64,000 nt of DNA, taken from Lentilactobacillus farraginis DSM 18382 = JCM 14108. GTDB lineage: Bacteria > Bacillota > Bacilli > Lactobacillales > Lactobacillaceae. A model generated the notes under the pieces. That model was given only the letters and a program-made list of their open reading frames with translations, had not been told where the DNA came from and did not search any database. The stretch spans positions 62,001 through 126,000 of the forward strand of contig NZ_BAKI01000002.1 of the NCBI RefSeq assembly GCF_000583655.1, given 5' to 3'. This document shows positions 1-64,000 of this stretch, piece after piece (the first letter of the stretch is position 1; the number at the start of each line of letters is the position of its first letter). A program made the translations under genes and the position numbers.

Positions 1-48
1 AAGAATCATTATGCCCATACGTTTGAAGTCTTTGATCGAATCGGGTAA
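1..48 (+). CDS. Dihydrofolate reductase, C-terminal end only (partial)
   Basis: An open frame enters from the left edge and stops with TAA at 46-48. Its last residues read YAHTFEVFDRIG. This resembles the C-terminal strand of lactobacillar DHFR (compare HTYEVW near the end of the L. casei enzyme). The position directly before degV, ypmR and ypmS is also where DHFR sits in related genomes. DHFR makes tetrahydrofolate from dihydrofolate. Only 15 codons are visible, so the call rests on this short match plus synteny and is tentative. Confidence 0.5.
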   Translation, partial: KNHYAHTFEVFDRIG

Positions 49-71
49 CCTTTATATTTGTTTAAAGGATA

Positions 72-100
72 TGTTTGTTTTAAATGAACTTTGATATAAT
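72..100 (+). promoter_or_regulatory. Possible promoter of degV
   Basis: A perfect TATAAT lies at 95-100, with a poor -35 candidate (TGTTTG, 72-77) at 17-bp spacing. It sits in the short gap between the DHFR stop and degV. The -10 is convincing and the -35 is weak. Confidence 0.35.
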
Positions 101-156
101 TAAAACTGGTTATTTTAAAAGCTTTAAATCATTATTTGAAGAAACGAGTGGCGCTA

Positions 157-1005
157 ATGGCAAATGTGAAAATTGTAACAGATTCATCTGCCCAATTAAC
201 AGATGAAGAGATCAGCAAATATGGGATTACGGTTATTCCGTTAACGGTTATGATTGACAGTACGGTTTACGTTGAACGGGAAACCATTACAAATGACACC
301 TTTGTCCCCAAAATGCTGGCAGCAAAAGACCTTCCTAAAACCAGTCAGCCACCGGTGGGAAAATTTGTTGCCGCTTTTAATAAGCTGGGAGAGGACGGTA
401 GTAAAGTTCTTTGCCTGGATATGCTGGCGGCAATCAGCGGTACCGTTCATGCCGCTGAGCAGGCAGCAACAATTAGTACAAGTGATGTCACGGTTGTTGA
501 CAGCCAAACCACTGATCGGGGATTGGCTTTTCAAGTCCTTGAAGCAGCTAAATTGGCACAGCAGGGTGCGACAGTCGAAGCGATTCTTACCAGAATTAAT
601 CAGGTTCGGGAAAACACGAGACTGTATTTATGCGTTATGACATTGGATAATATTGTTAAAGGAGGCCGACTGCACCCGGTAGCCGGTGCCATTACCAATT
701 TTTTAAATATTAAACTGGGATTACAGGTTACCGGTGGTAAGTTAAAGATCATTTCCAAAGGGCGTGGCGACAAATCCCTGCGTAAATTTTTTGGCCGAAT
801 TATCGATGACATGAAGCAGACACCGACACTGAAAGAAATTGGCATTTCTTATGTGACCGAGACAAAAGTGTTAAAAGAGACGGTTAACAAGCTTCGGGAA
901 ACTTTTCCCGAAGTACCGCTGTTATACCGGATTACGTCGCCAATTATCTCAACGCATACCGGTGAAGGCGCCTTTGCATTAGTTTACTATAGTGATCCTG
1001 ATTAA
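157..1005 (+). CDS. DegV family fatty-acid-binding protein
   Basis: A 282-residue protein opening with the DegV signature (KIVTDSSAQL, residues 4-13). It has the usual second-domain motif GGRLHPVAGAI and a C-terminal GEGAFALVYY. DegV/FakB-like proteins bind a single fatty acid; in other Firmicutes FakB hands it to the kinase FakA, but no fakA is visible here, so the substrate and partner are inferred. I start at ATG 157 because DegV proteins begin a few residues before the IVTDSSA motif; a TTG at 136 is in frame but has no ribosome binding site. It follows a DHFR gene and precedes ypmR/ypmS, a common lactobacillar order. A second DegV gene lies at 45532. Confidence 0.85.
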   Translation: MANVKIVTDSSAQLTDEEISKYGITVIPLTVMIDSTVYVERETITNDTFVPKMLAAKDLPKTSQPPVGKFVAAFNKLGEDGSKVLCLDMLAAISGTVHAAEQAATISTSDVTVVDSQTTDRGLAFQVLEAAKLAQQGATVEAILTRINQVRENTRLYLCVMTLDNIVKGGRLHPVAGAITNFLNIKLGLQVTGGKLKIISKGRGDKSLRKFFGRIIDDMKQTPTLKEIGISYVTETKVLKETVNKLRETFPEVPLLYRITSPIISTHTGEGAFALVYYSDPD

Positions 1006-1108
1006 AATCAAGTTGTTGAAGGGCTGGGGCAAAGCCGGGGGCTGTTTTGTCGGCAACCCTTTTTGTATTAGCGGAATAAGTGTATAAATATTGTCAGTGG
1101 GTGATTGG

Positions 1109-2020
1109 TTGAAACATCAAAAGAAACAGCCGAAGAGAAAGTGGTTTATTTGGGGTGTCTTAATCGGCATTATCCTGATTGTCAGTGGTCTCTGGGTTAT
1201 TAATCAAAAGCAGCCCCAATCAACCGGTAAGCCTAAAAATATCCGGTTAACGGCGGTCGGGGATTCACTGACTTATGGGGTGGGGGATCCTTCCGGAAAG
1301 GGCGGTTATACCCACCTTATTTCAAAGAAGGTTAATCGACAAAACCCAACTGTTAAAATGACAACGGCTAATTTTGGGGTTTCCGGTCAAACAACGGCTC
1401 AAATTGATCATCGGGTAATGACTGCCAAAAAGTTGCGAGCTAGTCTTAAACGAGCAGACGTTATCACGGTGACGACCGGCGGCAATGATTTGCTGCAGTT
1501 TTTGGAAACCAAGTTGATGACCCAAAGCAACGCGCAGTTGACCGGTCAGTTAAAGACCTATTGCCAATCTTATCAGAAGCGGGCAGGTCAATTATTAACC
1601 CATCTTCGCCAATTGAATCCCCGAGCACCAATTTTCGTATTTGGTATTTATAATCCAATGTACGTATATTTCCCACAGGTCTCGTTTATTAGCCGGGCCG
1701 TTTTTCAAAATAATCAAATGACCCAAAAAGTCATTTCAACCCGGTCAAATGTCTACTTTGTCTCAATTAATCAAAAACTTTCAGACGGCCAATATCAAAC
1801 GGCTGCTGCCAGAGCCAAACTAAAAAAGCAGGCAACAGATGCCGGTACTGATCATGACGATCCGGCTGAATTAAAGAAAACATTGGGTCAAAATACAGGT
1901 GAAGTTAATCATTATTTGTCTACTAAGGACCATTTCCATCCGAATAAAACGGGTTATAAAATTATGACGAATTTATTGTATCAAAAAATGAGCCAGGTCT
2001 TAGGCTGGCTAAAGGAGTGA
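1109..2020 (+). CDS. SGNH/GDSL hydrolase (YpmR-like), membrane-anchored
   Basis: A 303-residue protein. Residues about 12-31 form one hydrophobic segment after a Lys/Arg-rich start, so it should be anchored with its catalytic domain outside. The SGNH blocks are present: block I GDSLTYG with the nucleophile Ser, block III GGNDLLQF, and the final DHFHPNKTGY carrying the catalytic Asp and His. Such enzymes are esterases or acylhydrolases; the substrate is unknown. I use TTG 1109, placed just behind GGGTGAT; a TTG at 1091 is also in frame. It is followed after 6 bp by ypmS, as in B. subtilis and lactobacilli. Confidence 0.85.
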   Translation: MKHQKKQPKRKWFIWGVLIGIILIVSGLWVINQKQPQSTGKPKNIRLTAVGDSLTYGVGDPSGKGGYTHLISKKVNRQNPTVKMTTANFGVSGQTTAQIDHRVMTAKKLRASLKRADVITVTTGGNDLLQFLETKLMTQSNAQLTGQLKTYCQSYQKRAGQLLTHLRQLNPRAPIFVFGIYNPMYVYFPQVSFISRAVFQNNQMTQKVISTRSNVYFVSINQKLSDGQYQTAAARAKLKKQATDAGTDHDDPAELKKTLGQNTGEVNHYLSTKDHFHPNKTGYKIMTNLLYQKMSQVLGWLKE

Positions 2021-2026
2021 CCTTTT

Positions 2027-2656
2027 ATTAATACTAAACGAACAGTCAAACGGCAGTCCGGCAGAAATTTATGGAAAGCAGCCTTTTTAACTTTGATCGG
2101 TTTAATCGTGCTTAGTGTGGCCGGATTACTCATTGCCATCCGTTTATCCGGCAGCGAATCGGTTTCTTCAAGCCGGCCGACGTCCAGCGCGGATCAGTCG
2201 GTTTCAATCTCAATGAATAAGGCGCAGTTAAATAATTTATCCAGTTACTATTTAAATAAAGTCCAGACACAAAATAACGGTCAGGCTAAATATCACTTTG
2301 AGGTAGCCGATCAGGGAGTTGTTTACGGCTCGATCAAATTACTTGGGAGCAATGTTGATTACGCGATGTTTTTCTCACCCAAGGTTTTGGCAAACGGCAA
2401 CGTTGAACTGCACGCAACCAAAATGTCACTGGGGAGATTCCCGGTGCCAATTAGTTTTGTCCTTTTTAACGTTAAACATGCATATAAGCTGCCAAAATGG
2501 GTGAAGCTTGATCCGCAAAAGAAAACGATCTCGTTGGACATTGTTCACATGAATCAGCATGGCTTGAATTATCGAGCCCGTCAGATTAATTTGAACGGCA
2601 AAGGTAAGTTTGTTTTTGATATTATTTTACCGAAAGAATCGCAGGGTGACTCATAA
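2027..2656 (+). CDS. YpmS family protein (DUF2140), membrane-anchored
   Basis: About 209 residues: a basic N-terminus, one transmembrane segment (about residues 22-40), a Ser-rich linker, then an extracytoplasmic domain with the YpmS-like FEVADQGVVYGSIKLLG and later PISFVLFNVKHAYKLPKWV. The function is unknown; it forms a pair with the SGNH hydrolase upstream. The start is odd. AAGGAG at 2011-2016 points at an ATT codon at 2027, and no ATG/GTG/TTG lies at a suitable distance. Either ATT is used, or a G has been lost from TTG ATT. The first conventional start, TTG 2093, lies inside the membrane segment and would remove the basic N-terminus. Confidence 0.75.
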   Translation: MNTKRTVKRQSGRNLWKAAFLTLIGLIVLSVAGLLIAIRLSGSESVSSSRPTSSADQSVSISMNKAQLNNLSSYYLNKVQTQNNGQAKYHFEVADQGVVYGSIKLLGSNVDYAMFFSPKVLANGNVELHATKMSLGRFPVPISFVLFNVKHAYKLPKWVKLDPQKKTISLDIVHMNQHGLNYRARQINLNGKGKFVFDIILPKESQGDS

Positions 2657-2658
2657 CC

Positions 2659-2877
2659 ATGTTAAAAACCTTTTACCAATTTTTAATGACTAAACGCAAT
2701 CCGGGCAGTAGTGATCCAATTGCGGAATTTGCCAATAATGCTTTTTACGATCAGTCGTTTCCAAAGCAGTTGACGGATTTTGACGAGCTTTCAAAATACC
2801 TTGAAGAAAACGCGGATTATCTACCGACAATGACGATTTTTGATGAAGTTTGGAAACAGTACCAAGAGGATATGTAA
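2659..2877 (+). CDS. YozE family protein (UPF0346), SAM-like fold
   Basis: A 72-residue protein starting two bases after the ypmS stop. It matches the YozE family in length and in its motifs: FYQFLMTKR near the start, DPIAEFANNAF, then FPKQLTDFDELSKYLE and a C-terminal FDEVWKQY. The family is small, cytosolic and of unknown role. It lies in the conserved order ypmS-yozE-rbgA and is probably co-transcribed with them. Confidence 0.85.
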   Translation: MLKTFYQFLMTKRNPGSSDPIAEFANNAFYDQSFPKQLTDFDELSKYLEENADYLPTMTIFDEVWKQYQEDM

Positions 2878-2890
2878 AGGACGTGACAAT

Positions 2891-3763
2891 ATGGCTGTAA
2901 CAATCCAGTGGTTTCCGGGACACATGGCAAAAGCCATTCGCCAATTTGAAGAAAACATCAGGTTGGTCGATGTGGTCTTTGAAATTATTGACGCGAGAAT
3001 TCCCGCTTCTTCGCAAAACCCCGAAGTTGCCAGAATTACCGGTGATAAGCCGCACCTGTTTATTTTAACCAAAAAAGATTTGGCTGATCCACGGTTAACC
3101 CAGAGCTGGCTAAACTATTTCAAACAGCACCAGCAGCCCGCGATTGCGATTGACGCGAAAAGCAATTTTAATCTTGGAGATATCCTTTCGGTTATTTCAC
3201 CATTGCTAAAGGATAAATTGGCCCGAGAAGAACAAAAAGGAATGAAGAAGCGGCCAATCAGGGCAATCAGCGTCGGTGTCCCCAACGTGGGTAAATCGAC
3301 CGTCCTAAATCGATTGGTTAACCGTCGGGCGGCTCAGGTCGGCAATCGCCCTGGGGTAACGAAAGGCCAGCAATGGCTTAAGGCCGGTAAGTCGCTTGAA
3401 TTACTCGATACGCCGGGGATTCTCTGGCCCAAATTTGAAAATCAGTTGATTGCTGACAAGCTGGCGTTAACCGGCGCGATTAAAGACAGTGTGTTTGCCA
3501 GTGACGACATTGCCCTGTTTGGATTGAACCGGTTTCGAGCTGACCACGTTGAAGCGTTACGTGATCGGTATCATCTTTCAGCGGCCGATCTTAATCAGTC
3601 GGATGTTGAGCTATTATTGACCATTACGCAAAAAATGGGCATGCGAGATGACTATGAGCGGGCTTCCAACCGACTGATTCAGGATATCCGGGGAAATAAA
3701 TTGGGTCGATTTACACTAGATGTTCCAAGAGAGGCAACAAGTGATGATGAAACTGACAGTTAA
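2891..3763 (+). CDS. rbgA: Ribosome biogenesis GTPase YlqF/RbgA
   Basis: A 290-residue circularly permuted GTPase needed for late 50S subunit assembly. The permuted order is visible: G4 motif TKKD (about residue 60) comes first, then G1 GVPNVGKST, G2 with GVT, and G3 DTPG. The start IQWFPGHMAKA is the family's diagnostic N-terminus. ATG 2891 follows AAGGACGTGA at good spacing. The gene overlaps rnhB by 20 bases, the conserved rbgA-rnhB arrangement. Confidence 0.95.
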   Translation: MAVTIQWFPGHMAKAIRQFEENIRLVDVVFEIIDARIPASSQNPEVARITGDKPHLFILTKKDLADPRLTQSWLNYFKQHQQPAIAIDAKSNFNLGDILSVISPLLKDKLAREEQKGMKKRPIRAISVGVPNVGKSTVLNRLVNRRAAQVGNRPGVTKGQQWLKAGKSLELLDTPGILWPKFENQLIADKLALTGAIKDSVFASDDIALFGLNRFRADHVEALRDRYHLSAADLNQSDVELLLTITQKMGMRDDYERASNRLIQDIRGNKLGRFTLDVPREATSDDETDS

Positions 3764-4517
3764 ACAGGTCAAAGCTTGCTTGGACCAGGTTATTACGTTG
3801 GATGATCCAATTTTAAAGCAACTTGGCGATGATTCAAGAAAAGGTGTCCAGCACCTGATCGCGATAACTAAAAACCGGCTTCAAAAAGAGCAGTTGGCGT
3901 TAAACCAATTTCACCGGCGTTTCAAGTATGAAGAAAACTTTTGGCACCATGGTGTCAGATATATTGCCGGTGTTGATGAGGTTGGACGGGGTCCGCTGGC
4001 CGGTCCGGTGGTTTCAGCCGCCGTGATTTTGCCACGGGATTTTGACTTGATTCGAGTCACTGATTCCAAACAACTTAAACCGGCAGTTCGGGCCCAGTTG
4101 GTACCGCAAATCAAACGGGAGGCACTTAGTATTGGGATTGGGCTGGTTGATAATTCAGGAATTGACCGCTTAAATATTTATGAGGCGACCCGGGTGGCTA
4201 TGAAACAAGCTGTTGAGCAGTTGCGTCCTCAGCCGGATGAAATTATTGTCGATGCCATGACAATTGATGTACCGATTCACCAAACGCGTTTGATTAAGGG
4301 GGATGCAAAAAGTATTAGTGTTTCGGCTGCCAGTATTGTCGCCAAAGTCTATCGGGATACCCTGATGGATCAATACGCCAGAAAATATCCGGAATATGAT
4401 TTTAATCATAATGCGGGCTATGGCACGGCCAATCACTTAGCCGCGTTAAAAAAATATGGTGCCACGCCAATTCATCGAAAAACATTTGCGCCGGTTAAAA
4501 ATTTGTTGCATAAATAA
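3744..4517 (+). CDS. rnhB: Ribonuclease HII
   Basis: A 257-residue RNase HII that removes ribonucleotides from DNA. The catalytic core starts with IAGVDEVGRGPLAGPVV (Asp and Glu ligands), continues with DSKQL and IIVDAM, and has ASIVAKVYRD near the C-terminal active-site Asp. The roughly 70-residue N-terminal extension is normal for Firmicutes RNase HII. I use ATG 3744, nine bases after GAGAGG. It is translationally coupled to rbgA. Confidence 0.95.
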   Translation: MMKLTVKQVKACLDQVITLDDPILKQLGDDSRKGVQHLIAITKNRLQKEQLALNQFHRRFKYEENFWHHGVRYIAGVDEVGRGPLAGPVVSAAVILPRDFDLIRVTDSKQLKPAVRAQLVPQIKREALSIGIGLVDNSGIDRLNIYEATRVAMKQAVEQLRPQPDEIIVDAMTIDVPIHQTRLIKGDAKSISVSAASIVAKVYRDTLMDQYARKYPEYDFNHNAGYGTANHLAALKKYGATPIHRKTFAPVKNLLHK

Positions 4518-4561
4518 TTAATCGTTTTACGTAATTACTCTTAAAAGGGATGGAGACAAAA

Positions 4562-5434
4562 ATGCTTTTAAGAGACTTTTTACTGAGAATTCATTTGTGC
4601 AGCGGTATTGGGATAGTTGGTAAATCAAAACTTTACAGCTGGCTTCAATTACAAGCGGCCGGGCGGTTCAAGCTGCCTACCGTTGATACACTAATTAAAA
4701 TTGCCAATATTCGTGGGGAAAACGTGACGCGATTTTCATCGTCTTACATACAATTAATGACCTATCCGGAGCAGGTGAATGAACGGGTGGCAGGCGAGAA
4801 ATGGCTGTGTATTTGTGATCAGGCATATCCAATCCAGTTGCGGGAAGCTTATGCACCGCCATTGGTTATTTTCTACCGGGGAGAATTGCCACTGTTGAAC
4901 CAGCCGATGCTTGGCGTTGTTGGCGCTCGGGAAGCCACTAATTATTCTACCGCCGTTTTACGGCAGCTGCTGGTTGGACCGGTTATCAATAAATTAACAA
5001 TCGTTTCCGGCTTGGCGAAGGGAGTCGATACGTTGGCTCATCAGTGTGCCATCGCCAATCACGGGCGAACAATCGCGGTTATTGGTACCGGTTTGGATCT
5101 TTCGTATCCCAGAGTAAATGATGCGCTGCAAACCGAAATTGGTCAGTCACATTTATTACTAAGCGAATATCCCAACGGCAGCCACGGATACCGAAGCCAC
5201 TTCCCGGAAAGAAATCGGATTATTGCCGGCTTAGTGGCGAGTGTTTTGGTGACGGAAGCCAAGCATCACTCCGGCAGTTTGATTACCGCCAACCTGGCAT
5301 TGCAAAATAATCGAAATGTTTTAGCGGTTCCCGGTCAGATTAATCAGCCGCTATCTGTTGGCACCAATGAATTAGTTGCTGCCGGCGCCAAGCCGATTTT
5401 GACTCCGGAAGATATCCTCGAAGAATATATTTAG
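4562..5434 (+). CDS. dprA: DNA-processing protein DprA
   Basis: A 290-residue DprA/Smf protein, which loads RecA on incoming single-stranded DNA during transformation. It shows a short N-terminal helical region, then the Rossmann-like core: GVVGAREATNYS, SGLAKGVDTLAH, GTGLDLSYP, SEYPNGSHGYRSHFPERNR and the SGSLITANLAL stretch. ATG 4562 follows GGAGA; an upstream ATG at 4550 overlaps that ribosome binding site. The order rnhB-dprA-topA is conserved in Firmicutes. Presence of dprA alone does not prove competence. Confidence 0.93.
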   Translation: MLLRDFLLRIHLCSGIGIVGKSKLYSWLQLQAAGRFKLPTVDTLIKIANIRGENVTRFSSSYIQLMTYPEQVNERVAGEKWLCICDQAYPIQLREAYAPPLVIFYRGELPLLNQPMLGVVGAREATNYSTAVLRQLLVGPVINKLTIVSGLAKGVDTLAHQCAIANHGRTIAVIGTGLDLSYPRVNDALQTEIGQSHLLLSEYPNGSHGYRSHFPERNRIIAGLVASVLVTEAKHHSGSLITANLALQNNRNVLAVPGQINQPLSVGTNELVAAGAKPILTPEDILEEYI

Positions 5435-5463
5435 TTGACACCGGAAAATACATGCAATATGAT
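5435..5463 (+). promoter_or_regulatory. Strong promoter of topA
   Basis: A consensus TTGACA (5435-5440) is followed at exactly 17 bp by TATGAT (5458-5463), overlapping the end of dprA. It gives topA its own transcript with a leader of about 65 nt. Confidence 0.75.
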
Positions 5464-5533
5464 GTGGTAGATTTGAAATGGAAATTAATAACAAAAAAAG
5501 CTACTATATTTATCCAAAAAGAAAGGAGAAAAA

Positions 5534-7662
5534 ATGGCTACTTCAACTAAAACAAAACCAAAAGAAAAACCAAAAAGAACCCGTGCCAAACGCAAGGCAC
5601 CCAAAAAGAATCTGGTGATTGTCGAGTCGCCGGCTAAGGCCCGAACAATTGAGAAATATTTGGGCCGTTCTTATAAGGTAGTTGCCAGCAAGGGCCACGT
5701 TCGTGACTTACCAAAAAGTACCATGGGCGTTGACATTGACAATGACTATGAACCCCATTATATTTCGATTCGGGGTAAGGGCGACACCATCAAGGAGCTG
5801 CGGTCAGCAGCTAAAAAAGCCAAAAAGGTTTATTTGGCTGCCGATCCGGATCGTGAGGGGGAATCAATTGCCTGGCATCTGTCGCATATTCTGGATCTGG
5901 ATCCCAAGGCGGATAACCGGGTAGTCTTTAACGAAATTACCAAGGATGCAGTTAAAGAGTCGTTTAAACACCCCCGAAATATTGATATGGATTTGGTTGA
6001 TGCCCAACAGGCCCGTCGGATTCTTGACCGGCTGGTTGGTTACTCAATTTCGCCGCTTCTCTGGCAAAAAGTTAAGAAGGGCTTAAGTGCCGGCCGGGTC
6101 CAATCAATTGCCCTGTGGTTGATTATTCAGCGGGAAAAAGAAATTCAAAACTTTAAACCCAAGGAATACTGGTCAATTGATTCGGAATTCAAAAAGGGTC
6201 GAAGTAAATTTAAAGCTGCTTTTTATGGTTTGGCAGGTAAGAAAAAAGAATTGCCAAATAACGAAGCTGTTCAAAAAATCTTAAAACAGATTGATCCAAA
6301 AGCAGATTTTAATATTACCAAGGTAGTTCGGCGGGAACGAAAGCGTCAGCCACAACAACCGTTTACAACCAGTACCTTACAGCAGGAAGCCAACCGGAAA
6401 CTGAATTTTCGGACCAGAAAGACCATGATGCTGCTCAGCAGATGTATGAAGGCATCAATATCGGTAAGGAAGGCAGTCAGGGACTGATTACCTATATGCG
6501 AACCGACTCAACTCGAATTGCCACAATTGCCAAACATGAGGCTTCAACCTTTCTGCATGAAAAGTATGGCGCCGAGTACGCCGCTACCAAGCCAATCAAG
6601 GGAAAGCTTCCTGAAGGTGCTCAAGATGCCCACGAAGCAATTCGACCAACTTCGGTTTTCCGAACACCGCAAAGTTTGAAACAACATTTGACAAAGGATC
6701 AGTTCCGATTGTATCAGTTGATTTGGTCACGGTTTGTTGCCAGCCAAATGACCCCGGCCATTATGGATACGATGGCAGTAACAATCGAGCAGAACGGTGT
6801 CACTTACAAAGCCAATGGTTCCAAGATGAAATTTGACGGGTTTCTGAAAGTTTACGGTGATGGCAAGGAGAAGGATAATTTGTTGCCGGACTTAGAGGCA
6901 GGAGATAAAGTGCAACTCATTGCCAATAATCCGGATCAACATTTTACCCAGCCGCCTGCTCGTTACAGTGAAGCGACCCTGATTAAAGCATTGGAAGAAA
7001 ACGGGGTTGGCCGGCCGTCAACGTACTCGCCGACTTTGGAAACCATCCAACGTCGTTATTATGTTAAATTGGTCGGTCGCCGATTTGAACCAACCGAACT
7101 TGGCGAAATTGTCAATAAGATTATCGTTGAGTATTTCCCGGACATTGTAAACGTCGACTTTACTGCCAATTTAGAAGATAAACTGGATGACGTTGAAGAG
7201 GGAAAGGAAAACTGGATCCGACTTGTCGATTCATTCTATAAACCATTTTCCAACGAGGTTGAGTCAGCAACCGAAAATATGGAAAAAGTACAGATTAAGG
7301 ATGAACCGGCCGGCTTTAACTGTGATATTTGCGGTGCACCGATGTTAATTAAAATGGGCCGTTATGGTAAGTTTTATGCCTGCTCCCGTTTCCCGGATTG
7401 TCGAAACACCAAAGCGATCGTTAAAAAAATCGGCGTAACCTGTCCAAAATGTCACGTTGGCGAAGTTATTGAACGTAAGTCAAAGAAAAATCGCGTTTTC
7501 TATGGCTGTTCCCGTTTCCCAGATTGTGATTTTGTCTCGTGGGATAAGCCAATCGGGCGGGACTGCCCCAAAGATGGCCACTTCCTGGTTGAGAAGAAAG
7601 TTAAGGGTGGTACGCAAGTCGTTTGTCCGAATGGCGATTACGAAGAGCCACCACAAAAGTAA
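5534..7662 (+). CDS. topA: DNA topoisomerase I (frame broken once)
   Basis: About 709 residues once repaired. It relaxes negative supercoils. The TOPRIM domain is at the start ([17 protein letters not shown] and the AADPDREGE acidic motif). The catalytic tyrosine is in [12 protein letters not shown], and two or three C-terminal zinc-finger repeats ([24 protein letters not shown]) follow. The frame shifts near 6430: adding one G after ATGATG restores the family sequence [16 protein letters not shown]. Topoisomerase I is essential or nearly so, so this is most likely a consensus error. ATG 5534 follows AAAGGAG. A Lys/Arg-rich leader of about 25 residues precedes the conserved start. Confidence 0.95.
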
Positions 7663-7682
7663 CCAGATAAGTTTTGCTTAGA

Positions 7683-7732
7683 AACAAAGGTTTGAAACAA
7701 CGTTCATCATGCGTTTGTTTCGAACCTTTGTT
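7683..7732 (+). terminator. Long inverted repeat after topA, probable terminator
   Basis: Two 18-bp arms (7683-7700 and 7715-7732) pair with one G-T wobble around a 14-nt loop. No T-run follows, so it may work through structure alone or protect the 3' end. Confidence 0.55.
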
Positions 7733-7761
7733 AGGTTGGCGGGTATTTTAAAAGATCGATT

Positions 7762-7790
7762 TTGGCTGGTATCGAAATCTGATGTAAAAT
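7762..7790 (+). promoter_or_regulatory. Promoter of the plus-strand C69 dipeptidase
   Basis: TTGGCT (7762-7767), 17-bp spacer, TAAAAT (7785-7790), with a TG just before the -10. Confidence 0.55.
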
Positions 7791-7813
7791 CAAAATAAAA
7801 GAGGAGGATGATC

Positions 7814-9235
7814 ATGAAGCATACAAATCATAGTACGTGTACCACCATCTTAGTTGGTAAAGATGCCAGCTACGATGGCTCCACCATTATCGCCAGAAAT
7901 GAAGATGCCGGGGTTGCCGTTAATCCTAAAAAATTTATTGCGGTTCAACCAGCTGATCAACCACGTGATTACCAAGCTAAATTAAGTAAATTTTCAATTA
8001 AGCTTCCGGCTCATCCGGTTCGTTATACGGCAGTTCCGGACGCGACAGATGAACAGGGCATTTGGGGTGAGGCCGGCGTAAACGTTTATAATGTTGCCAT
8101 GAGTGCCACTGAAACCATTACGACCAACCCCCGAGTCCTTGGCGCTGATCCGTTGGTTAAAAAGGGTCTGGGAGAAGAAGATTTACTGACCATTACCCTG
8201 CCATACATTAAGTCGGCTCGACAAGGTGTTGAGCGAGTCGGCAAACTACTTGAAAAGTATGGGACCTATGAATCAAACGGAATTATTTTTTCGGATGTCA
8301 ATGAAATTTGGTATCTGGAAACGGCCGGTGGTCATCATTGGGTGGCTGAGCGGATTCCCGACAACGCGTATGTGATTGCACCTAATCAAACGGGTATTCA
8401 GGAAGTTGACTTTGCCGACCCGGATCATTTTATGTACGCACCTGATTTAAAGGCGTTTGTTGATCGGCATCATCTAAACCTGTCGGCTAACTTTAATTTC
8501 CGAAAAATTTTTGGCTCGGATACCCAGTTGGATCATCATTATAATTCACCGCGGGCATGGTATGGCCAACGTTACTTTAATCCGGAAGCAGTTCGTGACT
8601 TGTCGCCAATGAGTGCCGAGCTGCCGTTTATTTGCCATGCCAATCGGAAAATTACGTTGGAAGATATCAAATTTGTGTTGAGCTCTCATTATCAGGACAC
8701 CCCATATGACCCGTTTACGCCGGGCAATGAAGCTAAGAAAATGCCATTTCGACCGATTGGGTTCAACCGTAATCAGGAATTATCAGTAATCCAGTTGCGG
8801 CCGTATGTGCCTTCCGAGTTTGCGGCTATTCACTGGTTAGCGTTTGCGGCCAATCCGTCAAATGCTTTGGTTCCGTTTTTTGCGAACGTTAACGATACGC
8901 CGGATTGCTACAAAGATACGACTAAACTGGTTGACAGCCAAAACGCCTACTGGGTCAATCGGCTGATCTCACTGATTGCGGCTGATCACTACCATGACGT
9001 TATGGCGGATATTGAAGCCTATCAGGATCAACTAATGGGTTACGGTCATCGCCGGGTTGCTCACATTGATAAAAGAGTTGGCGGACTTTCAGGCGACCAA
9101 TTAATATCAGCACTGATGACTGCTAATCAAAAGACGGCGACCCACGCGTTAAAGGCGACCCGCCAATTATTAACAACGCTGTTGGCTAAAACCAGCAATG
9201 GGGTTCGGGGAGCGTTTGACCGCACCAACTATTAA
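7814..9235 (+). CDS. C69 family dipeptidase (PepD-type)
   Basis: A 473-residue Ntn-hydrolase of family C69. The catalytic cysteine is early (STCTTILVGKDASYDGS, Cys about residue 8), and the usual IARNEDAG and YGTYESNGIIFSD follow. It hydrolyses dipeptides in the cytosol; there is no signal peptide. ATG 7814 is six bases behind AGGAGG, whereas the ATG at 7808 abuts the ribosome binding site. It is convergent with a clearly related paralogue (9313-10752), with a hairpin terminator between them. Confidence 0.92.
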   Translation: MKHTNHSTCTTILVGKDASYDGSTIIARNEDAGVAVNPKKFIAVQPADQPRDYQAKLSKFSIKLPAHPVRYTAVPDATDEQGIWGEAGVNVYNVAMSATETITTNPRVLGADPLVKKGLGEEDLLTITLPYIKSARQGVERVGKLLEKYGTYESNGIIFSDVNEIWYLETAGGHHWVAERIPDNAYVIAPNQTGIQEVDFADPDHFMYAPDLKAFVDRHHLNLSANFNFRKIFGSDTQLDHHYNSPRAWYGQRYFNPEAVRDLSPMSAELPFICHANRKITLEDIKFVLSSHYQDTPYDPFTPGNEAKKMPFRPIGFNRNQELSVIQLRPYVPSEFAAIHWLAFAANPSNALVPFFANVNDTPDCYKDTTKLVDSQNAYWVNRLISLIAADHYHDVMADIEAYQDQLMGYGHRRVAHIDKRVGGLSGDQLISALMTANQKTATHALKATRQLLTTLLAKTSNGVRGAFDRTNY

Positions 9236-9243
9236 TAGAATGA

Positions 9244-9290
9244 AAAAGATGATGCCATGGCTGTTGCCGAAAGCATCATCTTTTATTTTA
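9244..9290 (+). terminator. Terminator between the convergent dipeptidase genes
   Basis: Arms AAAGATGATGC (9245-9255) and GCATCATCTTT (9273-9283) pair perfectly and are followed by a T-rich run. The A-rich left flank could also serve the minus-strand gene. Confidence 0.8.
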
Positions 9291-9312
9291 AAAGCTAAGT
9301 TTAATTGGTTGG

Positions 9313-10752
9313 TTATAAGTTAACATCCTGTTTAAAGTTGAGTGGCGAAAAGTCGGTTGAGGCGGTAACTAATTCACTGATCAGCTGTTGATAGGCTTTT
9401 AAGCCGGCAGCCGCATTTTCAAAGTTGACTTTGGTCAAATAGGCGGCCAGTTCCGGACCGTTTAATTGCGCCTTTAACGCAGTCCGGTCAGCCTTACTAA
9501 GTGCCTGCTGTAATTGAATTCGTAATTTGGCCCGCGTATCGTTTAACTTGGGGCTCAGAGAAACGTAGTGTGGATCAACCAAGACGCCGGCCAGCTTATA
9601 AGTCCAGTAAGCTTCCTTAGGTGTATAGGAACCGTGAGCATTTTGGTAAGCGGCGGGCGTTTCGGTCGCACCGGCATAAAACGGCACGAAGGTACTTTGA
9701 GCTGCCACACCCATTGCCAGCCACTGGACGCCGAGTAGATCAGTCGGCATAGAAGGCCGTATTTGCAGGATATGGGCCTCCTGCGTCTTAGCTAGACTAA
9801 TTGGTCGAAAGCGGTGTTTATCGGCCTCAGAACCCTCACCAACGGGGTCATAGGGGGTTCCCTGGTAATGGCTGCTTAAAAAGTTTTGGACATCCAAAAT
9901 ACTGAGCTTTCGATTGGCCTGATTGATAAACGGCATTTCCTGGCTGGTTGGTTCAAAGGACAGGTCCGGTGAAAACATTTTTAAGCCATACCAGACCCGG
10001 GGGGTGTTGTAATACGTGTCTGAAAGATCAGCGGTACCAAAAATCCGCCGAAAATTGAAGGTTTTACCGGTTGAATCCGGATTGAGATGATTGTCGGCCA
10101 CAAACTGCTGTATTTGCGGTGACCACATAAAATGATCCGGATCGGTAAAATCGATTTCCTGAATGGCGCTTTGATTGGCAATTACCGCATAGCTGTCATC
10201 AGGAATTCGTTGCGCAACCCATCTGTGTCCGCCGCCGGTTTCCATATACCACGCTTCGTTGCGATCGGCAAACAAAATCCCGTTTGATTCCGATGTCCCA
10301 TAACGCTCGATAATGCGGCCCAACCGGGCAATTCCCTGCCGGGCAGTCTTAACATATGGCAGCACGACGGTGATCATGGCTTCTTCACCAATCCCGTCTT
10401 TATTTAGCGGGTCGGCCCCCAGAGCCAATTCATTGGTGTAGGTACTTTCCGTGGCACTCATAGCGACACCGTATTCATTAAAGCCGTTTTCTTCAAACAC
10501 CCCGAATTTATCGGTCCATTCGGGCGTAGCGGTATACTTGGCCCGCGTCAATGGCAGCGGCATGGAAAAACCGTTGTCCTTTGAAGAAAATTGCTGTGGG
10601 CTTGAAAATGTTCGACGGGGATGGATGACGTAGTTCTTCGGCCAGGCAGCTTTACTGTCTTCATTTCTGGCAATCATAATCGACCCGTCGATACTGGCTT
10701 TTTTACCAACAATCATGCTGGTGCAGGCACTGTAATTTTTAGTTGGTATCAT
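9313..10752 (-). CDS. C69 family dipeptidase (PepD-type), paralogue
   Basis: A 479-residue C69 dipeptidase sharing long collinear motifs with the neighbour at 7814: an early SACTSMIVGKKASIDGS with the catalytic Cys, IARNEDS, YGTSESNGILFAD, and DPDHFMWSPQ. I start at ATG 10752, which follows GGAGAAATAACC; the frame stays open upstream to 10845 but lacks a ribosome binding site. Differences in the substrate-pocket half suggest a different dipeptide preference, which is inference. Confidence 0.92.
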   Translation of the reverse strand: MIPTKNYSACTSMIVGKKASIDGSIMIARNEDSKAAWPKNYVIHPRRTFSSPQQFSSKDNGFSMPLPLTRAKYTATPEWTDKFGVFEENGFNEYGVAMSATESTYTNELALGADPLNKDGIGEEAMITVVLPYVKTARQGIARLGRIIERYGTSESNGILFADRNEAWYMETGGGHRWVAQRIPDDSYAVIANQSAIQEIDFTDPDHFMWSPQIQQFVADNHLNPDSTGKTFNFRRIFGTADLSDTYYNTPRVWYGLKMFSPDLSFEPTSQEMPFINQANRKLSILDVQNFLSSHYQGTPYDPVGEGSEADKHRFRPISLAKTQEAHILQIRPSMPTDLLGVQWLAMGVAAQSTFVPFYAGATETPAAYQNAHGSYTPKEAYWTYKLAGVLVDPHYVSLSPKLNDTRAKLRIQLQQALSKADRTALKAQLNGPELAAYLTKVNFENAAAGLKAYQQLISELVTASTDFSPLNFKQDVNL

Positions 10753-10851
10753 GGTTATTTCTCCAATCGTGGTTATTTTGACTTTGTTTATTGTAACATT
10801 TTTTAAGCGAATGGTTCTTGAAACGAGTCGGCTGTCAATCCACAATTTTCG

Positions 10852-10880
10852 TTGCAGGCGGGCTTAAATTACGGTATACT
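10852..10880 (+). promoter_or_regulatory. Promoter of the tautomerase gene
   Basis: TTGCAG (10852-10857), a 17-bp spacer, and TATACT (10875-10880), about 33 bp before the start codon. Confidence 0.65.
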
Positions 10881-10913
10881 TTTTTCAATTGAGAAAACTG
10901 GAGGAATTTAACT

Positions 10914-11102
10914 ATGCCAATTGTAAATATTCAGTTGATTGCCGGCCGTTCACAGGAACAGTTAAAAGCACTGGTTGCCGATGTTACCGCTGCCGTGGTT
11001 AAGGATACCGGTGCACCGGCCGAACACGTTCACGTGATTTTGGACGAAATGCAAAAAAATCGTTACAGTGTCGGCGGTGTTTTGAAGAGTGACGAAAAGT
11101 AA
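10914..11102 (+). CDS. 4-oxalocrotonate tautomerase family protein
   Basis: A 62-residue tautomerase, the usual length. After removal of Met the N-terminal Pro (PIVNIQLIAGRS) is the catalytic base; the hexamer-forming family motif AEHVHVILDEM and the final SVGGVLKSD are also present. The family includes 4-oxalocrotonate tautomerase and orthologues of unknown substrate in lactobacilli, where the aromatic degradation pathway is absent. It has its own promoter and a strong terminator, so it is monocistronic. Confidence 0.88.
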   Translation: MPIVNIQLIAGRSQEQLKALVADVTAAVVKDTGAPAEHVHVILDEMQKNRYSVGGVLKSDEK

Positions 11103-11147
11103 ATAACGGATTGATTCCAATAAAATCAATCGTGGATGACAACATGT

Positions 11148-11186
11148 CGCCTGGGTTAACCATCTTTTACCCAGGCGGTTGTTTTT
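11148..11186 (+). terminator. Terminator of the tautomerase gene
   Basis: A perfect 9-bp stem CGCCTGGGT (11148-11156) / ACCCAGGCG (11169-11177) is followed by a T-run at 11181-11186. Confidence 0.85.
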
Positions 11187-11208
11187 TCAAAACAGGTAAT
11201 TCTTTTGA

Positions 11209-12848
<1,640 letters not shown>

Positions 12849-12884
12849 ACTTATCAATCGTTTAAAAAACCTGAAATGTTAAGA

Positions 12885-12981
12885 GCGGGACGAAGTTACC
12901 TTTCGGTGCACGTTCCCACTCAATAATAATTGCGACTAAAAAAGCGGGACTGAACAAAAGTAATTTTGTTTCAGTCCCGTT
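12885..12981. repeat. Dispersed intergenic element, copy 1 (arm plus hairpin)
   Basis: On the minus strand this reads as a hairpin with core ACAAAAGTAATTTTGT-like sequence (12944-12980), a spacer containing ATTATTATTGAG, then an arm AACGTGCACCGAAAGGTAAC. The same order, with ATTATTACCGAG and AACGGGTGCCAAAAGGCAAC, occurs after rnpB at 32346-32530. This is therefore a dispersed repeat and not a one-off terminator. Confidence 0.6.
12944..12980. terminator. Bidirectional terminator between glpK and the HAD gene
   Basis: Arms CGGGACTGAACAAAA (12945-12959) and TTTTGTTTCAGTCCCG (12964-12979) pair with one bulged base around GTAA. It serves convergent glpK and the minus-strand HAD gene. Confidence 0.75.
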
Positions 12982-13052
12982 CTAAGTTCATTTAATGGAT
13001 ACTAATTTATTGGATCTATCGGTTCGAAAGGTAATGTCACGGCGTCAGTCGA

Positions 13053-13883
13053 CTAATTGGCTACGGCCAGGTTAAGATAATCTTCCAGATAACGGGCAAC
13101 ACCATCCTGATCATTGGTGTAGGGGGTTACGTCATCAGCGGCCTGTTTAATTGGCGCAATGGCGTTTTTCATTGCGACGCCCGTTCCGGCAAAAGTCATC
13201 ATTGTCGTATCGTTGGCTTCGTCACCAAAGGCAATAATATCTTTTTGCAGGATACCGTAGTAATCGGCCAAAAACTTTAAGCCGGTTGCCTTGTGAATAC
13301 CCTTTGTGGCGATTTCAACGATCGGATGAGGACCACCCCATGGCGAAACTTCTACTTGATCACCAAAATTTTCTAAAATATAGGTCATTAAAGCTGCCCG
13401 CTGTTCCGGTTTTTCAACCTGAACGGTGATACTGATCGGATTATCTTTAAGGCTTTTTTGATTGAGAATTTGGTTTGACTGTAATGTACTTGGGAAAAAG
13501 CCAAAGCCGCTGCTAATGCCACGGTTAGCCAGAAACAGGTTTCGGCCTTCCACGGCAATAAGATTCAAGCCCAGCTTTTTTCGATTCGCCAGCAATTCCA
13601 TGACGATTTCTTTATCGATGGTGTACTGATATTCGCGCACCCAGTTTTTATGTGGTAAAATGCCTAAGTTACCATTGAAGTTAATCATTGGCGTAGTAAG
13701 ATTTAACTCATCGTAAAAATTCTCGGAAAGCCGGTTGGGCCGACCAGTTACGATACTGACGATGCAGCCTGCTTTGACCGCCTGTGAAATAGCTGCCCGC
13801 GTCCTGGAGCTTAGTTTGGCGTCGTCGTTGAGCGTTGTGCCATCAAGATCCAACGCAATTAATTTTTTAGAAATAGTTATCAC
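13053..13883 (-). CDS. Cof-type HAD-IIB family hydrolase
   Basis: A sugar-phosphatase-like HAD protein of about 273-276 residues. Motif I is LIALDLDGTTL (two Asp), motif II the SIVTGRP region, and motif III/IV the Lys of KATGLKFLADYYG followed by IAFGDEANDTTMM. Cof proteins dephosphorylate sugar phosphates, nucleotides or flavin; the substrate cannot be told. The start is unclear. GTG 13883 overlaps the AAGGAGTGA ribosome binding site, and the codon at ideal spacing is ATT (13874). This is the second ATT-like start in the window, after ypmS. Confidence 0.88.
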   Translation of the reverse strand: MITISKKLIALDLDGTTLNDDAKLSSRTRAAISQAVKAGCIVSIVTGRPNRLSENFYDELNLTTPMINFNGNLGILPHKNWVREYQYTIDKEIVMELLANRKKLGLNLIAVEGRNLFLANRGISSGFGFFPSTLQSNQILNQKSLKDNPISITVQVEKPEQRAALMTYILENFGDQVEVSPWGGPHPIVEIATKGIHKATGLKFLADYYGILQKDIIAFGDEANDTTMMTFAGTGVAMKNAIAPIKQAADDVTPYTNDQDGVARYLEDYLNLAVAN

Positions 13884-14048
13884 TCCTTAACCAGCGTATT
13901 TACTTATACTATCGAAAAACCAGCCGGCCGTCAATTGATTAGCGACAGTCCGATTTTATCTGGATGAGAACGGTCAAATTTGAAATAACAAAGCCGGAAA
14001 GCCAGTGCTTCAAAGTATCTTAAAAGCAACGTATTACAGAAAGGATTC

Positions 14049-15436
14049 ATGATGCAGTTACCAGATGATTTTAAAGCAAAATATACCCGCTTGTTGGGGC
14101 CAAAGGAAGCCGCAGCATTTTTAGCGGCTTTTTCAGAACCGGTTCATCACGGCTTTCGAATTAATCCCTTAAAGCAAAACCAACCCAAAGAACTTGATCT
14201 AACCAAGCCGCTGTCCCACTGCCAATTTGGCTATGCTGGCGAAGTCAGCGGTAAAACTGTTGCGCATCAAAGTGGTGCGGTTTACAGCCAGGAGCCAGTG
14301 CCATGTATGTTGGTGAGGTGGCCGCACCAAGGCTTAATGAAAAGGTCTTGGACCTCTGCGCGGCACCAGGCGGCAAGACAACCCATATTGGCAGTTATCT
14401 GGCTAACTCGGGTTTGTTGGTAGCAAACGAAATTGATCATAAGCGCGCAAAAGTTTTGATGGAGAACGTCGAGCGCTTTGGCTTAACCAATACAATTGTT
14501 ACCAACAGTACGCCTGCGATAATTGCCAGCCAATTACCCGACTTTTTTGACCGAATTTTGGTCGATGCGCCGTGTTCGGGCGAGGGGATGTTTCGAAAAG
14601 ATCCTGATGCCACTTCTTATTGGCATTTGGATTATCCGGCTGAATGTGCAGCTCGACAGCGCCAGATTCTGAGTGAGGCGGTTAAAACACTTAAGCCGGG
14701 CGGTGAGCTGATTTATTCGACATGCACCTTCGCGCCGGAGGAAGATGAACAAATCATCGCGTGGTTGGTAAACCAATTTGATTTTGAAATTTTACCGATT
14801 AAAAAGTTTGCGGGAATGGATGATGGTCGACCGGCGTGGGCTGGTGGTAATCCGGAACTTGCCAACTGTGTTCGGCTGTTTCCACATCATTTCAATGGAG
14901 AAGGTCATTTCATTGCCAAATTACGAAAACCGGCTGCGACCGGTAAATCAGCTCAAAAAGCGAAACCGGTTCGCAATAAAAAGCAGCGGCGGGGCTCTTC
15001 AACAACAGCGTCACTGACCAATGAACAACGTCAATTGTGGGAAGCATTTTCTAAAGCGATGTTTCAAGAACTACCGATTGGCCAGCTGAGAACCTTTCAG
15101 GAGACGCTTTATTCAGTCCCGAACATGGCCCCGGACTTTGGAAAAATTAAACTTGTCAGGGCCGGCCTGCAGTTGGGGACCTTTAAGAAAAATCGGTTTG
15201 AACCCAGTTACGCGCTGGCGTTGGCTGTTCGACCGGAAAATGTTAAGCAAAAACTAACAATTTCTCCGGCTGATTGGCGACAATACGTTCACGGTGATAC
15301 ATTCAGGGTTGCCCCGGAACTAAAGAAGGGCTGGTATTTGCTGGTCTGTGAAGGCCAATCAGTTGGCTTTGCCAAAGTTGTCAATGGGACAGCTAAGAAC
15401 TTCTTTCCTAAAGGGTTGCGGTTCCAAGTGAATTAA
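14049..15436 (+). CDS. RsmB/NOP family rRNA m5C methyltransferase (RsmF-like; frame broken once)
   Basis: About 462 residues when repaired. An N-terminal RNA-binding part leads into a SAM-binding core (VLDLCAAPGGKTTHIG). The two catalytic cysteine motifs DAPCSGEGMF and STCTFAPEED follow, and a C-terminal PUA-like domain is probable. Such enzymes methylate C5 of cytosine in 16S or 23S rRNA. The frame breaks near 14296; one added base in GAGCC_AGTGCC restores the family sequence YSQEPSAMYVGEVA. AAAGGA precedes ATG 14049 and ATG 14052; either may be used. Confidence 0.9.
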
Positions 15437-15460
15437 TCGATTTTTAAATGGATTTATTTT

Positions 15461-15496
15461 ATAAGCCCGGCAACCTATCGTGATTGCCGGGCTTTA
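15461..15496. terminator. Bidirectional terminator between rsmF and yaaA
   Basis: An 11-bp perfect stem AAGCCCGGCAA (15463-15473) / TTGCCGGGCTT (15484-15494) between convergent genes. Confidence 0.8.
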
Positions 15497-15511
15497 GACT
15501 ACATACCTAAT

Positions 15512-16270
15512 TTATTTTTTTAAATTGCGATCAATAAATACCAACTTTTTCTTTGTCGATAAGTCCTCGTCAAAAGTATAATTAGGTGAATCAAAGTCTT
15601 TGATGTCGTCAACGTTGGTTAATTGATGTTCGGCAATAAAACGAACCATCTCACCACGGGCCATTTTAGCTCGCGTAGCCCGGGTTTTTAATTTGCCGGC
15701 AGATACATGGCCAAAAACAACATCGATCCAATCATCATCTGCTTGCAGGTACGGTGTCACAGCTTTGGCATATTCCTTAGAGGCGAGGTTGATAATGGGG
15801 CCGTCGCCTGCTTGGCGGAGTGTTCGATAAAGTCGATCGCCCCAGAAGTCATAGAGGTTATGGCTTCCGTTAACCGCCAAGGGTGCCTGCATTTCCAGCC
15901 GATAGGGTTCAATCCCGTCAAATGGTCTGAGAATGCCATAGAAACCGGATAGAATCCACAGATGATTTTGAAGGTATTCCAAGGCAGAGGCGGTTAAAAC
16001 ACCTGGCGCCATGGATTGATACTGGATTCCGGTGTAACTAAGAATTGCCGGAGTTAAACGACTGGTTAAGTCAATTCTTTGAAGCTGATGGCAGTTTTGT
16101 TCAGTCAGCTTGTCACTGGTTCGCCATAACGCCTGCAGTTCGTCATAAGAGTAGTTTTTCAGGGCTGTCAGTAATTGCTTGGTTTTGGATAAATAAAGCG
16201 GTTTTTCCCGGACATCGAAGTCATTTAAATCAGTGACCATCTTTTTTGCCGGCGAGATAATGAGTTTCAT
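15512..16270 (-). CDS. yaaA: Peroxide stress protein YaaA (DUF328/UPF0246)
   Basis: A 252-residue YaaA protein beginning MKLIISPAKKM, the family's hallmark start, with LYDFWGDRL and the end motif FDSPNYTFDE also typical. In E. coli YaaA lowers free iron and limits peroxide damage; the molecular activity is DNA-binding or unknown. The start ATG 16270 follows AAAGGACG on the minus strand; the open frame extends upstream to 16336 without support. It appears monocistronic, since a terminator lies between it and fni. Confidence 0.9.
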   Translation of the reverse strand: MKLIISPAKKMVTDLNDFDVREKPLYLSKTKQLLTALKNYSYDELQALWRTSDKLTEQNCHQLQRIDLTSRLTPAILSYTGIQYQSMAPGVLTASALEYLQNHLWILSGFYGILRPFDGIEPYRLEMQAPLAVNGSHNLYDFWGDRLYRTLRQAGDGPIINLASKEYAKAVTPYLQADDDWIDVVFGHVSAGKLKTRATRAKMARGEMVRFIAEHQLTNVDDIKDFDSPNYTFDEDLSTKKKLVFIDRNLKK

Positions 16271-16349
16271 TAAAAACGTCCTTTCGGTTTGTTTGATTGG
16301 CGTCATTTCCAAATTACTTTTTGGAGATGACGTCAATTCTTACGGTAGA

Positions 16350-16378
16350 CAAAAAGCCAAGTTGGCGCGCTTGGCTTT
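16350..16378 (-). terminator. Terminator of the mevalonate operon
   Basis: On the minus strand AAAGCCAAG / CTTGGCTTT pair around an 8-9 nt loop and run into T residues, just past the fni stop. Confidence 0.75.
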
Positions 16379-16385
16379 GAGGTAG

Positions 16386-17417
16386 TTAATAGGTTAAATG
16401 ACGCTGGTTTAAGTAAGCTAACAGATCAGTAGATAAAATTAATTTCCGCTGCCGAAGTTCTAACAGATTTTGGGAGTTGGTCATCATCATAATGGTTTTT
16501 AGACCATACTGCCACTGCTGAACGGTCTGAATAATTGTCTCAATATCTTGATGGATCGCCAGATGCAGAAACTCACCGGCAATCCCGACAGCTTTTGCGC
16601 CCAATGCCAAACACTTGGCGATATCAAGAGGTGACTTAACGCCACCGGATGCCAACACCGTCAGCCGGTCTTGAAACGAACGGCTTTCCAATAAGGATTC
16701 GGGCGTTGTCAATCCCCAATCTTTCAGATAGTCCATGGCTTTATCCCGTCGGCGAAAATTTTCAATTTCAGCAAAATTAGTGCCACCATGGCCACTGACA
16801 TTAATGTAGGCGACACCCAAATCGATTAACTGCTGAATTGTTTCCCGACTCATACCAAAGCCAACTTCCTTGACAATAACCGGCACGGAAAGTTGGGCAG
16901 TCATTTGGCTGATATTTTCAAGAAATTGAAATTGACGGTCACCCTCCGGCATAATTAATTCCTGGGTTGGATTTACGTGGACTTCCAAGGCGTCGGCACC
17001 AATCATTTCAATTGCCTGCTGAGCGGCGGTCAATGATTGATTGGCACCGATATTTGCAAAGATTAAGCCGTTTGGATTGACTTGACGAACAATTTTAAAG
17101 CTGGGAGCCAACGTCGGATCACTCAAAGCAACACTCTGGGAGCCGACTGCCATGGCTAAGCCGGTTTGTTTTGCGATCATAGCCAGCTTTTGGTTAATCT
17201 GAGCTGTTTTGGGGCTGCCACCAGAAATTGCCTCGATATAAAAGGGCAACTTCATCGTTAACGGGCCAATTGCTGTCGTCAAATCAATGTCGGCTAAATT
17301 GTATTTAGGAACACTTTGATGAACAAACCGGAGCCCGTCAAAGGCCCCGGTCTGCCGATAGAATTTTTCGGCTAATGAAAGATGTTCGTCTTTTCGATGT
17401 GAATGTTTCGAAATCAT
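16386..17417 (-). CDS. fni: Type 2 isopentenyl-diphosphate isomerase
   Basis: A 343-residue FMN-dependent isomerase converting IPP and DMAPP, the last step supplying both C5 units. Visible motifs are HRKDEHLSLAEKF, then FYIEAISGGSP (FMN site), AVGSQSVAL, the NPTQELIMPEGDR loop with the substrate-binding Gln/Glu, and VSGHGGTNFAEIENFRR. ATG 17417 overlaps the stop of pmk by four bases (ATGA), so translation is coupled. It is the last gene of mvk-mvaD-pmk-fni. Confidence 0.94.
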   Translation of the reverse strand: MISKHSHRKDEHLSLAEKFYRQTGAFDGLRFVHQSVPKYNLADIDLTTAIGPLTMKLPFYIEAISGGSPKTAQINQKLAMIAKQTGLAMAVGSQSVALSDPTLAPSFKIVRQVNPNGLIFANIGANQSLTAAQQAIEMIGADALEVHVNPTQELIMPEGDRQFQFLENISQMTAQLSVPVIVKEVGFGMSRETIQQLIDLGVAYINVSGHGGTNFAEIENFRRRDKAMDYLKDWGLTTPESLLESRSFQDRLTVLASGGVKSPLDIAKCLALGAKAVGIAGEFLHLAIHQDIETIIQTVQQWQYGLKTIMMMTNSQNLLELRQRKLILSTDLLAYLNQRHLTY

Positions 17418-18526
17418 TTTATCTGCTCCTTGGCAAGATCGATAACGGGATGAACCCGCAGCGATAACCTGGTAATGCCATTTTCTTTCCATCGATCAAT
17501 CATTGCCTGAATGTCTTGGGCTTTATCGATTACGACAATCCCACAATCACCGCCGCCGGCACCTGAAGACTTGGCCGCGGCTGAATGAGCAACAGCAATA
17601 TCACACATCTTTTTTAGCGTTGGCGTTTCAATCTGAACTTTTGAAAACTCGGCTAAATGGCGTAAAATTTCCCGGTTTTTTTGAATTCCGGCTTGAATTG
17701 CTGCCAAACTACCGGCTTTAAAACCTTCAATCAGTTCGTTTAGACATTTTTTGCTCTCTTTTAGGAATTGATTGTAGGTCTCGAGTTGCCGGCTTTTTGA
17801 AATCGCCACCCTGTCAACCAGGTGGGAAGTAGAAGCCGGTGACCCCGTCCAGCCAATAATCAACCGGAGATTCTCCGGCGGTGTCAGCTGGGTAATGGTT
17901 AAGTCCGGCCAAGCCTGGTCAACCAATTCAGTCAATGGCTGCTGCCGACGAGCTGCCTGCAGCCAATCACGGTCAAAAGATTGATATGCAATCCAACCAC
18001 CGTAAACGCTGGCTGCAATATCGCCCAGTGAACCGTTCCCTTGGACGTGTAAGTGGGCGATTGCCGATAATTTAAATAGTTTACTTTTGGTTAATGGGAT
18101 TTTGTAAAATTCGCAAAGCGCTTTGACAGTAGCGACGGTTACCGCTGCTGATGAGCCCAAACCGTACTTCTTGCCGTTGGGACTATCCAAGTCACTATTG
18201 ACCCGCAGATCATAAAGTGCCATTGGTCGACCAAGCGTCTGTGCGTATTCTTCCGTTAGTTGAATCGCTGAGATAATGTAATTAAACGTATTGTCCCGAT
18301 TATCGAGAATCATTTGATCCCCTTGACGCCGCCAGAAAACCGAATCTTCACGGTATTGTTTGGAGACAATGCTTCCAAAGGACTTGCTCCGAGAAATTTC
18401 TACTGTCACAAATTGATCCAACGCAACAATAATGGACGGGTAACCGGTCTCAACGACTGCATATTCACCCGCAATATATAATTTTCCTGGAGCCTTTGCG
18501 GTTATCAAATGATCATTTCCTTTCAA
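17414..18526 (-). CDS. Phosphomevalonate kinase
   Basis: A 370-residue GHMP kinase (mvaK2). It has the N-terminal APGKLYIAGEYAVVE, the ATP-binding KKYGLGSSAAVTVATVKA, and the C-terminal glycine-rich KSSGAGGGDCGIVVID that binds phosphate. It phosphorylates mevalonate-5-phosphate to the diphosphate. It starts two bases after the mvaD stop and overlaps fni. Intact in this sequence, unlike mvk. Confidence 0.94.
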   Translation of the reverse strand: MKGNDHLITAKAPGKLYIAGEYAVVETGYPSIIVALDQFVTVEISRSKSFGSIVSKQYREDSVFWRRQGDQMILDNRDNTFNYIISAIQLTEEYAQTLGRPMALYDLRVNSDLDSPNGKKYGLGSSAAVTVATVKALCEFYKIPLTKSKLFKLSAIAHLHVQGNGSLGDIAASVYGGWIAYQSFDRDWLQAARRQQPLTELVDQAWPDLTITQLTPPENLRLIIGWTGSPASTSHLVDRVAISKSRQLETYNQFLKESKKCLNELIEGFKAGSLAAIQAGIQKNREILRHLAEFSKVQIETPTLKKMCDIAVAHSAAAKSSGAGGGDCGIVVIDKAQDIQAMIDRWKENGITRLSLRVHPVIDLAKEQIK

Positions 18527-18528
18527 AA

Positions 18529-19515
18529 TTATAAGTATTGAACGCCCGGTCCTGGTTTGGTGACAATCACGTTTTTTTCACCAAGGACCTTGGAAAAGGT
18601 TGCGGCGATTTTGGCAACTGCTGATTGTTGACAAAGAACTTTAACGTTTGGTCCGGCGTCAATCGTGTAGTAACATGCAACGCCATTGTGCCGAAGCTGT
18701 TTAACTAAATTCATAATTGTCAATGTTTGACTGTTAAAATACGTGAAGTCCGGATCAGCGCTGAGTGTTAGGGCGTGCATGCGCATCGCGTTTAATTCGC
18801 TGATTCTGCCAAATTGCGAAAAATCGTTTTGATCAATGGCAACTTTCAAGCGTTCAAGATCAGCCTGACAGGTTTTAACCCATGCCGGATAGTAAGGGGA
18901 AGTGTCAACTGACAGTTTCATACCTTGACGACTGGAAATTGATTTGGGGCCGCGCGCTACTGTTAGGGCAATGACGCGAATGTCTGTCAGTTTTTCTTGA
19001 AAAAGTGGTCGTGCATAGGAAGACAAATCATCTTCTCCGCGCTGCCACTCCGCAAAACCACCAAAAATTGACCGACACGCGGAACCCGAACCCCGTCTGG
19101 CCAGTCTGGAAAGCGCCGTGGGGCTTAGTTGAAGTCCGGCTGCTTTGCTGCCGGCTGCTGCCAGCGCCGCAAAAGCCGACGCCGAAGAAGCCAATCCTGC
19201 CGCTGTTGGAACGTGATTTACCGATTGAACAACGGCCGGCATCTCAAAACCGGCTTGTTTACGAATTAGGCCCAGGAATTGATGAACCCGCTGAAAACTT
19301 TTCTCGGTTGGTTGCTGACCGTCAATTAAAATCTGATCCTCACTCAGGTTTGACTTAAATTGGACAGTTGTATCGGTATAAAAGTGATCAAGGGTTAGCG
19401 ATAAGCTGCTGGTGTAGGGAATAATTAGTTCTTCATCCCGCTTGCCCCAATACTTGATCAGGGCGATATTGGTATGTGCCCGTGCACTGACGGGGTTAGT
19501 TGACAAGGTTGCCAT
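18529..19515 (-). CDS. mvaD: Diphosphomevalonate decarboxylase
   Basis: A 328-residue GHMP-fold enzyme making IPP from mevalonate-5-diphosphate. Motifs: AHTNIALIKYWGKRD at the start, SVNHVPTAAGLASSASAFAA (ATP loop), the RRGSGSACRSIFGGF block, and the catalytic Asp in TIDAGPNVKVL. ATG 19515 follows GGAGA on the minus strand and overlaps the end of mvk by 20 bases. An open frame upstream to 19629 belongs to mvk sequence. Confidence 0.95.
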   Translation of the reverse strand: MATLSTNPVSARAHTNIALIKYWGKRDEELIIPYTSSLSLTLDHFYTDTTVQFKSNLSEDQILIDGQQPTEKSFQRVHQFLGLIRKQAGFEMPAVVQSVNHVPTAAGLASSASAFAALAAAGSKAAGLQLSPTALSRLARRGSGSACRSIFGGFAEWQRGEDDLSSYARPLFQEKLTDIRVIALTVARGPKSISSRQGMKLSVDTSPYYPAWVKTCQADLERLKVAIDQNDFSQFGRISELNAMRMHALTLSADPDFTYFNSQTLTIMNLVKQLRHNGVACYYTIDAGPNVKVLCQQSAVAKIAATFSKVLGEKNVIVTKPGPGVQYL

Positions 19516-20471
19516 TACTATCTCCAATTGAAAATTTGTAGTTTTTAAAAGACTGGATCCAAGTTTGGGTGGCGCCGGCTTGTCGCAAAGCCGTGGCCAC
19601 CTTTTGGGCATCAATTTGATTTTCAACAATTGAAATCATACAGCCGCCCAAGCCGCTGCCGGTTAATTTTGCGCCCAACGCACCGTGTTGAACGGCGATT
19701 TTGCAAAATAAATCCAGTGTTTTGGTGCTGACGCCTAATTGCGCCAAATTGGATTGGGATTGGGTCATGAGTTTGCCCAATAAAGCTTCATCTGAAGAAC
19801 GTAAAGCCAGCCGAGCTTTGTCGGCAATCTGTCCCAACTGGTCAATTAAAGCGTTGCCAATTCCGGCTGGTCAACCAATCGATCGTGGACCATTGAAACG
19901 GCTTCACCGGTTTTGCCTTAATGCCGCTGTCAGCAATAACCAATGACGGTCGTGGTAAATTAATTGCGATTTGGTGGTTAACCCTGTTTCGAATAAACCA
20001 AACCGGCGTCTCTGAACTGGCCGTCGCGGTATCCAAGCCACTGGGATTGCCATGGGTGATTTTTTCTTCGATGTCAGCCAGTTTCAACAATCGATCGCGA
20101 CTCAGTGGAACATCAAACAGGTTAAAGAAGACCCGGACAATTGCGACTGCGGTGGCGGCAGAAGAGCCCATGCCTCTTTCAGAGGGAATTTTACTCTCAA
20201 TTTTTAAATGAAAGTTTAAATCCAGTGCGTTAAAAATTGTCAGTAATTCATGAATCAGCACGCGGATCCCTTTTAAATTGTCGGTCATTTCGTTAACCGG
20301 GCCATCAAAATATCGACATTCGATGGTTTGACCGTTGGTGTTCGTCGTGATGCTGGTATGAACGTCAACGTTGTAGAGCGGCAGCGCAATTGCCGGCTTT
20401 TCGTAAACCACGCTGTGCTCGCCAAACCAAATAATTTTTGCGTAACTTTTAGCTTTTGCTTTTTCTTTCAA
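19496..20471 (-). CDS. mvk: Mevalonate kinase (frame broken twice)
   Basis: About 325 residues once repaired. The first enzyme of the operon, phosphorylating mevalonate. It shows KIIWFGEHSVVYEKPAIALPL, the ATP loop ERGMGSSAATAVAIVR, and the C-terminal KLTGSGLGGCMISIV. Two separate single-base losses are needed to explain the frames. Near 19917, AAGGC should be AAGGGC, giving DSGIKGKTGEAVSMVHDRL. Near 19852, ACGCT should be ACGGCT, giving ATALIDQLGQIADKAR. Both are lost G residues in G runs. The start is TTG 20471. As mevalonate is the only visible isoprenoid route, true loss is improbable. Confidence 0.9.
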
Positions 20472-20566
20472 TCTTTATCCGCTCACTTTCAAACAGTCCA
20501 ATTTTATCATAATTTAAGCGTGGAAAGAATTGTTACTGATTTTTTAAAATATTCATAAAGAATAGC

Positions 20567-20880
20567 GTGTGCGAAGCAAAACGGTTAGCACCCGGAATAT
20601 AAGACGTCGATTTGGAAAATCCTGGTTTTGGATTTTTTAAGTCGATCTCTTATATGAAGCGGTGTTGTTTTGAGTAGCAGTCCTAAAAACAGTGTGCGAA
20701 GCTAACCCGGGATAAGCCGGAATGTAAGGCGTTTATTTCGGGAACCCCGGGTTTGGGTTCTTGAAATAAATCCCTTACAAGCAGGCTTATGGGTTAGCGG
20801 AGCAGTCCTAGGAAAGCGTGTGAAGCAAAACAATTAATCCCCAGACTACAAGGCATGGCATTGTTCTGCAGGATCCTTAT
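20567..20880. repeat. Tandem array of about 125-bp hairpin elements
   Basis: Two full copies and a decayed third follow one another in the mvk-dinG gap. Each begins GTGTGCGAAGC (20567, 20692; GTGTGAAGC at 20818) and ends AGCAGTCCTA (20676, 20801), giving units of 125-126 bp. Between these blocks the sequence differs but each copy folds into one long nested hairpin. Copy 2 (20701-20798) pairs GCTAACCC with GGGTTAGC, ATAAGCC with GGCTTAT, GTAAGG with CCTTAC, TTTATTTC with GAAATAAA, and GAACCC with GGGTTC. Copy 1 (20577-20672) pairs CAAAAC with GTTTTG and ATATAAGA with TCTTATAT. Paired changes between copies indicate selection on structure. I know no named family for it. Confidence 0.75.
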
Positions 20881-20900
20881 TTTTAGTAGCCTAACATATC

Positions 20901-20928
20901 TTGACTGTAGTACCATAGTAAATAGTAA
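20901..20928 (+). promoter_or_regulatory. Possible promoter of dinG
   Basis: TTGACT (20901-20906) with TAGTAA (20923-20928) at a 16-bp spacing, about 50 bp before the start codon. The -35 is good and the -10 moderate. Confidence 0.45.
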
Positions 20929-20977
20929 ATTCTTTAAGAAACGTATTTAAAAATTAAACGATTTTGGTGAAACAACT

Positions 20978-23813
20978 ATGAACTCAAAAACAACTTATGC
21001 GGTTGTCGATATTGAAACCACCGGAACAGATATGGCTGTCGACAATCGAATTATTCAATTCAGCTGCGCGCTGGTTTCGCAGGGCCGGATAGTTGATACC
21101 TACGTTAGTGATATCAACCCACAGCGCGAGGTTCCTGAACGAATCGTGCAGCTAACGGGGATTACCCCACAGCGACTGGAAACGGCGCCGACCTTCGACC
21201 AGGTATCCGCCAAGCTTTATAAACTTTTAAGCGGAACAGTGTTTGTTGCTCACAACGTGAACTTTGATTTCCCATTTCTAAACCGTGAATTTCAACGAGT
21301 CGGCTATCCGGAATTGGATATTGAAGCGATCGATACGGTAACTTTAAGCCAGATTTTGCTGCCGACGCTTTCCAGTTACCGGCTGCAGGATCTGAGCGCC
21401 TATTTTAACATTGTTCACGATCATCCCCATACAGCTGATAGTGACGCCCTGGCAACTGCCAAACTGCTTCTGGTTTTATTTCGGCAGATTCGATCCCTGC
21501 CCAGGCGCACGCTGGAACAGATTATCACAATTAACCCGTCATTGCCGCAGGACACCATGAAGGTATTTATTCAAGCCAATGATGAGAATCGATCCCAACA
21601 GTTAGCTGAAAAACTGCCGGTTCACCTGAAGCTTTCATCCGGACTGGTACTTCGAAAACGTGAACCAATATTTAGTGACGTCCGTGACAAACCGACTGCC
21701 GCTAAATTTCCCAAAACCAGGGCTGCCAAATCAAAAATTTTACCAGACCATTTAGAATCCCGGGTTGAGCAAAATAAGATGATGAACATGATTTACAACA
21801 ATTACGCAGATCCCAAGCATCATCAGGCCAAGCCTTTGGTCATCGAAGCCCCGACGGGAATTGGTAAAAGTTTGGGCTATTGCCTGCCATTTAGTTATTT
21901 AGCCAGCGCTCACAAGCCGGTTGTCATCAGCACAGCAACCACTTATCTGCAGTTTCAGCTCCAGCAGCAGACAATTCCACTGTTGAATCAAAGCCTGCCA
22001 TTTCAGGTTAACAGCGTTATTTTGAAGGGGGCGAGTCATTATATTGACCTCAACAAGTTTCGTCATTTGCTGTTTGTGGCCGATAATTCTGTTCAAACCG
22101 CCTTCATCAAAGCGCAGATTTTGGTTTGGCTGACGATGACAACTACCGGTGATTTGGACGAACTGCATTTAAACGTTGAACAAACCCCATTTGTTTGGAA
22201 GATTCAACACGCCGGCGTGAAATGGCTGAATCCCGACTCGGCGTTCTATGATGAGGATTTTTTAAGATATAATCTGGCTAAAGCCCAACAAGCCGATTTT
22301 ATTATTGTTAACCATGCCTATCTGTTGAAAAATTGGCAGTTTTTCCATGACTTCCCGGTAAAACCGTATCTACTGGTTGATGAAACCCAGCAGTTCGCCG
22401 AAACAGCTATTCGAAGCAACCAGCAGCGGATTAATCCACTGGCGGTTATTTCAGCGGTAAATCGAGTCCGCGGTGATATTCAGGAAAATCATCACGGTAG
22501 TGCGGGATGCCTTTGCCGACAATGCGCTGCTAAATCGACTGGCTGATCGGTTGGACGACTTTTTGGAACAAATTCGAAAATTATTAGCACAATTAACCCA
22601 AACGCTCTTTGACCAAACTGTCAATAATAAGCAGTTGCACAAACAGGCAGACTTCTTTACCCGGCTGATTCCAAGAGATGAACTCAAGAAAATAGCGACT
22701 GCCAACCGATCGCTGTTTAACAATCTCGAACATTGCCAAACCGAAGTTGAAGCAATTCTGATTCAGCTGAACACTGAAGTTGATAGAAACGCTGATGCCT
22801 TTACAAATCACGATTACCTTGGTATCTATGATTTATACGAGGACTTCGAGGATTTCATGACCAAGCTTTCATTTTTAACAGCGATTGTAAATATGGATCA
22901 AACGGTAATTGATCAAAAAGTCGTTTGGATAACGATTAATCATGTTAAAGATATCAACAGTTTTTCAATTAATCAGGGAATTTTAAAAACCAGGGATTAT
23001 TTAAATCAGCGGCTTTATTCGGCATTTGAGCCGCCAGCTTTTACCGGTGCGACAATTTTTTCATCACGGCGATCTCAATTCATTTTTAGCCTGTTGGGAA
23101 TTGACCGAAAGGCTGCAGCGGTTAGAAGACTCCAAAGTGACTTTGATCCGCAAAATCAAGCCCGCCTTTTTCTGGTCGATGCACCGACACAAACTCATTT
23201 TGCACCCAATTCAGCTGAACATTTCCAGCTGATTGCCCATGCAATTGAGCAGATTTATCAAAATGCGCCTCGACAAACCCTGGTCCTGTTTAATTCATTA
23301 CAAGCCATTGAGCAGACTCACCAAATACTTGCCGAAGATGGATTTACGGCGACCCATCTGGTTTTGGCTCAGGGTGTAAATGGAACAGCCACCCGGTTAA
23401 GCAGACAGTTTATTCATAATGAACCTGCCATTTTACTCGGGGCCAATGTTTTTTGGGAGGGCGTAGACTTTCCGGCCCACCTGCTGGAGAACTTGATTAT
23501 TGCCCAGTTGCCCTTTGACACGCCGGAAGACCCGTATAATCATGCGTTATATGCAATTGAACGCGGTAAGGGGAAAAATCCATTTTACAGTTTGGCGCTG
23601 CCAAAAGCAATTCTGCGGCTGCGTCAGGGGATGGGGCGGCTCCTGCGGACCAAAACCGACTATGGCACTATTTTCGTTCTGGATCCACGACTGACTACCA
23701 AACGTTATGGCCAAACTATTTTGACTAATTTAAAAAACGAAATTCCAATGAAGACCGGCAGCCTTGCCGATTGCATTAAAGACATGGTTAAATTTTTTGA
23801 AAGCAGGCGCTAG
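20978..23813 (+). CDS. dinG: DinG-type exonuclease/helicase (frame broken)
   Basis: About 945 residues. The N-terminal DEDDh exonuclease domain starts AVVDIETTGTDM and has FVAHNVNFDFPFL and HTADSDALATAK. A superfamily 2 (XPD-like) helicase follows with Walker A EAPTGIGKSLGY, a DEAH-like VDETQQ and the C-terminal GANVFWEGVDFP and LRLRQGMGRLLR. This exonuclease fusion is the Firmicutes form of DinG. The frame changes between about 22470 and 22515 by a net +1 (one extra base or two missing); the bridging residues cannot be read reliably. It heads the dinG-ypmB-aspB-asnS-dnaD neighbourhood conserved in Bacilli. Confidence 0.9.
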
Positions 23814-23942
23814 GTGCGTTCCGTAAACTTAAATATTTGCTATAATAAACGATGTATGTGAAAAATTGCTGAAAAATTTGGTGGCTCTTTTCACTGAATA
23901 TCAGTTATGGACAACGTAAATCTAATTCGGAAGGAAAATGTC

Positions 23943-24449
23943 ATGCAGCGAGAACGGCGAGTCAAGCGCGAACCCAAAGTTAAATTGCGGTGGTTGATTA
24001 TGCTTGCCATCCTAATTTTAGGCTTTGCAACCTTTATTATCATCCATCAAGCTGAAAAGCCAATGGCGACTGCCAGAAGCCAAACAGTTTCGATTGCTAA
24101 AAAATACGCCGGGGTCAAGTCAGTAACCAATTTTTACTCAGCCAATCTGGGACGAACCTACTATTCAGTAGCCGGTAAAACTGCCAAAAAACGGGCAGTT
24201 TACGTTATTGTTGCCAAAAAGGGCGGTGCGGTGACGGTGATTAATCAAAATTCCGGATTGCGTGAGTCCGCAATTCGAAGCCGACTTCAGGAGTTAAAGA
24301 ATCCCCGGAAGATCAATAACGTTGGTTTAACGCTGATTGGCGGCAAACCATACTGGGAAATCAGTTACGTTAACCGCAATCGTAATTTATGTTTTGCAAC
24401 CCTTAGTTTTAAAACGGGTGCCGTGAAAAAGTTGATTGAAAATATCTAG
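23943..24449 (+). CDS. YpmB family protein (DUF5590), membrane-anchored
   Basis: A 168-residue protein: a basic N-terminus, one transmembrane segment (about residues 16-35, LIMLAILILGFATFIII), then an extracytoplasmic PepSY-like domain with GRTYYSVAG and the C-terminal GGKPYWEISYVNR. The function is unknown. ATG 23943 follows AAGGAA; an in-frame ATG at 23907 has no ribosome binding site. It lies between dinG and aspB as in B. subtilis. Confidence 0.85.
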   Translation: MQRERRVKREPKVKLRWLIMLAILILGFATFIIIHQAEKPMATARSQTVSIAKKYAGVKSVTNFYSANLGRTYYSVAGKTAKKRAVYVIVAKKGGAVTVINQNSGLRESAIRSRLQELKNPRKINNVGLTLIGGKPYWEISYVNRNRNLCFATLSFKTGAVKKLIENI

Positions 24450-24474
24450 ACAAAAGTTATGAAGGGACAAAATA

Positions 24475-25695
24475 ATGAAATTCTCAAATCGGGCAATGAA
24501 TGTAAAGCCTTCCGCAACTGTTGGTGTTTCAAATCGCGCTAAAGCAATGATCAGAGACGGAATCGACGTTGTTAACCTGGGAATCGGAGAACCTGATTTT
24601 ACGACTCCCAAAGTCATTTCTCAGGCAGCCATTTCAGCCATTCAGCACGGAAAAACCAGTTTTTATACACCGGCCAGCGGGTTACCTGAATTAAAACAGG
24701 CAATTGCCGACAGAATTGCTGCCGATTACGGTGTAACCTACGCACCGGAGCAAATCAGCGTTGCCAATGGTGCCAAAATGGCACTTTACGTCATTATGCA
24801 GGCCCTGGTAGACGATGGTGATGAGGTCCTAATGCCCAAGCCAAGCTGGGTTAGTTACAGCCAACAAGTTTCATTGGCGGGTGGCCGACCGGTTCTGGTT
24901 GATACCAACGCCGAGTTTAAGATTACCCTTCGCAGCTTGGACGCGGCCTACAGTGACCGCACGAAGCTGCTGGTAGTTAATTCGCCGCAAAACCCAACCG
25001 GAACCGTCTACAGCAAATCTGAACTGCAGGCAATCGGTCAATGGGCCGTTGATCATCACATTCTACTGATTGCAGATGATATTTACGGCAAACTGGTTTA
25101 CAATCAGACCGAATTCTATTCACTTATTCAATGTGGCCAAGAAATTGCCGACGCAACCATTCTGGTTAACGGGGTTTCCAAGGCATATTCAATGACGGGG
25201 TGGCGGATCGGTTACGTTGCCGCGGTTCCTGAAATTATCGGCAAAATAAACGCAATCTTATCGCATTCAACGGGAAATCCGGCAACGGTTAGCCAGTATG
25301 CAGCAATTGCGGCTTTTCAATCGGACCAAACGGATGTTGAAAAAATGCGACGGGCCTTTGAACAGCGGTTGAATACAATTTATCCGCTGCTGCAGCAGGT
25401 CCCCGGCTTTAAGCTTGATCAGAAACCGGCGGGGGCTTTCTATCTTTTTCCAAATGTAGCGGAAGCCATTCAGATTGTCGGTGTACAAACGTCTTCGCAA
25501 CTGGTAGAACTATTGTTAAACGAAGCCCACGTGGCCGTTGTTGACGGTGGGGCATTTGGAATGCCCGGCTACTTGCGGCTTAGTTACGCTGCCGGTTTGG
25601 AGGACTTAAAACTTGCGGTTAGCCGGATCAATACTTTTATGACCCGGTATTTAAAGAAAAAAGTATCTGGAGGAATTTCCATTGAGACAAATTAA
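24475..25695 (+). CDS. Pyridoxal-phosphate aspartate aminotransferase
   Basis: A 406-residue class I aminotransferase (AspB type) interconverting aspartate/2-oxoglutarate and oxaloacetate/glutamate. Motifs: [36 protein letters not shown], and the PLP lysine in [16 protein letters not shown], with the C-terminal RLSYA. The gene runs 14 bases into asnS, whose ribosome binding site lies inside the aspB tail. Confidence 0.93.
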
Positions 25696-26977
25696 CATGA
25701 TTGACGCCCCAAAATACGTCAACGAAAAGGTAAAAATCGGCGTTTGGCTGACAAATAAACGCTCAAGCGGGAAGATTGCCTTTCTGCAGCTACGGGATGG
25801 TACCGCTTATTTCCAAGGAGTCGTTGTTAAAAACAACGTTTCCGCAGAGACGTTTGAGCTTGCCAAAGAGGTTAAGCAGGAAACCAGTATGTGGATTACG
25901 GGAATTGTTCACGAAGACAGTCGCTCCCATTTCGGTTATGAAATTGAAGTGGAAACCATTGAAGTTGTCAGTGAATCACACGATTATCCAATTACGCCCA
26001 AGGAACACGGTATTGATTTCTTGATGGATCACCGTCACTTATGGTTACGCTCAAGTCGGCCCCATGCCGTAATGCGCATTCGAAATGAAGTTATTAAGGC
26101 AACTTATGACTTTTTCATTGATGAAGGATTTATTAAGATCGACGCCCCAATTCTAACCGGCAGTGCCCCCGAAGGAACAACCGATCTTTTTCATACAACG
26201 TATTTTGACCGGGATGCTTATCTTTCTCAAAGTGGTCAACTGTACGAAGAGGCTGGTGCGGAAGCTTTTGGTAAAGTTTTCTCATTTGGGCCGACTTTCC
26301 GGGCAGAAAAATCCAAAACCCGGCGTCATTTAATTGAGTTTTGGATGATTGAGCCTGAAATGGCCTTTATGCATCAGGAAGAAAGTCTGGATATTCAGGA
26401 ACGCTATATTGCTTATTTGGTTCAACGGGTACTTGATAACTGTTCGATGGAATTAAAGACCCTTGGCCGGGATGTTGAAACGTTGAAAAAATATACGATC
26501 GTACCGTATCCACGAATCAGTTACGACGAAGCAATTGAACTGTTAAAGAAAAACGGTTTTAAGTTGGACTGGGGCGTTGATTTTGGATCGCCGGAAGAAA
26601 CTTTTCTTGCCGATCAATTTGATCAGCCCGTCTTTGTCTTGAATTATCCAAAGGCCATTAAACCTTTTTACATGAAGCCACACCCGACCAGAGACGATGT
26701 CGTGATCTGTGCCGACTTGCTGGCACCAGAAGGCTATGGTGAGATTATCGGCGGTTCTGAAAGGGCCGTTGACTATGATTACCTGTACGAGCAAATTGTC
26801 AAAGCCGGCTTGGATCCAAAGGAATACTCCTGGTACCTGGATCTTCGCAAATATGGTAGTGTCCCGCATTCAGGATTCGGACTGGGCTTGGAAAGAGCTT
26901 TAACCTGGATTACAGGTGAGGACCATGTCCGTGAGGCAATTCCATTCCCACGGCTGCTGAATCGAATTTACCCATAA
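25682..26977 (+). CDS. asnS: Asparagine--tRNA ligase
   Basis: A 431-residue class IIb aminoacyl-tRNA synthetase. The N-terminal OB fold binds the anticodon. Motif 2 is [19 protein letters not shown] and motif 3 is [15 protein letters not shown]; the mid-protein [25 protein letters not shown] region is split across the catalytic core. The start is TTG 25682, behind CTGGAGGAATTTCCA. It is translationally coupled to aspB, which supplies the aspartate/asparagine precursor. No T-box is present because it lies inside an operon. Confidence 0.95.
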
Positions 26978-27004
26978 TTTTTTGGGATAAGGAGGCAGTA
27001 TTAG

Positions 27005-27784
27005 TTGGACAGTTATACGCATGACATACTTGCGGGCGGTCAAACAACCGTTGCTAATTTTTTGCTGAGTAATTATCGTAAGATTGGGATGTCTAATGAC
27101 GAACTACTGCTTTATATCTTAATTAAGCAAGGGAACACTTTAGTAGTCCCAATGCCGGAAGTTGGTAGCCTTGCAGACCTGACCGGATACAGTAAACAAC
27201 AGCTTTTTGAAATTTTTCATCAAATGATTCAAAAAAAGTTAGCTAAAATTACGCAAATCCGGGTTGATCGGCAACAGGTTGATGCCTACGATTTTAATCC
27301 GTTGTATGAGAAACTATCACTACTTGAACAAACTGAACATTCAGATGAAGAAAGCCAAGAAGAAGCCGGCTTTCAGGTATCGAAGGCTCCAGTAGTGAGT
27401 GAGCAGCAGCGTCAGTCGGTTTTTTCAACTATTGAAAAGGAATTCGGCCGAACTTTATCGCCGATGGAAATGGAGTCAATCAGTCAATGGATTGATTTAG
27501 ACCATTATTCTCCTAAAATAATTGAATTGGCTTTAAAAGAAGCGGTTTTAAGTCAGGTCTACAATTTGAAATACATGGATCGCATTTTAAGGAATTGGGA
27601 AAAGCGTCACTTAAAAACGGTTCAGCAAATTGAAGATTATAATCGACGGCGGGTTCAATCCAGTACAATGGATGAGGAGACCCAGTATCATGGTCCCAAA
27701 ATCCCATTCGTTGATTTAAGAAAATCGACTATTAAAGAAAAAAACGGATCATTAATTTGTAAAAAAAGCGTTCCAAACCAATAA
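27005..27784 (+). CDS. dnaD: DnaD family replication protein
   Basis: A 259-residue primosomal protein that remodels origin DNA with DnaB. It has the winged-helix N-terminal domain (LSNYRKIGMSNDELLLYILI) and, after a Ser/Glu-rich linker, the DnaB_2 domain with EFGRTLSPMEMESISQWI and the YxxIxRILRNWEK-like YMDRILRNWEK. The start is TTG 27005 behind AAGGAGG. Oddly, the frame reads through the stem of the downstream terminator before it stops. Adding one G near 27728 would end the protein with KSDY-stop, so the native stop may have been lost to the same error type as elsewhere. Confidence 0.88.
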   Translation: MDSYTHDILAGGQTTVANFLLSNYRKIGMSNDELLLYILIKQGNTLVVPMPEVGSLADLTGYSKQQLFEIFHQMIQKKLAKITQIRVDRQQVDAYDFNPLYEKLSLLEQTEHSDEESQEEAGFQVSKAPVVSEQQRQSVFSTIEKEFGRTLSPMEMESISQWIDLDHYSPKIIELALKEAVLSQVYNLKYMDRILRNWEKRHLKTVQQIEDYNRRRVQSSTMDEETQYHGPKIPFVDLRKSTIKEKNGSLICKKSVPNQ

Positions 27785-27802
27785 TGGTTTGGAACGCTTT
27801 TT
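27762..27802. terminator. Bidirectional terminator between dnaD and ponA
   Basis: A perfect stem GCGTTCCAAACCA / TGGTTTGGAACGC with a four-base loop, flanked by A and T runs on both sides, between convergent genes. Confidence 0.9.
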
Positions 27803-27810
27803 AAGCAGTT

Positions 27811-30161
27811 TTACTGATCGTTAACATCGTTATTCCCTGTATCTGGCGAATTAGTGTTTTGATTATTCGATGAATCGGAAGGATTACCGCCAGTTGATGA
27901 ACTTTCTGTCGAAGAAGCATCTGATGATGCCGAGCTAGCTGAACTTGAGGTGTTGTCACCACTGGATGAACCGTCTCCCGATGACGAACCGCTGCCGCCG
28001 GGTTGTTGGGTAGTTGAAGCAGATTGTGACGATTCGTTAGTCCGTGATTCCTCGTTACTTCTTGGAGAGGTTGCCACCGTACCGTTATTTGAACTTGAAC
28101 TGCTTTCAATTGAATAACTGCCGGCTGCCGTTGTTGTGTTATCAGTTACCGTTCCCGGATAACCGGCAACATAATATTCGGTTGTACCACCACGATTTGT
28201 AGCAACAACGTCATTAGGCTGCGTCCAATCGGAGTTCGGCTTATTTTGAGAAACGTAGCTCATTACCGATTTATAAATCTGTTGTGAGATTTCGGTTTCT
28301 GGTTGGGTAATGTAGGAGTTGGCTTTGAATTGATGGTCATAGCCAGTCCAAATTGCCAGTGAATAATTCTTGGTATAACCAGAGAACCAAGCGTCCATTG
28401 ATGAATTCGCCGGTACCTTATTTAAATAATCGTCCGGGTATTGCGTCGTTCCAGTTTTACCTGCCTCATACAGACCGGAGATCTTTGCGGCTGTCCCAGA
28501 GCCGTTAGCATCCGTCATAACGCCCTTTAGCATGTTGGTAATCATAAAGGCGGTTGCCGGTGTCATTGCCCGCTTGCCGGTCGCATGGAACCGTTTGGTG
28601 ACACCATTGGCCTGAACAATTTTTTTGATTGTGTAAGGCTTATAGTAGGTTCCACCATTCGAAAAAGCAGCGTACGCAGCTGCCAGCTGTTCGGAAGAAA
28701 TATAAAGACCGATACCATTTTGAAGGCTGAGTGTTTTCTTAAACGGCATTCCCAGTTTCTTTAAGAAAGAGGTTGCTTTTGAAATGCCAACATTTTCAAG
28801 TGTCCTGATCGCCGGAATATTTCTGGATTCGACCAGGGCTTTTCTCATGGTGATGGTGCCCTGATATTTATCATCAAAGTCCATTACGTTTTTATCCGTC
28901 CCGGGATAGACATAGGGCGTATCTTTTACGGCTGATAGGTTGGGTATTTGAGATACTCAATTGCCGGACCGTAGTCCATAATCGGTTTTGCGGTTGACCC
29001 GGAGGAACGGCCGGTTTGGACGGCCCGGTTAAGGCCAAATGAAACCTTGGTTTTCCGACTGCCCTGCATAGCCATTACTTGGCCATTATTGACATTTACC
29101 AGCGTCGCGCCGACTTGGAACCGTTTATTCGGGTAGGCGATGCTTGGATCATTGTTTGCAACATTGTAAAGCTTTTTTTGGGCCTTCATATTCAAATTTG
29201 TATAAACTTTTAACCCACTGTTGGCTTTATAACCCTTGGCTTTTAACTCTTCCAGAGTCTGTTTCAAATAAGAGTCAACATAACGCGAAGTTTTAGCTGA
29301 GCCACTTGTTTTGGTGTGGTTTTTAGTCAAACCACTTTTAACGCTGGTATTTTTAGCCCGCTGTGCCTGGGCCGATGTAATGGTCTTATTCTTAACCATA
29401 GCGTTTAGAACCTGATTACGTCTTTCGGTTGCGTATTTAGGATAAAGATACGGGTTATAGTACTTTGGCGATTGTGGCATCCCGGCAAGCAAAGCCAACT
29501 GCGGCAGCGTAAGTTGATTTAACGTTTTGTTGTAATAAAATTCCGCGCCCGTTTGCATACCATAAACACCGTTTCCCATGTAAACTTTGTTGATATAAAA
29601 TTCCAAAATTTGGGCTTTGGAGTAATGGTTTTCTACCTGAATGGCCAACCAGGCTTCCTGAGCCTTTCGTTTCAATGTTCGATCGCTGGCTGCTGTTGAG
29701 AACACGGATAGTTTGACCAGCTGCTGGGTCAGTGTGCTGCCACCCTGCATGCCTAATGAAGATCCGGTTAAATTGGAAAGGGCAGCGCCAACGATTCGAA
29801 TCGGGTCGACACCATGGTGTTTGTAAAAGCGACGGTCTTCGATTGAAACCACCGCCTGTTTCAACGTGGCGGGAATTTTGTTTGACTTAACATAGTCTCG
29901 ATTCTGGCTGCCGAGCCTTGAAATAACTTTTCCGCCAGCATCATAAATCTTGGTTGAATTATCACTGGAAAGTGCTGTCCGGGTAATTTTGGGTGCGCTT
30001 GATGCGTAATAGGCGAACAAACCAGCTCCGAATAAAAATAAAAGTACCAATAAACTAAGTACAATCTTGATAAAGCGTTTAAACGGGCCCTTTTTCTTTT
30101 TGGCAAATTGCCGGCCGCGTCTGATATCCGCTCTTGATTTCTTAGGATTATTCTGTGACAT
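27811..30161 (-). CDS. ponA: Penicillin-binding protein 1A, bifunctional (frame broken once)
   Basis: About 783 residues when repaired. A basic cytoplasmic tail and one transmembrane segment are followed by the glycosyltransferase domain (SIEDRRFYKHHG, the QGGSTLTQQLVK motif, KAQILEFYINKVYMGN). The transpeptidase domain has the active-site SGSTAKP, a second block around SRNIPA, and KTGTTQYP. The last 100 or so residues are a Ser/Asn/Gly-rich low-complexity tail. The break near 28929 is repaired by one G in CCG_TAAAAG. It sits 17 bp after recU, the conserved recU-ponA pair. No nth gene lies between dnaD and ponA. Confidence 0.93.
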
Positions 30162-30178
30162 AGATTTCTCCTTCGTAA

Positions 30179-30778
30179 TTACTCAATGATCGAATCGACC
30201 GCCCGTAAATAGGGAAGAAGTGGATTGATTTGATAAGGGACAGCAACCCCGATTTTTTCAATTGTTTTTCGCGGAATCGACTTCCGCCCACCGATTTGCT
30301 GCTGATCCCAGTAATCGATAAGATCCGTTGCCTTAAGCAGGAAAACGGATTGATCATTGACAAATTTGATGATGGCAAAACAGATTCCTTGTTGCTTTAA
30401 GCATTCTCTCATATGCTCTACTTGATGTTTATGAAAATTTTTTAAAGGAAAAGATGTTTTGTTTTTGGTTTCCTTGGCATCAAAATCGATGTAACGGCCC
30501 TTATAAACACCGTTGTAATCGGTCGTTGATGCCTTTCGAAAATAAGCCTCCTTAATTCTTGCAGCACTTCTTTTAGGATAGTCCACCGACACAATCTGAA
30601 TTGGGGTGGGCTTCTTATGAATGACCGCAATTTCTTTGTTCAAATAATACTTGTTGCTCTCGTTTAGCTCAGCTTCCAGCGTCATACCACGGTTCGAAAA
30701 GTTTATTGTATCATTATGGGGACGCTCAAAGCCAGACTGTCGATGAAATTGATGACCGTCCGGGTATCTAATTGTCAT
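30179..30778 (-). CDS. recU: Holliday junction resolvase RecU
   Basis: A 199-residue RecU, the Firmicutes resolvase that cuts four-way junctions and modulates RecA. Motifs: NRGMTLEAELNESN near residue 30, GRYIDFDAKETKNKTSFPLKNF (catalytic Asp-Glu-x-Lys), and HKHQVEHM. It starts with ATG 30778 and is read together with ponA downstream. It diverges from ypsA. Confidence 0.94.
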   Translation of the reverse strand: MTIRYPDGHQFHRQSGFERPHNDTINFSNRGMTLEAELNESNKYYLNKEIAVIHKKPTPIQIVSVDYPKRSAARIKEAYFRKASTTDYNGVYKGRYIDFDAKETKNKTSFPLKNFHKHQVEHMRECLKQQGICFAIIKFVNDQSVFLLKATDLIDYWDQQQIGGRKSIPRKTIEKIGVAVPYQINPLLPYLRAVDSIIE

Positions 30779-30902
30779 AAAACCGACTCCCTTTTAACAT
30801 CAATATGTACATTGTACTGCAATTTCAGTTAAAATAGTTTTAATAATGATATTATAGCAATTGAGATTGTGAATGAAAAATGTTTTATGAATGGGTGATA
30901 TC

Positions 30903-31475
30903 TTGAGTCGGTTATGGATAACAGGTTACCGCAGTTACGAACTGGGAATCTTTAAAGATGATGATCCAAAACGTAAGGTCATTGATTACGTGTTGACAAA
31001 TGAACTGAGACAGGCGATCATTAACGGGACGGACTGGATTATTTCAGGTGGTCAACTTGGTGTGGAACAATGGGCGCTAGCGGCTGCTGAGAAATTAAAA
31101 GCGGATTATCCGGGAGAATTTCAAACTTCAATGATGCTGCCATTTGCGGATTTTGGCGGCAACTGGAATGAAAATAACCAGCTAAAGCTGACCAAACTAA
31201 AACAGAACGTTGATTTCTCAGCTTCGGTCAGCCGGCAGCCTTATCAGTCACCACAACAATTAAGAAATTATCAAGAATTTATGTTAACTCATACGGATCA
31301 GGTAATTATGATATATGATTTAGATAATCCGGGAAAATCACAATACGATTTTGACAAAATTAAAAAATTTGCGGATAATCATCCATACCCTTATCGCTTG
31401 ATCACGTTCGATGATCTGCAAAATGCTGCGGATGAATATCAAGAAAACCTAAATAATAGTTCCCAAGATGACTAA
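30903..31475 (+). CDS. YpsA family SLOG-fold protein (DUF1273)
   Basis: A 190-residue protein of the YpsA family, related in fold to DprA/TIR-like SLOG nucleotide-binding proteins. Visible motifs: LWITGYRSYELGIF at the start, WIISGGQLGVEQWALAAAEKL, and MMLPFADFGGNWN. Overproduction of YpsA in B. subtilis affects cell division, but the activity is unknown. I take TTG 30903 behind GGGTGAT; an in-frame ATG at 30891 lacks a ribosome binding site. It is paired with gpsB downstream as in B. subtilis. Confidence 0.88.
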   Translation: MSRLWITGYRSYELGIFKDDDPKRKVIDYVLTNELRQAIINGTDWIISGGQLGVEQWALAAAEKLKADYPGEFQTSMMLPFADFGGNWNENNQLKLTKLKQNVDFSASVSRQPYQSPQQLRNYQEFMLTHTDQVIMIYDLDNPGKSQYDFDKIKKFADNHPYPYRLITFDDLQNAADEYQENLNNSSQDD

Positions 31476-31533
31476 TATATGGTATTATCTTAAATGGTTT
31501 GTTGCAAATTAAGACGAGGTGTAACCAATAAAT

Positions 31534-31920
31534 ATGGAAAACATTAACTATACTCCAAAAGATATCCTCCAAAAAGAATTCAAGCAAAAAATGCGTGGGT
31601 ATGATCCAAATGATGTCGATAGCTTTTTAGACAATATTATTAAAGATTACGAAACCTTTAACAAGCAATTGCAAGAGTTAAGCGATGAGAATGAACGTTT
31701 AAAGGTCCAGGTTGATGAATTAAATAAACAATTGGCGGTTGCCGGCAGTCAGCAAATGCCAACCGCCGGTGCCGGTATGCCGACCGCCAGTCGGACGGCT
31801 GCCAGTCAATCAATGTCCAGCGCAACGAATATGGACATCCTTAAGCGTTTGTCTAATTTGGAGAGGCGAGTCTTCGGATCACAATTGGATAGTGGTTCAA
31901 ACGAATCGCACCGGTTATAA
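31534..31920 (+). CDS. gpsB: Cell division protein GpsB
   Basis: A 128-residue DivIVA-like protein. The N-terminal membrane-binding domain ([27 protein letters not shown], quoted in part) is followed by a coiled coil rich in Glu/Leu (about residues 35-70). An Ala/Gly/Pro-rich linker and a C-terminal helix with [13 protein letters not shown] follow. GpsB helps direct penicillin-binding proteins between septum and side wall, which fits the nearby ponA. It is located between ypsA and rnpB as in Bacillus. Confidence 0.92.
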
Positions 31921-31944
31921 AGTTTAGTTAACTTATTGGATTCA

Positions 31945-32334
31945 GTGCAAATTCTGAGTAATTGCGGTCGTCTTTAAGGCGGCTGAGGAAAGTCCATTCT
32001 CGCACAGGCTGCGATGCCTGTAGTGTTCGTGCTCGGTGAAAAAATAAGCCGGGGGACTCTGAATAAGAGTTACGGCGGATTCCAAGCTAAGGCCAATGGC
32101 TATGCGGCAGAATCCCTAAGGTGCCACAGTGACGAATGTCGGAAGAAATTTCGGCAGTGGAACGCGGTAAACCCCTCGAGCGGGAAACCCAAACTTTTGG
32201 TAGGGGAGCTTCACACACGGTAAATGAACCAAGTGTGGGGGAGAAATATTTTATTTCTCAGATAGATGATTACTACTTACTGGTTTGTTCCTGGAAATCA
32301 GTGAGCACAAAACATGGCTTATAGGAATTTGCAC
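31945..32334 (+). ncRNA. rnpB: RNase P RNA, bacterial class B
   Basis: The catalytic RNA of RNase P, which matures tRNA 5' ends. The universal GAGGAAAGTCC lies in CR-I at about 32004-32014, with CGCACAGGCTGCGATGCCTGTAGTG beside it (quoted in parts). The far end carries the CR-V counterpart, and the terminal P1 helix pairs GTGCAAATTC at the 5' end with GAATTTGCAC at the 3' end. The order gpsB-rnpB-ypsC is the Bacillus order. The ends are taken from the P1 helix. Confidence 0.9.
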
Positions 32335-32345
32335 AAAGCAGGATA

Positions 32346-32382
32346 GGGGCTGAGACAAAAGTAATTTTGTCCAGCCCTTTTT
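32346..32382 (+). terminator. Terminator after rnpB
   Basis: GGGGCTGAGACAAAA pairs with TTTTGTCCAGCCC around GTAA and is followed by a T-run. The core matches the hairpin after glpK. Confidence 0.8.
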
Positions 32383-32530
32383 ACATAATCAAGATTATTA
32401 CCGAGCAAAAACGGGTGCCAAAAGGCAACTTCCTGCTTCGTAACCGAATTACCCAAATATTCCAGTCTAAAATATTTAGGTAATCCGCTTGCGCTCTGGA
32501 AGTTAACGGCCTCTTGGGACGTTCTCTTTT
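32346..32530. repeat. Dispersed intergenic element, copy 2, with nested long hairpin
   Basis: After the rnpB terminator, 32405-32530 folds as one nested hairpin. AACTTCC pairs with GGAAGTT, ATTACC with GGTAAT, and AAATATT with AATATTT; the outer ends GCCAAAAGG and CCTCTTGGGAC partly pair. It closes with a T-run near 32526-32532. Both arms carry a version of the motif AACGTGCACCGAAAGGTAAC found after glpK. No gene is seen in 32335-32659 apart from this. Confidence 0.6.
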
Positions 32531-32659
32531 TTAATATCTCATAAAAATTCCCAATTTAGCCGTGTTTCCGGCTAAAATACGGTATGATTAAAGAAACAGA
32601 TAAAAACGGTAAAAAAGCCGTGGCATGATGACTCTAAAAGTAAGTGAGCGTGAGATTGA

Positions 32660-33819
32660 TTGAAATTTAAATTAATTGCAACTTGTGCTGCAGGAATTGA
32701 AGCACTCGTAGGTAAAGAACTTCGTGATTTGGGATATGAAACCCAGGTTGAAAATGGCCGGGTTCGGTTTGTCGGTGATGAACAGGACATTATCAAAACA
32801 AATTTATGGCTGAGAACTGCGACCGCATTAAGATCGTCGTAGATGAATTTAAGGCCCAGACTTTTGATGAATTGTTTGAAAAAACAGCCAGTAATCAGTG
32901 GGACCGATTGCTGCCAATGGATGCCGAATTTCCAGTTGAAGGCCGGTCACGGAATTCAAAGCTGCATAGCGTACCGGATGTTCAGGCAATCGTTAAAAAG
33001 GCAATTGTGAATTCATTGAGTACTGCTTACCACCGGCATACCAGATTACCTGAAACCGGGGCCAAATTTCCACTCGAGATTGCCCTTAATAAGGACCAGG
33101 CCATGCTGACGCTGGACACAACCGGCCCCAGCTTGTTTAAACGCGGGTATCGAATCGAAAAGGGACCGGCACCATTGAAAGAAAATATGGCGGCTGCACT
33201 TATTTTGCTAACTAGTTGGTACCCGGATATGCCGTTTATTGATCCAATGTGTGGCTCCGGGACAATTCCCATTGAGGCAGCTTTGATCGGCCGCAACATT
33301 GCGCCCGGCTTTAATCGTGATTTCCTTTGTGAAAATTGGCCCTGGATTAACGCGGAAATGGTCCGCCGGGTTCGTGACGAAGCGGACTCTAAAGCGGATT
33401 ATGATCGGCAATTGGATATTTCGGCCAGTGATATTAACGAAAATATGGTCGAAATTGCCAAAAAGAATGCCGAAGAGGTTGGTCTGCTGGCTGACATTCA
33501 ATTTAAGCAGCTGGCAGTCGCTGATTTCAAAACGGATAAGGTAAACGGTGTAATCGTTGCTAATCCACCGTATGGTGAGCGAATGAGTGAAAAAAAGCAG
33601 GTTCATGAATTGTATCGTCAGATGGGCAGGGCTTTTAAACCGTTAACCAGTTGGTCCAAATACTTCTTAACTTCGGATCTTGAATTTGAAAACTTTTATG
33701 GTCAAAAGGCCACCAAACGGCGGAAATTATATAACGGCGCCCTAAGAACGGATTATTTTCAATATTGGGGTAAAAAAGTTCGCAATATGAGCAGTCTATC
33801 GAATTATTCAGCCGATTAA
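32660..33819 (+). CDS. YpsC-type 23S rRNA (guanine-N2) methyltransferase, RlmL-like (frame broken once)
   Basis: About 386 residues when repaired. An N-terminal THUMP domain (AGIEALVGKELRDLG) is followed by a Rossmann methyltransferase with PFIDPMCGSGTIPIEAALI (SAM site) and the catalytic VANPPYGERM. The break near 32821 is mended by one G in GCG_ACC, giving LWLRTADRIKIVVDEF. The start TTG 32660 lies a few bases after GTGAG. The location directly after rnpB is the conserved position of ypsC. Confidence 0.9.
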
Positions 33820-33869
33820 AACGGCTTTTTATGTTAAAATAGGAACTATTGGCAGAAAGAAGTGAGCAG

Positions 33870-34981
33870 ATGCAAAAGCGAGTTGCCGTAATTGGTGGCG
33901 GGATCATTGGTGCAACAGCTGCTTTTTACCTAAGTTATTTGGATCAATCACAATCATTATCCGTAACGTTGTTTGATGATGATTTGGGCCAAGCAACCAA
34001 GGCGGCCTCGGGAATTATTTCCCCCTGGCTGTCAAAACGACGGAACAAACGCTGGTACGCTTTAGCTAAACAGGGGGCTGCTTTTTATCCAAAGTTAATC
34101 GCGGACGCAAAGCTTGGACCAAATGTTTACCAGCAAACGGGGACCATTGTGACTCGAAAGCAGCCTGATGACCTTGAAAGTCTATACCAAGAGGCCATGA
34201 TTAAGCTGCAGCATACGCCGGCCATGCAGGACGTCGAGTTGCTTTCTGCCCGTGAGGTTGGCCGAAGACTCCCATTTTTAACCAATCCGCCGGCAGGGAT
34301 CTTTGTGAAAGGCGGTGCCAAAATTGATGGTCGCTGTTTTATTGAAGAGCTCCTAAAGCAGGCACAAAAGCAGCGGCTGATCGTCCGCCGACAACGGGTC
34401 TTTTTCGATAAAAGTGGTCAAATTAGAACATCTATGGGATTGGAAAAATTTGATACCATTATCGTTGCGACTGGTGCGTGGATGAAAGGAACTTTAAAAC
34501 CACTTAATTATTTAGTTAAAATTCGACCGCAAAAGGGCCAATTGATTGATCTAGCTGTTAATCCGCTTCGATATCGGAGCCGACTGCCGGTTTTAATGCC
34601 GGAAGGCAGTTCAGATATTATCCCATTCAGCCAACGGAAGTTAGTGGTTGGTGCGACCCATGAAAATGATGGTGGCTTCGATCTTAAAGCGACAGCGAAA
34701 GCCCAAACGCTGCTCCTGAAAAACGCCCAAGTCTTTGACAACCGGCTAAAAGCAGGGCAGATTATGCAAACCAGAGTCGCACCCGGGCTTATACGGATGA
34801 CTTCGCACCGTTTTTTGGTCGGCTGCCGAGTAACCCCAATATTTTGCTAGGTGGTGGTTTAGGATCATCAGGATTGACTACCGGGCCGATAATTGGTTAT
34901 TTACTGGCCAAAGCGATTGTGGATGAACAATGGGGGCACTGGGAAGCATTTACCAGGCCATTAAGCAACTACATCATTTAG
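33870..34981 (+). CDS. FAD-dependent oxidoreductase, DadA/ThiO family (frame broken once)
   Basis: About 370 residues when repaired. The FAD-binding Rossmann motif VAVIGGGIIGATAAFYL is at the very start; then SGIISPWLSKRRNKRWY, and the C-terminal LLGGGLGSSGLTTGPIIG closing the FAD site. It likely oxidises an amine or a D-amino acid; the substrate is unknown. The break near 34779 is repaired by one G in GTC_GCACCC, which gives VGTRAYTDDFAPFFG. ATG 33870 follows AGTGAG. Its end overlaps the convergent RNase HI-like gene by eight bases. Confidence 0.85.
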
Positions 34982-35363
34982 CATGCAGGGCCTGAGTAGC
35001 CAGATAATGGGCGCCGTGATTTTGACTGTCAGGGATCCAAGTATTAATAACGGTCGAAAAATGCTGCTGCAGGGTTAGTAATTGTTCGGTTTGATTTTCG
35101 AAATGTTTGGCATAGGCCTTATTAAGGCTATCAATGACAATTTTGCTGTCGGTGTAATAAAAAACAAACCCGGTGGGGTCGGCTTTTAAATCGATTAGTT
35201 TTTGAAAGCCGATAATGGCGGCTGTAAATTCAGCCTCGTGGTTGTTCATTGGTTGAATTTTTTGACTTAGTTGTATTTGATGGCCGTTTTGAATTATTAA
35301 GATTCCGATAGCCGCTTGGCAGGTTCGCTGGTTAACGGCTGCATCTGTATATAGTTTAATCAT
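34974..35363 (-). CDS. RNase HI-fold protein (EbsB/YpeP-like)
   Basis: A 129-residue RNase H-fold protein: Asp7 in LYTDAAV, Glu45 in NNHEAEF and Asp72 in YYTDSK match the catalytic acids. The fourth position of RNase HI, the Asp of an ADxLA motif, is His119 here (NHGAHYLA). The family is common in Firmicutes next to ebsA-like genes and has sometimes been named EbsB. Nuclease activity is plausible but not proven. Confidence 0.8.
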   Translation of the reverse strand: MIKLYTDAAVNQRTCQAAIGILIIQNGHQIQLSQKIQPMNNHEAEFTAAIIGFQKLIDLKADPTGFVFYYTDSKIVIDSLNKAYAKHFENQTEQLLTLQQHFSTVINTWIPDSQNHGAHYLATQALHAK

Positions 35364-35400
35364 TTTGGCACCACTTTCTTTGATTTAAGGAGCTTGTTTA

Positions 35401-35787
35401 ATGATAACGCAAAAACGACACTTTTTTTACCAGCCAAATCCATTAAGCAGCATTATCTGCTGGAGTTGGACGCTGCTGATCTTTTTTATTGGCGTAATCA
35501 TCTGGTTGGAAATTACGCATTTTCAATGGATAACCTTGTTTTTCTTCGTCCTATTTGCCTTTTTAACGTGGGCGGAAATTCATTTTCGAAGTATTCAGGT
35601 ATACGAAAACAAGTTGATTGTCAGCCGAATCACTAATCCACATTGGCTGGTTGTTGATTTTGACCAGATTTCTCACGTAACGACATCAAAATATCAACTT
35701 GGATTTGTTGCGAATACCCGAATTTATAGTTTTATCCTGCCTGCCAACTCTGTGATTGAAATCAGTGAAATGATTTCTAAAAAATAA
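35401..35787 (+). CDS. EbsA family membrane protein
   Basis: A 128-residue protein with two adjacent transmembrane segments (about residues 15-38 and 42-60) followed by a PH-like cytosolic half. Length, topology and position beside the RNase HI-like gene match EbsA of enterococci and lactobacilli. Its role is unresolved; an old link to aggregation substance expression in Enterococcus gave the name. ATG 35401 follows AAGGAG. Divergent from the RNase HI-like gene. Confidence 0.75.
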
Positions 35788-35825
35788 ATTTTAATCCAAT
35801 ATTGAAATCAAGGAGGATTTTTATT

Positions 35826-37486
35826 ATGAAAAGCGATGTTGAAATTTCCCAGGAAGCTAAGATGGCTCCTATTACAACAGTGACAAATCAACTTGGAATC
35901 GATCCGGATGATCTTGAACAATATGGTAAGTTTAAAACAAAGGTCAACTTTGACCCGACAGCCAGTCATCAAGACGGCAAATTAATTTTAGTTACCTCAA
36001 TTAATCCGACTGCCGCCGGTGAAGGAAAAACGACGGTTACTATTGGTCTGGGTGACGCGTTTAAGGAATTACATAAAAACGTTGTGCTTGCCTTACGGGA
36101 ACCTTCGTTAGGCCCCGTAATGGGTATGAAAGGCGGTGCAACCGGTGGTGGGTACGCCCAGGTCGTGCCAATGGAAGATATTAACCTTCACTTCACAGGT
36201 GACTTTGACGCTTTGACCGAGGCCCACAATACTTTGGCTGCATTAATTGATAACCATATTCAGCATGGGAATCAGTTAAATATTGATCCACGTCAAATCG
36301 TTTGGAAGCGGGTATTGGATGTCAATGATCGTGAACTTCGCCAAGTTGTAATCGGTCTTGGCGGCAGAACCTCAGGGGTTCCCCGTCAGGACGGCTTTGA
36401 TATCACAGTTGCCAGCGAGCTGATGGCAATCCTGTGTCTGGCAACCAGTCTGCAGGATTTGAAAAAGCGAATCAGCAAAATCCTGATTGGTTATACGTAT
36501 GACCGTCAGCCGGTTTACGTTAGCGATCTTCACGTTGAAGGTGCTTTAACACTGCTGCTTAAAGACGCGGTTAAACCAAATTTGGTTCAAACACTTGAGC
36601 AGACACCTGCATTTATTCATGGCGGTCCCTTTGCAAACATCGCGCATGGCTGCAACAGTATTTTAGCTACCAAAGCGGCCTTGGCATATGGCGATTACGC
36701 GATTACCGAGCTGGCTTCGGCTCTGACTTGGGTGCCGAGAAGTTTATGGATATTGTAACGCCGAGATTAAACAAAACACCTGACTGTGTCGTGGTTGTTG
36801 CAACAGTTCGCGCTTTAAAGCTCAACGGCGGTGCCGATAAAAAAGAATTGAATGTTGAAAATCTGGCAGCCTTAAAAAAGGGCGTTGTCAATTTGAAGCG
36901 CCACGTAGAAGGTATGCAGCAGTACGGCAAGCCGGTAATTGTGGCAATCAACAAATTTGCCACTGATTCCGATGATGAATTAAGCTACTTATCAAACTAT
37001 GTTAAAAACACACTCAAAGTAACCGGCGAAATTATCAATAGTTGGGCTCAGGGTGGCCAAGGCGGTCTTGACTTGGCTAAAAAAGTAATTGCGGCATGCG
37101 ACACGCCAGCTGACTTTCATCGGCTTTATGATGAAAATGCCGGTGTTTTAGAGAAAATGCAGGCAATTGTAACCCGGATTTATGGTGGTGCCAACGTAGA
37201 ACTATCCAGAAAAGCCAAGAATCAGTTGAAACGAATCGAAAAAATGGGTTACGATCACTTGCCTGTTTGCATGGCGAAAACTCAGTACTCTTTTACTGAT
37301 AATGCTAAACAATTAGGCGCCCCGGAAAATTTCACGATTCACGTTTCCGACCTGCAGCTTAAATTAGGGGCTGGCTTTATTGTGGCGCTTACTGGTAAAA
37401 TATTAACAATGCCCGGTTTGCCAAGTCATCCGGCAGCTTTGGACATGGATATTGATGAAAACGGTCGAATTACCGGCCTATTCTAA
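35826..37486 (+). CDS. fhs: Formate--tetrahydrofolate ligase (frame broken once)
   Basis: About 553 residues when repaired. It charges THF with formate using ATP to give 10-formyl-THF for purine and fMet synthesis. It has the P-loop [17 protein letters not shown], the [20 protein letters not shown] block (quoted in part) and FNIxHGCNS-like NIAHGCNS. The break near 36710 is mended by one G in GAG_CTGG, giving [18 protein letters not shown] 35826 is 8-9 bases behind AAGGAGG. It connects functionally to the folate operon at 47-51 kb. Confidence 0.93.
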
Positions 37487-37500
37487 AAGGGGATTTTTAG

Positions 37501-37941
37501 TTGCCAGTTATAGTTATTATCGGCATTCTGTTACTAATCGGGCTCGATCAGCTTGTGAAGCATTGGGTCGTTGGAACATTGGCGCTTGGACAATCGTTTT
37601 CGGTGGTTCCAGGCGTTTTGTCGATTACTCGGATAAATAATACCGGTGCTGCCTGGAGCATTTTATCAGGCCACCAATTTATTTTTGTACTCATTGCGAT
37701 TGTAGCCGCTATCTTGATTGGTTATTTTTTAATTCATTATTGGTCGAATTTGTGGTATCGATTTGGATTAAGCCTGCTTTTTGCCGGAACAATCGGGAAT
37801 GTGATCGATCGAATCTTCAGCAATCATGTTGTTGACATGTTTCAACTGGATTTTATCAATTTTCCAATTTTTAATTGCGCCGATATGTATTTAACCATTG
37901 GGATCTTAATTATTGGATTTGCGATTATCCGTGAAAAGTAG
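37501..37941 (+). CDS. lspA: Prolipoprotein signal peptidase
   Basis: A 146-residue membrane aspartyl protease that removes lipoprotein signal peptides. Four hydrophobic segments are visible. The first catalytic Asp is in GNVIDRI and the second in FNCADMY; the family more often has FNVADS, so Cys and Met here are mild departures. NNTGAAWSI is conserved. The start is TTG 37501 behind AAAAGGGG. It is followed by rluD, the usual lspA-rluD pair. Confidence 0.92.
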   Translation: MPVIVIIGILLLIGLDQLVKHWVVGTLALGQSFSVVPGVLSITRINNTGAAWSILSGHQFIFVLIAIVAAILIGYFLIHYWSNLWYRFGLSLLFAGTIGNVIDRIFSNHVVDMFQLDFINFPIFNCADMYLTIGILIIGFAIIREK

Positions 37942-37957
37942 AGCGAGGGAAGCCAGA

Positions 37958-38868
37958 TTGTCTAAAAAATTTGAAATTACCGATGAATTGGGACGTTTAG
38001 ATAAAATTGTGAGCGAATTGGATTCCCAAATAAGTCGGTCGAAAGCAAAAAAAATGATTGAAGACGGCACGATTACCGTCAATGATGAAAAAAAGAAGCC
38101 CAAGTATGAAACCAAGCCGGCCGACATTATTTTGGTTCAAGACCTTCAGCCGAAGTCTGTTCAAATTGAGCCGGAAAACATCCCGCTTGATATTGTTTAT
38201 GAAGATGATGATGTCATCGTGGTCAATAAGCCGCAAGGAATGGTTGTCCATCCTTCCGCGGGTCATCCCAACCATACGTTGGTGAACGCGCTGCTGTTTC
38301 ACAGCCCGCTTTCTACCATTAACGGTCAGTATCGTCCGGGAATCGTCCATCGTATTGATAAGGATACTTCCGGCCTCTTGATGGTTGCCAAAAACGATGA
38401 TGCCCATAGAGCGTTATCCGAACAGCTAAAGGCTAAAAAGAACCTGCGAAAATACGTTGCCTTGGTTCACGGAAGAATCAAAGAGAATACCGGTGTGATC
38501 AACGCACCGATTGGTCGTTCACCGAAGGATCGAAAAAACAGGCAGTCGTTTTAAATGGCCGACCGGCGATTACCCATTTTAAAGTGCTGGAGCGGTTTGC
38601 GGATTATACCTTGGTATCCTGTCGATTGGAAACCGGCCGGACCCACCAAATCAGGGTGCATATGCAGTATATTGGGCATCCATTGGTTGGCGACCCACTG
38701 TACGGTCCTAAAAAAACCATTCACGGTAACGGCCAATTCCTGCATGCACAGGAATTGGGGTTTGAACATCCACGAACCCATGAATTAATGATTTTTTCAG
38801 CACCGCTTCCTGAAGTTTTTGAGAAAACCCTGCGGACCTTGCGGGTAAATCAATCACTTGAATCTTGA
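37958..38868 (+). CDS. RluD-type pseudouridine synthase (frame broken once)
   Basis: About 303 residues when repaired. An N-terminal S4 RNA-binding domain (GRLDKIVSELDSQISRS) leads to the RluA-family catalytic core with HRIDKDTSGLLMVAK (catalytic Asp) and the later RTHQIRVHM. It isomerises uridines in large-subunit rRNA. The break near 38537 lies in an A run; adding one base restores RSPKDRKKQAVVLNGRP. TTG 37958 follows GAGGGA and overlaps nothing, whereas upstream in-frame codons lie inside lspA. Confidence 0.9.
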
Positions 38869-38894
38869 CAACTTGGCAGGACTCCCATATTCTG
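38865..38894 (+). promoter_or_regulatory. Possible promoter of pyrR-carA-carB
   Basis: TTGACA (38865-38870) overlaps the rluD stop, with TATTCT (38889-38894) at 18 bp. The remaining leader is only about 60 nt and shows neither a PyrR-binding loop nor an attenuator hairpin. Confidence 0.45.
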
Positions 38895-38959
38895 GAATGG
38901 ATAAGCAATCGTAATATAAAAATGAATGTGTGTAAAAATGATCTAAGGAGAATTTAGTA

Positions 38960-39493
38960 ATGGGCAAAATAATTTTGGATAAAATGGCCATGCAACGGGC
39001 ATTAACGCGAATCACTTATGAAATTGTCGAAAAAAACAAAGGGGTAGAAGACCTGGTTTTGATTGGAATTAAGACCAGGGGCATTTTTCTGGCCAATCGA
39101 ATTGCCGACCGGCTTCAGCAATTGGAAAATGTGACCATCCCGGTTGGAGAACTCGATATTACCAACTATCGTGATGATATCGAACACGATTCACTCAGCA
39201 CGGATGTCAAAATGTCCAATAACAAAATCGACTTTTCAGTTGAAGGAAAGCGGGTCATTCTGGTGGATGATGTTTTATACACGGGCAGAACCGTCAGAGC
39301 TGCATTATCAGCTGTCATGGATTTAGGTCGGCCAAAGAGTATTAATTTGGCGGTTTTGGTTGACCGCGGTCATCGTGAATTACCAATTCGAGCTGATTTT
39401 GTCGGCAAGAATATTCCAAGTTCCCAAAAAGAAAAGATCAAGGTATATGTATCAGAAATTGATGACAAGGACGCAGTTGAACTCATCAAATGA
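38960..39493 (+). CDS. pyrR: PyrR bifunctional pyr regulator / uracil phosphoribosyltransferase
   Basis: A 177-residue PyrR of normal length. The PRPP-binding loop is [19 protein letters not shown], and [18 protein letters not shown] is the conserved RNA- and uracil-binding region. PyrR binds pyr mRNA leaders with UMP and causes attenuation; many also have UPRTase activity. Unlike canonical pyr operons, this pyrR is followed only by divergent carA and carB genes, without pyrB, pyrC, pyrD, pyrE or pyrF. It is probably a second PyrR of the genome (inference). Confidence 0.93.
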
Positions 39494-39520
39494 TCCTTAT
39501 CCTGGTAGTGAGGAGTCAAC

Positions 39521-40612
39521 ATGACGCAAAGATATTTGATATTAGAAGATGGTTCCGCGTATGCGGGAAAAGCTTTTGGATCACTCGCCACGACTACGGG
39601 TGAACTAGTGGCCAACTCGACAATGAACGGTTATCAGGAAATTATTTCCAACCAGATTTACCATAACCAAATCATTGTTTTCACTCAAACCTCAATTGGT
39701 AATACAGGGCTCGCGCAAAACGCGTATGAGTCCGTTTTGCCGTCAGCAAAAGGGGTCATTGTCCGGGAGTATGAAAACTTGGCGACAGACCATTTTAAGC
39801 GGATCTCTTTAGATCGATATTTAAAACGACATAAGATTCCCGGCATATATGATGTGGATACCCGCCAAATTAGACGTCATTTACAGCAAAAAGGTAACAT
39901 GATGGCCAGCATTGTTGATGTTGCTGATGAACACGCTTTTGATCAATTACACGCCACGGTTTTAACCAATCAACAGGTAGCGCAGGTAGCAACCCCGAAA
40001 CCTTATCCCAACCCGGACGAGGGGGCCAACGTGATTGTCGTTGACTTCGGCTTGAAGAGCGGGATTCTTCGGGAATTATCCAAGCGGGACTGTAATGTGA
40101 CAGTTGTGCCGTGGAGTGCTACCAGTGAGGCAATTTTGGATTTGGATCCTGATGGGGTTGTACTGTCCACAGGTCCGGGAGCCCCTGGGAATTTACCTGA
40201 ATCGGTTTTACAAATGATTCGAGAAGTTCAAACGCAGGTTCCGTTATTGGGGATTGGTCTTGGTCATGAATTATTCGCGATGGCCAATGGTGCGAAAGTT
40301 GACCAGCTTCGAGTTGAACATCATGGCAGTAACCATCCGATTAGAGAGATTATTACCAACGAAATCTTTTTCTCCGGCCAAGAACAGGGCTATGCCGTCG
40401 ATTCAAAGTCAATTGATCACGCAAAATTATTTATTACCCATATTGATTTGGTAAATGGGACGGTTCAGGGGCTTAGACACCGGGATTATCCGGCTTTTTC
40501 GGTTCAATTTTCTCCAGATGGTGCCCCCGGTCCCAAAGACAGTGTTGGTTTGTTTGACGACTTTACGGAATTTATGGCAAGAAGAAGGGATAATAATGAC
40601 GACGAATATTAA
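39521..40612 (+). CDS. CarA-like carbamoyl-phosphate synthase small subunit, catalytic triad lost
   Basis: A 363-residue protein collinear with CarA: N-terminal domain with MNGYQEIISN and GIYDVDTRQIRRHL, then the class I glutaminase fold (VIVVDFGLKSGILREL, VLSTGPGAPGNLP). The active site is gone. The nucleophile elbow reads GIGLGHE, so the catalytic Cys is Gly246 and the following Gln is Glu250. The His-x-Glu pair of the usual QFHPE is QFSPD (Ser331, Asp333). The frame is intact with a good ribosome binding site (GAGGAG), so this is a divergent protein and not decay. It cannot hydrolyse glutamine by the known mechanism; a scaffold or sensor role is inference. It overlaps carB by 17 bases. Confidence 0.85.
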   Translation: MTQRYLILEDGSAYAGKAFGSLATTTGELVANSTMNGYQEIISNQIYHNQIIVFTQTSIGNTGLAQNAYESVLPSAKGVIVREYENLATDHFKRISLDRYLKRHKIPGIYDVDTRQIRRHLQQKGNMMASIVDVADEHAFDQLHATVLTNQQVAQVATPKPYPNPDEGANVIVVDFGLKSGILRELSKRDCNVTVVPWSATSEAILDLDPDGVVLSTGPGAPGNLPESVLQMIREVQTQVPLLGIGLGHELFAMANGAKVDQLRVEHHGSNHPIREIITNEIFFSGQEQGYAVDSKSIDHAKLFITHIDLVNGTVQGLRHRDYPAFSVQFSPDGAPGPKDSVGLFDDFTEFMARRRDNNDDEY

Positions 40613-43109
40613 AAAGCTGCTCCTACTCGGTGGCGGGCCAACCAATATCGGTCATGAAAACGAGTTGGACGCGGCTGCGTATGAGCGGCTGACGGCAATT
40701 AAAAAGACCGGCACGCAGGTCATTTATGTGGATGACAATCCCTTTTCATTTGCAAGTGAGGAAGTTCAGCCAGCTGATGTTTACGTCCAGGCAGTTAACT
40801 TTCAAAACGTCGTGAAGATCATTGAGAAAGAAAAGCCGGACGCAATTATGCCCAAAATTGGCGGTTTAAATGCAATGCAAGTTGCTTGGCAGTTGGAAGA
40901 AAGCGATGTTTTAGCCAGTCATAATATTCAATTACTCGGAATTCGACCCATTGATTTGCGAAAAGTACTCGATAACCAGCAGCTTCGAGAGATGTTGACT
41001 GAAACGGGTGAACCGATTATTGCGTCCAAAATTGTGGCTGATGATGATGAGGCAATGGACTTTGTTCGTGATGTTGGTTTTCCGGTAATCGTTAAACCAC
41101 TATCAGCCAGTCATGATACCAGTCGATTTATCTGCAATAATACCGATGAATTGGAAGATGCGTTGGAAATCAGTTTCAAGCGAACTTATATCAAACGGGT
41201 TTCCATTGAACAGAGTATTGTTGGTTACAAAGAAATTGAAATGGTCGCTATTCGTGATGAGAACGGCAACAAACTTTTGATTTCCGGTTTGGAGGATATG
41301 GACCCGATTGGCATTCATTCCGGCGATTCAATTATTTTCGCACCGACACAAACATTGATTAACCAAGAGTATCAGGCGTTAAGAACAGCTACTTTTAGAA
41401 TTATGGATGAGATTAATGTGACGGGAACTTGTCATATACAATTTGCCCAAAGCAGAACCAATGCCAACTATTATGTAACCAAAGTCAGCCCGTTTTTTAC
41501 CCGAAACGCACTCTTAGCTGCCAAAGTAACCGGGTATCCTTTATCTTACGTTTCCACACTTTTAGAAATGGGATACGCACTGCCGGAGATTAAATTACCG
41601 GAGAAATACAGTAAATATCTGCCGTTTATGGAACCAACAATGGACCATGTGGTTGTTAGAATTCCGTTATGGCCGTTTAGAGATATTCCGGATGTGGATC
41701 AGCATTTAAATACACTCATGAAATCAGTCGGTTCAACAATTGGTGTTGGCCGAACAGTTGAAGAAGCAATTATGAAAGCCATGCACAGTTCGCAGTTTTC
41801 ACCTCGAGACATTTTACCAAGTGTCTCCAAAGTGAATGATGATGACGTGATTAATCAATTGATTCATCCACTTGCCAGTCGTATCCTGATTTTGATGGAA
41901 GCCCTTCGGCGAGGTTTCTCCATTGATGAACTTTCCGAGCTGACTAAAATTGATCGATTTTATTTTTATAAAATGAATCAGCTACTACGGGCGCAGGATT
42001 TTGTGATTAATAACCCACTTTCACCAACAGCTGTTGAAGTTGGGCACAAATACGGTTTTGGTGATGGTATGTTGGCTGAATTATGGCATGTCAATATTTC
42101 AACCATTGAACGGATGAATCGAAATGCCAAACAAAAAGTAACCTTTAAAGAAGTTGAACCCAGTGCGGGCGAATTCATGGAAGCAACCAATGTTTTCTAC
42201 AGCAGTTATGAATTGGAAAATGAAAGTCGGGCCTGTCCTGGTAAAACAGCACTGGTAATTGGGCGAGGCGGCAATCAGCTGGGGCCGAATGCGGCAGCAG
42301 ACTACTACACCGCTCAGATTTTAAATACAACTCGTAAAGCGGGCTACCAGACGATTATTATGAATACCAATCCCAATGCTATCTCATTGGCACCGGCGCT
42401 TAGTGATAAGCAGTACATTGAGCCGATTCAATTGGGTAATATTTTAAACATCGTAAATCTGGAAAAACCGGACATTATTTTCCTGCCGGGAAATCGACAT
42501 TACTTATCGAATAAATTGCGTGAGTTTGCGGATTTAAATATGGTTGTCCTACCTCCTGACCAAAAGGTTGCTAAATACAAACAAAAACAAGCAACGGACG
42601 CGGTTGATCTCTTTATCGATCAGGATCGAATATTGCCTATTACAACTATCTCGTTTTACACAAAAAGTCATCGAACGGAATTGCGGTATATCAATGATTA
42701 CCAACAACCGATGGCGCATTGGCAGCGTGAGGAAAACGATTTAATTACTGAAGCAATTTCCAAAATCGATACCAGTCAGTGGCAGGGATTGGTTCAAGTT
42801 TTATTTTATAAAGACGCGGCAGCAACTTACCAATTTGCCGGAATTCGACCGATCCGAATTACCGAATCTGCTTTTTTAAATAAAACCACTGGGGTTAATT
42901 GGATTGACGCACTGGTGAAAAAATATTTGGGGATTCTGGATATTGACCAATTGGCATCATATTATCAACCAGGGATTCACAAGCGATATGCGATGATGGA
43001 GGCGGTTTTTCCTTTTAAGGAACTCCAATCAAATCGAACGGACGGTACATCTACGCAGGAAGTTGGTTCTTCGTTATCGTTTAGAAAAATTGACTCGTCA
43101 ACTATTTAA
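40596..43109 (+). CDS. CarB-like carbamoyl-phosphate synthase large subunit, degenerate and shortened
   Basis: An 837-residue protein; true CarB has about 1060. Domains in order: PreATP-grasp 1 (1-115), ATP-grasp 1 (120-380), oligomerisation domain (about 400-580; ALRRGFSIDELSELTKID, then YSSYELENES), PreATP-grasp 2 (about 590-695). A shortened second ATP-grasp then ends at AVFPFKELQ, exactly where the allosteric MGS domain normally follows. That domain is absent. In ATP-grasp 1 the glycine loop after VIVKP is ASHDTSRF. The usual EMNPR metal/ATP ligands read KVSPF (Lys296, Ser298, Phe300), and the usual Arg169 position is Lys167. GIHSGDS remains. The long frame is undamaged, suggesting selection for a non-catalytic role. 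Confidence 0.85.
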   Translation: MTTNIKKLLLLGGGPTNIGHENELDAAAYERLTAIKKTGTQVIYVDDNPFSFASEEVQPADVYVQAVNFQNVVKIIEKEKPDAIMPKIGGLNAMQVAWQLEESDVLASHNIQLLGIRPIDLRKVLDNQQLREMLTETGEPIIASKIVADDDEAMDFVRDVGFPVIVKPLSASHDTSRFICNNTDELEDALEISFKRTYIKRVSIEQSIVGYKEIEMVAIRDENGNKLLISGLEDMDPIGIHSGDSIIFAPTQTLINQEYQALRTATFRIMDEINVTGTCHIQFAQSRTNANYYVTKVSPFFTRNALLAAKVTGYPLSYVSTLLEMGYALPEIKLPEKYSKYLPFMEPTMDHVVVRIPLWPFRDIPDVDQHLNTLMKSVGSTIGVGRTVEEAIMKAMHSSQFSPRDILPSVSKVNDDDVINQLIHPLASRILILMEALRRGFSIDELSELTKIDRFYFYKMNQLLRAQDFVINNPLSPTAVEVGHKYGFGDGMLAELWHVNISTIERMNRNAKQKVTFKEVEPSAGEFMEATNVFYSSYELENESRACPGKTALVIGRGGNQLGPNAAADYYTAQILNTTRKAGYQTIIMNTNPNAISLAPALSDKQYIEPIQLGNILNIVNLEKPDIIFLPGNRHYLSNKLREFADLNMVVLPPDQKVAKYKQKQATDAVDLFIDQDRILPITTISFYTKSHRTELRYINDYQQPMAHWQREENDLITEAISKIDTSQWQGLVQVLFYKDAAATYQFAGIRPIRITESAFLNKTTGVNWIDALVKKYLGILDIDQLASYYQPGIHKRYAMMEAVFPFKELQSNRTDGTSTQEVGSSLSFRKIDSSTI

Positions 43110-43137
43110 AATCACGTTATTGGTAAAATACCGATTA

Positions 43138-43183
43138 AAAAGGCGTTACCTTTTCCAATCTGGATAATGGTAACGCTTTTTAA
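43138..43183. terminator. Bidirectional terminator between carB and rqcH
   Basis: AAAAAGGCGTTACC (43138-43151) pairs with GGTAACGCTTTTT (43170-43182), with A and T runs either side, between convergent genes. Confidence 0.85.
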
Positions 43184-43187
43184 ATCA

Positions 43188-44905
43188 TTATTTTTTAGCA
43201 TTTTCAGATAACTGGTTAACCAGCTTTTCATCCGGATCAACCAAGACTGTCTGCTGACTATCGTAAATAACGTAACCCGGTTTAGTTCCGTTTGGTTTAC
43301 GAACATTTTTGACGCGTGTATAATCAACCGGCACTTTTGTTGATTGCTGGGCCTTTGAAAAATAAGCGGCCAACGCAGCTGCTTCGTCAATTGTTTCCTG
43401 AGAAGGATCAAAACTTCTAATAATTACGTGAGAACCGGGAATATTCTTGGTATGAAGCCACGTCTCCCGTTTATCAGCGGTATGCATGGTCAGCCGCTCA
43501 TTTTGAAGGTTATTTTTCCCAACTAATATCTCTGTGCCGTCACTTGAAACAAACTTTTCCGGTTTATTAATTTTTCGGCGTTTATTTTTCTTCTTTTTGT
43601 GTTGTTCATGATCTTTAAGGTAATGACCCTGTTCCAATTCGTAACGGATATCAACCAGATCTTCAGGTTTTGCCAATTCGATTTGTGATTGAATGCTTTC
43701 GAAATAATCGATTTCCTGTTGGGTCAAATGAATCTGCTCATTTAAATATTTAACGGCACTTTTTAATTTTTGATACCGTTTAAAATATTTTTGTGCATTT
43801 TCGGACGGCGATTGCTGGTTTGAAAGCTTGATTTTAATTGGCGCGTTGTTTTCGTAATAGTTGGGCAATTCAATGGTCGTCATCCCGCGTTGAATTTTAT
43901 TGAGGTACGTAGTTAGAATTTCGCCCTTTACCCGATACTCGTCTGCATTTTCGGTTTCTTTAAGATCTTTTTTAAGCCGCTTTAACTTGGTCCGATTCTT
44001 CTTAAGCTGTTTTTTAACAACCTGAATTAAGACGGCACCTTGCTCGCGAACCCGGTCTCGCTGGGCCCGTGTTGCAAAATAAGCATCTAATAAATCACTT
44101 AAAGTAGGGTAGAATTCATTTTTATCTGTATCTGGATAAGGAAATGCGGTAAAATTAATCTTGTTATTACCAATATGGCTCAAGGTTGGCTTTGGTGAAT
44201 TGAATTGTTCAAAGAACGCTTTAAAATTTTCTTCAACATGGGTGTCTTTATGCAAAGCCTGAGCCAGTGCTTTGGCAGTATCTTTTCCCAAACCCTGAAT
44301 TGTTTTTTGAAGCGCACCTGCCAACACGTCAACATTTGGATAATCCTTAATCAATTGTGTAATATCATTAAACGAGGTCTTGGCAAAGGGATTCTGCAAG
44401 TCCTGTTAGGTGGATTAATATAGGTGGCACCTGGTAATAATAGCCGATAGCGATTAACATCTGATCCGACGTGTTTAATCGCATCGATAATCCGATTATC
44501 CGATCGGCTGATCAAAATGATGTTGCTATGGCGGGCCATTATTTCCACAATAAGATTAAGCTTGGTTTGGTCACCCAATTCGTTTCGACCGGTGAATCCC
44601 AATTGAAGGACCCGATCATTATCCAACTGGTGAACTTCGGTAAGAATGGCACCATTTAAATGCTTTCGCATAATCATTGCGAAGTTGGTTGGCACAGCAG
44701 GGTTGACATAGGGAATCTTGGTAACTTGAATTCTTGCATAAGTCGGATTAGCCGACAAGAGCAGTTGATGATTTTTTCCATGGGCTCTAATTGTTAAAAT
44801 TAATTCATTTGGATAAGGCTGGTTGATTCGGCTAACTCGGCCAGTTTGGAGAAGCGCCGTCAATTCCTGCTTCATAGAATGAATAAAAGATCCGTCGAAT
44901 GACAT
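43188..44905 (-). CDS. rqcH: Rqc2/RqcH (NFACT, FbpA family) ribosome quality-control factor (frame broken once)
   Basis: About 572 residues when repaired. An N-terminal NFACT-N domain (MSFDGSFIHSMKQEL, then the RINQPYPNELILTIRA region) is followed by a long coiled coil. The C-terminal NFACT-R domain has TWLHTKNIPGSHVIIRS. RqcH binds stalled 50S subunits and adds C-terminal Ala tails; older literature calls it a fibronectin-binding protein. The break near 44404 is repaired by one base, giving PPNQDLQNPFAKTSF. On the plus strand this is a lost G in CTGGTTAGG. Start ATG 44905. Confidence 0.9.
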
Positions 44906-45048
44906 TGTATCACTCACTTTCGTATATATAGCAATTACTAGTATACCGCACTTTATCAACTGATGCGAAGGGTAACCCGGAGATTAAAACTGATTTTAAG
45001 TCCGGCCGGCTGCTGAGTTTGAGATTTGAATAAACCTTTGCGCTTTTT

Positions 45049-45077
45049 TTGTAACTCATTATCAAATAGCGTATACT
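45049..45077 (+). promoter_or_regulatory. Promoter of the marR-degV pair
   Basis: TTGTAA (45049-45054), a 17-bp spacer and TATACT (45072-45077), 24 bp before the start codon. Confidence 0.6.
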
Positions 45078-45100
45078 ATTTTTTCGGAGGTCTTTTCAGG

Positions 45101-45514
45101 ATGAAAGATATTCTTGCTGCTTTAAATGCTGCGGCTAAAAGCCACAGCGCCAGATTAATGAAAATTACCAAGGAGCAAAACCTGACTGTTTCAGAGTGGA
45201 AACTGCTTAATCACGTAATTGCGGGCAACACCACTCAAGAGACCTTGGCTGAGGTTACCAAGCTGGACATTTCAACTTTATCAAGACAGCTAAAGCGGCT
45301 GGTCGTTAAAGAAATGTTAGCCAAAACGGCCGTTGGTAAAGACAAACGGCAACTTATCTACAGTGTGACAGCCAAAGGAACCCAGTCCAGCCAAAATGTT
45401 GCGCAAAGCGTAAAAGACCTTCAAAATCAGGTTTTTAGCCACTGGACGAATGAAGAAAAGAACCTTTTAAAGATTTTGATTAATCGTTTAGAACAAAGTC
45501 TTGATAGAATTTAA
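45101..45514 (+). CDS. MarR family transcriptional regulator
   Basis: A 137-residue winged-helix protein. The helix-turn-helix is near the middle (TQETLAEVTKLDISTLSRQLKRLVVKE, quoted here only for position, residues 47-73), followed by the wing DKRQLIYSVTAKG. ATG 45101 lies ten bases after GGAGG; an open frame further upstream overlaps the promoter. The gene precedes degV by 17 bp and likely controls the pair; the ligand is unknown. Confidence 0.85.
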   Translation: MKDILAALNAAAKSHSARLMKITKEQNLTVSEWKLLNHVIAGNTTQETLAEVTKLDISTLSRQLKRLVVKEMLAKTAVGKDKRQLIYSVTAKGTQSSQNVAQSVKDLQNQVFSHWTNEEKNLLKILINRLEQSLDRI

Positions 45515-45531
45515 TTGAGCAGGTGAAATAA

Positions 45532-46404
45532 ATGAAGATTGCGATTGTCACTGACAGCACAGCTTATCTGACTAAAGCAGAAGCGGAAAAGTATCATATT
45601 ACGGTAGTTCCAATGCCGGTTATCATCGACGGCCACGAGTATCGGGAAGGTGTCGATCTCAGTACGGAAGAATTTTACGACAAATTGAAGAATGCAAATT
45701 CATTTCCAAGCACTTCACAAGCACCAATGGGCGAAATGATGAATGTTTATAATGAACTTGCTGATCAAGGCTATGACACTGTCATCAGTATTCACCTGGC
45801 AAGTACCATTTCAGGCTTTTATCAATCCATCGAAAATTTAGCCCCCCAAATCGATCGAATCAAGGTCATTCCCTATGATTCCAAAATAACTGTTAAATTG
45901 ATGGGATACTTAGCAATACAAGCCAGCAAAATGGCTCGGTTGGGACGTGATCCAAAAACGATTATTCAATACTTAGACGGCTTGCGAGCTACCATTGATG
46001 AGCTTTTTGTTGTTGATGATTTACAAAATCTGGTGCGTGGCGGCAGACTGTCCAATGCCTCGGCATTTATTGGCGGTATTTTAAAAATTAAACCGTTATT
46101 GACTTTTGATGATAAAAGCAATGAAATTGTCGCTTTTGATAAAGTTCGTTCACGAAAGAAAGCCCTCAAACGGGTTGAAGAGCTGTTTGCCCAGGCAAAG
46201 CAAAAAGCCGATTATCCGCTAAGAGCCTTGGTTATTAACGGCCACGATCCGAAAGCCGGCGAAGAATGGACCGAAAAAATTCACGGATTATATCCGGATA
46301 TGCCAATTGAGCAAAGCTATTTTGGACCGGTAATCGGGACTCATTTGGGTGATAAAGCTTTGGCCTTGGCTTGGCTGCGTGACTTTGAGAAAGATCAGCT
46401 GTAA
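45532..46404 (+). CDS. DegV family fatty-acid-binding protein (second)
   Basis: A 290-residue DegV protein with IAIVTDSTAYLT at the start, PSTSQAPMGEM, the SIHLASTISGFYQS fatty-acid contact region, LVRGGRLSNASAFIGG, and GPVIGTHLGDKALALAW at the end. It should bind a free fatty acid. Position directly behind a MarR regulator suggests that its expression responds to a small ligand, possibly a lipid; this is inference. Confidence 0.88.
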   Translation: MKIAIVTDSTAYLTKAEAEKYHITVVPMPVIIDGHEYREGVDLSTEEFYDKLKNANSFPSTSQAPMGEMMNVYNELADQGYDTVISIHLASTISGFYQSIENLAPQIDRIKVIPYDSKITVKLMGYLAIQASKMARLGRDPKTIIQYLDGLRATIDELFVVDDLQNLVRGGRLSNASAFIGGILKIKPLLTFDDKSNEIVAFDKVRSRKKALKRVEELFAQAKQKADYPLRALVINGHDPKAGEEWTEKIHGLYPDMPIEQSYFGPVIGTHLGDKALALAWLRDFEKDQL

Positions 46405-46433
46405 AGTAAAACGTAAAACTTAACAATATTCAA

Positions 46434-46484
46434 AACAATCACTACATCGTTCGGAAAAATCCCGACGAAGTGATTGTTTTTTTA
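46434..46484 (+). terminator. Terminator of degV
   Basis: AACAATCACTACATCG (46434-46449) pairs with CGAAGTGATTGTT (from 46466) apart from one offset base, followed by a run of T. Confidence 0.8.
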
Positions 46485-46485
46485 C

Positions 46486-46514
46486 TTGATATGGTACACT
46501 TTAATAGTTACAAA
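46486..46514 (+). promoter_or_regulatory. Promoter ahead of the THF riboswitch
   Basis: TTGATA (46486-46491), a 17-bp spacer and TACAAA (46509-46514), immediately before the riboswitch aptamer. Confidence 0.5.
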
Positions 46515-46519
46515 AAATA

Positions 46520-46632
46520 TGGGGTAGGAAGTAATGCGTCAAGTGCCGAAGGGACGGAATGTGAACTTCGGACGAAAATAACTTGGTTTTGGCTTGCCAA
46601 ATTGTTGCGGTGTTACTTTCGCATTCGCCATT
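46520..46632 (+). promoter_or_regulatory. Tetrahydrofolate (THF-I) riboswitch controlling folT
   Basis: The leader of folT carries the THF-I aptamer landmarks in order: GGGGTAGGAAG, TGCGTCAAGTGCCG (family TGCGTTAAGTG), GGGACGGAATGTG (family GGANGGGATGT), CTTCGGACGAAAA closing the helix with GCCGAAG, and GTTGCGGTG near the 3' side with GCATTCGCC. This class senses reduced folates and is known upstream of folT in Firmicutes. Downstream, TTAGGAG at about 46675 is the folT ribosome binding site, and GAGCTCC just before it could mask it in the bound state, so control of translation is likely. Confidence 0.88.
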
Positions 46633-46690
46633 TTATTTAGTTCGTTTTTTTCTAAATATTGGTGAGCTCCTTTTAGGAGATGTCATTATT

Positions 46691-47221
46691 ATGAAGTCAT
46701 TGTCATTAGGGTTTCACAAGCTGCGGACATTGGATGTTGCAGTTTTATCGTTGTTGTTGGCATTGAGTCTGATCATTGACCGGTTTACAGTAGGGACAAA
46801 GTCCATTCAGATTGGTTTTGGCTTTGTCATTATGGCGCTGGCCAGTTACTTGTATGGCCCGGTTTGGTCGTCAGCAATTGCCGCACTTTCAGATATTATC
46901 GGCACGCTGATTTCCGGTGGCGTTTATAACCCTGGTTTCACGATTTCGGCTATTTTAGGTGCAACGATTTACGGTCTCTTTTTATATCAACAGAAGATTA
47001 CGTGGACCCGAGTGATCGTTTCGCAACTAATTATTGCAGTGTTTGTTAACACAGTTTTAAACACGCTTTGGTTGAGTCTAATGTATAAGACACCATTTAT
47101 TGGCTACTTACCTGTTCGGTTGCCAAAAGAAGTGATTGTAACCCCACTTCAAATCTTAATTATTTATTTTGGGCTCAACTCAACGCAATTTGAACGCATT
47201 AAAAATAAATTACTGGGTTAA
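46691..47221 (+). CDS. folT: ECF folate transporter S component FolT
   Basis: A 176-residue integral membrane protein with about six hydrophobic segments. It has the ECF S-component features: a short basic N-terminus before the first helix with SLLLALSLIIDRF, the AALSDIIGTLISGGVYNPGF loop, and an alanine/small-residue rich helix 1 surface for docking to EcfT. The THF riboswitch upstream specifies folate as the substrate. ATG 46691 follows TTAGGAG; a longer upstream frame from 46583 runs through the riboswitch and is rejected. The energising EcfA/EcfT module is elsewhere. Confidence 0.9.
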   Translation: MKSLSLGFHKLRTLDVAVLSLLLALSLIIDRFTVGTKSIQIGFGFVIMALASYLYGPVWSSAIAALSDIIGTLISGGVYNPGFTISAILGATIYGLFLYQQKITWTRVIVSQLIIAVFVNTVLNTLWLSLMYKTPFIGYLPVRLPKEVIVTPLQILIIYFGLNSTQFERIKNKLLG

Positions 47222-47226
47222 TTTTT

Positions 47227-47270
47227 AGCGGTGCGTCTGGCAATAATCGGTTGCTGCGAACCGCTTTTTG
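47227..47270 (+). terminator. Terminator of folT
   Basis: AGCGGT (47227-47232) with the next bases pairs with CGAACCGCT (ending 47265), followed by TTTTT. Confidence 0.6.
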
Positions 47271-47279
47271 TTGTATTTA
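47251..47279 (+). promoter_or_regulatory. Probable promoter of the folate biosynthesis operon
   Basis: TTGCTG (47251-47256), 17-bp spacer, TATTTA (47274-47279), overlapping the folT terminator and 21 bp ahead of folB. Confidence 0.5.
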
Positions 47280-47300
47280 GAAATACGAGGAGTTTTTGTT

Positions 47301-47651
47301 ATGTATACGATCAGAGTTCAAAATATGCAGTTTCATGGGCACATTGGCGTCCTGCCGGAAGAAAAGAAGGTTGGCCAAACGCTTCAAGTTGATTTGGAAG
47401 CGGTCATTAATGCAGTGCCGGTTGACGATCAATTAGCAAGCACGGTCAGTTATGGAGACTTCTATCCGATTGTTGAAAAAATTATTGATGAAAGTCACGT
47501 CAATCTGGTTGAAACACTGGCTCAGAAAATTTTGACTGCTATCAAGCAATTGGATAGTCGGATTCAAACGGTCACTGTTCGAATCCGTAAATTAAACTTA
47601 CCGGTTGACGGCGTCTTTAATAATGTGGAAATCGAGATGAAACAATCATGA
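47301..47651 (+). CDS. folB: Dihydroneopterin aldolase
   Basis: A 116-residue FolB that splits 7,8-dihydroneopterin into 6-hydroxymethyl-dihydropterin and glycolaldehyde. The motifs FHGHIGVLPEEKKVGQ (with the pterin-contacting Glu), VSYGDFYPIVEKII, LVETLAQKI and the catalytic Lys in RIRKLNLPVDG are visible. ATG 47301 follows GAGGAG. It is the first gene of folB-folKE-folC-folP and overlaps folKE by four bases (ATGA). Confidence 0.93.
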   Translation: MYTIRVQNMQFHGHIGVLPEEKKVGQTLQVDLEAVINAVPVDDQLASTVSYGDFYPIVEKIIDESHVNLVETLAQKILTAIKQLDSRIQTVTVRIRKLNLPVDGVFNNVEIEMKQS

Positions 47652-48721
47652 TGGAAAATGTCATTTTAAGTTTAGGTAGTAATATCGGTAATCGTGAAGC
47701 CTATATTAACAAAGCCGTTGCGCTATTGGGAAACGACCCGGCTATTTTGATTGATAAAGTTTCCAGTTTTTATGAAACTTCACCGGTTGGTAATGTGAAC
47801 CAGCGGGCCTTTATAAATATTGCGCTTAAAATCGCAACAACTGATTCACCGGAAGACTTGTTAACCAAAATCCACCAAATCGAATTGCATTTGCACCGGA
47901 CCCGTGATGTGCATTGGGGACCGCGGACATTGGATGTTGATATTATTTTTTGGGGTGATCAAAAGATTAAGACTGAGTCGCTGATTATTCCGCATCCGGA
48001 AGCGTTCAACCGTTTATTTGTGCTGGTACCAACACTGGAAATTGTGACACCTGAATTTCCATTTTATAATCAAATTAAGGCTCAAATTCAAAAACTTCAA
48101 AAAGCAGATCAAACAATTCAACTTGTACAAAAGCAGACGCAATCTAAACAAGTCGTTGAAAGCGCAATTCGTCAAATCCTGAATGCGATCGGAGATGATC
48201 CAGATCGACCAGGACTGGTGGAGACACCGGATCGCGTCGCCCGGATGTATAATGAAATTTTTTCGTCTGAGGGGTTGGATAATTTTGAAGACTATAAATT
48301 GTTTAATACCAAAGAGACTGATAATTCAAAAATGGTGATGGTGAAAAACATTCCGTTTTATTCAATGTGTGAGCACCACATGATGCCGTTTTGGGGGAAA
48401 GCCCACATTGCTTACGTACCTGATCACGGGAAAATTATTGGCTTAAGTAAAATCCCGAGACTGGTTGATTTTGTATCACACAAGTTGGGCCTTCAAGAGA
48501 AGCTGACTGATGATATTGTTGCCCAAATGAACCGAATTCTGGCACCCAAGGGAGTGGCGGTCATTGTTGACGCCCGGCACATGTGTGTTGAAATGCGGGG
48601 CGTTAAAAAGGCTGATTCATCAACTCGGACGATTCGTTTTTCTGGTGTTTTTGACACGGACCAGGCGTTAAGAATGGCATTTTTAAACTCGATAGGTGAT
48701 GTTAATGGGAAAACAATCTGA
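47648..48721 (+). CDS. folKE: Fused HPPK (FolK) and GTP cyclohydrolase I (FolE)
   Basis: A 357-residue bifunctional protein. Residues 1-165 are 6-hydroxymethyl-dihydropterin pyrophosphokinase (SLGSNIGNREAYI, FYETSPVGN, RTRDVHWGPRTLDVDIIFW). Residues about 170-357 are GTP cyclohydrolase I (IRQILNAIGDDPDRPGLVETPDRVARMY, zinc ligands in SMCEHHMMPF and in RHMCVEMRG, ending in the TIRFSGVF region; longer strings quoted by domain only). The first and third steps of pterin synthesis are thus joined. A folKE fusion is known in Lactococcus. It overlaps folC by 17 bases. Confidence 0.93.
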   Translation: MMENVILSLGSNIGNREAYINKAVALLGNDPAILIDKVSSFYETSPVGNVNQRAFINIALKIATTDSPEDLLTKIHQIELHLHRTRDVHWGPRTLDVDIIFWGDQKIKTESLIIPHPEAFNRLFVLVPTLEIVTPEFPFYNQIKAQIQKLQKADQTIQLVQKQTQSKQVVESAIRQILNAIGDDPDRPGLVETPDRVARMYNEIFSSEGLDNFEDYKLFNTKETDNSKMVMVKNIPFYSMCEHHMMPFWGKAHIAYVPDHGKIIGLSKIPRLVDFVSHKLGLQEKLTDDIVAQMNRILAPKGVAVIVDARHMCVEMRGVKKADSSTRTIRFSGVFDTDQALRMAFLNSIGDVNGKTI

Positions 48722-50042
48722 ACTTAATGCTGCCGAGTTTCCAACGTTTCTGTATGATCAGGGCGATCGGATTGGTTTGCTCAAACGGATTTTAAAAGCA
48801 CTTGGCAGTCCCGATCAGAAATTTAAAATTATTCATATTTGCGGTACTAACGGAAAAGGATCTACGGCAATGATGATTACCGCAATTCTTAAACAAATGG
48901 GTCACCGGGTTGGGCTATTTACCAGTCCCTATATTGATGAAATTTACAATGGCATTCAAATTGACTTTAAAAATATTCCCAGTCGAATCTTCGAAGAAAA
49001 GATCTCGGTGATTGAAAAATTGCTGAGAACAGCAGCTTTTGCAAACGTTAAAGTTTCCGAATTTGAAGCGCAATTTTTAATTTCAATGTTGTATTTTGCC
49101 GAACAGCGGGTTGATTACGTTGTTTTGGAATGTGGCCTTGGTGGTGAACTTGATGCAACAAATGCCGTGGCCACAACAATGTACTCAATTTTTACCAAGA
49201 TTAGTTTGGATCATGTTGGTATTTTGGGAAATAATATTACAGAAATTGCGACTACTAAATCTAAAATTATCAGGCACCATAACGTTACGATTACGGCTCA
49301 GAATCAGTCGCTTGAAGCGTTGAAGGTATTAGAAAATGAAGCCGTGTCAAAACAGGCTGTCTTTTTGAACGCTGATCGGGTCACAATAACTACCTCGCAA
49401 CAATCAAAGCGTGGCAAACAGGTTCATTATCGAGCTTTGCTCGGGCACAGTGAGCAAAGCGGTACTTTTCGCTTTGGCTTGGCCGGGACCTATCAGCTTG
49501 AAAACTTGGCAACGGTATTGACTTGGTTTTTCGATTTTGTGAAACGAACGTCATTTCAACAACGACTGGATGGTATCTTGGATCATTCCTTGGCTGAATT
49601 GGTTGTACCGGGACGCTTTGAAACGGTTCAGCAAAAGCCAAAAATCATTTTGGACGGTGGCCATAATCCTGACGGCATCAGCGCATTTGTTGAGACGGTT
49701 CAGAAACTGTATCCAAATGCTCCTAAGCTGATTATTAATGGTTTTTTAAAGGATAAATCTTATGAAATAGCGGTTCAAAAACTGCTTACTCTCAAAAACA
49801 GCTCGTTTATTATCACAGAGCCGGAAAATCAGCAGCGCGAACTTTCACCGGTTAAATTGGCGGATGTTTATCAAAAATATACCAACCGGCAATTTCCAGA
49901 ATTTACTTCTCCGGTTAAAGCAATTAAGCAAGCTATTATGACGGCTTCACCAACTACTGTTATCTTAGTTGTTGGTTCATTTTATCTATTAAATCCGATT
50001 CGAACATATCTACTATCTAGGAGTGAGCGTAATGGAAATTAA
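48705..50042 (+). CDS. folC: Folylpolyglutamate / dihydrofolate synthase
   Basis: A 445-residue Mur-ligase-fold enzyme that adds glutamate to dihydropteroate and extends folate polyglutamates. The P-loop is HICGTNGKGSTAMM; FTSPYIDEIYNGI, VLECGLGGELDATNA and ILDGGHNPDGISAF are all diagnostic. ATG 48705 is five bases behind AGGTGAT; a GTG at 48696 overlaps that site. Translation is coupled to folKE upstream and to folP (11-base overlap) downstream. Confidence 0.93.
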   Translation: MGKQSELNAAEFPTFLYDQGDRIGLLKRILKALGSPDQKFKIIHICGTNGKGSTAMMITAILKQMGHRVGLFTSPYIDEIYNGIQIDFKNIPSRIFEEKISVIEKLLRTAAFANVKVSEFEAQFLISMLYFAEQRVDYVVLECGLGGELDATNAVATTMYSIFTKISLDHVGILGNNITEIATTKSKIIRHHNVTITAQNQSLEALKVLENEAVSKQAVFLNADRVTITTSQQSKRGKQVHYRALLGHSEQSGTFRFGLAGTYQLENLATVLTWFFDFVKRTSFQQRLDGILDHSLAELVVPGRFETVQQKPKIILDGGHNPDGISAFVETVQKLYPNAPKLIINGFLKDKSYEIAVQKLLTLKNSSFIITEPENQQRELSPVKLADVYQKYTNRQFPEFTSPVKAIKQAIMTASPTTVILVVGSFYLLNPIRTYLLSRSERNGN

Positions 50043-51123
50043 AAAAATAAACAATCGTCAACAAACATTCAGCGGCAACGTCACCATTTCTTTTAATGCG
50101 AATACAGAAGAATTACCCAAATTAATTAATCTGTTAGCTGACCAGACTGCCAATCTTTCGATTTCATCATCGTTAATCATCGCGACATTTACGCAGGCGG
50201 AATTGGCAGCTGTAATTAAAAGTTGGCCAGAAGTGTTTGGCGCTGAAAACGGTACGCTGCAGCAAATTCAGGCAGCTTCTCGAATCCACTTTAAGGGTCG
50301 GGGATTTGACTTTGATATTACAACCAAACCAATTATTTATTCGATTTTAAACTTGACGCCGGATTCATTTTACGATGGTGGGAGAAACGCTTCAATCGAT
50401 GGGGTTCTAAAACGAATTGAAGCAGAACTGGCAGCCGGAACTGCCATCTTTGAAGTCGGTGGCAAATCTTCCAAGCCGCACTTTGATGATATTAGTGCTG
50501 AAGAGGAGTGGGGGCGAATTAAACCGTTTTTGGACGCTATTCACAAGCGTTTTCCGAATATTGTTTTGGCAATTGATTCCAACACAAACGCGGTTATTGA
50601 AGAAGCGCTGAAAAATGGTATTCAAATTATTAACGACATCGATGGCTTTAATTCTCAAGCGAAACTGAATTTAGTTGCTAAATACAAACCTGCTGTTGTA
50701 ACGATGTTTAATGGTCGGAACTTCAATGAGCAAACGGAAACCTTATCAAAAACAATGATGGTTTTCTTTACACATACAATTAGCGATTTAACAGGCGTTG
50801 GGCTTGAAAAAGAAAACATTGTGATTGACCCGGGCGTTGGCTTTTCTGATCATAATACGTTAGCTTTTGATCTGATTAAGATGAAATTAACGAAATTAAT
50901 GGCAGAATTTCAAACACCGATTATGATTGCAATTTCGCGAAAAAGTTTTGCTAAACGGCTGTTTAATTTGGACTCAGCGGATGATCGATTGATTCCAACG
51001 CTGCTATTTGAAGCATTTATGACGGTTCTTGGCGGTCGGGTTATTCGGGTACATGATGCAAAAGAAACTCGTCAGTTAATCGATACTTTTGAGTTGCTAA
51101 AAGATCAGCTATTGCTAAAGTAA
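50032..51123 (+). CDS. folP: Dihydropteroate synthase with divergent loop 2
   Basis: A 363-residue protein: an N-terminal extension of about 95 residues, then the DHPS TIM barrel. Retained motifs are SILNLTPDSFYDGG, LAIDSN, IINDIDG, IDPGVGF, ISRKSF and IRVHDAKE. The usual GGESTRP of loop 2 reads GGKSSKP (143-149), losing the conserved Glu, Thr and Arg. The usual LMH of strand 5 reads VTMFNG. Those loop residues contact p-aminobenzoate in the true enzyme and are where sulfonamide-resistance changes fall, so activity or substrate preference may be changed. Start ATG 50032 behind GGAGTGAG. Confidence 0.85.
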   Translation: MEIKKINNRQQTFSGNVTISFNANTEELPKLINLLADQTANLSISSSLIIATFTQAELAAVIKSWPEVFGAENGTLQQIQAASRIHFKGRGFDFDITTKPIIYSILNLTPDSFYDGGRNASIDGVLKRIEAELAAGTAIFEVGGKSSKPHFDDISAEEEWGRIKPFLDAIHKRFPNIVLAIDSNTNAVIEEALKNGIQIINDIDGFNSQAKLNLVAKYKPAVVTMFNGRNFNEQTETLSKTMMVFFTHTISDLTGVGLEKENIVIDPGVGFSDHNTLAFDLIKMKLTKLMAEFQTPIMIAISRKSFAKRLFNLDSADDRLIPTLLFEAFMTVLGGRVIRVHDAKETRQLIDTFELLKDQLLLK

Positions 51124-51134
51124 AGGTGATAAAA

Positions 51135-51671
51135 ATGCCTCAAGATCCTTATTTGTCAGTGCTTATTAAGGCGATCGACCAACTTGCTGAGTTGCCGGTT
51201 TCATGGTTACCAGATAAAAAGTTGGTTCAAATTAAAGGAATTTTGACCGATCAGCAACCGGCTGAGCTTCGAAATCGAAAATCCAAGGTCCACTTGTCTG
51301 CCAGTGCGATGGTCTTTTCAAAAAATGCCGGCTTTTTTATTCGTCATCCGTATCTACGAACAACACTGCTGCCGGCCGGCCACGTTGAACCGGGTGAGCT
51401 GCCGATTAACTGCGCAGTTAGGGAATTTCATGAAGAAACCGGCTATCAGGTGAAGCCTGAAAGTGGTCAGCTGATTGATGTTAACCTGATTGCAATTCCA
51501 GCTAATCCGGTTAAGGGTGAGAGTGCGCATCAACACGTCGACTTTCGCTTTCACTTTTTAATTGAACCTGGTACTCGAAGCAATCCCGAATTACCGGTTT
51601 CTTTATTAACGCAAGCCCAAGCACCGACAGAGTTTGCAAAGTATTTTGCACTTATCAAATCAGGTGATTAA
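51135..51671 (+). CDS. Nudix hydrolase
   Basis: A 178-residue protein with a clear Nudix box, GHVEPGELPINCAVREFHEETGY (residues about 80-102; glycine, Glu, Arg-Glu and Glu-Glu all present). Nudix enzymes cleave nucleoside diphosphate derivatives. Set inside the folate operon it is a candidate for the missing dihydroneopterin triphosphate pyrophosphatase between FolE and FolB, a step that Lactococcus does with a Nudix enzyme. This is inference from location. ATG 51135 lies behind AAAGGTGAT. Confidence 0.85.
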   Translation: MPQDPYLSVLIKAIDQLAELPVSWLPDKKLVQIKGILTDQQPAELRNRKSKVHLSASAMVFSKNAGFFIRHPYLRTTLLPAGHVEPGELPINCAVREFHEETGYQVKPESGQLIDVNLIAIPANPVKGESAHQHVDFRFHFLIEPGTRSNPELPVSLLTQAQAPTEFAKYFALIKSGD

Positions 51672-51674
51672 GTT

Positions 51675-52478
51675 ATGTCAAATTACCAAGTTTATAATGC
51701 CGAATTGAATCGTTTCCCAGTTGTATTTGATTTGCCGCACAGTGGGACAACGATTACTGCCGAAATGGCTGATGCACTATTACCAACGGCTGTTTTAGCT
51801 AATACCGACTGGTTTTTAAGAGAATTGTATGATTTTTTGCCAGGGCTTGGGTTTACAGTTTTAGAAAATAACTTGAACCGGTATTTAATTGATCCCAATC
51901 GTGATCCGAATGAGGGACTAACTGGTGATTACTACCATCTTGTATATGCCAAGAATACGTTTGGCCATGCGTTGTATCAAACGCCACCGTCAAGTTGGGA
52001 AATTAATCGACGACGCGACCAATTCTATCAGCCGTATCATCAGCAGCTGCAAAAATTGCTTTCGATAAAGAAAGATACTTTCGGCAAGGTACTGTTGATT
52101 GATTTGCACAGTTTTGCCGAATATACACATCCATTTAACGGACCAACTGCTGATGTCGTTTTAGGAAATAATTATAACCAAACTGCCACCCAGGAAACGT
52201 TTGATTATTTCCAACAACATTTTCAATCAGTCGGTTACACGATTGGTGACAACTTTCCGTTTCGGGGTGGTTTTATTACTCGGCACTATGGCAGTAATCC
52301 CGGGATTCGTTCAATGCAAATTGAATTGCGTTATAATCGGTATATTGAGGACCGTTATTTTAGTGAAGAGATTTTGGAAAATTGGCAGCCACAAACATTC
52401 AATATGGCAAAGCAACGCTTACAACGAATTTTTCAACAATTGGCAGCTGATTTGGCAGCCAATCGATTCTCGTTTTAG
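51675..52478 (+). CDS. N-formylglutamate amidohydrolase family protein (HutG-like)
   Basis: A 267-residue protein of the FGase family. Visible are VFDLPHSGTTI near the start (His of the zinc site), the NRYLIDPNRDPNEG segment, LLIDLHSFAEY with the conserved Asp-Leu-His-Ser, and FRGGFITRHYG with IEL(R)YNRY. FGases release formate or another acyl group from an N-acyl glutamate. No histidine degradation genes are near; it begins three bases after the Nudix gene and seems part of the folate operon, so its substrate could be a folate breakdown product. That last point is inference. Confidence 0.83.
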   Translation: MSNYQVYNAELNRFPVVFDLPHSGTTITAEMADALLPTAVLANTDWFLRELYDFLPGLGFTVLENNLNRYLIDPNRDPNEGLTGDYYHLVYAKNTFGHALYQTPPSSWEINRRRDQFYQPYHQQLQKLLSIKKDTFGKVLLIDLHSFAEYTHPFNGPTADVVLGNNYNQTATQETFDYFQQHFQSVGYTIGDNFPFRGGFITRHYGSNPGIRSMQIELRYNRYIEDRYFSEEILENWQPQTFNMAKQRLQRIFQQLAADLAANRFSF

Positions 52479-52511
52479 CGGTTTTTAAATAACCGAAATA
52501 AAAGGGGTAGT

Positions 52512-52970
52512 ATGACAAAAATGACCGAAGATGATCGTAATACTGACCAATTGGTAGGTATTCGAAAAATGATTGCTGAAGATTACGCTGATGCTTATGC
52601 ACTCTGGAAAAAGACGCCTGATATGTCATTACAGGAACAGAATGACAGCTTCGAAGCAATTAGTCGATTAATTCAGTTTAATCCTGATTTTTGTTTTGTT
52701 GCTGAAAAAAATGGCCAGCTGGTTGGCACAATCTTAGGCGCTACTGACGGTCGGAATGGTACAATTTATCATCTGGTGGTTGCTAAAGAAGTTCAACGTC
52801 AAGGAATTGCTACCAAGTTGGTTAATTTAGTTGTAAAACAGTTACGTGAAGTTGGTATTAAAAAAATTTCCGTGATGATAACAAAACGTCAGTTAACCGG
52901 AGTGGCTTTTTTACAGCATCTAAAATTCACGAAACGCTTGGATATTGAAACCTATAGCAAAATTATTTGA
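52512..52970 (+). CDS. GNAT family acetyltransferase
   Basis: A 152-residue GNAT protein. IRKMIAEDYADAYALW starts the fold, FVAEKNGQLVGTILG is strand 3-4, and HLVVAKEVQRQGIATKLV is motif A with the acetyl-CoA pyrophosphate loop (QRQGIA). The acceptor is unknown. ATG 52512 follows AAAGGGG. It comes 33 bp after the FGase-like gene and may close the operon. Confidence 0.82.
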   Translation: MTKMTEDDRNTDQLVGIRKMIAEDYADAYALWKKTPDMSLQEQNDSFEAISRLIQFNPDFCFVAEKNGQLVGTILGATDGRNGTIYHLVVAKEVQRQGIATKLVNLVVKQLREVGIKKISVMITKRQLTGVAFLQHLKFTKRLDIETYSKII

Positions 52971-53038
52971 TTTTGGTTCATCATTTTTTAGGTTGAATCG
53001 TGATTTTTTAAATTTAATAGTGTTTGAAGTAGTTCCAA

Positions 53039-53073
53039 CGAAAGATTACTTGTATATTTTAGGTAATCTTTCG
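53039..53073 (+). terminator. Terminator after the GNAT gene
   Basis: An 11-bp stem CGAAAGATTAC / GTAATCTTTCG (arms at 53039-53049 and near 53063-53073) followed by a T-rich stretch. Confidence 0.6.
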
Positions 53074-53173
53074 TTTCGGTTTTATGGGAAGCGTGGGGAG
53101 TGGTGTGATTTTTGGTATTTAAATGCTACTTTACATAATATACATTATGCGAAGTAAGTACTTAAACGAAAAG

Positions 53174-53212
53174 AAACGTCAAAATAGTCCAAAACTATCT
53201 GACGTTTTTTTA
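53174..53212. terminator. Bidirectional terminator near the end of licD
   Basis: AAACGTCA (53174-53181) pairs with TGACGTTT (53200-53207), with ATAGT/ACTAT inside and a T-run after. The stretch 52971-53248 holds only this and the preceding hairpin. Confidence 0.65.
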
Positions 53213-53248
53213 TTTAAGTCGTTTTAATTAATGATTTAAATTATACAC

Positions 53249-54115
53249 TTAACCAGCTTGTGCTTCAAATCCATTTGTTTGAATATCCGACTGATTATTT
53301 GCTGCTTCTTCAGATAAAACTTGTGGATTGTCAACCGATGCTTTTAAAATATGACGCTGAACGCGTTTCTCAACCGGCGGTAATTTCATATAATCACCAT
53401 ACAAGCGTCGTAAGTATGAATCATAGTCAGCTAACACCGGAACCGTTAATTTCTCGAATTTCATCTTGGTAAATTGATGGATTTCATTTGGCAGGATTCT
53501 TTCTTTGCCGTATTCATACGGTGATGATAGATTTACGTAAGTCAAGTCCGGATGATGATCGTATTTTGTCATGATTCGAAATCGTAAATCATAAAGCTGA
53601 TCCAACGTCATTGCTGCATATTTCGTATCAGTTGGGACATCAGGACACATGTCAGGATAAAAACGCCGTCTGATTTCTTTTAAAATACTTTGTAGCGCCT
53701 GTGCTTGAAGACGTTGCTGACGCTGGTGTGATGGCATCTTATCAAATGGAAAAACATCAATAAAAATGCCATTTTGAGACTTGGCTTCTTCGCGGCCACG
53801 CTCTAAAATCTGGGTACCTTTAAACATTACTTTGGCAAAATCATACTCATAAGCCGGATTTAAACGATTTTCCTGAACAAAATATGCTGTAGACTTAAAT
53901 TCCGTTGGTGCAACTTGGAGAAACTTTTCAAAATCATGTCGAGTGAATCCAATATCAATATCGTCATCCCAAGGAATAAACCCGTGATGACGGACAGCAC
54001 CGATTGCGGAGCCTCCAGTCATAAAATATTTGATATGGTGTTTGGAACTCAATTTTGCTACTTCTTGTAGGATGTCCAATTGAATCCCGTGAATTTGCTT
54101 CATATCAACCATCAT
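53249..54115 (-). CDS. LicD family phosphotransferase / nucleotidyltransferase
   Basis: A 288-residue LicD protein. The signature FMTGGSAIGAVRHHGFIPWDDDIDIGF (residues about 31-57, quoted only as a range) carries the metal-binding DDDID. FIDVFPFDKMP and the final WYGDY-like RLYGDYMKLPP also fit. LicD proteins transfer phosphocholine or similar phospho-groups to cell-surface polysaccharides or teichoic acids. No other lic or glycan gene is close, so it stands alone with its own promoter. Two or three Met codons cluster at the start; 54115 is behind a G-rich AAAGGGGG sequence. Confidence 0.87.
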   Translation of the reverse strand: MMVDMKQIHGIQLDILQEVAKLSSKHHIKYFMTGGSAIGAVRHHGFIPWDDDIDIGFTRHDFEKFLQVAPTEFKSTAYFVQENRLNPAYEYDFAKVMFKGTQILERGREEAKSQNGIFIDVFPFDKMPSHQRQQRLQAQALQSILKEIRRRFYPDMCPDVPTDTKYAAMTLDQLYDLRFRIMTKYDHHPDLTYVNLSSPYEYGKERILPNEIHQFTKMKFEKLTVPVLADYDSYLRRLYGDYMKLPPVEKRVQRHILKASVDNPQVLSEEAANNQSDIQTNGFEAQAG

Positions 54116-54191
54116 ATGAAAGCCCCCTTTATTTCGTTAATCCTTATTTCATCTAAAAACCTCTTTTGACTATTTTTTGTTCGTCTATGCT

Positions 54192-54220
54192 ATTTTATTG
54201 AGTTTATGAATTCAGGTCAA
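54192..54220 (-). promoter_or_regulatory. Promoter of licD
   Basis: On the minus strand TTGACC (54220-54215), a 17-bp spacer and TAAAAT (54197-54192), about 75 bp before the licD start. Confidence 0.6.
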
Positions 54221-54259
54221 ATATTTAGTCTGTAATTATACAAAATCAGTCTTAAAATG

Positions 54260-54268
54260 TGCTATAAT
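54260..54268 (+). promoter_or_regulatory. Extended -10 promoter reading toward xerS
   Basis: TGC followed by a perfect TATAAT (54263-54268). No good -35. Transcription would start inside the left arm of the palindrome that follows. Confidence 0.4.
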
Positions 54269-54304
54269 ATAACTTAATAAAACCAGTATTTTATTAAGTT
54301 ATAT
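54267..54304. other. Perfect 16-bp palindrome with 6-bp centre; possible Xer site or operator
   Basis: Arms ATATAACTTAATAAAA (54267-54282) and TTTTATTAAGTTATAT (54289-54304) are exact reverse complements around CCAGTA. A six-base centre between inverted arms is the geometry of Xer recombination sites, and the next gene is xerS. No T-run follows, so it is not a simple terminator. The rest of 54116-54692 is AT-rich with no gene; I see there only an 8-bp inverted pair ATTGTCTA/TAGACAAT (54570 and about 54614). Confidence 0.45.
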
Positions 54305-54692
54305 CGCAAAAAAGATCGCTATCCCTGTTAAAACAAGCTTTTTAATTAGTACATTTCTTCGATTTTTTATTTAAATATCGCCATTTTCATGTACGCGATC
54401 AATAATTAACCAGACTGATTTAATCAGTTCAGCTTTAATAGAAATTATAGCCGATTAGCTACCAGTTTTTTTCAAAGCCTGTTAACCTTAAATATTGTTA
54501 ACCCACCATCTTTAATTACAAATGTTCTTAATCTAAAAAATCTCATAATTACCGAAACAGTGAAAAACGATTGTCTAGTATCCCATTAATCACGATTTAA
54601 AATAAAGTCTCTTTAGACAATTACGGATACGTCAATCGACCTTAATTCAAAAAATCATCAGATAGTTTCTAAAAATATTAAAGGAGAATAAC

Positions 54693-55804
54693 ATGAAAAA
54701 AGCCAGTTACATCGCAAACAATGAATCGATCGTTACCAAAATGCCCAGTTATGTTCAGGACTACTATTTGGAAAAATCAACGGTCCCCCTTTCACCGGCA
54801 ACGTTGTATCAATATCTAAACGAATTTAACCGTTTTTTCACTTGGGTGATTGACACAGGCATCACCAAAGCCAACAAAATCAGCCAAATTCCCCTCACAG
54901 ATCTGGAACATTTTAAAAAACAGGACATGGAGCTTTACAAAGCTTTTTTACTGAATCGTGGTAAAGAAACGGCTAAAGACCCGCAAGGCACACTGTCTCA
55001 TCGAACAGTTAACCGTTCTTTAAACGCCCTCTCTGCCTTATTCCGCTTTTTAACCGAAGAATCCGAAAACGATGATGGTGAACCTTATTTCTATCGGAAC
55101 GTAATGAAAAAGATTGCGCTGGTTCCGGACAGTGAAACTTATCAAACCCGAGCGCACAACATTAAGGACAAGCTGATGTTGGGAAATGCCGACGTAAATT
55201 TTTTAAACTATATTTTAACCGATTATCCAAACCAACTGGCTGGAAAACGAACCCGCAAAATGTATGAACGTGACCGGGAGCGTGACGTTGCCATTAACGC
55301 CCTAATGCTTGGGACTGGTATCCGGGTGTCGGAATTAACCAATGCCAATTTATCCGACCTGAGTCTAAAAAAGCCACCATTTCTGTTCAACGAAAAGGTG
55401 GCAAACGCGATTCAGTCCCGATCGCTGCATGGGTCTTGCCATATATCAAGCCCTACTTAACAATTCGTTCAAAGCGTTACCACGCTTCTTCAGCCACCCC
55501 TGCCCTCTTTTTAACAAAAGGGGCGGACCAACCCCGGCGGATTTCAACTGCCACCGTGGAGTTGCTGGTCGCAAAATATTCACAGGCATTTAACCATGTC
55601 CGGATTACCCCTCATAAGTTGCGGCACACGCTGGCTTCAAAACTATACCTGGAAACCAACAATGAGCACCTTGTTGCTACCCAGTTGGGGCAAACTTCGA
55701 CTAAAGCCACTGGTCTGTATACGCACATTGTTGATACGAGACAGAAAAAAGCGTTGGACAATCTCCATCATTCAAAAGAAGAACCGGACAATCATAGCGA
55801 ATAA
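54693..55804 (+). CDS. xerS: Tyrosine recombinase XerS (frame broken once)
   Basis: About 370 residues when repaired. It matches streptococcal XerS throughout: an N-terminal SAM-like domain (LYQYLNEFNRFFTWVI, EPYFYRNVMKKI) and a catalytic domain with Arg in GTGIRVSEL, Lys in QRKGGKRDS, HKLRHTLA, and Tyr in GLYTHI. XerS resolves chromosome dimers alone, in place of XerC/XerD. The break near 55370 lies in an A run; adding one base restores LKKATISVQRKGGKRDS. The residue usually His in LGH is Gln here (LGQTSTKATG). Its coding strand is C-rich, unlike the plus-strand genes before it. ATG 54693 follows AAAGGAG. Confidence 0.9.
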
Positions 55805-55812
55805 TATTAACC

Positions 55813-55869
55813 AAAAACGACCACTGACAAATGGATTCATGATAATTCCTTTTGCCTACAGTCGTTTTT
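55813..55869. terminator. Possible bidirectional terminator after xerS
   Basis: AAAAACGAC (55813-55821) and GTCGTTTTT (55861-55869) pair, but the loop is about 39 nt. It lies between convergent genes. Confidence 0.35.
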
Positions 55870-56281
55870 AGGCCTGTCGCCATAATTGATCATCGAAATA
55901 TCCCAAACTATTTATCGCTAACGTTTTAAAATAGGCCAACAGTTCAACGGCACTTCCCTTACTAATTTGAGCAATTGCGTTTAACCCTGAACCGGTAGGC
56001 ACCACCGCGCTCATTGTTGTAATCTCGTTGCCGTTTCGAATTGTCACCTTGGAACATGTAATTGTCCATTTATCCAAAACATTGGGCGCAAAGATCAAAA
56101 ATAAATTAAAATCATCTGATAAATAAGCCGGCAGCATCCAAGCTGTTTCGTCTAGTGGTTCGGGCGATAAGTTTCCCTGCAGTGCAAATTCTTGGATATT
56201 GGCCCGAGTTGGAACCTTTTTTAACACAAAAATCGTTTTTTCAAATGCCGGTGTCCCTAATTTTAATTCAGGATTTTCCAT
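55868..56281 (-). CDS. Hypothetical protein, second gene of a two-gene unit
   Basis: A 137-residue protein I do not recognise. It has no signal peptide or membrane segment, is rich in beta-prone stretches (TIFVLKKVPT, FNLFLIFAPNVLDKWTI) and ends in a short helix. ATG 56281 lies about nine bases after a GGGGGG stretch that serves as ribosome binding site. It starts 15 bp after the stop of the next gene upstream (56297-57223), so the two are probably one operon. No function is proposed. Confidence 0.7.
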   Translation of the reverse strand: MENPELKLGTPAFEKTIFVLKKVPTRANIQEFALQGNLSPEPLDETAWMLPAYLSDDFNLFLIFAPNVLDKWTITCSKVTIRNGNEITTMSAVVPTGSGLNAIAQISKGSAVELLAYFKTLAINSLGYFDDQLWRQA

Positions 56282-56296
56282 AAATTTGCGCCCCCC

Positions 56297-57223
56297 TTAC
56301 GTAAAGTTTTCACGGTAAAACTGATATTTGTTTTTAATTGCTTGAATCTGATTGTCCATGACATGTTCAACCCCGGCAGCATCCACATGAAATGCTTGCC
56401 GAATAATTTGATCCAACTGCTGTTTAACTTGAGGTGCTTTCCTTAAAATTGGTGATAATGGTGTCGTCATAATTTCAAATTGCTTGGTATACGCTGGTAT
56501 CAGTATTCGCTTAAAAGCTTGATAAACATCCGCTAAGACCTTTGAGTAAACTTTATCGGCATACTTTAGCTCAACAGCTTCCAATTGCTGATAATAAGCA
56601 TCATTTGTCAACCCTCGCCGATTTTTAACAATATGCTGTTCATCATACTCGTGCGTTAAGTAAGCGTCCCAATCCCGATAGGCATAGGTCGTCATTTTAA
56701 CCACCAGTTGTCGACCCGCTTTTTGAACGTTGGCAGGTACTATTTGACCTGATGGATCAATTAAATAAGGCTTAACCAGATACGTCGTCACGTAATCGTA
56801 AAAAGTATCCGGAATTAACTCCTGGTCGCGATCTTCACGGTACAGCTCGCCGACGCCCACTAACTTGGGCAATTGAATCAGACTTAATCGAGTCTGGTTA
56901 ACCGCATAAATAATGTCTTCCAATTCAGGCGTAATATCAGTTGCTCGACTGATAATTTGCAAAATATGGGTATACAACCGCACTAAAGCATTCAATTCGG
57001 TAGTTTGATTTGGATAAACGCCCATCTGCCGTTCATACTTTCTGGTTTCACGTTCCAATTGTTCTTCGAGTGCCGTCGTGGCCCGTTCGACCTTAACCGG
57101 CAACTCGGGGCGCTCAAATGATTCTCGGGCTGCCGAGCGCACGGCATCCCTTAACACCGGCCGCATCTCAACAAAGTCGGGAAATTCAAAAACATTTTGA
57201 AAGTCGGATTCTTGATTATTCAA
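56297..57223 (-). CDS. Hypothetical protein, first gene of a two-gene unit
   Basis: A 308-residue, charged, mostly helical protein that I do not recognise. It has a Glu/Arg-rich stretch around residues 40-70 (ERATTALEEQLERETRKYER) that could form a coiled coil, and no membrane segment. I choose TTG 57223, six bases behind GGGAGAG; a GTG at 57247 is in frame but weaker. It lies just beyond the narI terminator on the same strand, so it is not clearly part of the nitrate reductase operon. Confidence 0.7.
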   Translation of the reverse strand: MNNQESDFQNVFEFPDFVEMRPVLRDAVRSAARESFERPELPVKVERATTALEEQLERETRKYERQMGVYPNQTTELNALVRLYTHILQIISRATDITPELEDIIYAVNQTRLSLIQLPKLVGVGELYREDRDQELIPDTFYDYVTTYLVKPYLIDPSGQIVPANVQKAGRQLVVKMTTYAYRDWDAYLTHEYDEQHIVKNRRGLTNDAYYQQLEAVELKYADKVYSKVLADVYQAFKRILIPAYTKQFEIMTTPLSPILRKAPQVKQQLDQIIRQAFHVDAAGVEHVMDNQIQAIKNKYQFYRENFT

Positions 57224-57331
57224 ACGAAACTCTCCCAATTTTCTCACCTTGATTTATATTTTATAATTTCTTTTATGACCATGATAACGGGAATGTCGGT
57301 AACGGACTATTAGGGAAATGGATAAATAAAA

Positions 57332-57357
57332 AAGAAGCCGACTAACGGCTTCTTTTT
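57332..57357 (-). terminator. Terminator of narGHJI
   Basis: A 9-bp perfect stem AAGAAGCCG / CGGCTTCTT with a five-base loop directly past the narI stop, with a T-run on the minus strand. Confidence 0.85.
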
Positions 57358-58056
57358 TTAGTCGGCTTTGGGCTTTCGCCGATAAACAATGTAGCGTCTA
57401 AAGATATACTGCCATGGCAGTGTCAATGCATGAACCAGTCGGGTGTATGGGAAAAAGCCGAAAATCAAAAAACCACAAATGACGTGAAGTTTATAAATAA
57501 CCGGCACGCCACTCATTAAATGCCAGTTTGGACTAAGGTAAAATAACTGGCGGGCCCATACAGAAAGGGTTTCCCGATAATCAAACTTGGGAAACAGCGG
57601 TCCAGAAAGCGTCGATGCCAATCCAAGGATAATTGTGATCAGTAAGGCGACGTCAACTACCAAGTCAGTCCATGAACTAGTAACAAATACCCGAGCATTG
57701 GTAAATCTACGATAAGTCAGAATCATCATCCCGGCTAAGGCCAGCAGCCCCGCACCGGTTCCCATCATTAACGAACCAAATAAATGATACATTTCATTAG
57801 AAATCCCAAAAAACTCTGTCCAGGATTTGGGAATTAAAATACCCAAGACGTGGCCAAAGAATGCCAAAATAATGCCGACGTGAAAAACCAGACTGCCGAT
57901 CATTAATTTTCGTTTTTCCAGCATTTCGCTTGAAACGGCCGTTATACCAGCCCTGAACCAAACGAAGCGGACAATTGTCCCAAAGATAAATGAAAGCATC
58001 ATCGCATATGGGAAAATGACCCATAACAAGATGGAACCAAAATCAGCCAATCGCAT
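57358..58056 (-). CDS. narI: Respiratory nitrate reductase gamma subunit (cytochrome b)
   Basis: A 232-residue membrane cytochrome b with five hydrophobic segments. Histidines that ligate the two b hemes are seen in FHVGIILAFFGHVLG and in the C-terminal KLHVICGFLIFGFFPYTRLVH. It takes electrons from menaquinol and passes them to NarH. Because lactobacilli do not make heme, activity would need external heme. It overlaps narJ by 14 bases and ends the operon. Confidence 0.94.
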   Translation of the reverse strand: MRLADFGSILLWVIFPYAMMLSFIFGTIVRFVWFRAGITAVSSEMLEKRKLMIGSLVFHVGIILAFFGHVLGILIPKSWTEFFGISNEMYHLFGSLMMGTGAGLLALAGMMILTYRRFTNARVFVTSSWTDLVVDVALLITIILGLASTLSGPLFPKFDYRETLSVWARQLFYLSPNWHLMSGVPVIYKLHVICGFLIFGFFPYTRLVHALTLPWQYIFRRYIVYRRKPKAD

Positions 58057-58618
58057 TTCCCTCCATTTCCACGCAACCGCGAAGCTCGTTTCGAATAACG
58101 CGGACTAATCGAATGTATGGATCATCGATCTTCGCAGCGGCATTTTTTAATAGATGATAGGTCCCGTCCTCGATCACTTGGAAAGCCAGTGAAACGTCCT
58201 GATTACGAGAATCGCCCTTAAACCGGCCAAACACCAAAAATTCAAGCAACATGGGTAAATAATCGACCAGCTCACGGCTTTTTACAGAAACACCAAACAT
58301 TTCATACAGCATATTAAGCTTGGCCAAAAGAACGCCACGTTCACGGGAATCAGCCATCCGGTAATAGCTCATATATAGTGGATAACGTTTATTCATTTCA
58401 AACAGTGCTGCGTAGTGTTCTTGTTGGGCTAAATGAGTCTGCTGACTCAACTCCTGAACAATTGTAACCAACTCAGCCTTTTGATCGGTTTTTGGGTACT
58501 GGTCGATTACTTCCGGTAACAACTGGTCCGCGTAAGTTGTCTTCTCGGGATAATCTATCAGCCGTGACAGCAGTGACAGCCCATCCTCGAGTCGATCAAG
58601 ATTTGTAAAATTAATCAC
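58043..58618 (-). CDS. narJ: Nitrate reductase assembly chaperone NarJ
   Basis: A 191-residue TorD/NarJ-type chaperone that holds NarG until the molybdenum cofactor is inserted. Visible are LLSRLIDYPEKTTY at the start, the Tyr/Met-rich ADSRERGVLLAKLNMLYEMFG and the VDYLPMLLEFL helix typical of NarJ. The frame stays open upstream inside narH, but GTG 58618 is seven bases after GGAGGG and fits the family start. It overlaps the narH stop by eight bases. Confidence 0.9.
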   Translation of the reverse strand: MINFTNLDRLEDGLSLLSRLIDYPEKTTYADQLLPEVIDQYPKTDQKAELVTIVQELSQQTHLAQQEHYAALFEMNKRYPLYMSYYRMADSRERGVLLAKLNMLYEMFGVSVKSRELVDYLPMLLEFLVFGRFKGDSRNQDVSLAFQVIEDGTYHLLKNAAAKIDDPYIRLVRVIRNELRGCVEMEGNAIG

Positions 58619-60169
58619 GCCAGATCCCTCCATAAAAGCTTTCGGCATAGATCTGATTGGTTGATTCACCGGCTTCGGCTTTTTTGAACATACTGCCGTG
58701 TTGTGGTGCCAGTGAGCAACCCTTGCATTCGTCGTATCCCAATGTTCCCTGTTCGCTTTGCGCGTCTTCAACTTTTTCCTTGTGACTCTTTGGAATCACA
58801 AAGCGATCTTCGTATTTGGCAATTGCCAGTAACCGGTAAAGAGACGTTGCTGTATTTTCAGTTAGACCAACCCTGGCCAATTTGGCGGTTTCAAAATCCC
58901 GACCACTGGTTTTGGCCCGCATATATAATCGCATCATGGCTAATTTATACAGAGCCGATTTAATAGCCGGTACATTGCCACCAGTCAACAAACTGGCAAG
59001 ATAATCAACCGGTACCCGCATTTCATCAATACCGGGAAAGATCATATCGGGGTTGTTGATAGAGTCCCGGCCTTCAAAATAATTCATGATTGGTGACAAT
59101 GGCGGAATATACCAAACCATTGGCATTGTCCGGTATTCGGGATGAAGTGGAAAGGCAATTTTTTCCTTAACGGCCATCCGGTAAATTGGTGATCGTTGTG
59201 CGCATTCAATCATTTCCTCGCTAATACCATCGGCAAGTGCCTGTTCAATAATCTTCGGGTCATTTGGATCTAGAAACAAATCCAGCTGGGCCTCGTACAA
59301 TTTACTTTGATCGGGTGTTTCAGCAGCACTTTCAACCCGATCGGCATCGTAAAGCATGACGCCGATATAGCGAATTCGGCCAACGCAGGTTTCTGCGCAG
59401 ACGGTCGGTTCACCTTCTTCAATTCTTGGGTAGCAAAAGGTGCATTTTTCAGCCTTATTGGTTTTCCAATTAAAGTAAACTTTCTTGTATGGGCAACCAG
59501 TCATGCACATCCGCCAACCCCGGCAACGCTCCTGATCAACCAGAACAATGCCATCTTCGTCACGCTTGTACATTGCCCCCGATGGACACGAAGCAACGCA
59601 AGGCGCATTCAAACAGTGTTCGCATAACCGTGGCAAATACATCATAAATGCCTGTTCAAAATTGGTTTTAATGTCGGTCTCGATTTTATCCATATTGGGA
59701 TCCTGCTTGACGTATTCCGGAGATCCGGCCAAATCATCATCCCAGTTTGGGCCGGTTGTCAATGTCATTGTCTGACCGGTAATTTGTGATTTGGCCCGGG
59801 CAACGGGCTGGTGTTTCTTTTCCGGACCAAATAGTGTCTGGTAATCATAGGTCCATGGTTCGTAATAATCATCTAATTCCGGCATGTTGGGATTGTAAAA
59901 GATCTTTCCCAGGCCAACCTTATTAAGCTTATTTCCCGCTTTTAACTGAAGTTTACCTTTGCTATTCAGCTCCCAGCCGCCGCGATAATGTTCTTCATCC
60001 TCCAACGCTTGGGATAGCCAACACCGGGTTTAGTTTCAACATTGTTAAACCACATATATTCCGCGCCGGGGCGGTTTGTCCAAGTATTCTTACAGGTTAC
60101 CGAACAGGTATGACAGCCAATGCACTTATCAAGGTTTAAAACCATCCCAATTTGGGCTTTAATCTTCAT
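58611..60169 (-). CDS. narH: Respiratory nitrate reductase beta subunit (frame broken once)
   Basis: About 519 residues when repaired. It carries one 3Fe-4S and three 4Fe-4S clusters that link NarI to NarG. Cys clusters are in CIGCHTCSVTCKNTW, CLNAPCVASCPSGAMYKR, CRGWRMCMTGCPYKKVYFN and CTFCYPRIEEGEPTVCAETC. The Trp in RGWRMC is typical for the 3Fe-4S site. The break near 60002 is mended by one G in TTGG_AGG, giving GYPKRWEDEEHYRGGW. It overlaps narG by 11 bases. Confidence 0.93.
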
Positions 60170-63100
60170 TCCAGTTCACCTTCTTCAACTTTCTAACAGC
60201 AACGTAAAGATCCCGCTGATTACCAATCGGGCCATAATAGTTAAACCCATAGCTTAACTGACCATAGCCCCCCACCATTTGCGTCGGTTTAATATGAATC
60301 TGCGTCGGGGCATTATGAGAACCGCCCCGATTACCGGTAATGTTGGCCAGTGGTTCTTGGATTTCCATATCCTGAGCGTGATACATATACATTGACCCCG
60401 CCGGCATTCTGTGTGAAACAACCGCCCGGGCGGTTACGACCCCGTTTCGGTTGTAAATTTCAAGCCAGTCATTATCTTTAATTCCAGCTTTATCCGCATC
60501 GATTGGACTGAGCCAAACATTGGGACCGCCTCGAAACAGCGTCAGCATCTCCAAATTATCGTAGTACATCGTATGAATATTCCACTTACCATGAGGCGTC
60601 ATGTAGCGAAGTGCCAATTCGTGGTCATCCCGCTTAACAGTTGTATCACCGGGAGCCATGACTTGTGGCGGCAGCGTTGGCTTGTAATTGGCCAACATTT
60701 CACCATATTCTTGGAAAATCTCATGATCCAGATAAAATTGTTGACGGCCGGTTAATGTTCGGAAAGGTACCAGTCGGTCAATATTAACAGTAAACGGCGA
60801 ATAACGATCGCCATCATGTTTGGCCGAAGAGAAAATCGGCGTTGGAATTGCTTCTGCCGGCTGAGCTGTGATGCTCTCAAACGACATTTTTTCCTCGCGA
60901 CGCCCGGCACTGATATCAGTCAGTTTTTCTCCGGTTACCTCTTCAGCATTCTGCCAAGCTCGGTGAGCAATTGTGCCGTTGGAAGTACTGGAAATGTGAA
61001 GGATGGCTTCGGCAACTTTTTTATCCAAGTCAAGCTTCGGACAGCCGGCATTAATGCCTCATCGTAAGCTCCCAAAAGATCTTTTAATTCGTCGTATTGA
61101 TCGCTGACGTCATAACTGTAGCCTTCACCGCCAAGTTTACCGCGGGCATTGGGCCCCAAAGCGATGAATTTATCGTAAACCTTGGTATAGTCCCGCTTAA
61201 TCAGCGCTAGGGACGGCATCGTCTTACCTGGAAGACATTCAATTTCACCCTTCTTCCAATCCTTAATCTCACCAAACGGCTGAGAGATTTCGGCTGGTGA
61301 ATCATGTCCCAGCGGCTGAGTTTTCAAATCATATTGTGGCTGGCTGTAATACCTTTTAGCCATCTCAGAAAATGTTTTGGCCAGCTGCTTGAATTGCTGC
61401 CAGTCACTTTTGGCTTCCCACATGGGGCTGACAGCGGCATTAAAGGGATGAATAAACGGATGCATATCCGTCGAAGAAAGGTCTTCTTTTTCATACCAGG
61501 TTGCCGCTGGAAGAATCACGTCCGAATACATTGGTGTAGCCACCATTCGAAAATCAAGGTCAACTGCCAAGTCAAGTTTACCCGTAATCGAATGATCATC
61601 CCAAACCATTTCAGTTGGCTTGCAATGCTCGTTGAATTTGGCAAGCAGACCGTTTTCCGCTCCCAATAGATGCTTCATAAAATACTCCTGACCCTTACCA
61701 GACGAAGTAAACAGGTTTGAACGCCAAATAAAGAGGCCCTTGGGCTGGTTTTGCTTGGCGTCGGGATTTTCAATAGCAAAGTGCAGCTGATCATGCTTTA
61801 ATTCTTCAACCACCCGTTTTGAAATTTCGCTTAGGTCAGTTGTCCCATATGTCTTGGCAAAGGACAGTGAACTACGGTCAAATTGTGGGTACGACGGCAG
61901 CCATCCCAATCTGGCCGCCAACTGATTATAATCGGCCGGATGCTGATAATGATGCTTGGTCGTGACGACGGGTGATTTTAAAGCCTGATTATCCAATTCA
62001 TCATATTTCCACTGATCCGAGGCAAAGTAGAAAAACGACGTCCCATTTTGCTGCCGGGCGCCACCTTTTTGCCAATCATTGGCAAACGCGATTGTGCTCC
62101 AGCCTTCCTGAGGTCGTAATTTTTCCTGACCGACGTAGTGCGCCCAGCCACCACCGGAAACACCTTCACAGCCGCAGAGAATCAAGTTGTTAATGATCGC
62201 CCGGTAGGTCATATCACTGTTGAACCAATGATTTATCCCAGCCCCCATGATTACCATGGTTTTACCACCGGTATCCAAAGCGTTTTGAGCAAATTCACGG
62301 GCAATCTGAACGACCAGGCTTGATTTGACGCCAGTTACTTTTTCCTGCCAAGCCGGCGTATACAAACTGTTCGCGTCATCATAGCCCTTGGCAGCTAATT
62401 GATCGTTTGGACTTTGCCGAATACCGTATTGGCTCATCATCAAACTAAAAACGGTCGTTACCAGTTGTTGACTGCCATCTTGAAAGGTCATCTTTTTAAC
62501 AGGCAGGTTGCGTTTGAGCACCCCGTTACCAGTTGTATCAAAATAGGGAAAGTCAACAACGACTGATTGGTCAGCTGGTAATGTCAATGCGGGATCAATC
62601 GCATTACCGGCTTCATCCTTTAGTTCCAAGTTCCACTGCCGATCCTTTTGCCAGCGCTGCCCGATCGTCCCATTCGGAACTACCGGCTGCTTTTGTCTGG
62701 TATCATAAACTACCGTTTTCCAAGCGGCATTGGGAGTGTCGGCAGCTTTCAGATCAGAAATCCGGACGAATCTACCGGGCGTGTAGTCGTCAGTATTGGC
62801 AGCACTGGGCTGTAGCCTAACTAAAAACGGCATGTCGCTGAACTGCTTAACGTAATTGATAAATTGCGGCTCCTGACGTTGTTTGTAAAATTCGTTGAGA
62901 ATCACGTGGGTCATTCCCTGAGCCAAGGCTGCATCGGTTCCGGGATGTGGTGCCAGCCAATTATCGGCAAATTTGACATTTTCAGCATAATCAGGGCTGA
63001 CAGCAACTACCTTAGCTCCGTGATAACGGGCTTCGGTCATAAAATGGGCGTCCGGTGTTCGGGTCAATGGTACATTGGAGCCCCACATCATAATATATTG

Positions 63101-63826
63101 ACTGTTGTACCAGTCGGCTGATTCGGGGACATCAGTTTGCTCACCCCAAACTTGTGGAGAAGCCGGCGGTAAATCCGCATACCAATCGTAAAAGCTGAGC
63201 ATTTCCCCACCCAGTAGTGACAGGAACCGGGAACCGGAAGCATAGCTCAGCATCGACATAGCTGGAATTGGTGTAAATCCGGCTAGGCGATCTGGGCCAT
63301 AAGTTTTAATCGTATACAGCAGCATTGCTGAAATTAACGTTAATGCTTCCTGTCGATGAACCCGCACCATGCCACCATGTCCGCGGGCAGACTTATAAAT
63401 TGCCGTCTTCTTCGGATCTTCAACAATGCTGGCCCAGGCATCAATTGGATTCTCGTGCTCTGCTTTTGCTGCCGACCAGAGCTGCCAAAGTTTTCCGCGA
63501 ATATATGGGTATTTAATTCGCACGGGACTGTACTCATACCAGGAAAAACTGGCTCCCCGTGGGCACCCCCGCGGCTCGTAGCCTGGAATATTAGGCCCGC
63601 AGGATGGATAATCAGTTGCCTGATGTTCCCAAGTGATAATGCCCTGCTTGACATAAACATTCCAGCTGCAGGAACCGGTACAGTTAACCCCATGGGTTGT
63701 CCTGACAACTTTATCGTGAGACCAACGCTGACGATAAAGCTTTTCCCAACGACGATTATGTTCTTCCAGTTGGGTAAAGGTCCCGTTGAATTTCTCAACG
63801 TGTTTGAAAAATCGGGATTTTTTCAA
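60159..63826 (-). CDS. narG: Respiratory nitrate reductase alpha subunit (frame broken once)
   Basis: About 1222 residues when repaired, the usual NarG length. It reduces nitrate to nitrite at a bis-MGD molybdenum centre on the inner face of the membrane. RTTHGVNCTGSCSWNVYVKQG carries the FS0 cluster ligands and Mo site region (position about 45-65). GCPRGASFSWYEYSP follows; GGGWAHYVGQEKLRP and the C-terminal GSVNAPTQ-like GGSHNAPTQIHIKPTQ are conserved. No Tat signal is seen. The break near 61046 is mended by one G in CCG_GCTG. I start at TTG 63826 behind GAAGGAGGTTTGTGAC; an ATG at 63898 is in frame but lacks a site. Confidence 0.94.
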
Positions 63827-63940
63827 GTCACAAACCTCCTTCAAAGAAACGTAGTCAATGCTTATGAGAACTGGTTTTTTAAATTGAAAGTAAGCCATTT
63901 CCCTAATACTAAGGTAGCATTGCCTTTGATATACTTCGAC

Positions 63941-63954
63941 TAGGGAAATACCTA
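63941..63954. promoter_or_regulatory. Candidate NreC box in the nar promoter region
   Basis: TAGGGAAATACCTA differs at one position from the NreC operator of staphylococci (TAGGG-N4-CCCTA). It lies about 120 bp before the narG start, between narG and the divergent gene at the edge. A TAGTAT (minus strand, 63911-63906) may be the narG -10. A second TTCCCTA at 63897-63905 makes a wider inverted pair with TAGGGAA. Confidence 0.5.
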
Positions 63955-63981
63955 TATTTTAATTTGAAGAAGGTGATTATA

Positions 63982-64000
63982 TTGGACCGTTATGACCGTC
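63982..64000 (+). CDS. Start of a divergent gene, truncated by the window edge
   Basis: TTG 63982 follows GAAGGTGAT at good spacing and opens a frame LDRYDR. Such a start occurs in MoeB/ThiF-type proteins, and molybdenum cofactor genes commonly border nar operons, so moeB is the likely identity. Six codons are too few for a firm call. Confidence 0.4.

Follow-up and report, generated by a model that had tools for sequence, protein, structure and literature searches.

A carbamoyl-phosphate synthase (CPS) pair that, judged from its sequence, has lost its catalytic residues is kept by purifying selection at the old pyr site of Lentilactobacillus, and dead pairs occupy the same site in most of the Lactobacillaceae genera sampled; this retention suggests a second, non-chemical job of CPS. 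In several genomes the dead pair has outlasted the canonical CPS, and in one it has outlasted PyrR. We consider it probable that the lactobacillal CPS had an older non-catalytic second function, which the dead pair would now carry.

Organization of the locus

The window (a stretch of 64,000 nucleotides from Lentilactobacillus farraginis, analyzed as a whole) contains three consecutive intact reading frames on the forward strand, i.e., a complete and ordinary pyrR (positions 38960 to 39493; 177 amino acids), a carA-like gene encoding a small-subunit fold without the catalytic triad (pseudo-carA, 39521 to 40612; 363 amino acids) and a carB-like gene encoding a C-terminally shortened CarB fold that has lost its Mg/ATP residues (pseudo-carB, 40596 to 43109; 837 amino acids). 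The arrangement agrees with the original prediction, which had described PyrR followed by two inactive synthase-like subunits and an overlap between genes; pseudo-carA and pseudo-carB share 17 nt. The prediction had also proposed a shared terminator, and a strong hairpin flanked by runs of A and T (43133 to 43186, forward strand; -27.2 kcal/mol, z -6.3) is a probable terminator after pseudo-carB, but the consensus terminator scan did not include this hairpin, the loop of which contains an inner stem. A sigma-70-like promoter site (TTGACA-17-TATTCT; 38865 to 38893, forward strand) at the end of rluD matches 10 of 12 consensus positions; as the region contains 16 promoter-like sites, compared to 11.3 ± 3.3 in shuffled sequences, this match is weak by itself and no proof of function.

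The genes lspA and rluD are located upstream (37501 to 38868, forward strand; rluD is read in two frames here), and a rqcH/fibronectin-binding-protein gene, a frequent downstream neighbor, follows on the reverse strand (43188 to 44959; also read in two frames here). In the B. subtilis-type pyr operon the gene order is lspA-ylyB-pyrR-pyrP-pyrB-pyrC-pyrAA-pyrAB-...-yloA. The window site shares the chromosomal place and the neighbors of this operon; unlike the operon, Lentilactobacillus has only pyrR and the dead carAB left, behind a leader that lacks a PyrR element. Genome G045 shows the order lspA-rluD-pyrR-B-C-A-B-D-F-E-rqcH, and six Lactobacillaceae genera have an active pyrP-B-C-A-B operon at this site instead of the dead pair. 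The dead pair is the remainder, in its original place, of an ancestral rluD-pyrR-...-carAB-...-rqcH pyr operon. The L. farraginis genome has one other carAB, which is intact and adjoins pyrBC.

Loss of catalytic residues in both subunits

The reference for these comparisons was the glutamine-dependent pyrimidine-type CPS (CarA/PyrAa and CarB/PyrAb; E. coli structures include 1c30 and 1cs0). The assignment of catalytic residues in CarA and CarB and the names of the CarB domains follow general usage, and the letters at these positions were checked against an E. coli carAB record. In the window CarA-like protein, all three triad residues are replaced (Cys269 by Gly, His353 by Ser and Glu355 by Asp; E. 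coli numbers); the Gly in place of the nucleophile is codon 246 (40256 to 40258, forward strand). All 37 homologues found first carry Gly at Cys269 and, in a larger set of 77 rows (48 with Gly and 29 with Cys), His353 was kept in only one of the 48 Gly rows. A fragmentary second CarA of genome G065 (L206) was excluded from the larger-set counts and from all later ones; L255 is the same gene as L297, and L241, L245 and L257 duplicate rows that were already included.

In the window CarB-like protein, the Mg/ATP residues of the first ATP-grasp site show the replacements N283H, E299K, N301S and R303F, of which the Lys replacing the metal ligand Glu299 is codon 296 (41481 to 41483, forward strand). 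Residues of the second site are changed or deleted, the second ATP-grasp domain is partly missing and the C-terminal allosteric (MGS-like) domain is absent, with 0 residues aligned past E. coli position 940. Every one of the 48 Gly rows has changes in both CarB sites, at a minimum of 1 of 11 catalytic positions in the first and of 3 of 8 in the second, while CarB departures among the 29 Cys rows are confined to L172 (genome G078) and one position of L205.

Both predicted structures resemble the E. coli subunits (Foldseek TM 0.92 for pseudo-CarA and 0.89 for pseudo-CarB), and the pair also resembles E. coli CPS in the order and overlap of its genes. The model of the shortened CarB aligns along its whole length to the CPS large subunit, and the idea that this protein contains a new domain was rejected. 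The pair differs from active CPS in having no nucleophile and no metal ligands and in the loss of part of the second ATP-grasp domain and all of the allosteric domain; by these features it is not an active member of the glutamine-dependent CPS. In NCBIfam, pseudo-CarB falls below the cut-offs (532.6 vs. 1027 and 512.9 vs. 599). Pseudo-CarA passes the curated cut-offs (405.5 vs. 221 and 352.9 vs. 307.35), and automatic annotation would therefore label the dead small subunit as active.

One could argue that the pair is still an active enzyme acting on another substrate, as the first ATP-grasp site still has E215, H243 and Q285 in every one of the 24 Lentilactobacillus sequences and in the majority of the others, and as only 1 of the 11 first-site positions is changed in genome G066. 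This explanation appears quite improbable to us, since all 24 sequences of the genus have changes at Glu299, Asn301 and the glycine pair 175/176, part of the second ATP-grasp domain is deleted and no Gly row has the amidotransferase nucleophile. The original prediction had suggested that the dead enzymes may sense a ligand such as bicarbonate, ATP, UMP or PRPP; the known glutamine-site and metal/ATP-site residues are largely gone from the dead pair.

Distribution and conservation of the dead pair

The pair is present with whole reading frames in all 24 Lentilactobacillus genomes, and a dead CarA (Gly replacing Cys269) together with a dead CarB occupies the old pyr site in 33 of the 40 Lactobacillaceae genera sampled. 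Dead pairs also occur in two other families (f2 and f4); among the 13 f4 loci (L242, L243, L245-L255), 12 carry Cys and one (genome G039) carries Gly. Only two short weak matches were found among plasmid relatives.

Could the pair be a functionless, decaying remnant, kept because little time has passed or because the upstream pyrR is needed? The loss of whole domains, the fast evolution of the CarB C-terminal part (pairwise identity of residues 641-837 is 0.218 among dead vs. 0.657 among active proteins) and the very divergent copies in genome G032 could be read in this way. Against this, dN/dS values are very low, at 0.01-0.04, in the few usable, unsaturated pairs (median 0.013 for pseudo-CarA, from 8 of 276 pairs; 0.033 for pseudo-CarB, from 1 of 276 pairs), the reading frames are whole throughout the genus, pseudo-CarA is as conserved as active CarA and the pattern is invariant across genera. 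Moreover, the pair persists in genomes of 1.2-1.9 Mb that lack PyrB, and in one without pyrR. We regard a remnant as barely credible, and recent decay as unlikely given the dN/dS values and the conservation. These data bear out the proposal that dead enzymes are being retained here. Pseudoenzymes are dead enzyme folds under selection that often act as regulators or scaffolds; the dead pair is like them in being a selected dead fold and, on the evidence of lost catalytic residues and purifying selection on the protein, is probably itself a pseudoenzyme. Pseudoenzymes in general have been reviewed (PMC5106787 and PMC10211241).

The number of losses was assessed on trees, with L079 excluded from the later ones, including that of 96 rows. 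A quick tree of 96 rows required 4 changes between Cys and Gly, at least 3 of them forced by starred branches; an earlier tree also contained 4 changes, with at least 2 forced. L172 adjoins the dead group in the tree and thus may represent no separate loss. As an AU test did not reject a single clade of all Gly rows (P = 0.475), we do not claim repeated loss as shown; loss of catalysis on more than one occasion is likely but not proven by these trees.

Association with PyrR and its RNA elements

The window PyrR scores 266.1 bits (PyrR equivalog cut-off, 218; NF003548) and has the PRPP loop (13 residues). A search of its own genome found no second PyrR; the next match is 27% identical and is probably Hpt. 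A PyrR of the window type is the sole PyrR in all 24 genomes of the genus. The expectation of a second PyrR locus therefore does not hold for Lentilactobacillus, but it does for two Lactiplantibacillus-like genomes (G293 and G083), in which one PyrR is part of a pyrR-B-C-A-B operon and a second PyrR is part of the dead-pair module.

An Rfam scan of positions 37000 to 45000 yielded no PyrR element and one chance-level match to another family, in line with the predicted lack of a PyrR attenuator in the leader of approximately 60 nt (38900 to 38959, forward strand). A PyrR element in the operon's own leader, i.e., the feature of autoregulation, is thus absent, and the three PyrR elements of the genome (one above the gathering score) are located on other contigs (C110, C125 and C127), where they precede pyrBC, a uracil-permease-like gene and an NCS1-type gene.

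That the pair is an obligate co-regulator of PyrR, binding it and tuning its RNA binding as a sensing or signaling unit, is an explanation that we hold to be possible but doubtful. The survey of gene neighborhoods agrees with it in that, of the 33 genera with the dead pair, 28 have it together with PyrR (in 23 the pair is directly downstream of pyrR; in 5 pyrP lies between), and the PyrR of the module is the only one in the 24 genomes of the genus. PyrR elements persist in genomes that have the dead pair but no PyrB (in G002, an element precedes a uracil-permease-like gene), and genus g46 lacks PyrR in 5 of 5 genomes, the only one of which that was read (G074) also lacks the pair. On the other hand, adjacency to pyrR is ancestral and so requires no function, and PyrR proteins at dead-pair loci have no strong group-specific residues; only weak differences, at positions 9, 12, 173 and 174, were seen, and a PyrR with special residues at these loci was rejected. 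Genome G331 (one contig of 1.58 Mb) has the dead pair, no detectable PyrR and a single CarA match, and in genome G062 (87% complete) the pair is present and PyrR was not found. The case of G331, together with genera g3 and g6, in which the pair and pyrR lie apart, shows that the pair does not require PyrR as a partner. In the homology searches, a further genome (G278) gave no PyrR and one CarA match.

Shift of constraint between dead and active copies

We compared 21 dead and 22 active genera, using one row per genus and excluding L172, L203, L205, L006 and E. coli from the active set. In CarA, pairwise identity of residues 121-180 is 0.656 among dead vs. 0.392 among active proteins, with whole-protein identity at 0.582 for each group. 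In CarB, residues 421-450 in the oligomerization domain (codons at 41856 to 41945, forward strand) are more conserved among dead than among active proteins (0.642 vs. 0.524), with whole-protein values of 0.367 and 0.711, respectively; some relocated active CarB proteins also show fair similarity in this segment. The best windows were reached in 5 of 5000 block permutations for CarA and in 30 of 5000 for CarB; a coarser scan with smaller blocks gave 0 of 2000.

The segment between the two CarA domains contains an H..DQ..A.V motif (H138, D141, Q142, A145 and V147 in pseudo-CarA; codons 138-147, 39932 to 39961, forward strand), which is invariant in all 51 Gly-CarA rows scored. In all 18 genomes examined that have a dead CarA alongside an active one, the dead CarA carries 5 of 5 motif residues, whereas active copies that share a genome with a dead one have at most 2 of 5 (19 of 19 copies). 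Conversely, active CarA without a dead partner has at least 4 of 5 motif residues in 18 of 22 cases. Three further partnerless active copies also carry the motif; L249, L250 and L253 (active CarA of family f4) are outside the main motif counts and were inspected separately. The P value for this dissociation (P = 5 × 10-8, Fisher test) overstates its significance as the rows are related, and a second CarA copy is possible in genomes G106 and G112, for which only the best CarA match was read. Exceptions to the rule are genome G074 (two copies; genus g46), G042 (family f7) and G043 (family f8), so that a second function would be restricted to some lineages. It may also be that the relocated active copies were imported and lacked the motif from the start; by tree position, 2 of the 19 active copies sharing a genome with a dead one are of the arginine type.

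A possible second function of CPS

We propose that the pyrimidine-type CPS of Lactobacillales performed a second, non-catalytic job that would depend on the H..DQ..A.V segment of CarA and that the CarB oligomerization domain perhaps shares. Once another CPS existed, or once the pathway was lost, the resident copy would have retained this second job only. The dead pair would still assemble as a CPS-like complex and would act as a docking or allosteric regulator without chemistry, with pyrimidine supply as the most likely process under its control. The leading, though only tentative, candidate for a client of this complex is PyrR, its neighbor in most genera.

The original prediction had also suggested that the dead enzymes may alter the true synthase. 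For such a modulator (through mixed oligomers, or as a decoy or ammonia partner), one may cite the many pair-bearing genomes that also have an active carA, including the 18 examined with both, and the conserved oligomerization domain of CarB. As neither a canonical CarB nor PyrB is present in five Lentilactobacillus genomes that have the pair, this must be abandoned as a general role; the single CarA match of G331 likewise speaks against it, and we judge it very improbable.

In L. plantarum, PyrR2 is described as an inorganic-carbon regulator of the pyr operon (PMC3582564), and pyrR2 is given as lp_1782 in a table of a second report (PMC7911632). The genomes G293 and G083, which may be L. plantarum judging from gene content, size and relative positions, are like it in having two PyrR, and the PyrR beside their dead pair is probably PyrR2; Lentilactobacillus differs from L. 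plantarum in having the module PyrR only. One unlikely extension would be that the dead CPS is the missing sensor of inorganic carbon (or of carbamoyl-phosphate supply), binding bicarbonate or a related ligand through the retained CPS fold. It would signal to the PyrR encoded with it, which in L. plantarum is PyrR2, and pyrimidine genes would in this way answer CO2; more broadly, sensing by the lactobacillal CPS would be older than the loss of chemistry in some of its copies. As the dead pair sits with the probable PyrR2, the response of PyrR2 to CO2 is directly testable.

Among the papers listed in a literature search with most subscription journals outside its scope, none dealt with a dead CPS heterodimer or with pyrAa2/pyrAb2. 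If the proposed second function is true, a non-catalytic CPS complex would be present throughout much of a large family of bacteria from food and gut, metabolic models would be mistaken in counting the dead pair as CPS and a ready route to the second function would be offered by genomes that have both an active and a dead copy. The three CarA loci of the Lactiplantibacillus-like genome G293 are located at 1.658, 0.887 and 2.787 of 3.243 Mb, positions that would fit a reversed L. plantarum map.

Intact genes with lost catalytic residues

In the window, pyrR (38960-39493) is followed by genes for CarA-like (39521-40612) and CarB-like (40596-43109) proteins, i.e., relatives of the two carbamoyl phosphate synthetase (CPS) subunits; a promoter-like site (TTGACA-17-TATTCT, 38865-38893) precedes the three genes and a strong hairpin, missing from the consensus terminator scan list, lies 3' of them. 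The CarA-like protein carries Gly, Ser and Asp at the positions of E. coli Cys269, His353 and Glu355, and the CarB-like protein carries Lys, Ser and Phe at those of Glu299, Asn301 and Arg303; in the latter protein the glycine pair 175/176 is also lost, and the allosteric domain and part of the second ATP-grasp domain are missing. Predicted structures resemble CPS subunits (CarB-like, pLDDT 83 and TM 0.89; CarA-like, 86.5 and 0.92; compared to E. coli). The original prediction of a normal PyrR beside two inactive synthetase-like subunits was thus correct, the three genes being real and intact, as was its remark that no PyrR attenuator is visible in the 60-nt leader: no PyrR RNA element was found near the module. 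Three neighbouring genes, fhs (35802-37486), rluD (37913-38868) and rqcH (43188-44959), each occupy two overlapping or adjacent frames and are single frames in relatives, and pyrD (DHO_dh domain; contig C86 of the same genome, 2343-3211) is split over two frames; these look like indel errors of the draft assembly.

Distribution of the dead pair

A survey of gene neighbourhoods, which the original prediction had proposed, found pyrR beside a short carB in all 24 Lentilactobacillus genomes sampled (61-91% CarB identity among relatives). Of the 14 named loci whose CarB is 63-91% identical, 13 were from Lentilactobacillus (best, L. hilgardii) and one from a Lactobacillaceae bacterium MAG. We also read the sites in 40 Lactobacillaceae genera, each represented by one or more genomes. 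A CarA with Gly at position 269 and a CarB without catalytic residues (the dead pair) were present in 33 genera. In 32 of them rluD lay immediately or almost immediately upstream (it is not visible on the g45 contig), and in 23 rqcH was seen downstream, inside the stretch read. PyrR was located immediately 5' of carA in 23 of these genera, pyrP intervened in 5, and the site lacked PyrR in the other 5 (g3, g6, g34, g44, g54). The dead CarB was short in 26 genera and full length, with its catalytic residues gone, in 7 (g11, g14, g34, g38, g44, g54, g57). Six genera had an active pyrP-B-C-A-B operon in place of the pair (g12, g13, g42, g47, g48 and, in genome G112, g50), and one had neither (g46, genome G074). 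The dead pair is real, old and conserved, and not an artefact.

Several sites showed further peculiarities. A gene of about 100 codons follows dead carB in several genera (locus L076, 6249-6557, a DUF7671 gene by Pfam; also L071, L077, L165 and L168), a short-chain dehydrogenase gene stands between pyrR and dead carA in genome G047 of family f4 (L082, 8531-9343), and in the fast-evolving genus g10 (genome G032; L079, 8582-9058) the PRPP loop of PyrR is lost, ten residues being replaced, while the GHRELPI part is kept.

Origin from an old pyr operon

Genome G045 (family f2) has the whole ancestral operon, lspA-rluD-pyrR-B-C-A-B-D-F-E-rqcH (L295, 461-10048), in which CarA has Gly and CarB, by residue letters, has lost 7 of 11 and 4 of 8 catalytic positions; this CarB passes curated cut-offs despite these losses. 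The order pyrR-pyrP-dead A-dead B was found in four genomes (G033, G036, G066, G085), G078 retains Cys269 but has lost His353, Glu355 and some CarB residues, and G344 (family f4) combines a dead pair beside rluD-pyrR with a separate active operon. These arrangements indicate that the dead pair is the rest of an old pyr operon. The trees require four changes of the Gly state, of which starred branches force at least two (77 rows) or at least three (96 rows), and dead f4 cases group among active f4 copies once sampling is denser. As an AU test of the 96-row set did not reject a single origin (P = 0.475), repeated loss of catalysis is likely from these sequences, but not shown.

Retention and shifted constraint

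Five Lentilactobacillus genomes (G002, G007, G015, G018, G020) yielded no canonical CarB and no PyrB (best matches at most 35% identical, or none), and all keep pyrR and the dead pair. The pair is also kept in G069 and G104 (no PyrB match) and in G079 (a 33% match only); the canonical CarB of G001 lies in two frames. In G331, a single 1.58-Mb contig, the pair stands between rluD and rqcH, contains the only CarA match, and no PyrR was found. The pair thus serves no working CPS, nor does it serve PyrR everywhere.

Synonymous sites were saturated in most comparisons; dN/dS was 0.033 for CarB (1 usable pair of 276) and had a median of 0.013 and a maximum of 0.037 for CarA (8 usable of 276). Compared to the congener G006, CarA (89% identity; PyrR, 97%) was more conserved than rluD (74%), lspA (76%), rqcH (76-77%), degV (83%) and fhs (80-86%), and CarB (76%) resembled the lower of these. 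When each genus was represented by a single row (21 dead, 22 active), conservation of the whole CarA was equal in dead and active copies (0.582), that of residues 121-180 being 0.656 in dead versus 0.392 in active copies. The whole CarB was less conserved in dead copies (0.367 versus 0.711), except for residues 421-450 in the oligomerisation domain (0.642 versus 0.524). Block permutations matched the best window in 5 (CarA) and 30 (CarB) of 5000 trials.

A motif defined on dead copies (H138..D141 Q142..A145.V147, residues of the window's CarA-like protein) occurred in all 51 Gly-bearing CarA scored, and active copies served as the test. Eighteen genomes contained both classes: all five residues were present in each dead copy, against 0-2 in the 19 active copies, of which two are of arginine type. 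Active copies without a dead partner had at least four residues in 18 of 22 cases (all five in 16, including the inactive-looking G078), the exceptions being two copies of G074, which lacks PyrR, plus the copies in G042 and G043; three further partnerless active copies also bore the motif. The CarB windows that best separated five active CarB of motif genomes from 16 relocated ones fell at 421-465, the stretch of shifted constraint, but the effect was mild and some relocated CarB resemble dead ones there. These sequences are most simply explained by a second function of the resident CPS, which would have persisted after the enzyme lost its chemistry, irrespective of whether duplication or import supplied the other active copy. 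Overall, we consider it probable that the dead pair, the rest of an old pyr operon, keeps a second, non-catalytic function; our confidence is slightly reduced because separate losses of catalysis are not proven.

PyrR as a candidate client

We favour the reading that the pair acts as a docking or regulatory complex, as its fold is kept and constraint falls on the interdomain segment and the oligomerisation domain rather than the active sites. Three observations make PyrR the leading candidate client: it is adjacent to the pair, both are retained in Lentilactobacillus genomes that have no PyrB, and in Lactiplantibacillus-like genomes the pair comes with a second PyrR, which shares 64-65% identity with the PyrR of the pyr operon there. 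This second PyrR would fit the published PyrR2 of L. plantarum (lp_1782 in a table of PMC7911632), which, according to PMC3582564, answers to inorganic carbon. Evidence against PyrR comes from G331 and from genera in which pyrR is no longer next to the pair. The boldest reading compatible with the data, that the pair is a carbon sensor, is unlikely: metal and active-site residues are gone, and the pair survives in genomes without canonical CPS. The regulatory unit that had been proposed is possible, but what the data show best is that the constant part of the module is the dead synthetase rather than PyrR.

The suggestion of a second PyrR locus did not hold: no other PyrR was found in the window's genome, and the module's PyrR is the sole one in all 24 Lentilactobacillus genomes. 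The window's genome has one other CarB, which is complete, with catalytic residues present, and divergent from pyrBC; its tree position with the third CarA of G293 suggests the arginine type. As PyrR elements in this genome precede pyrBC, a uracil-permease-like gene and an NCS1-type gene, PyrR acts in trans, and no element was located at the module in the 23 of 24 genus genomes with elements found (coordinates compared by eye). The element before the NCS1-type nucleobase transporter gene (L084, 5884-6001, contig C110) scored 52.4 bits, just below the gathering score. In G002, which lacks PyrB, an element stands before a cluster (L087, 1629-6891) of genes for a PhnD-like substrate-binding protein, an ABC ATPase, two permease-like proteins (one tested) and a 2',3'-cyclic-nucleotide phosphodiesterase/5'-nucleotidase-like protein, possibly representing PyrR-controlled nucleotide uptake.
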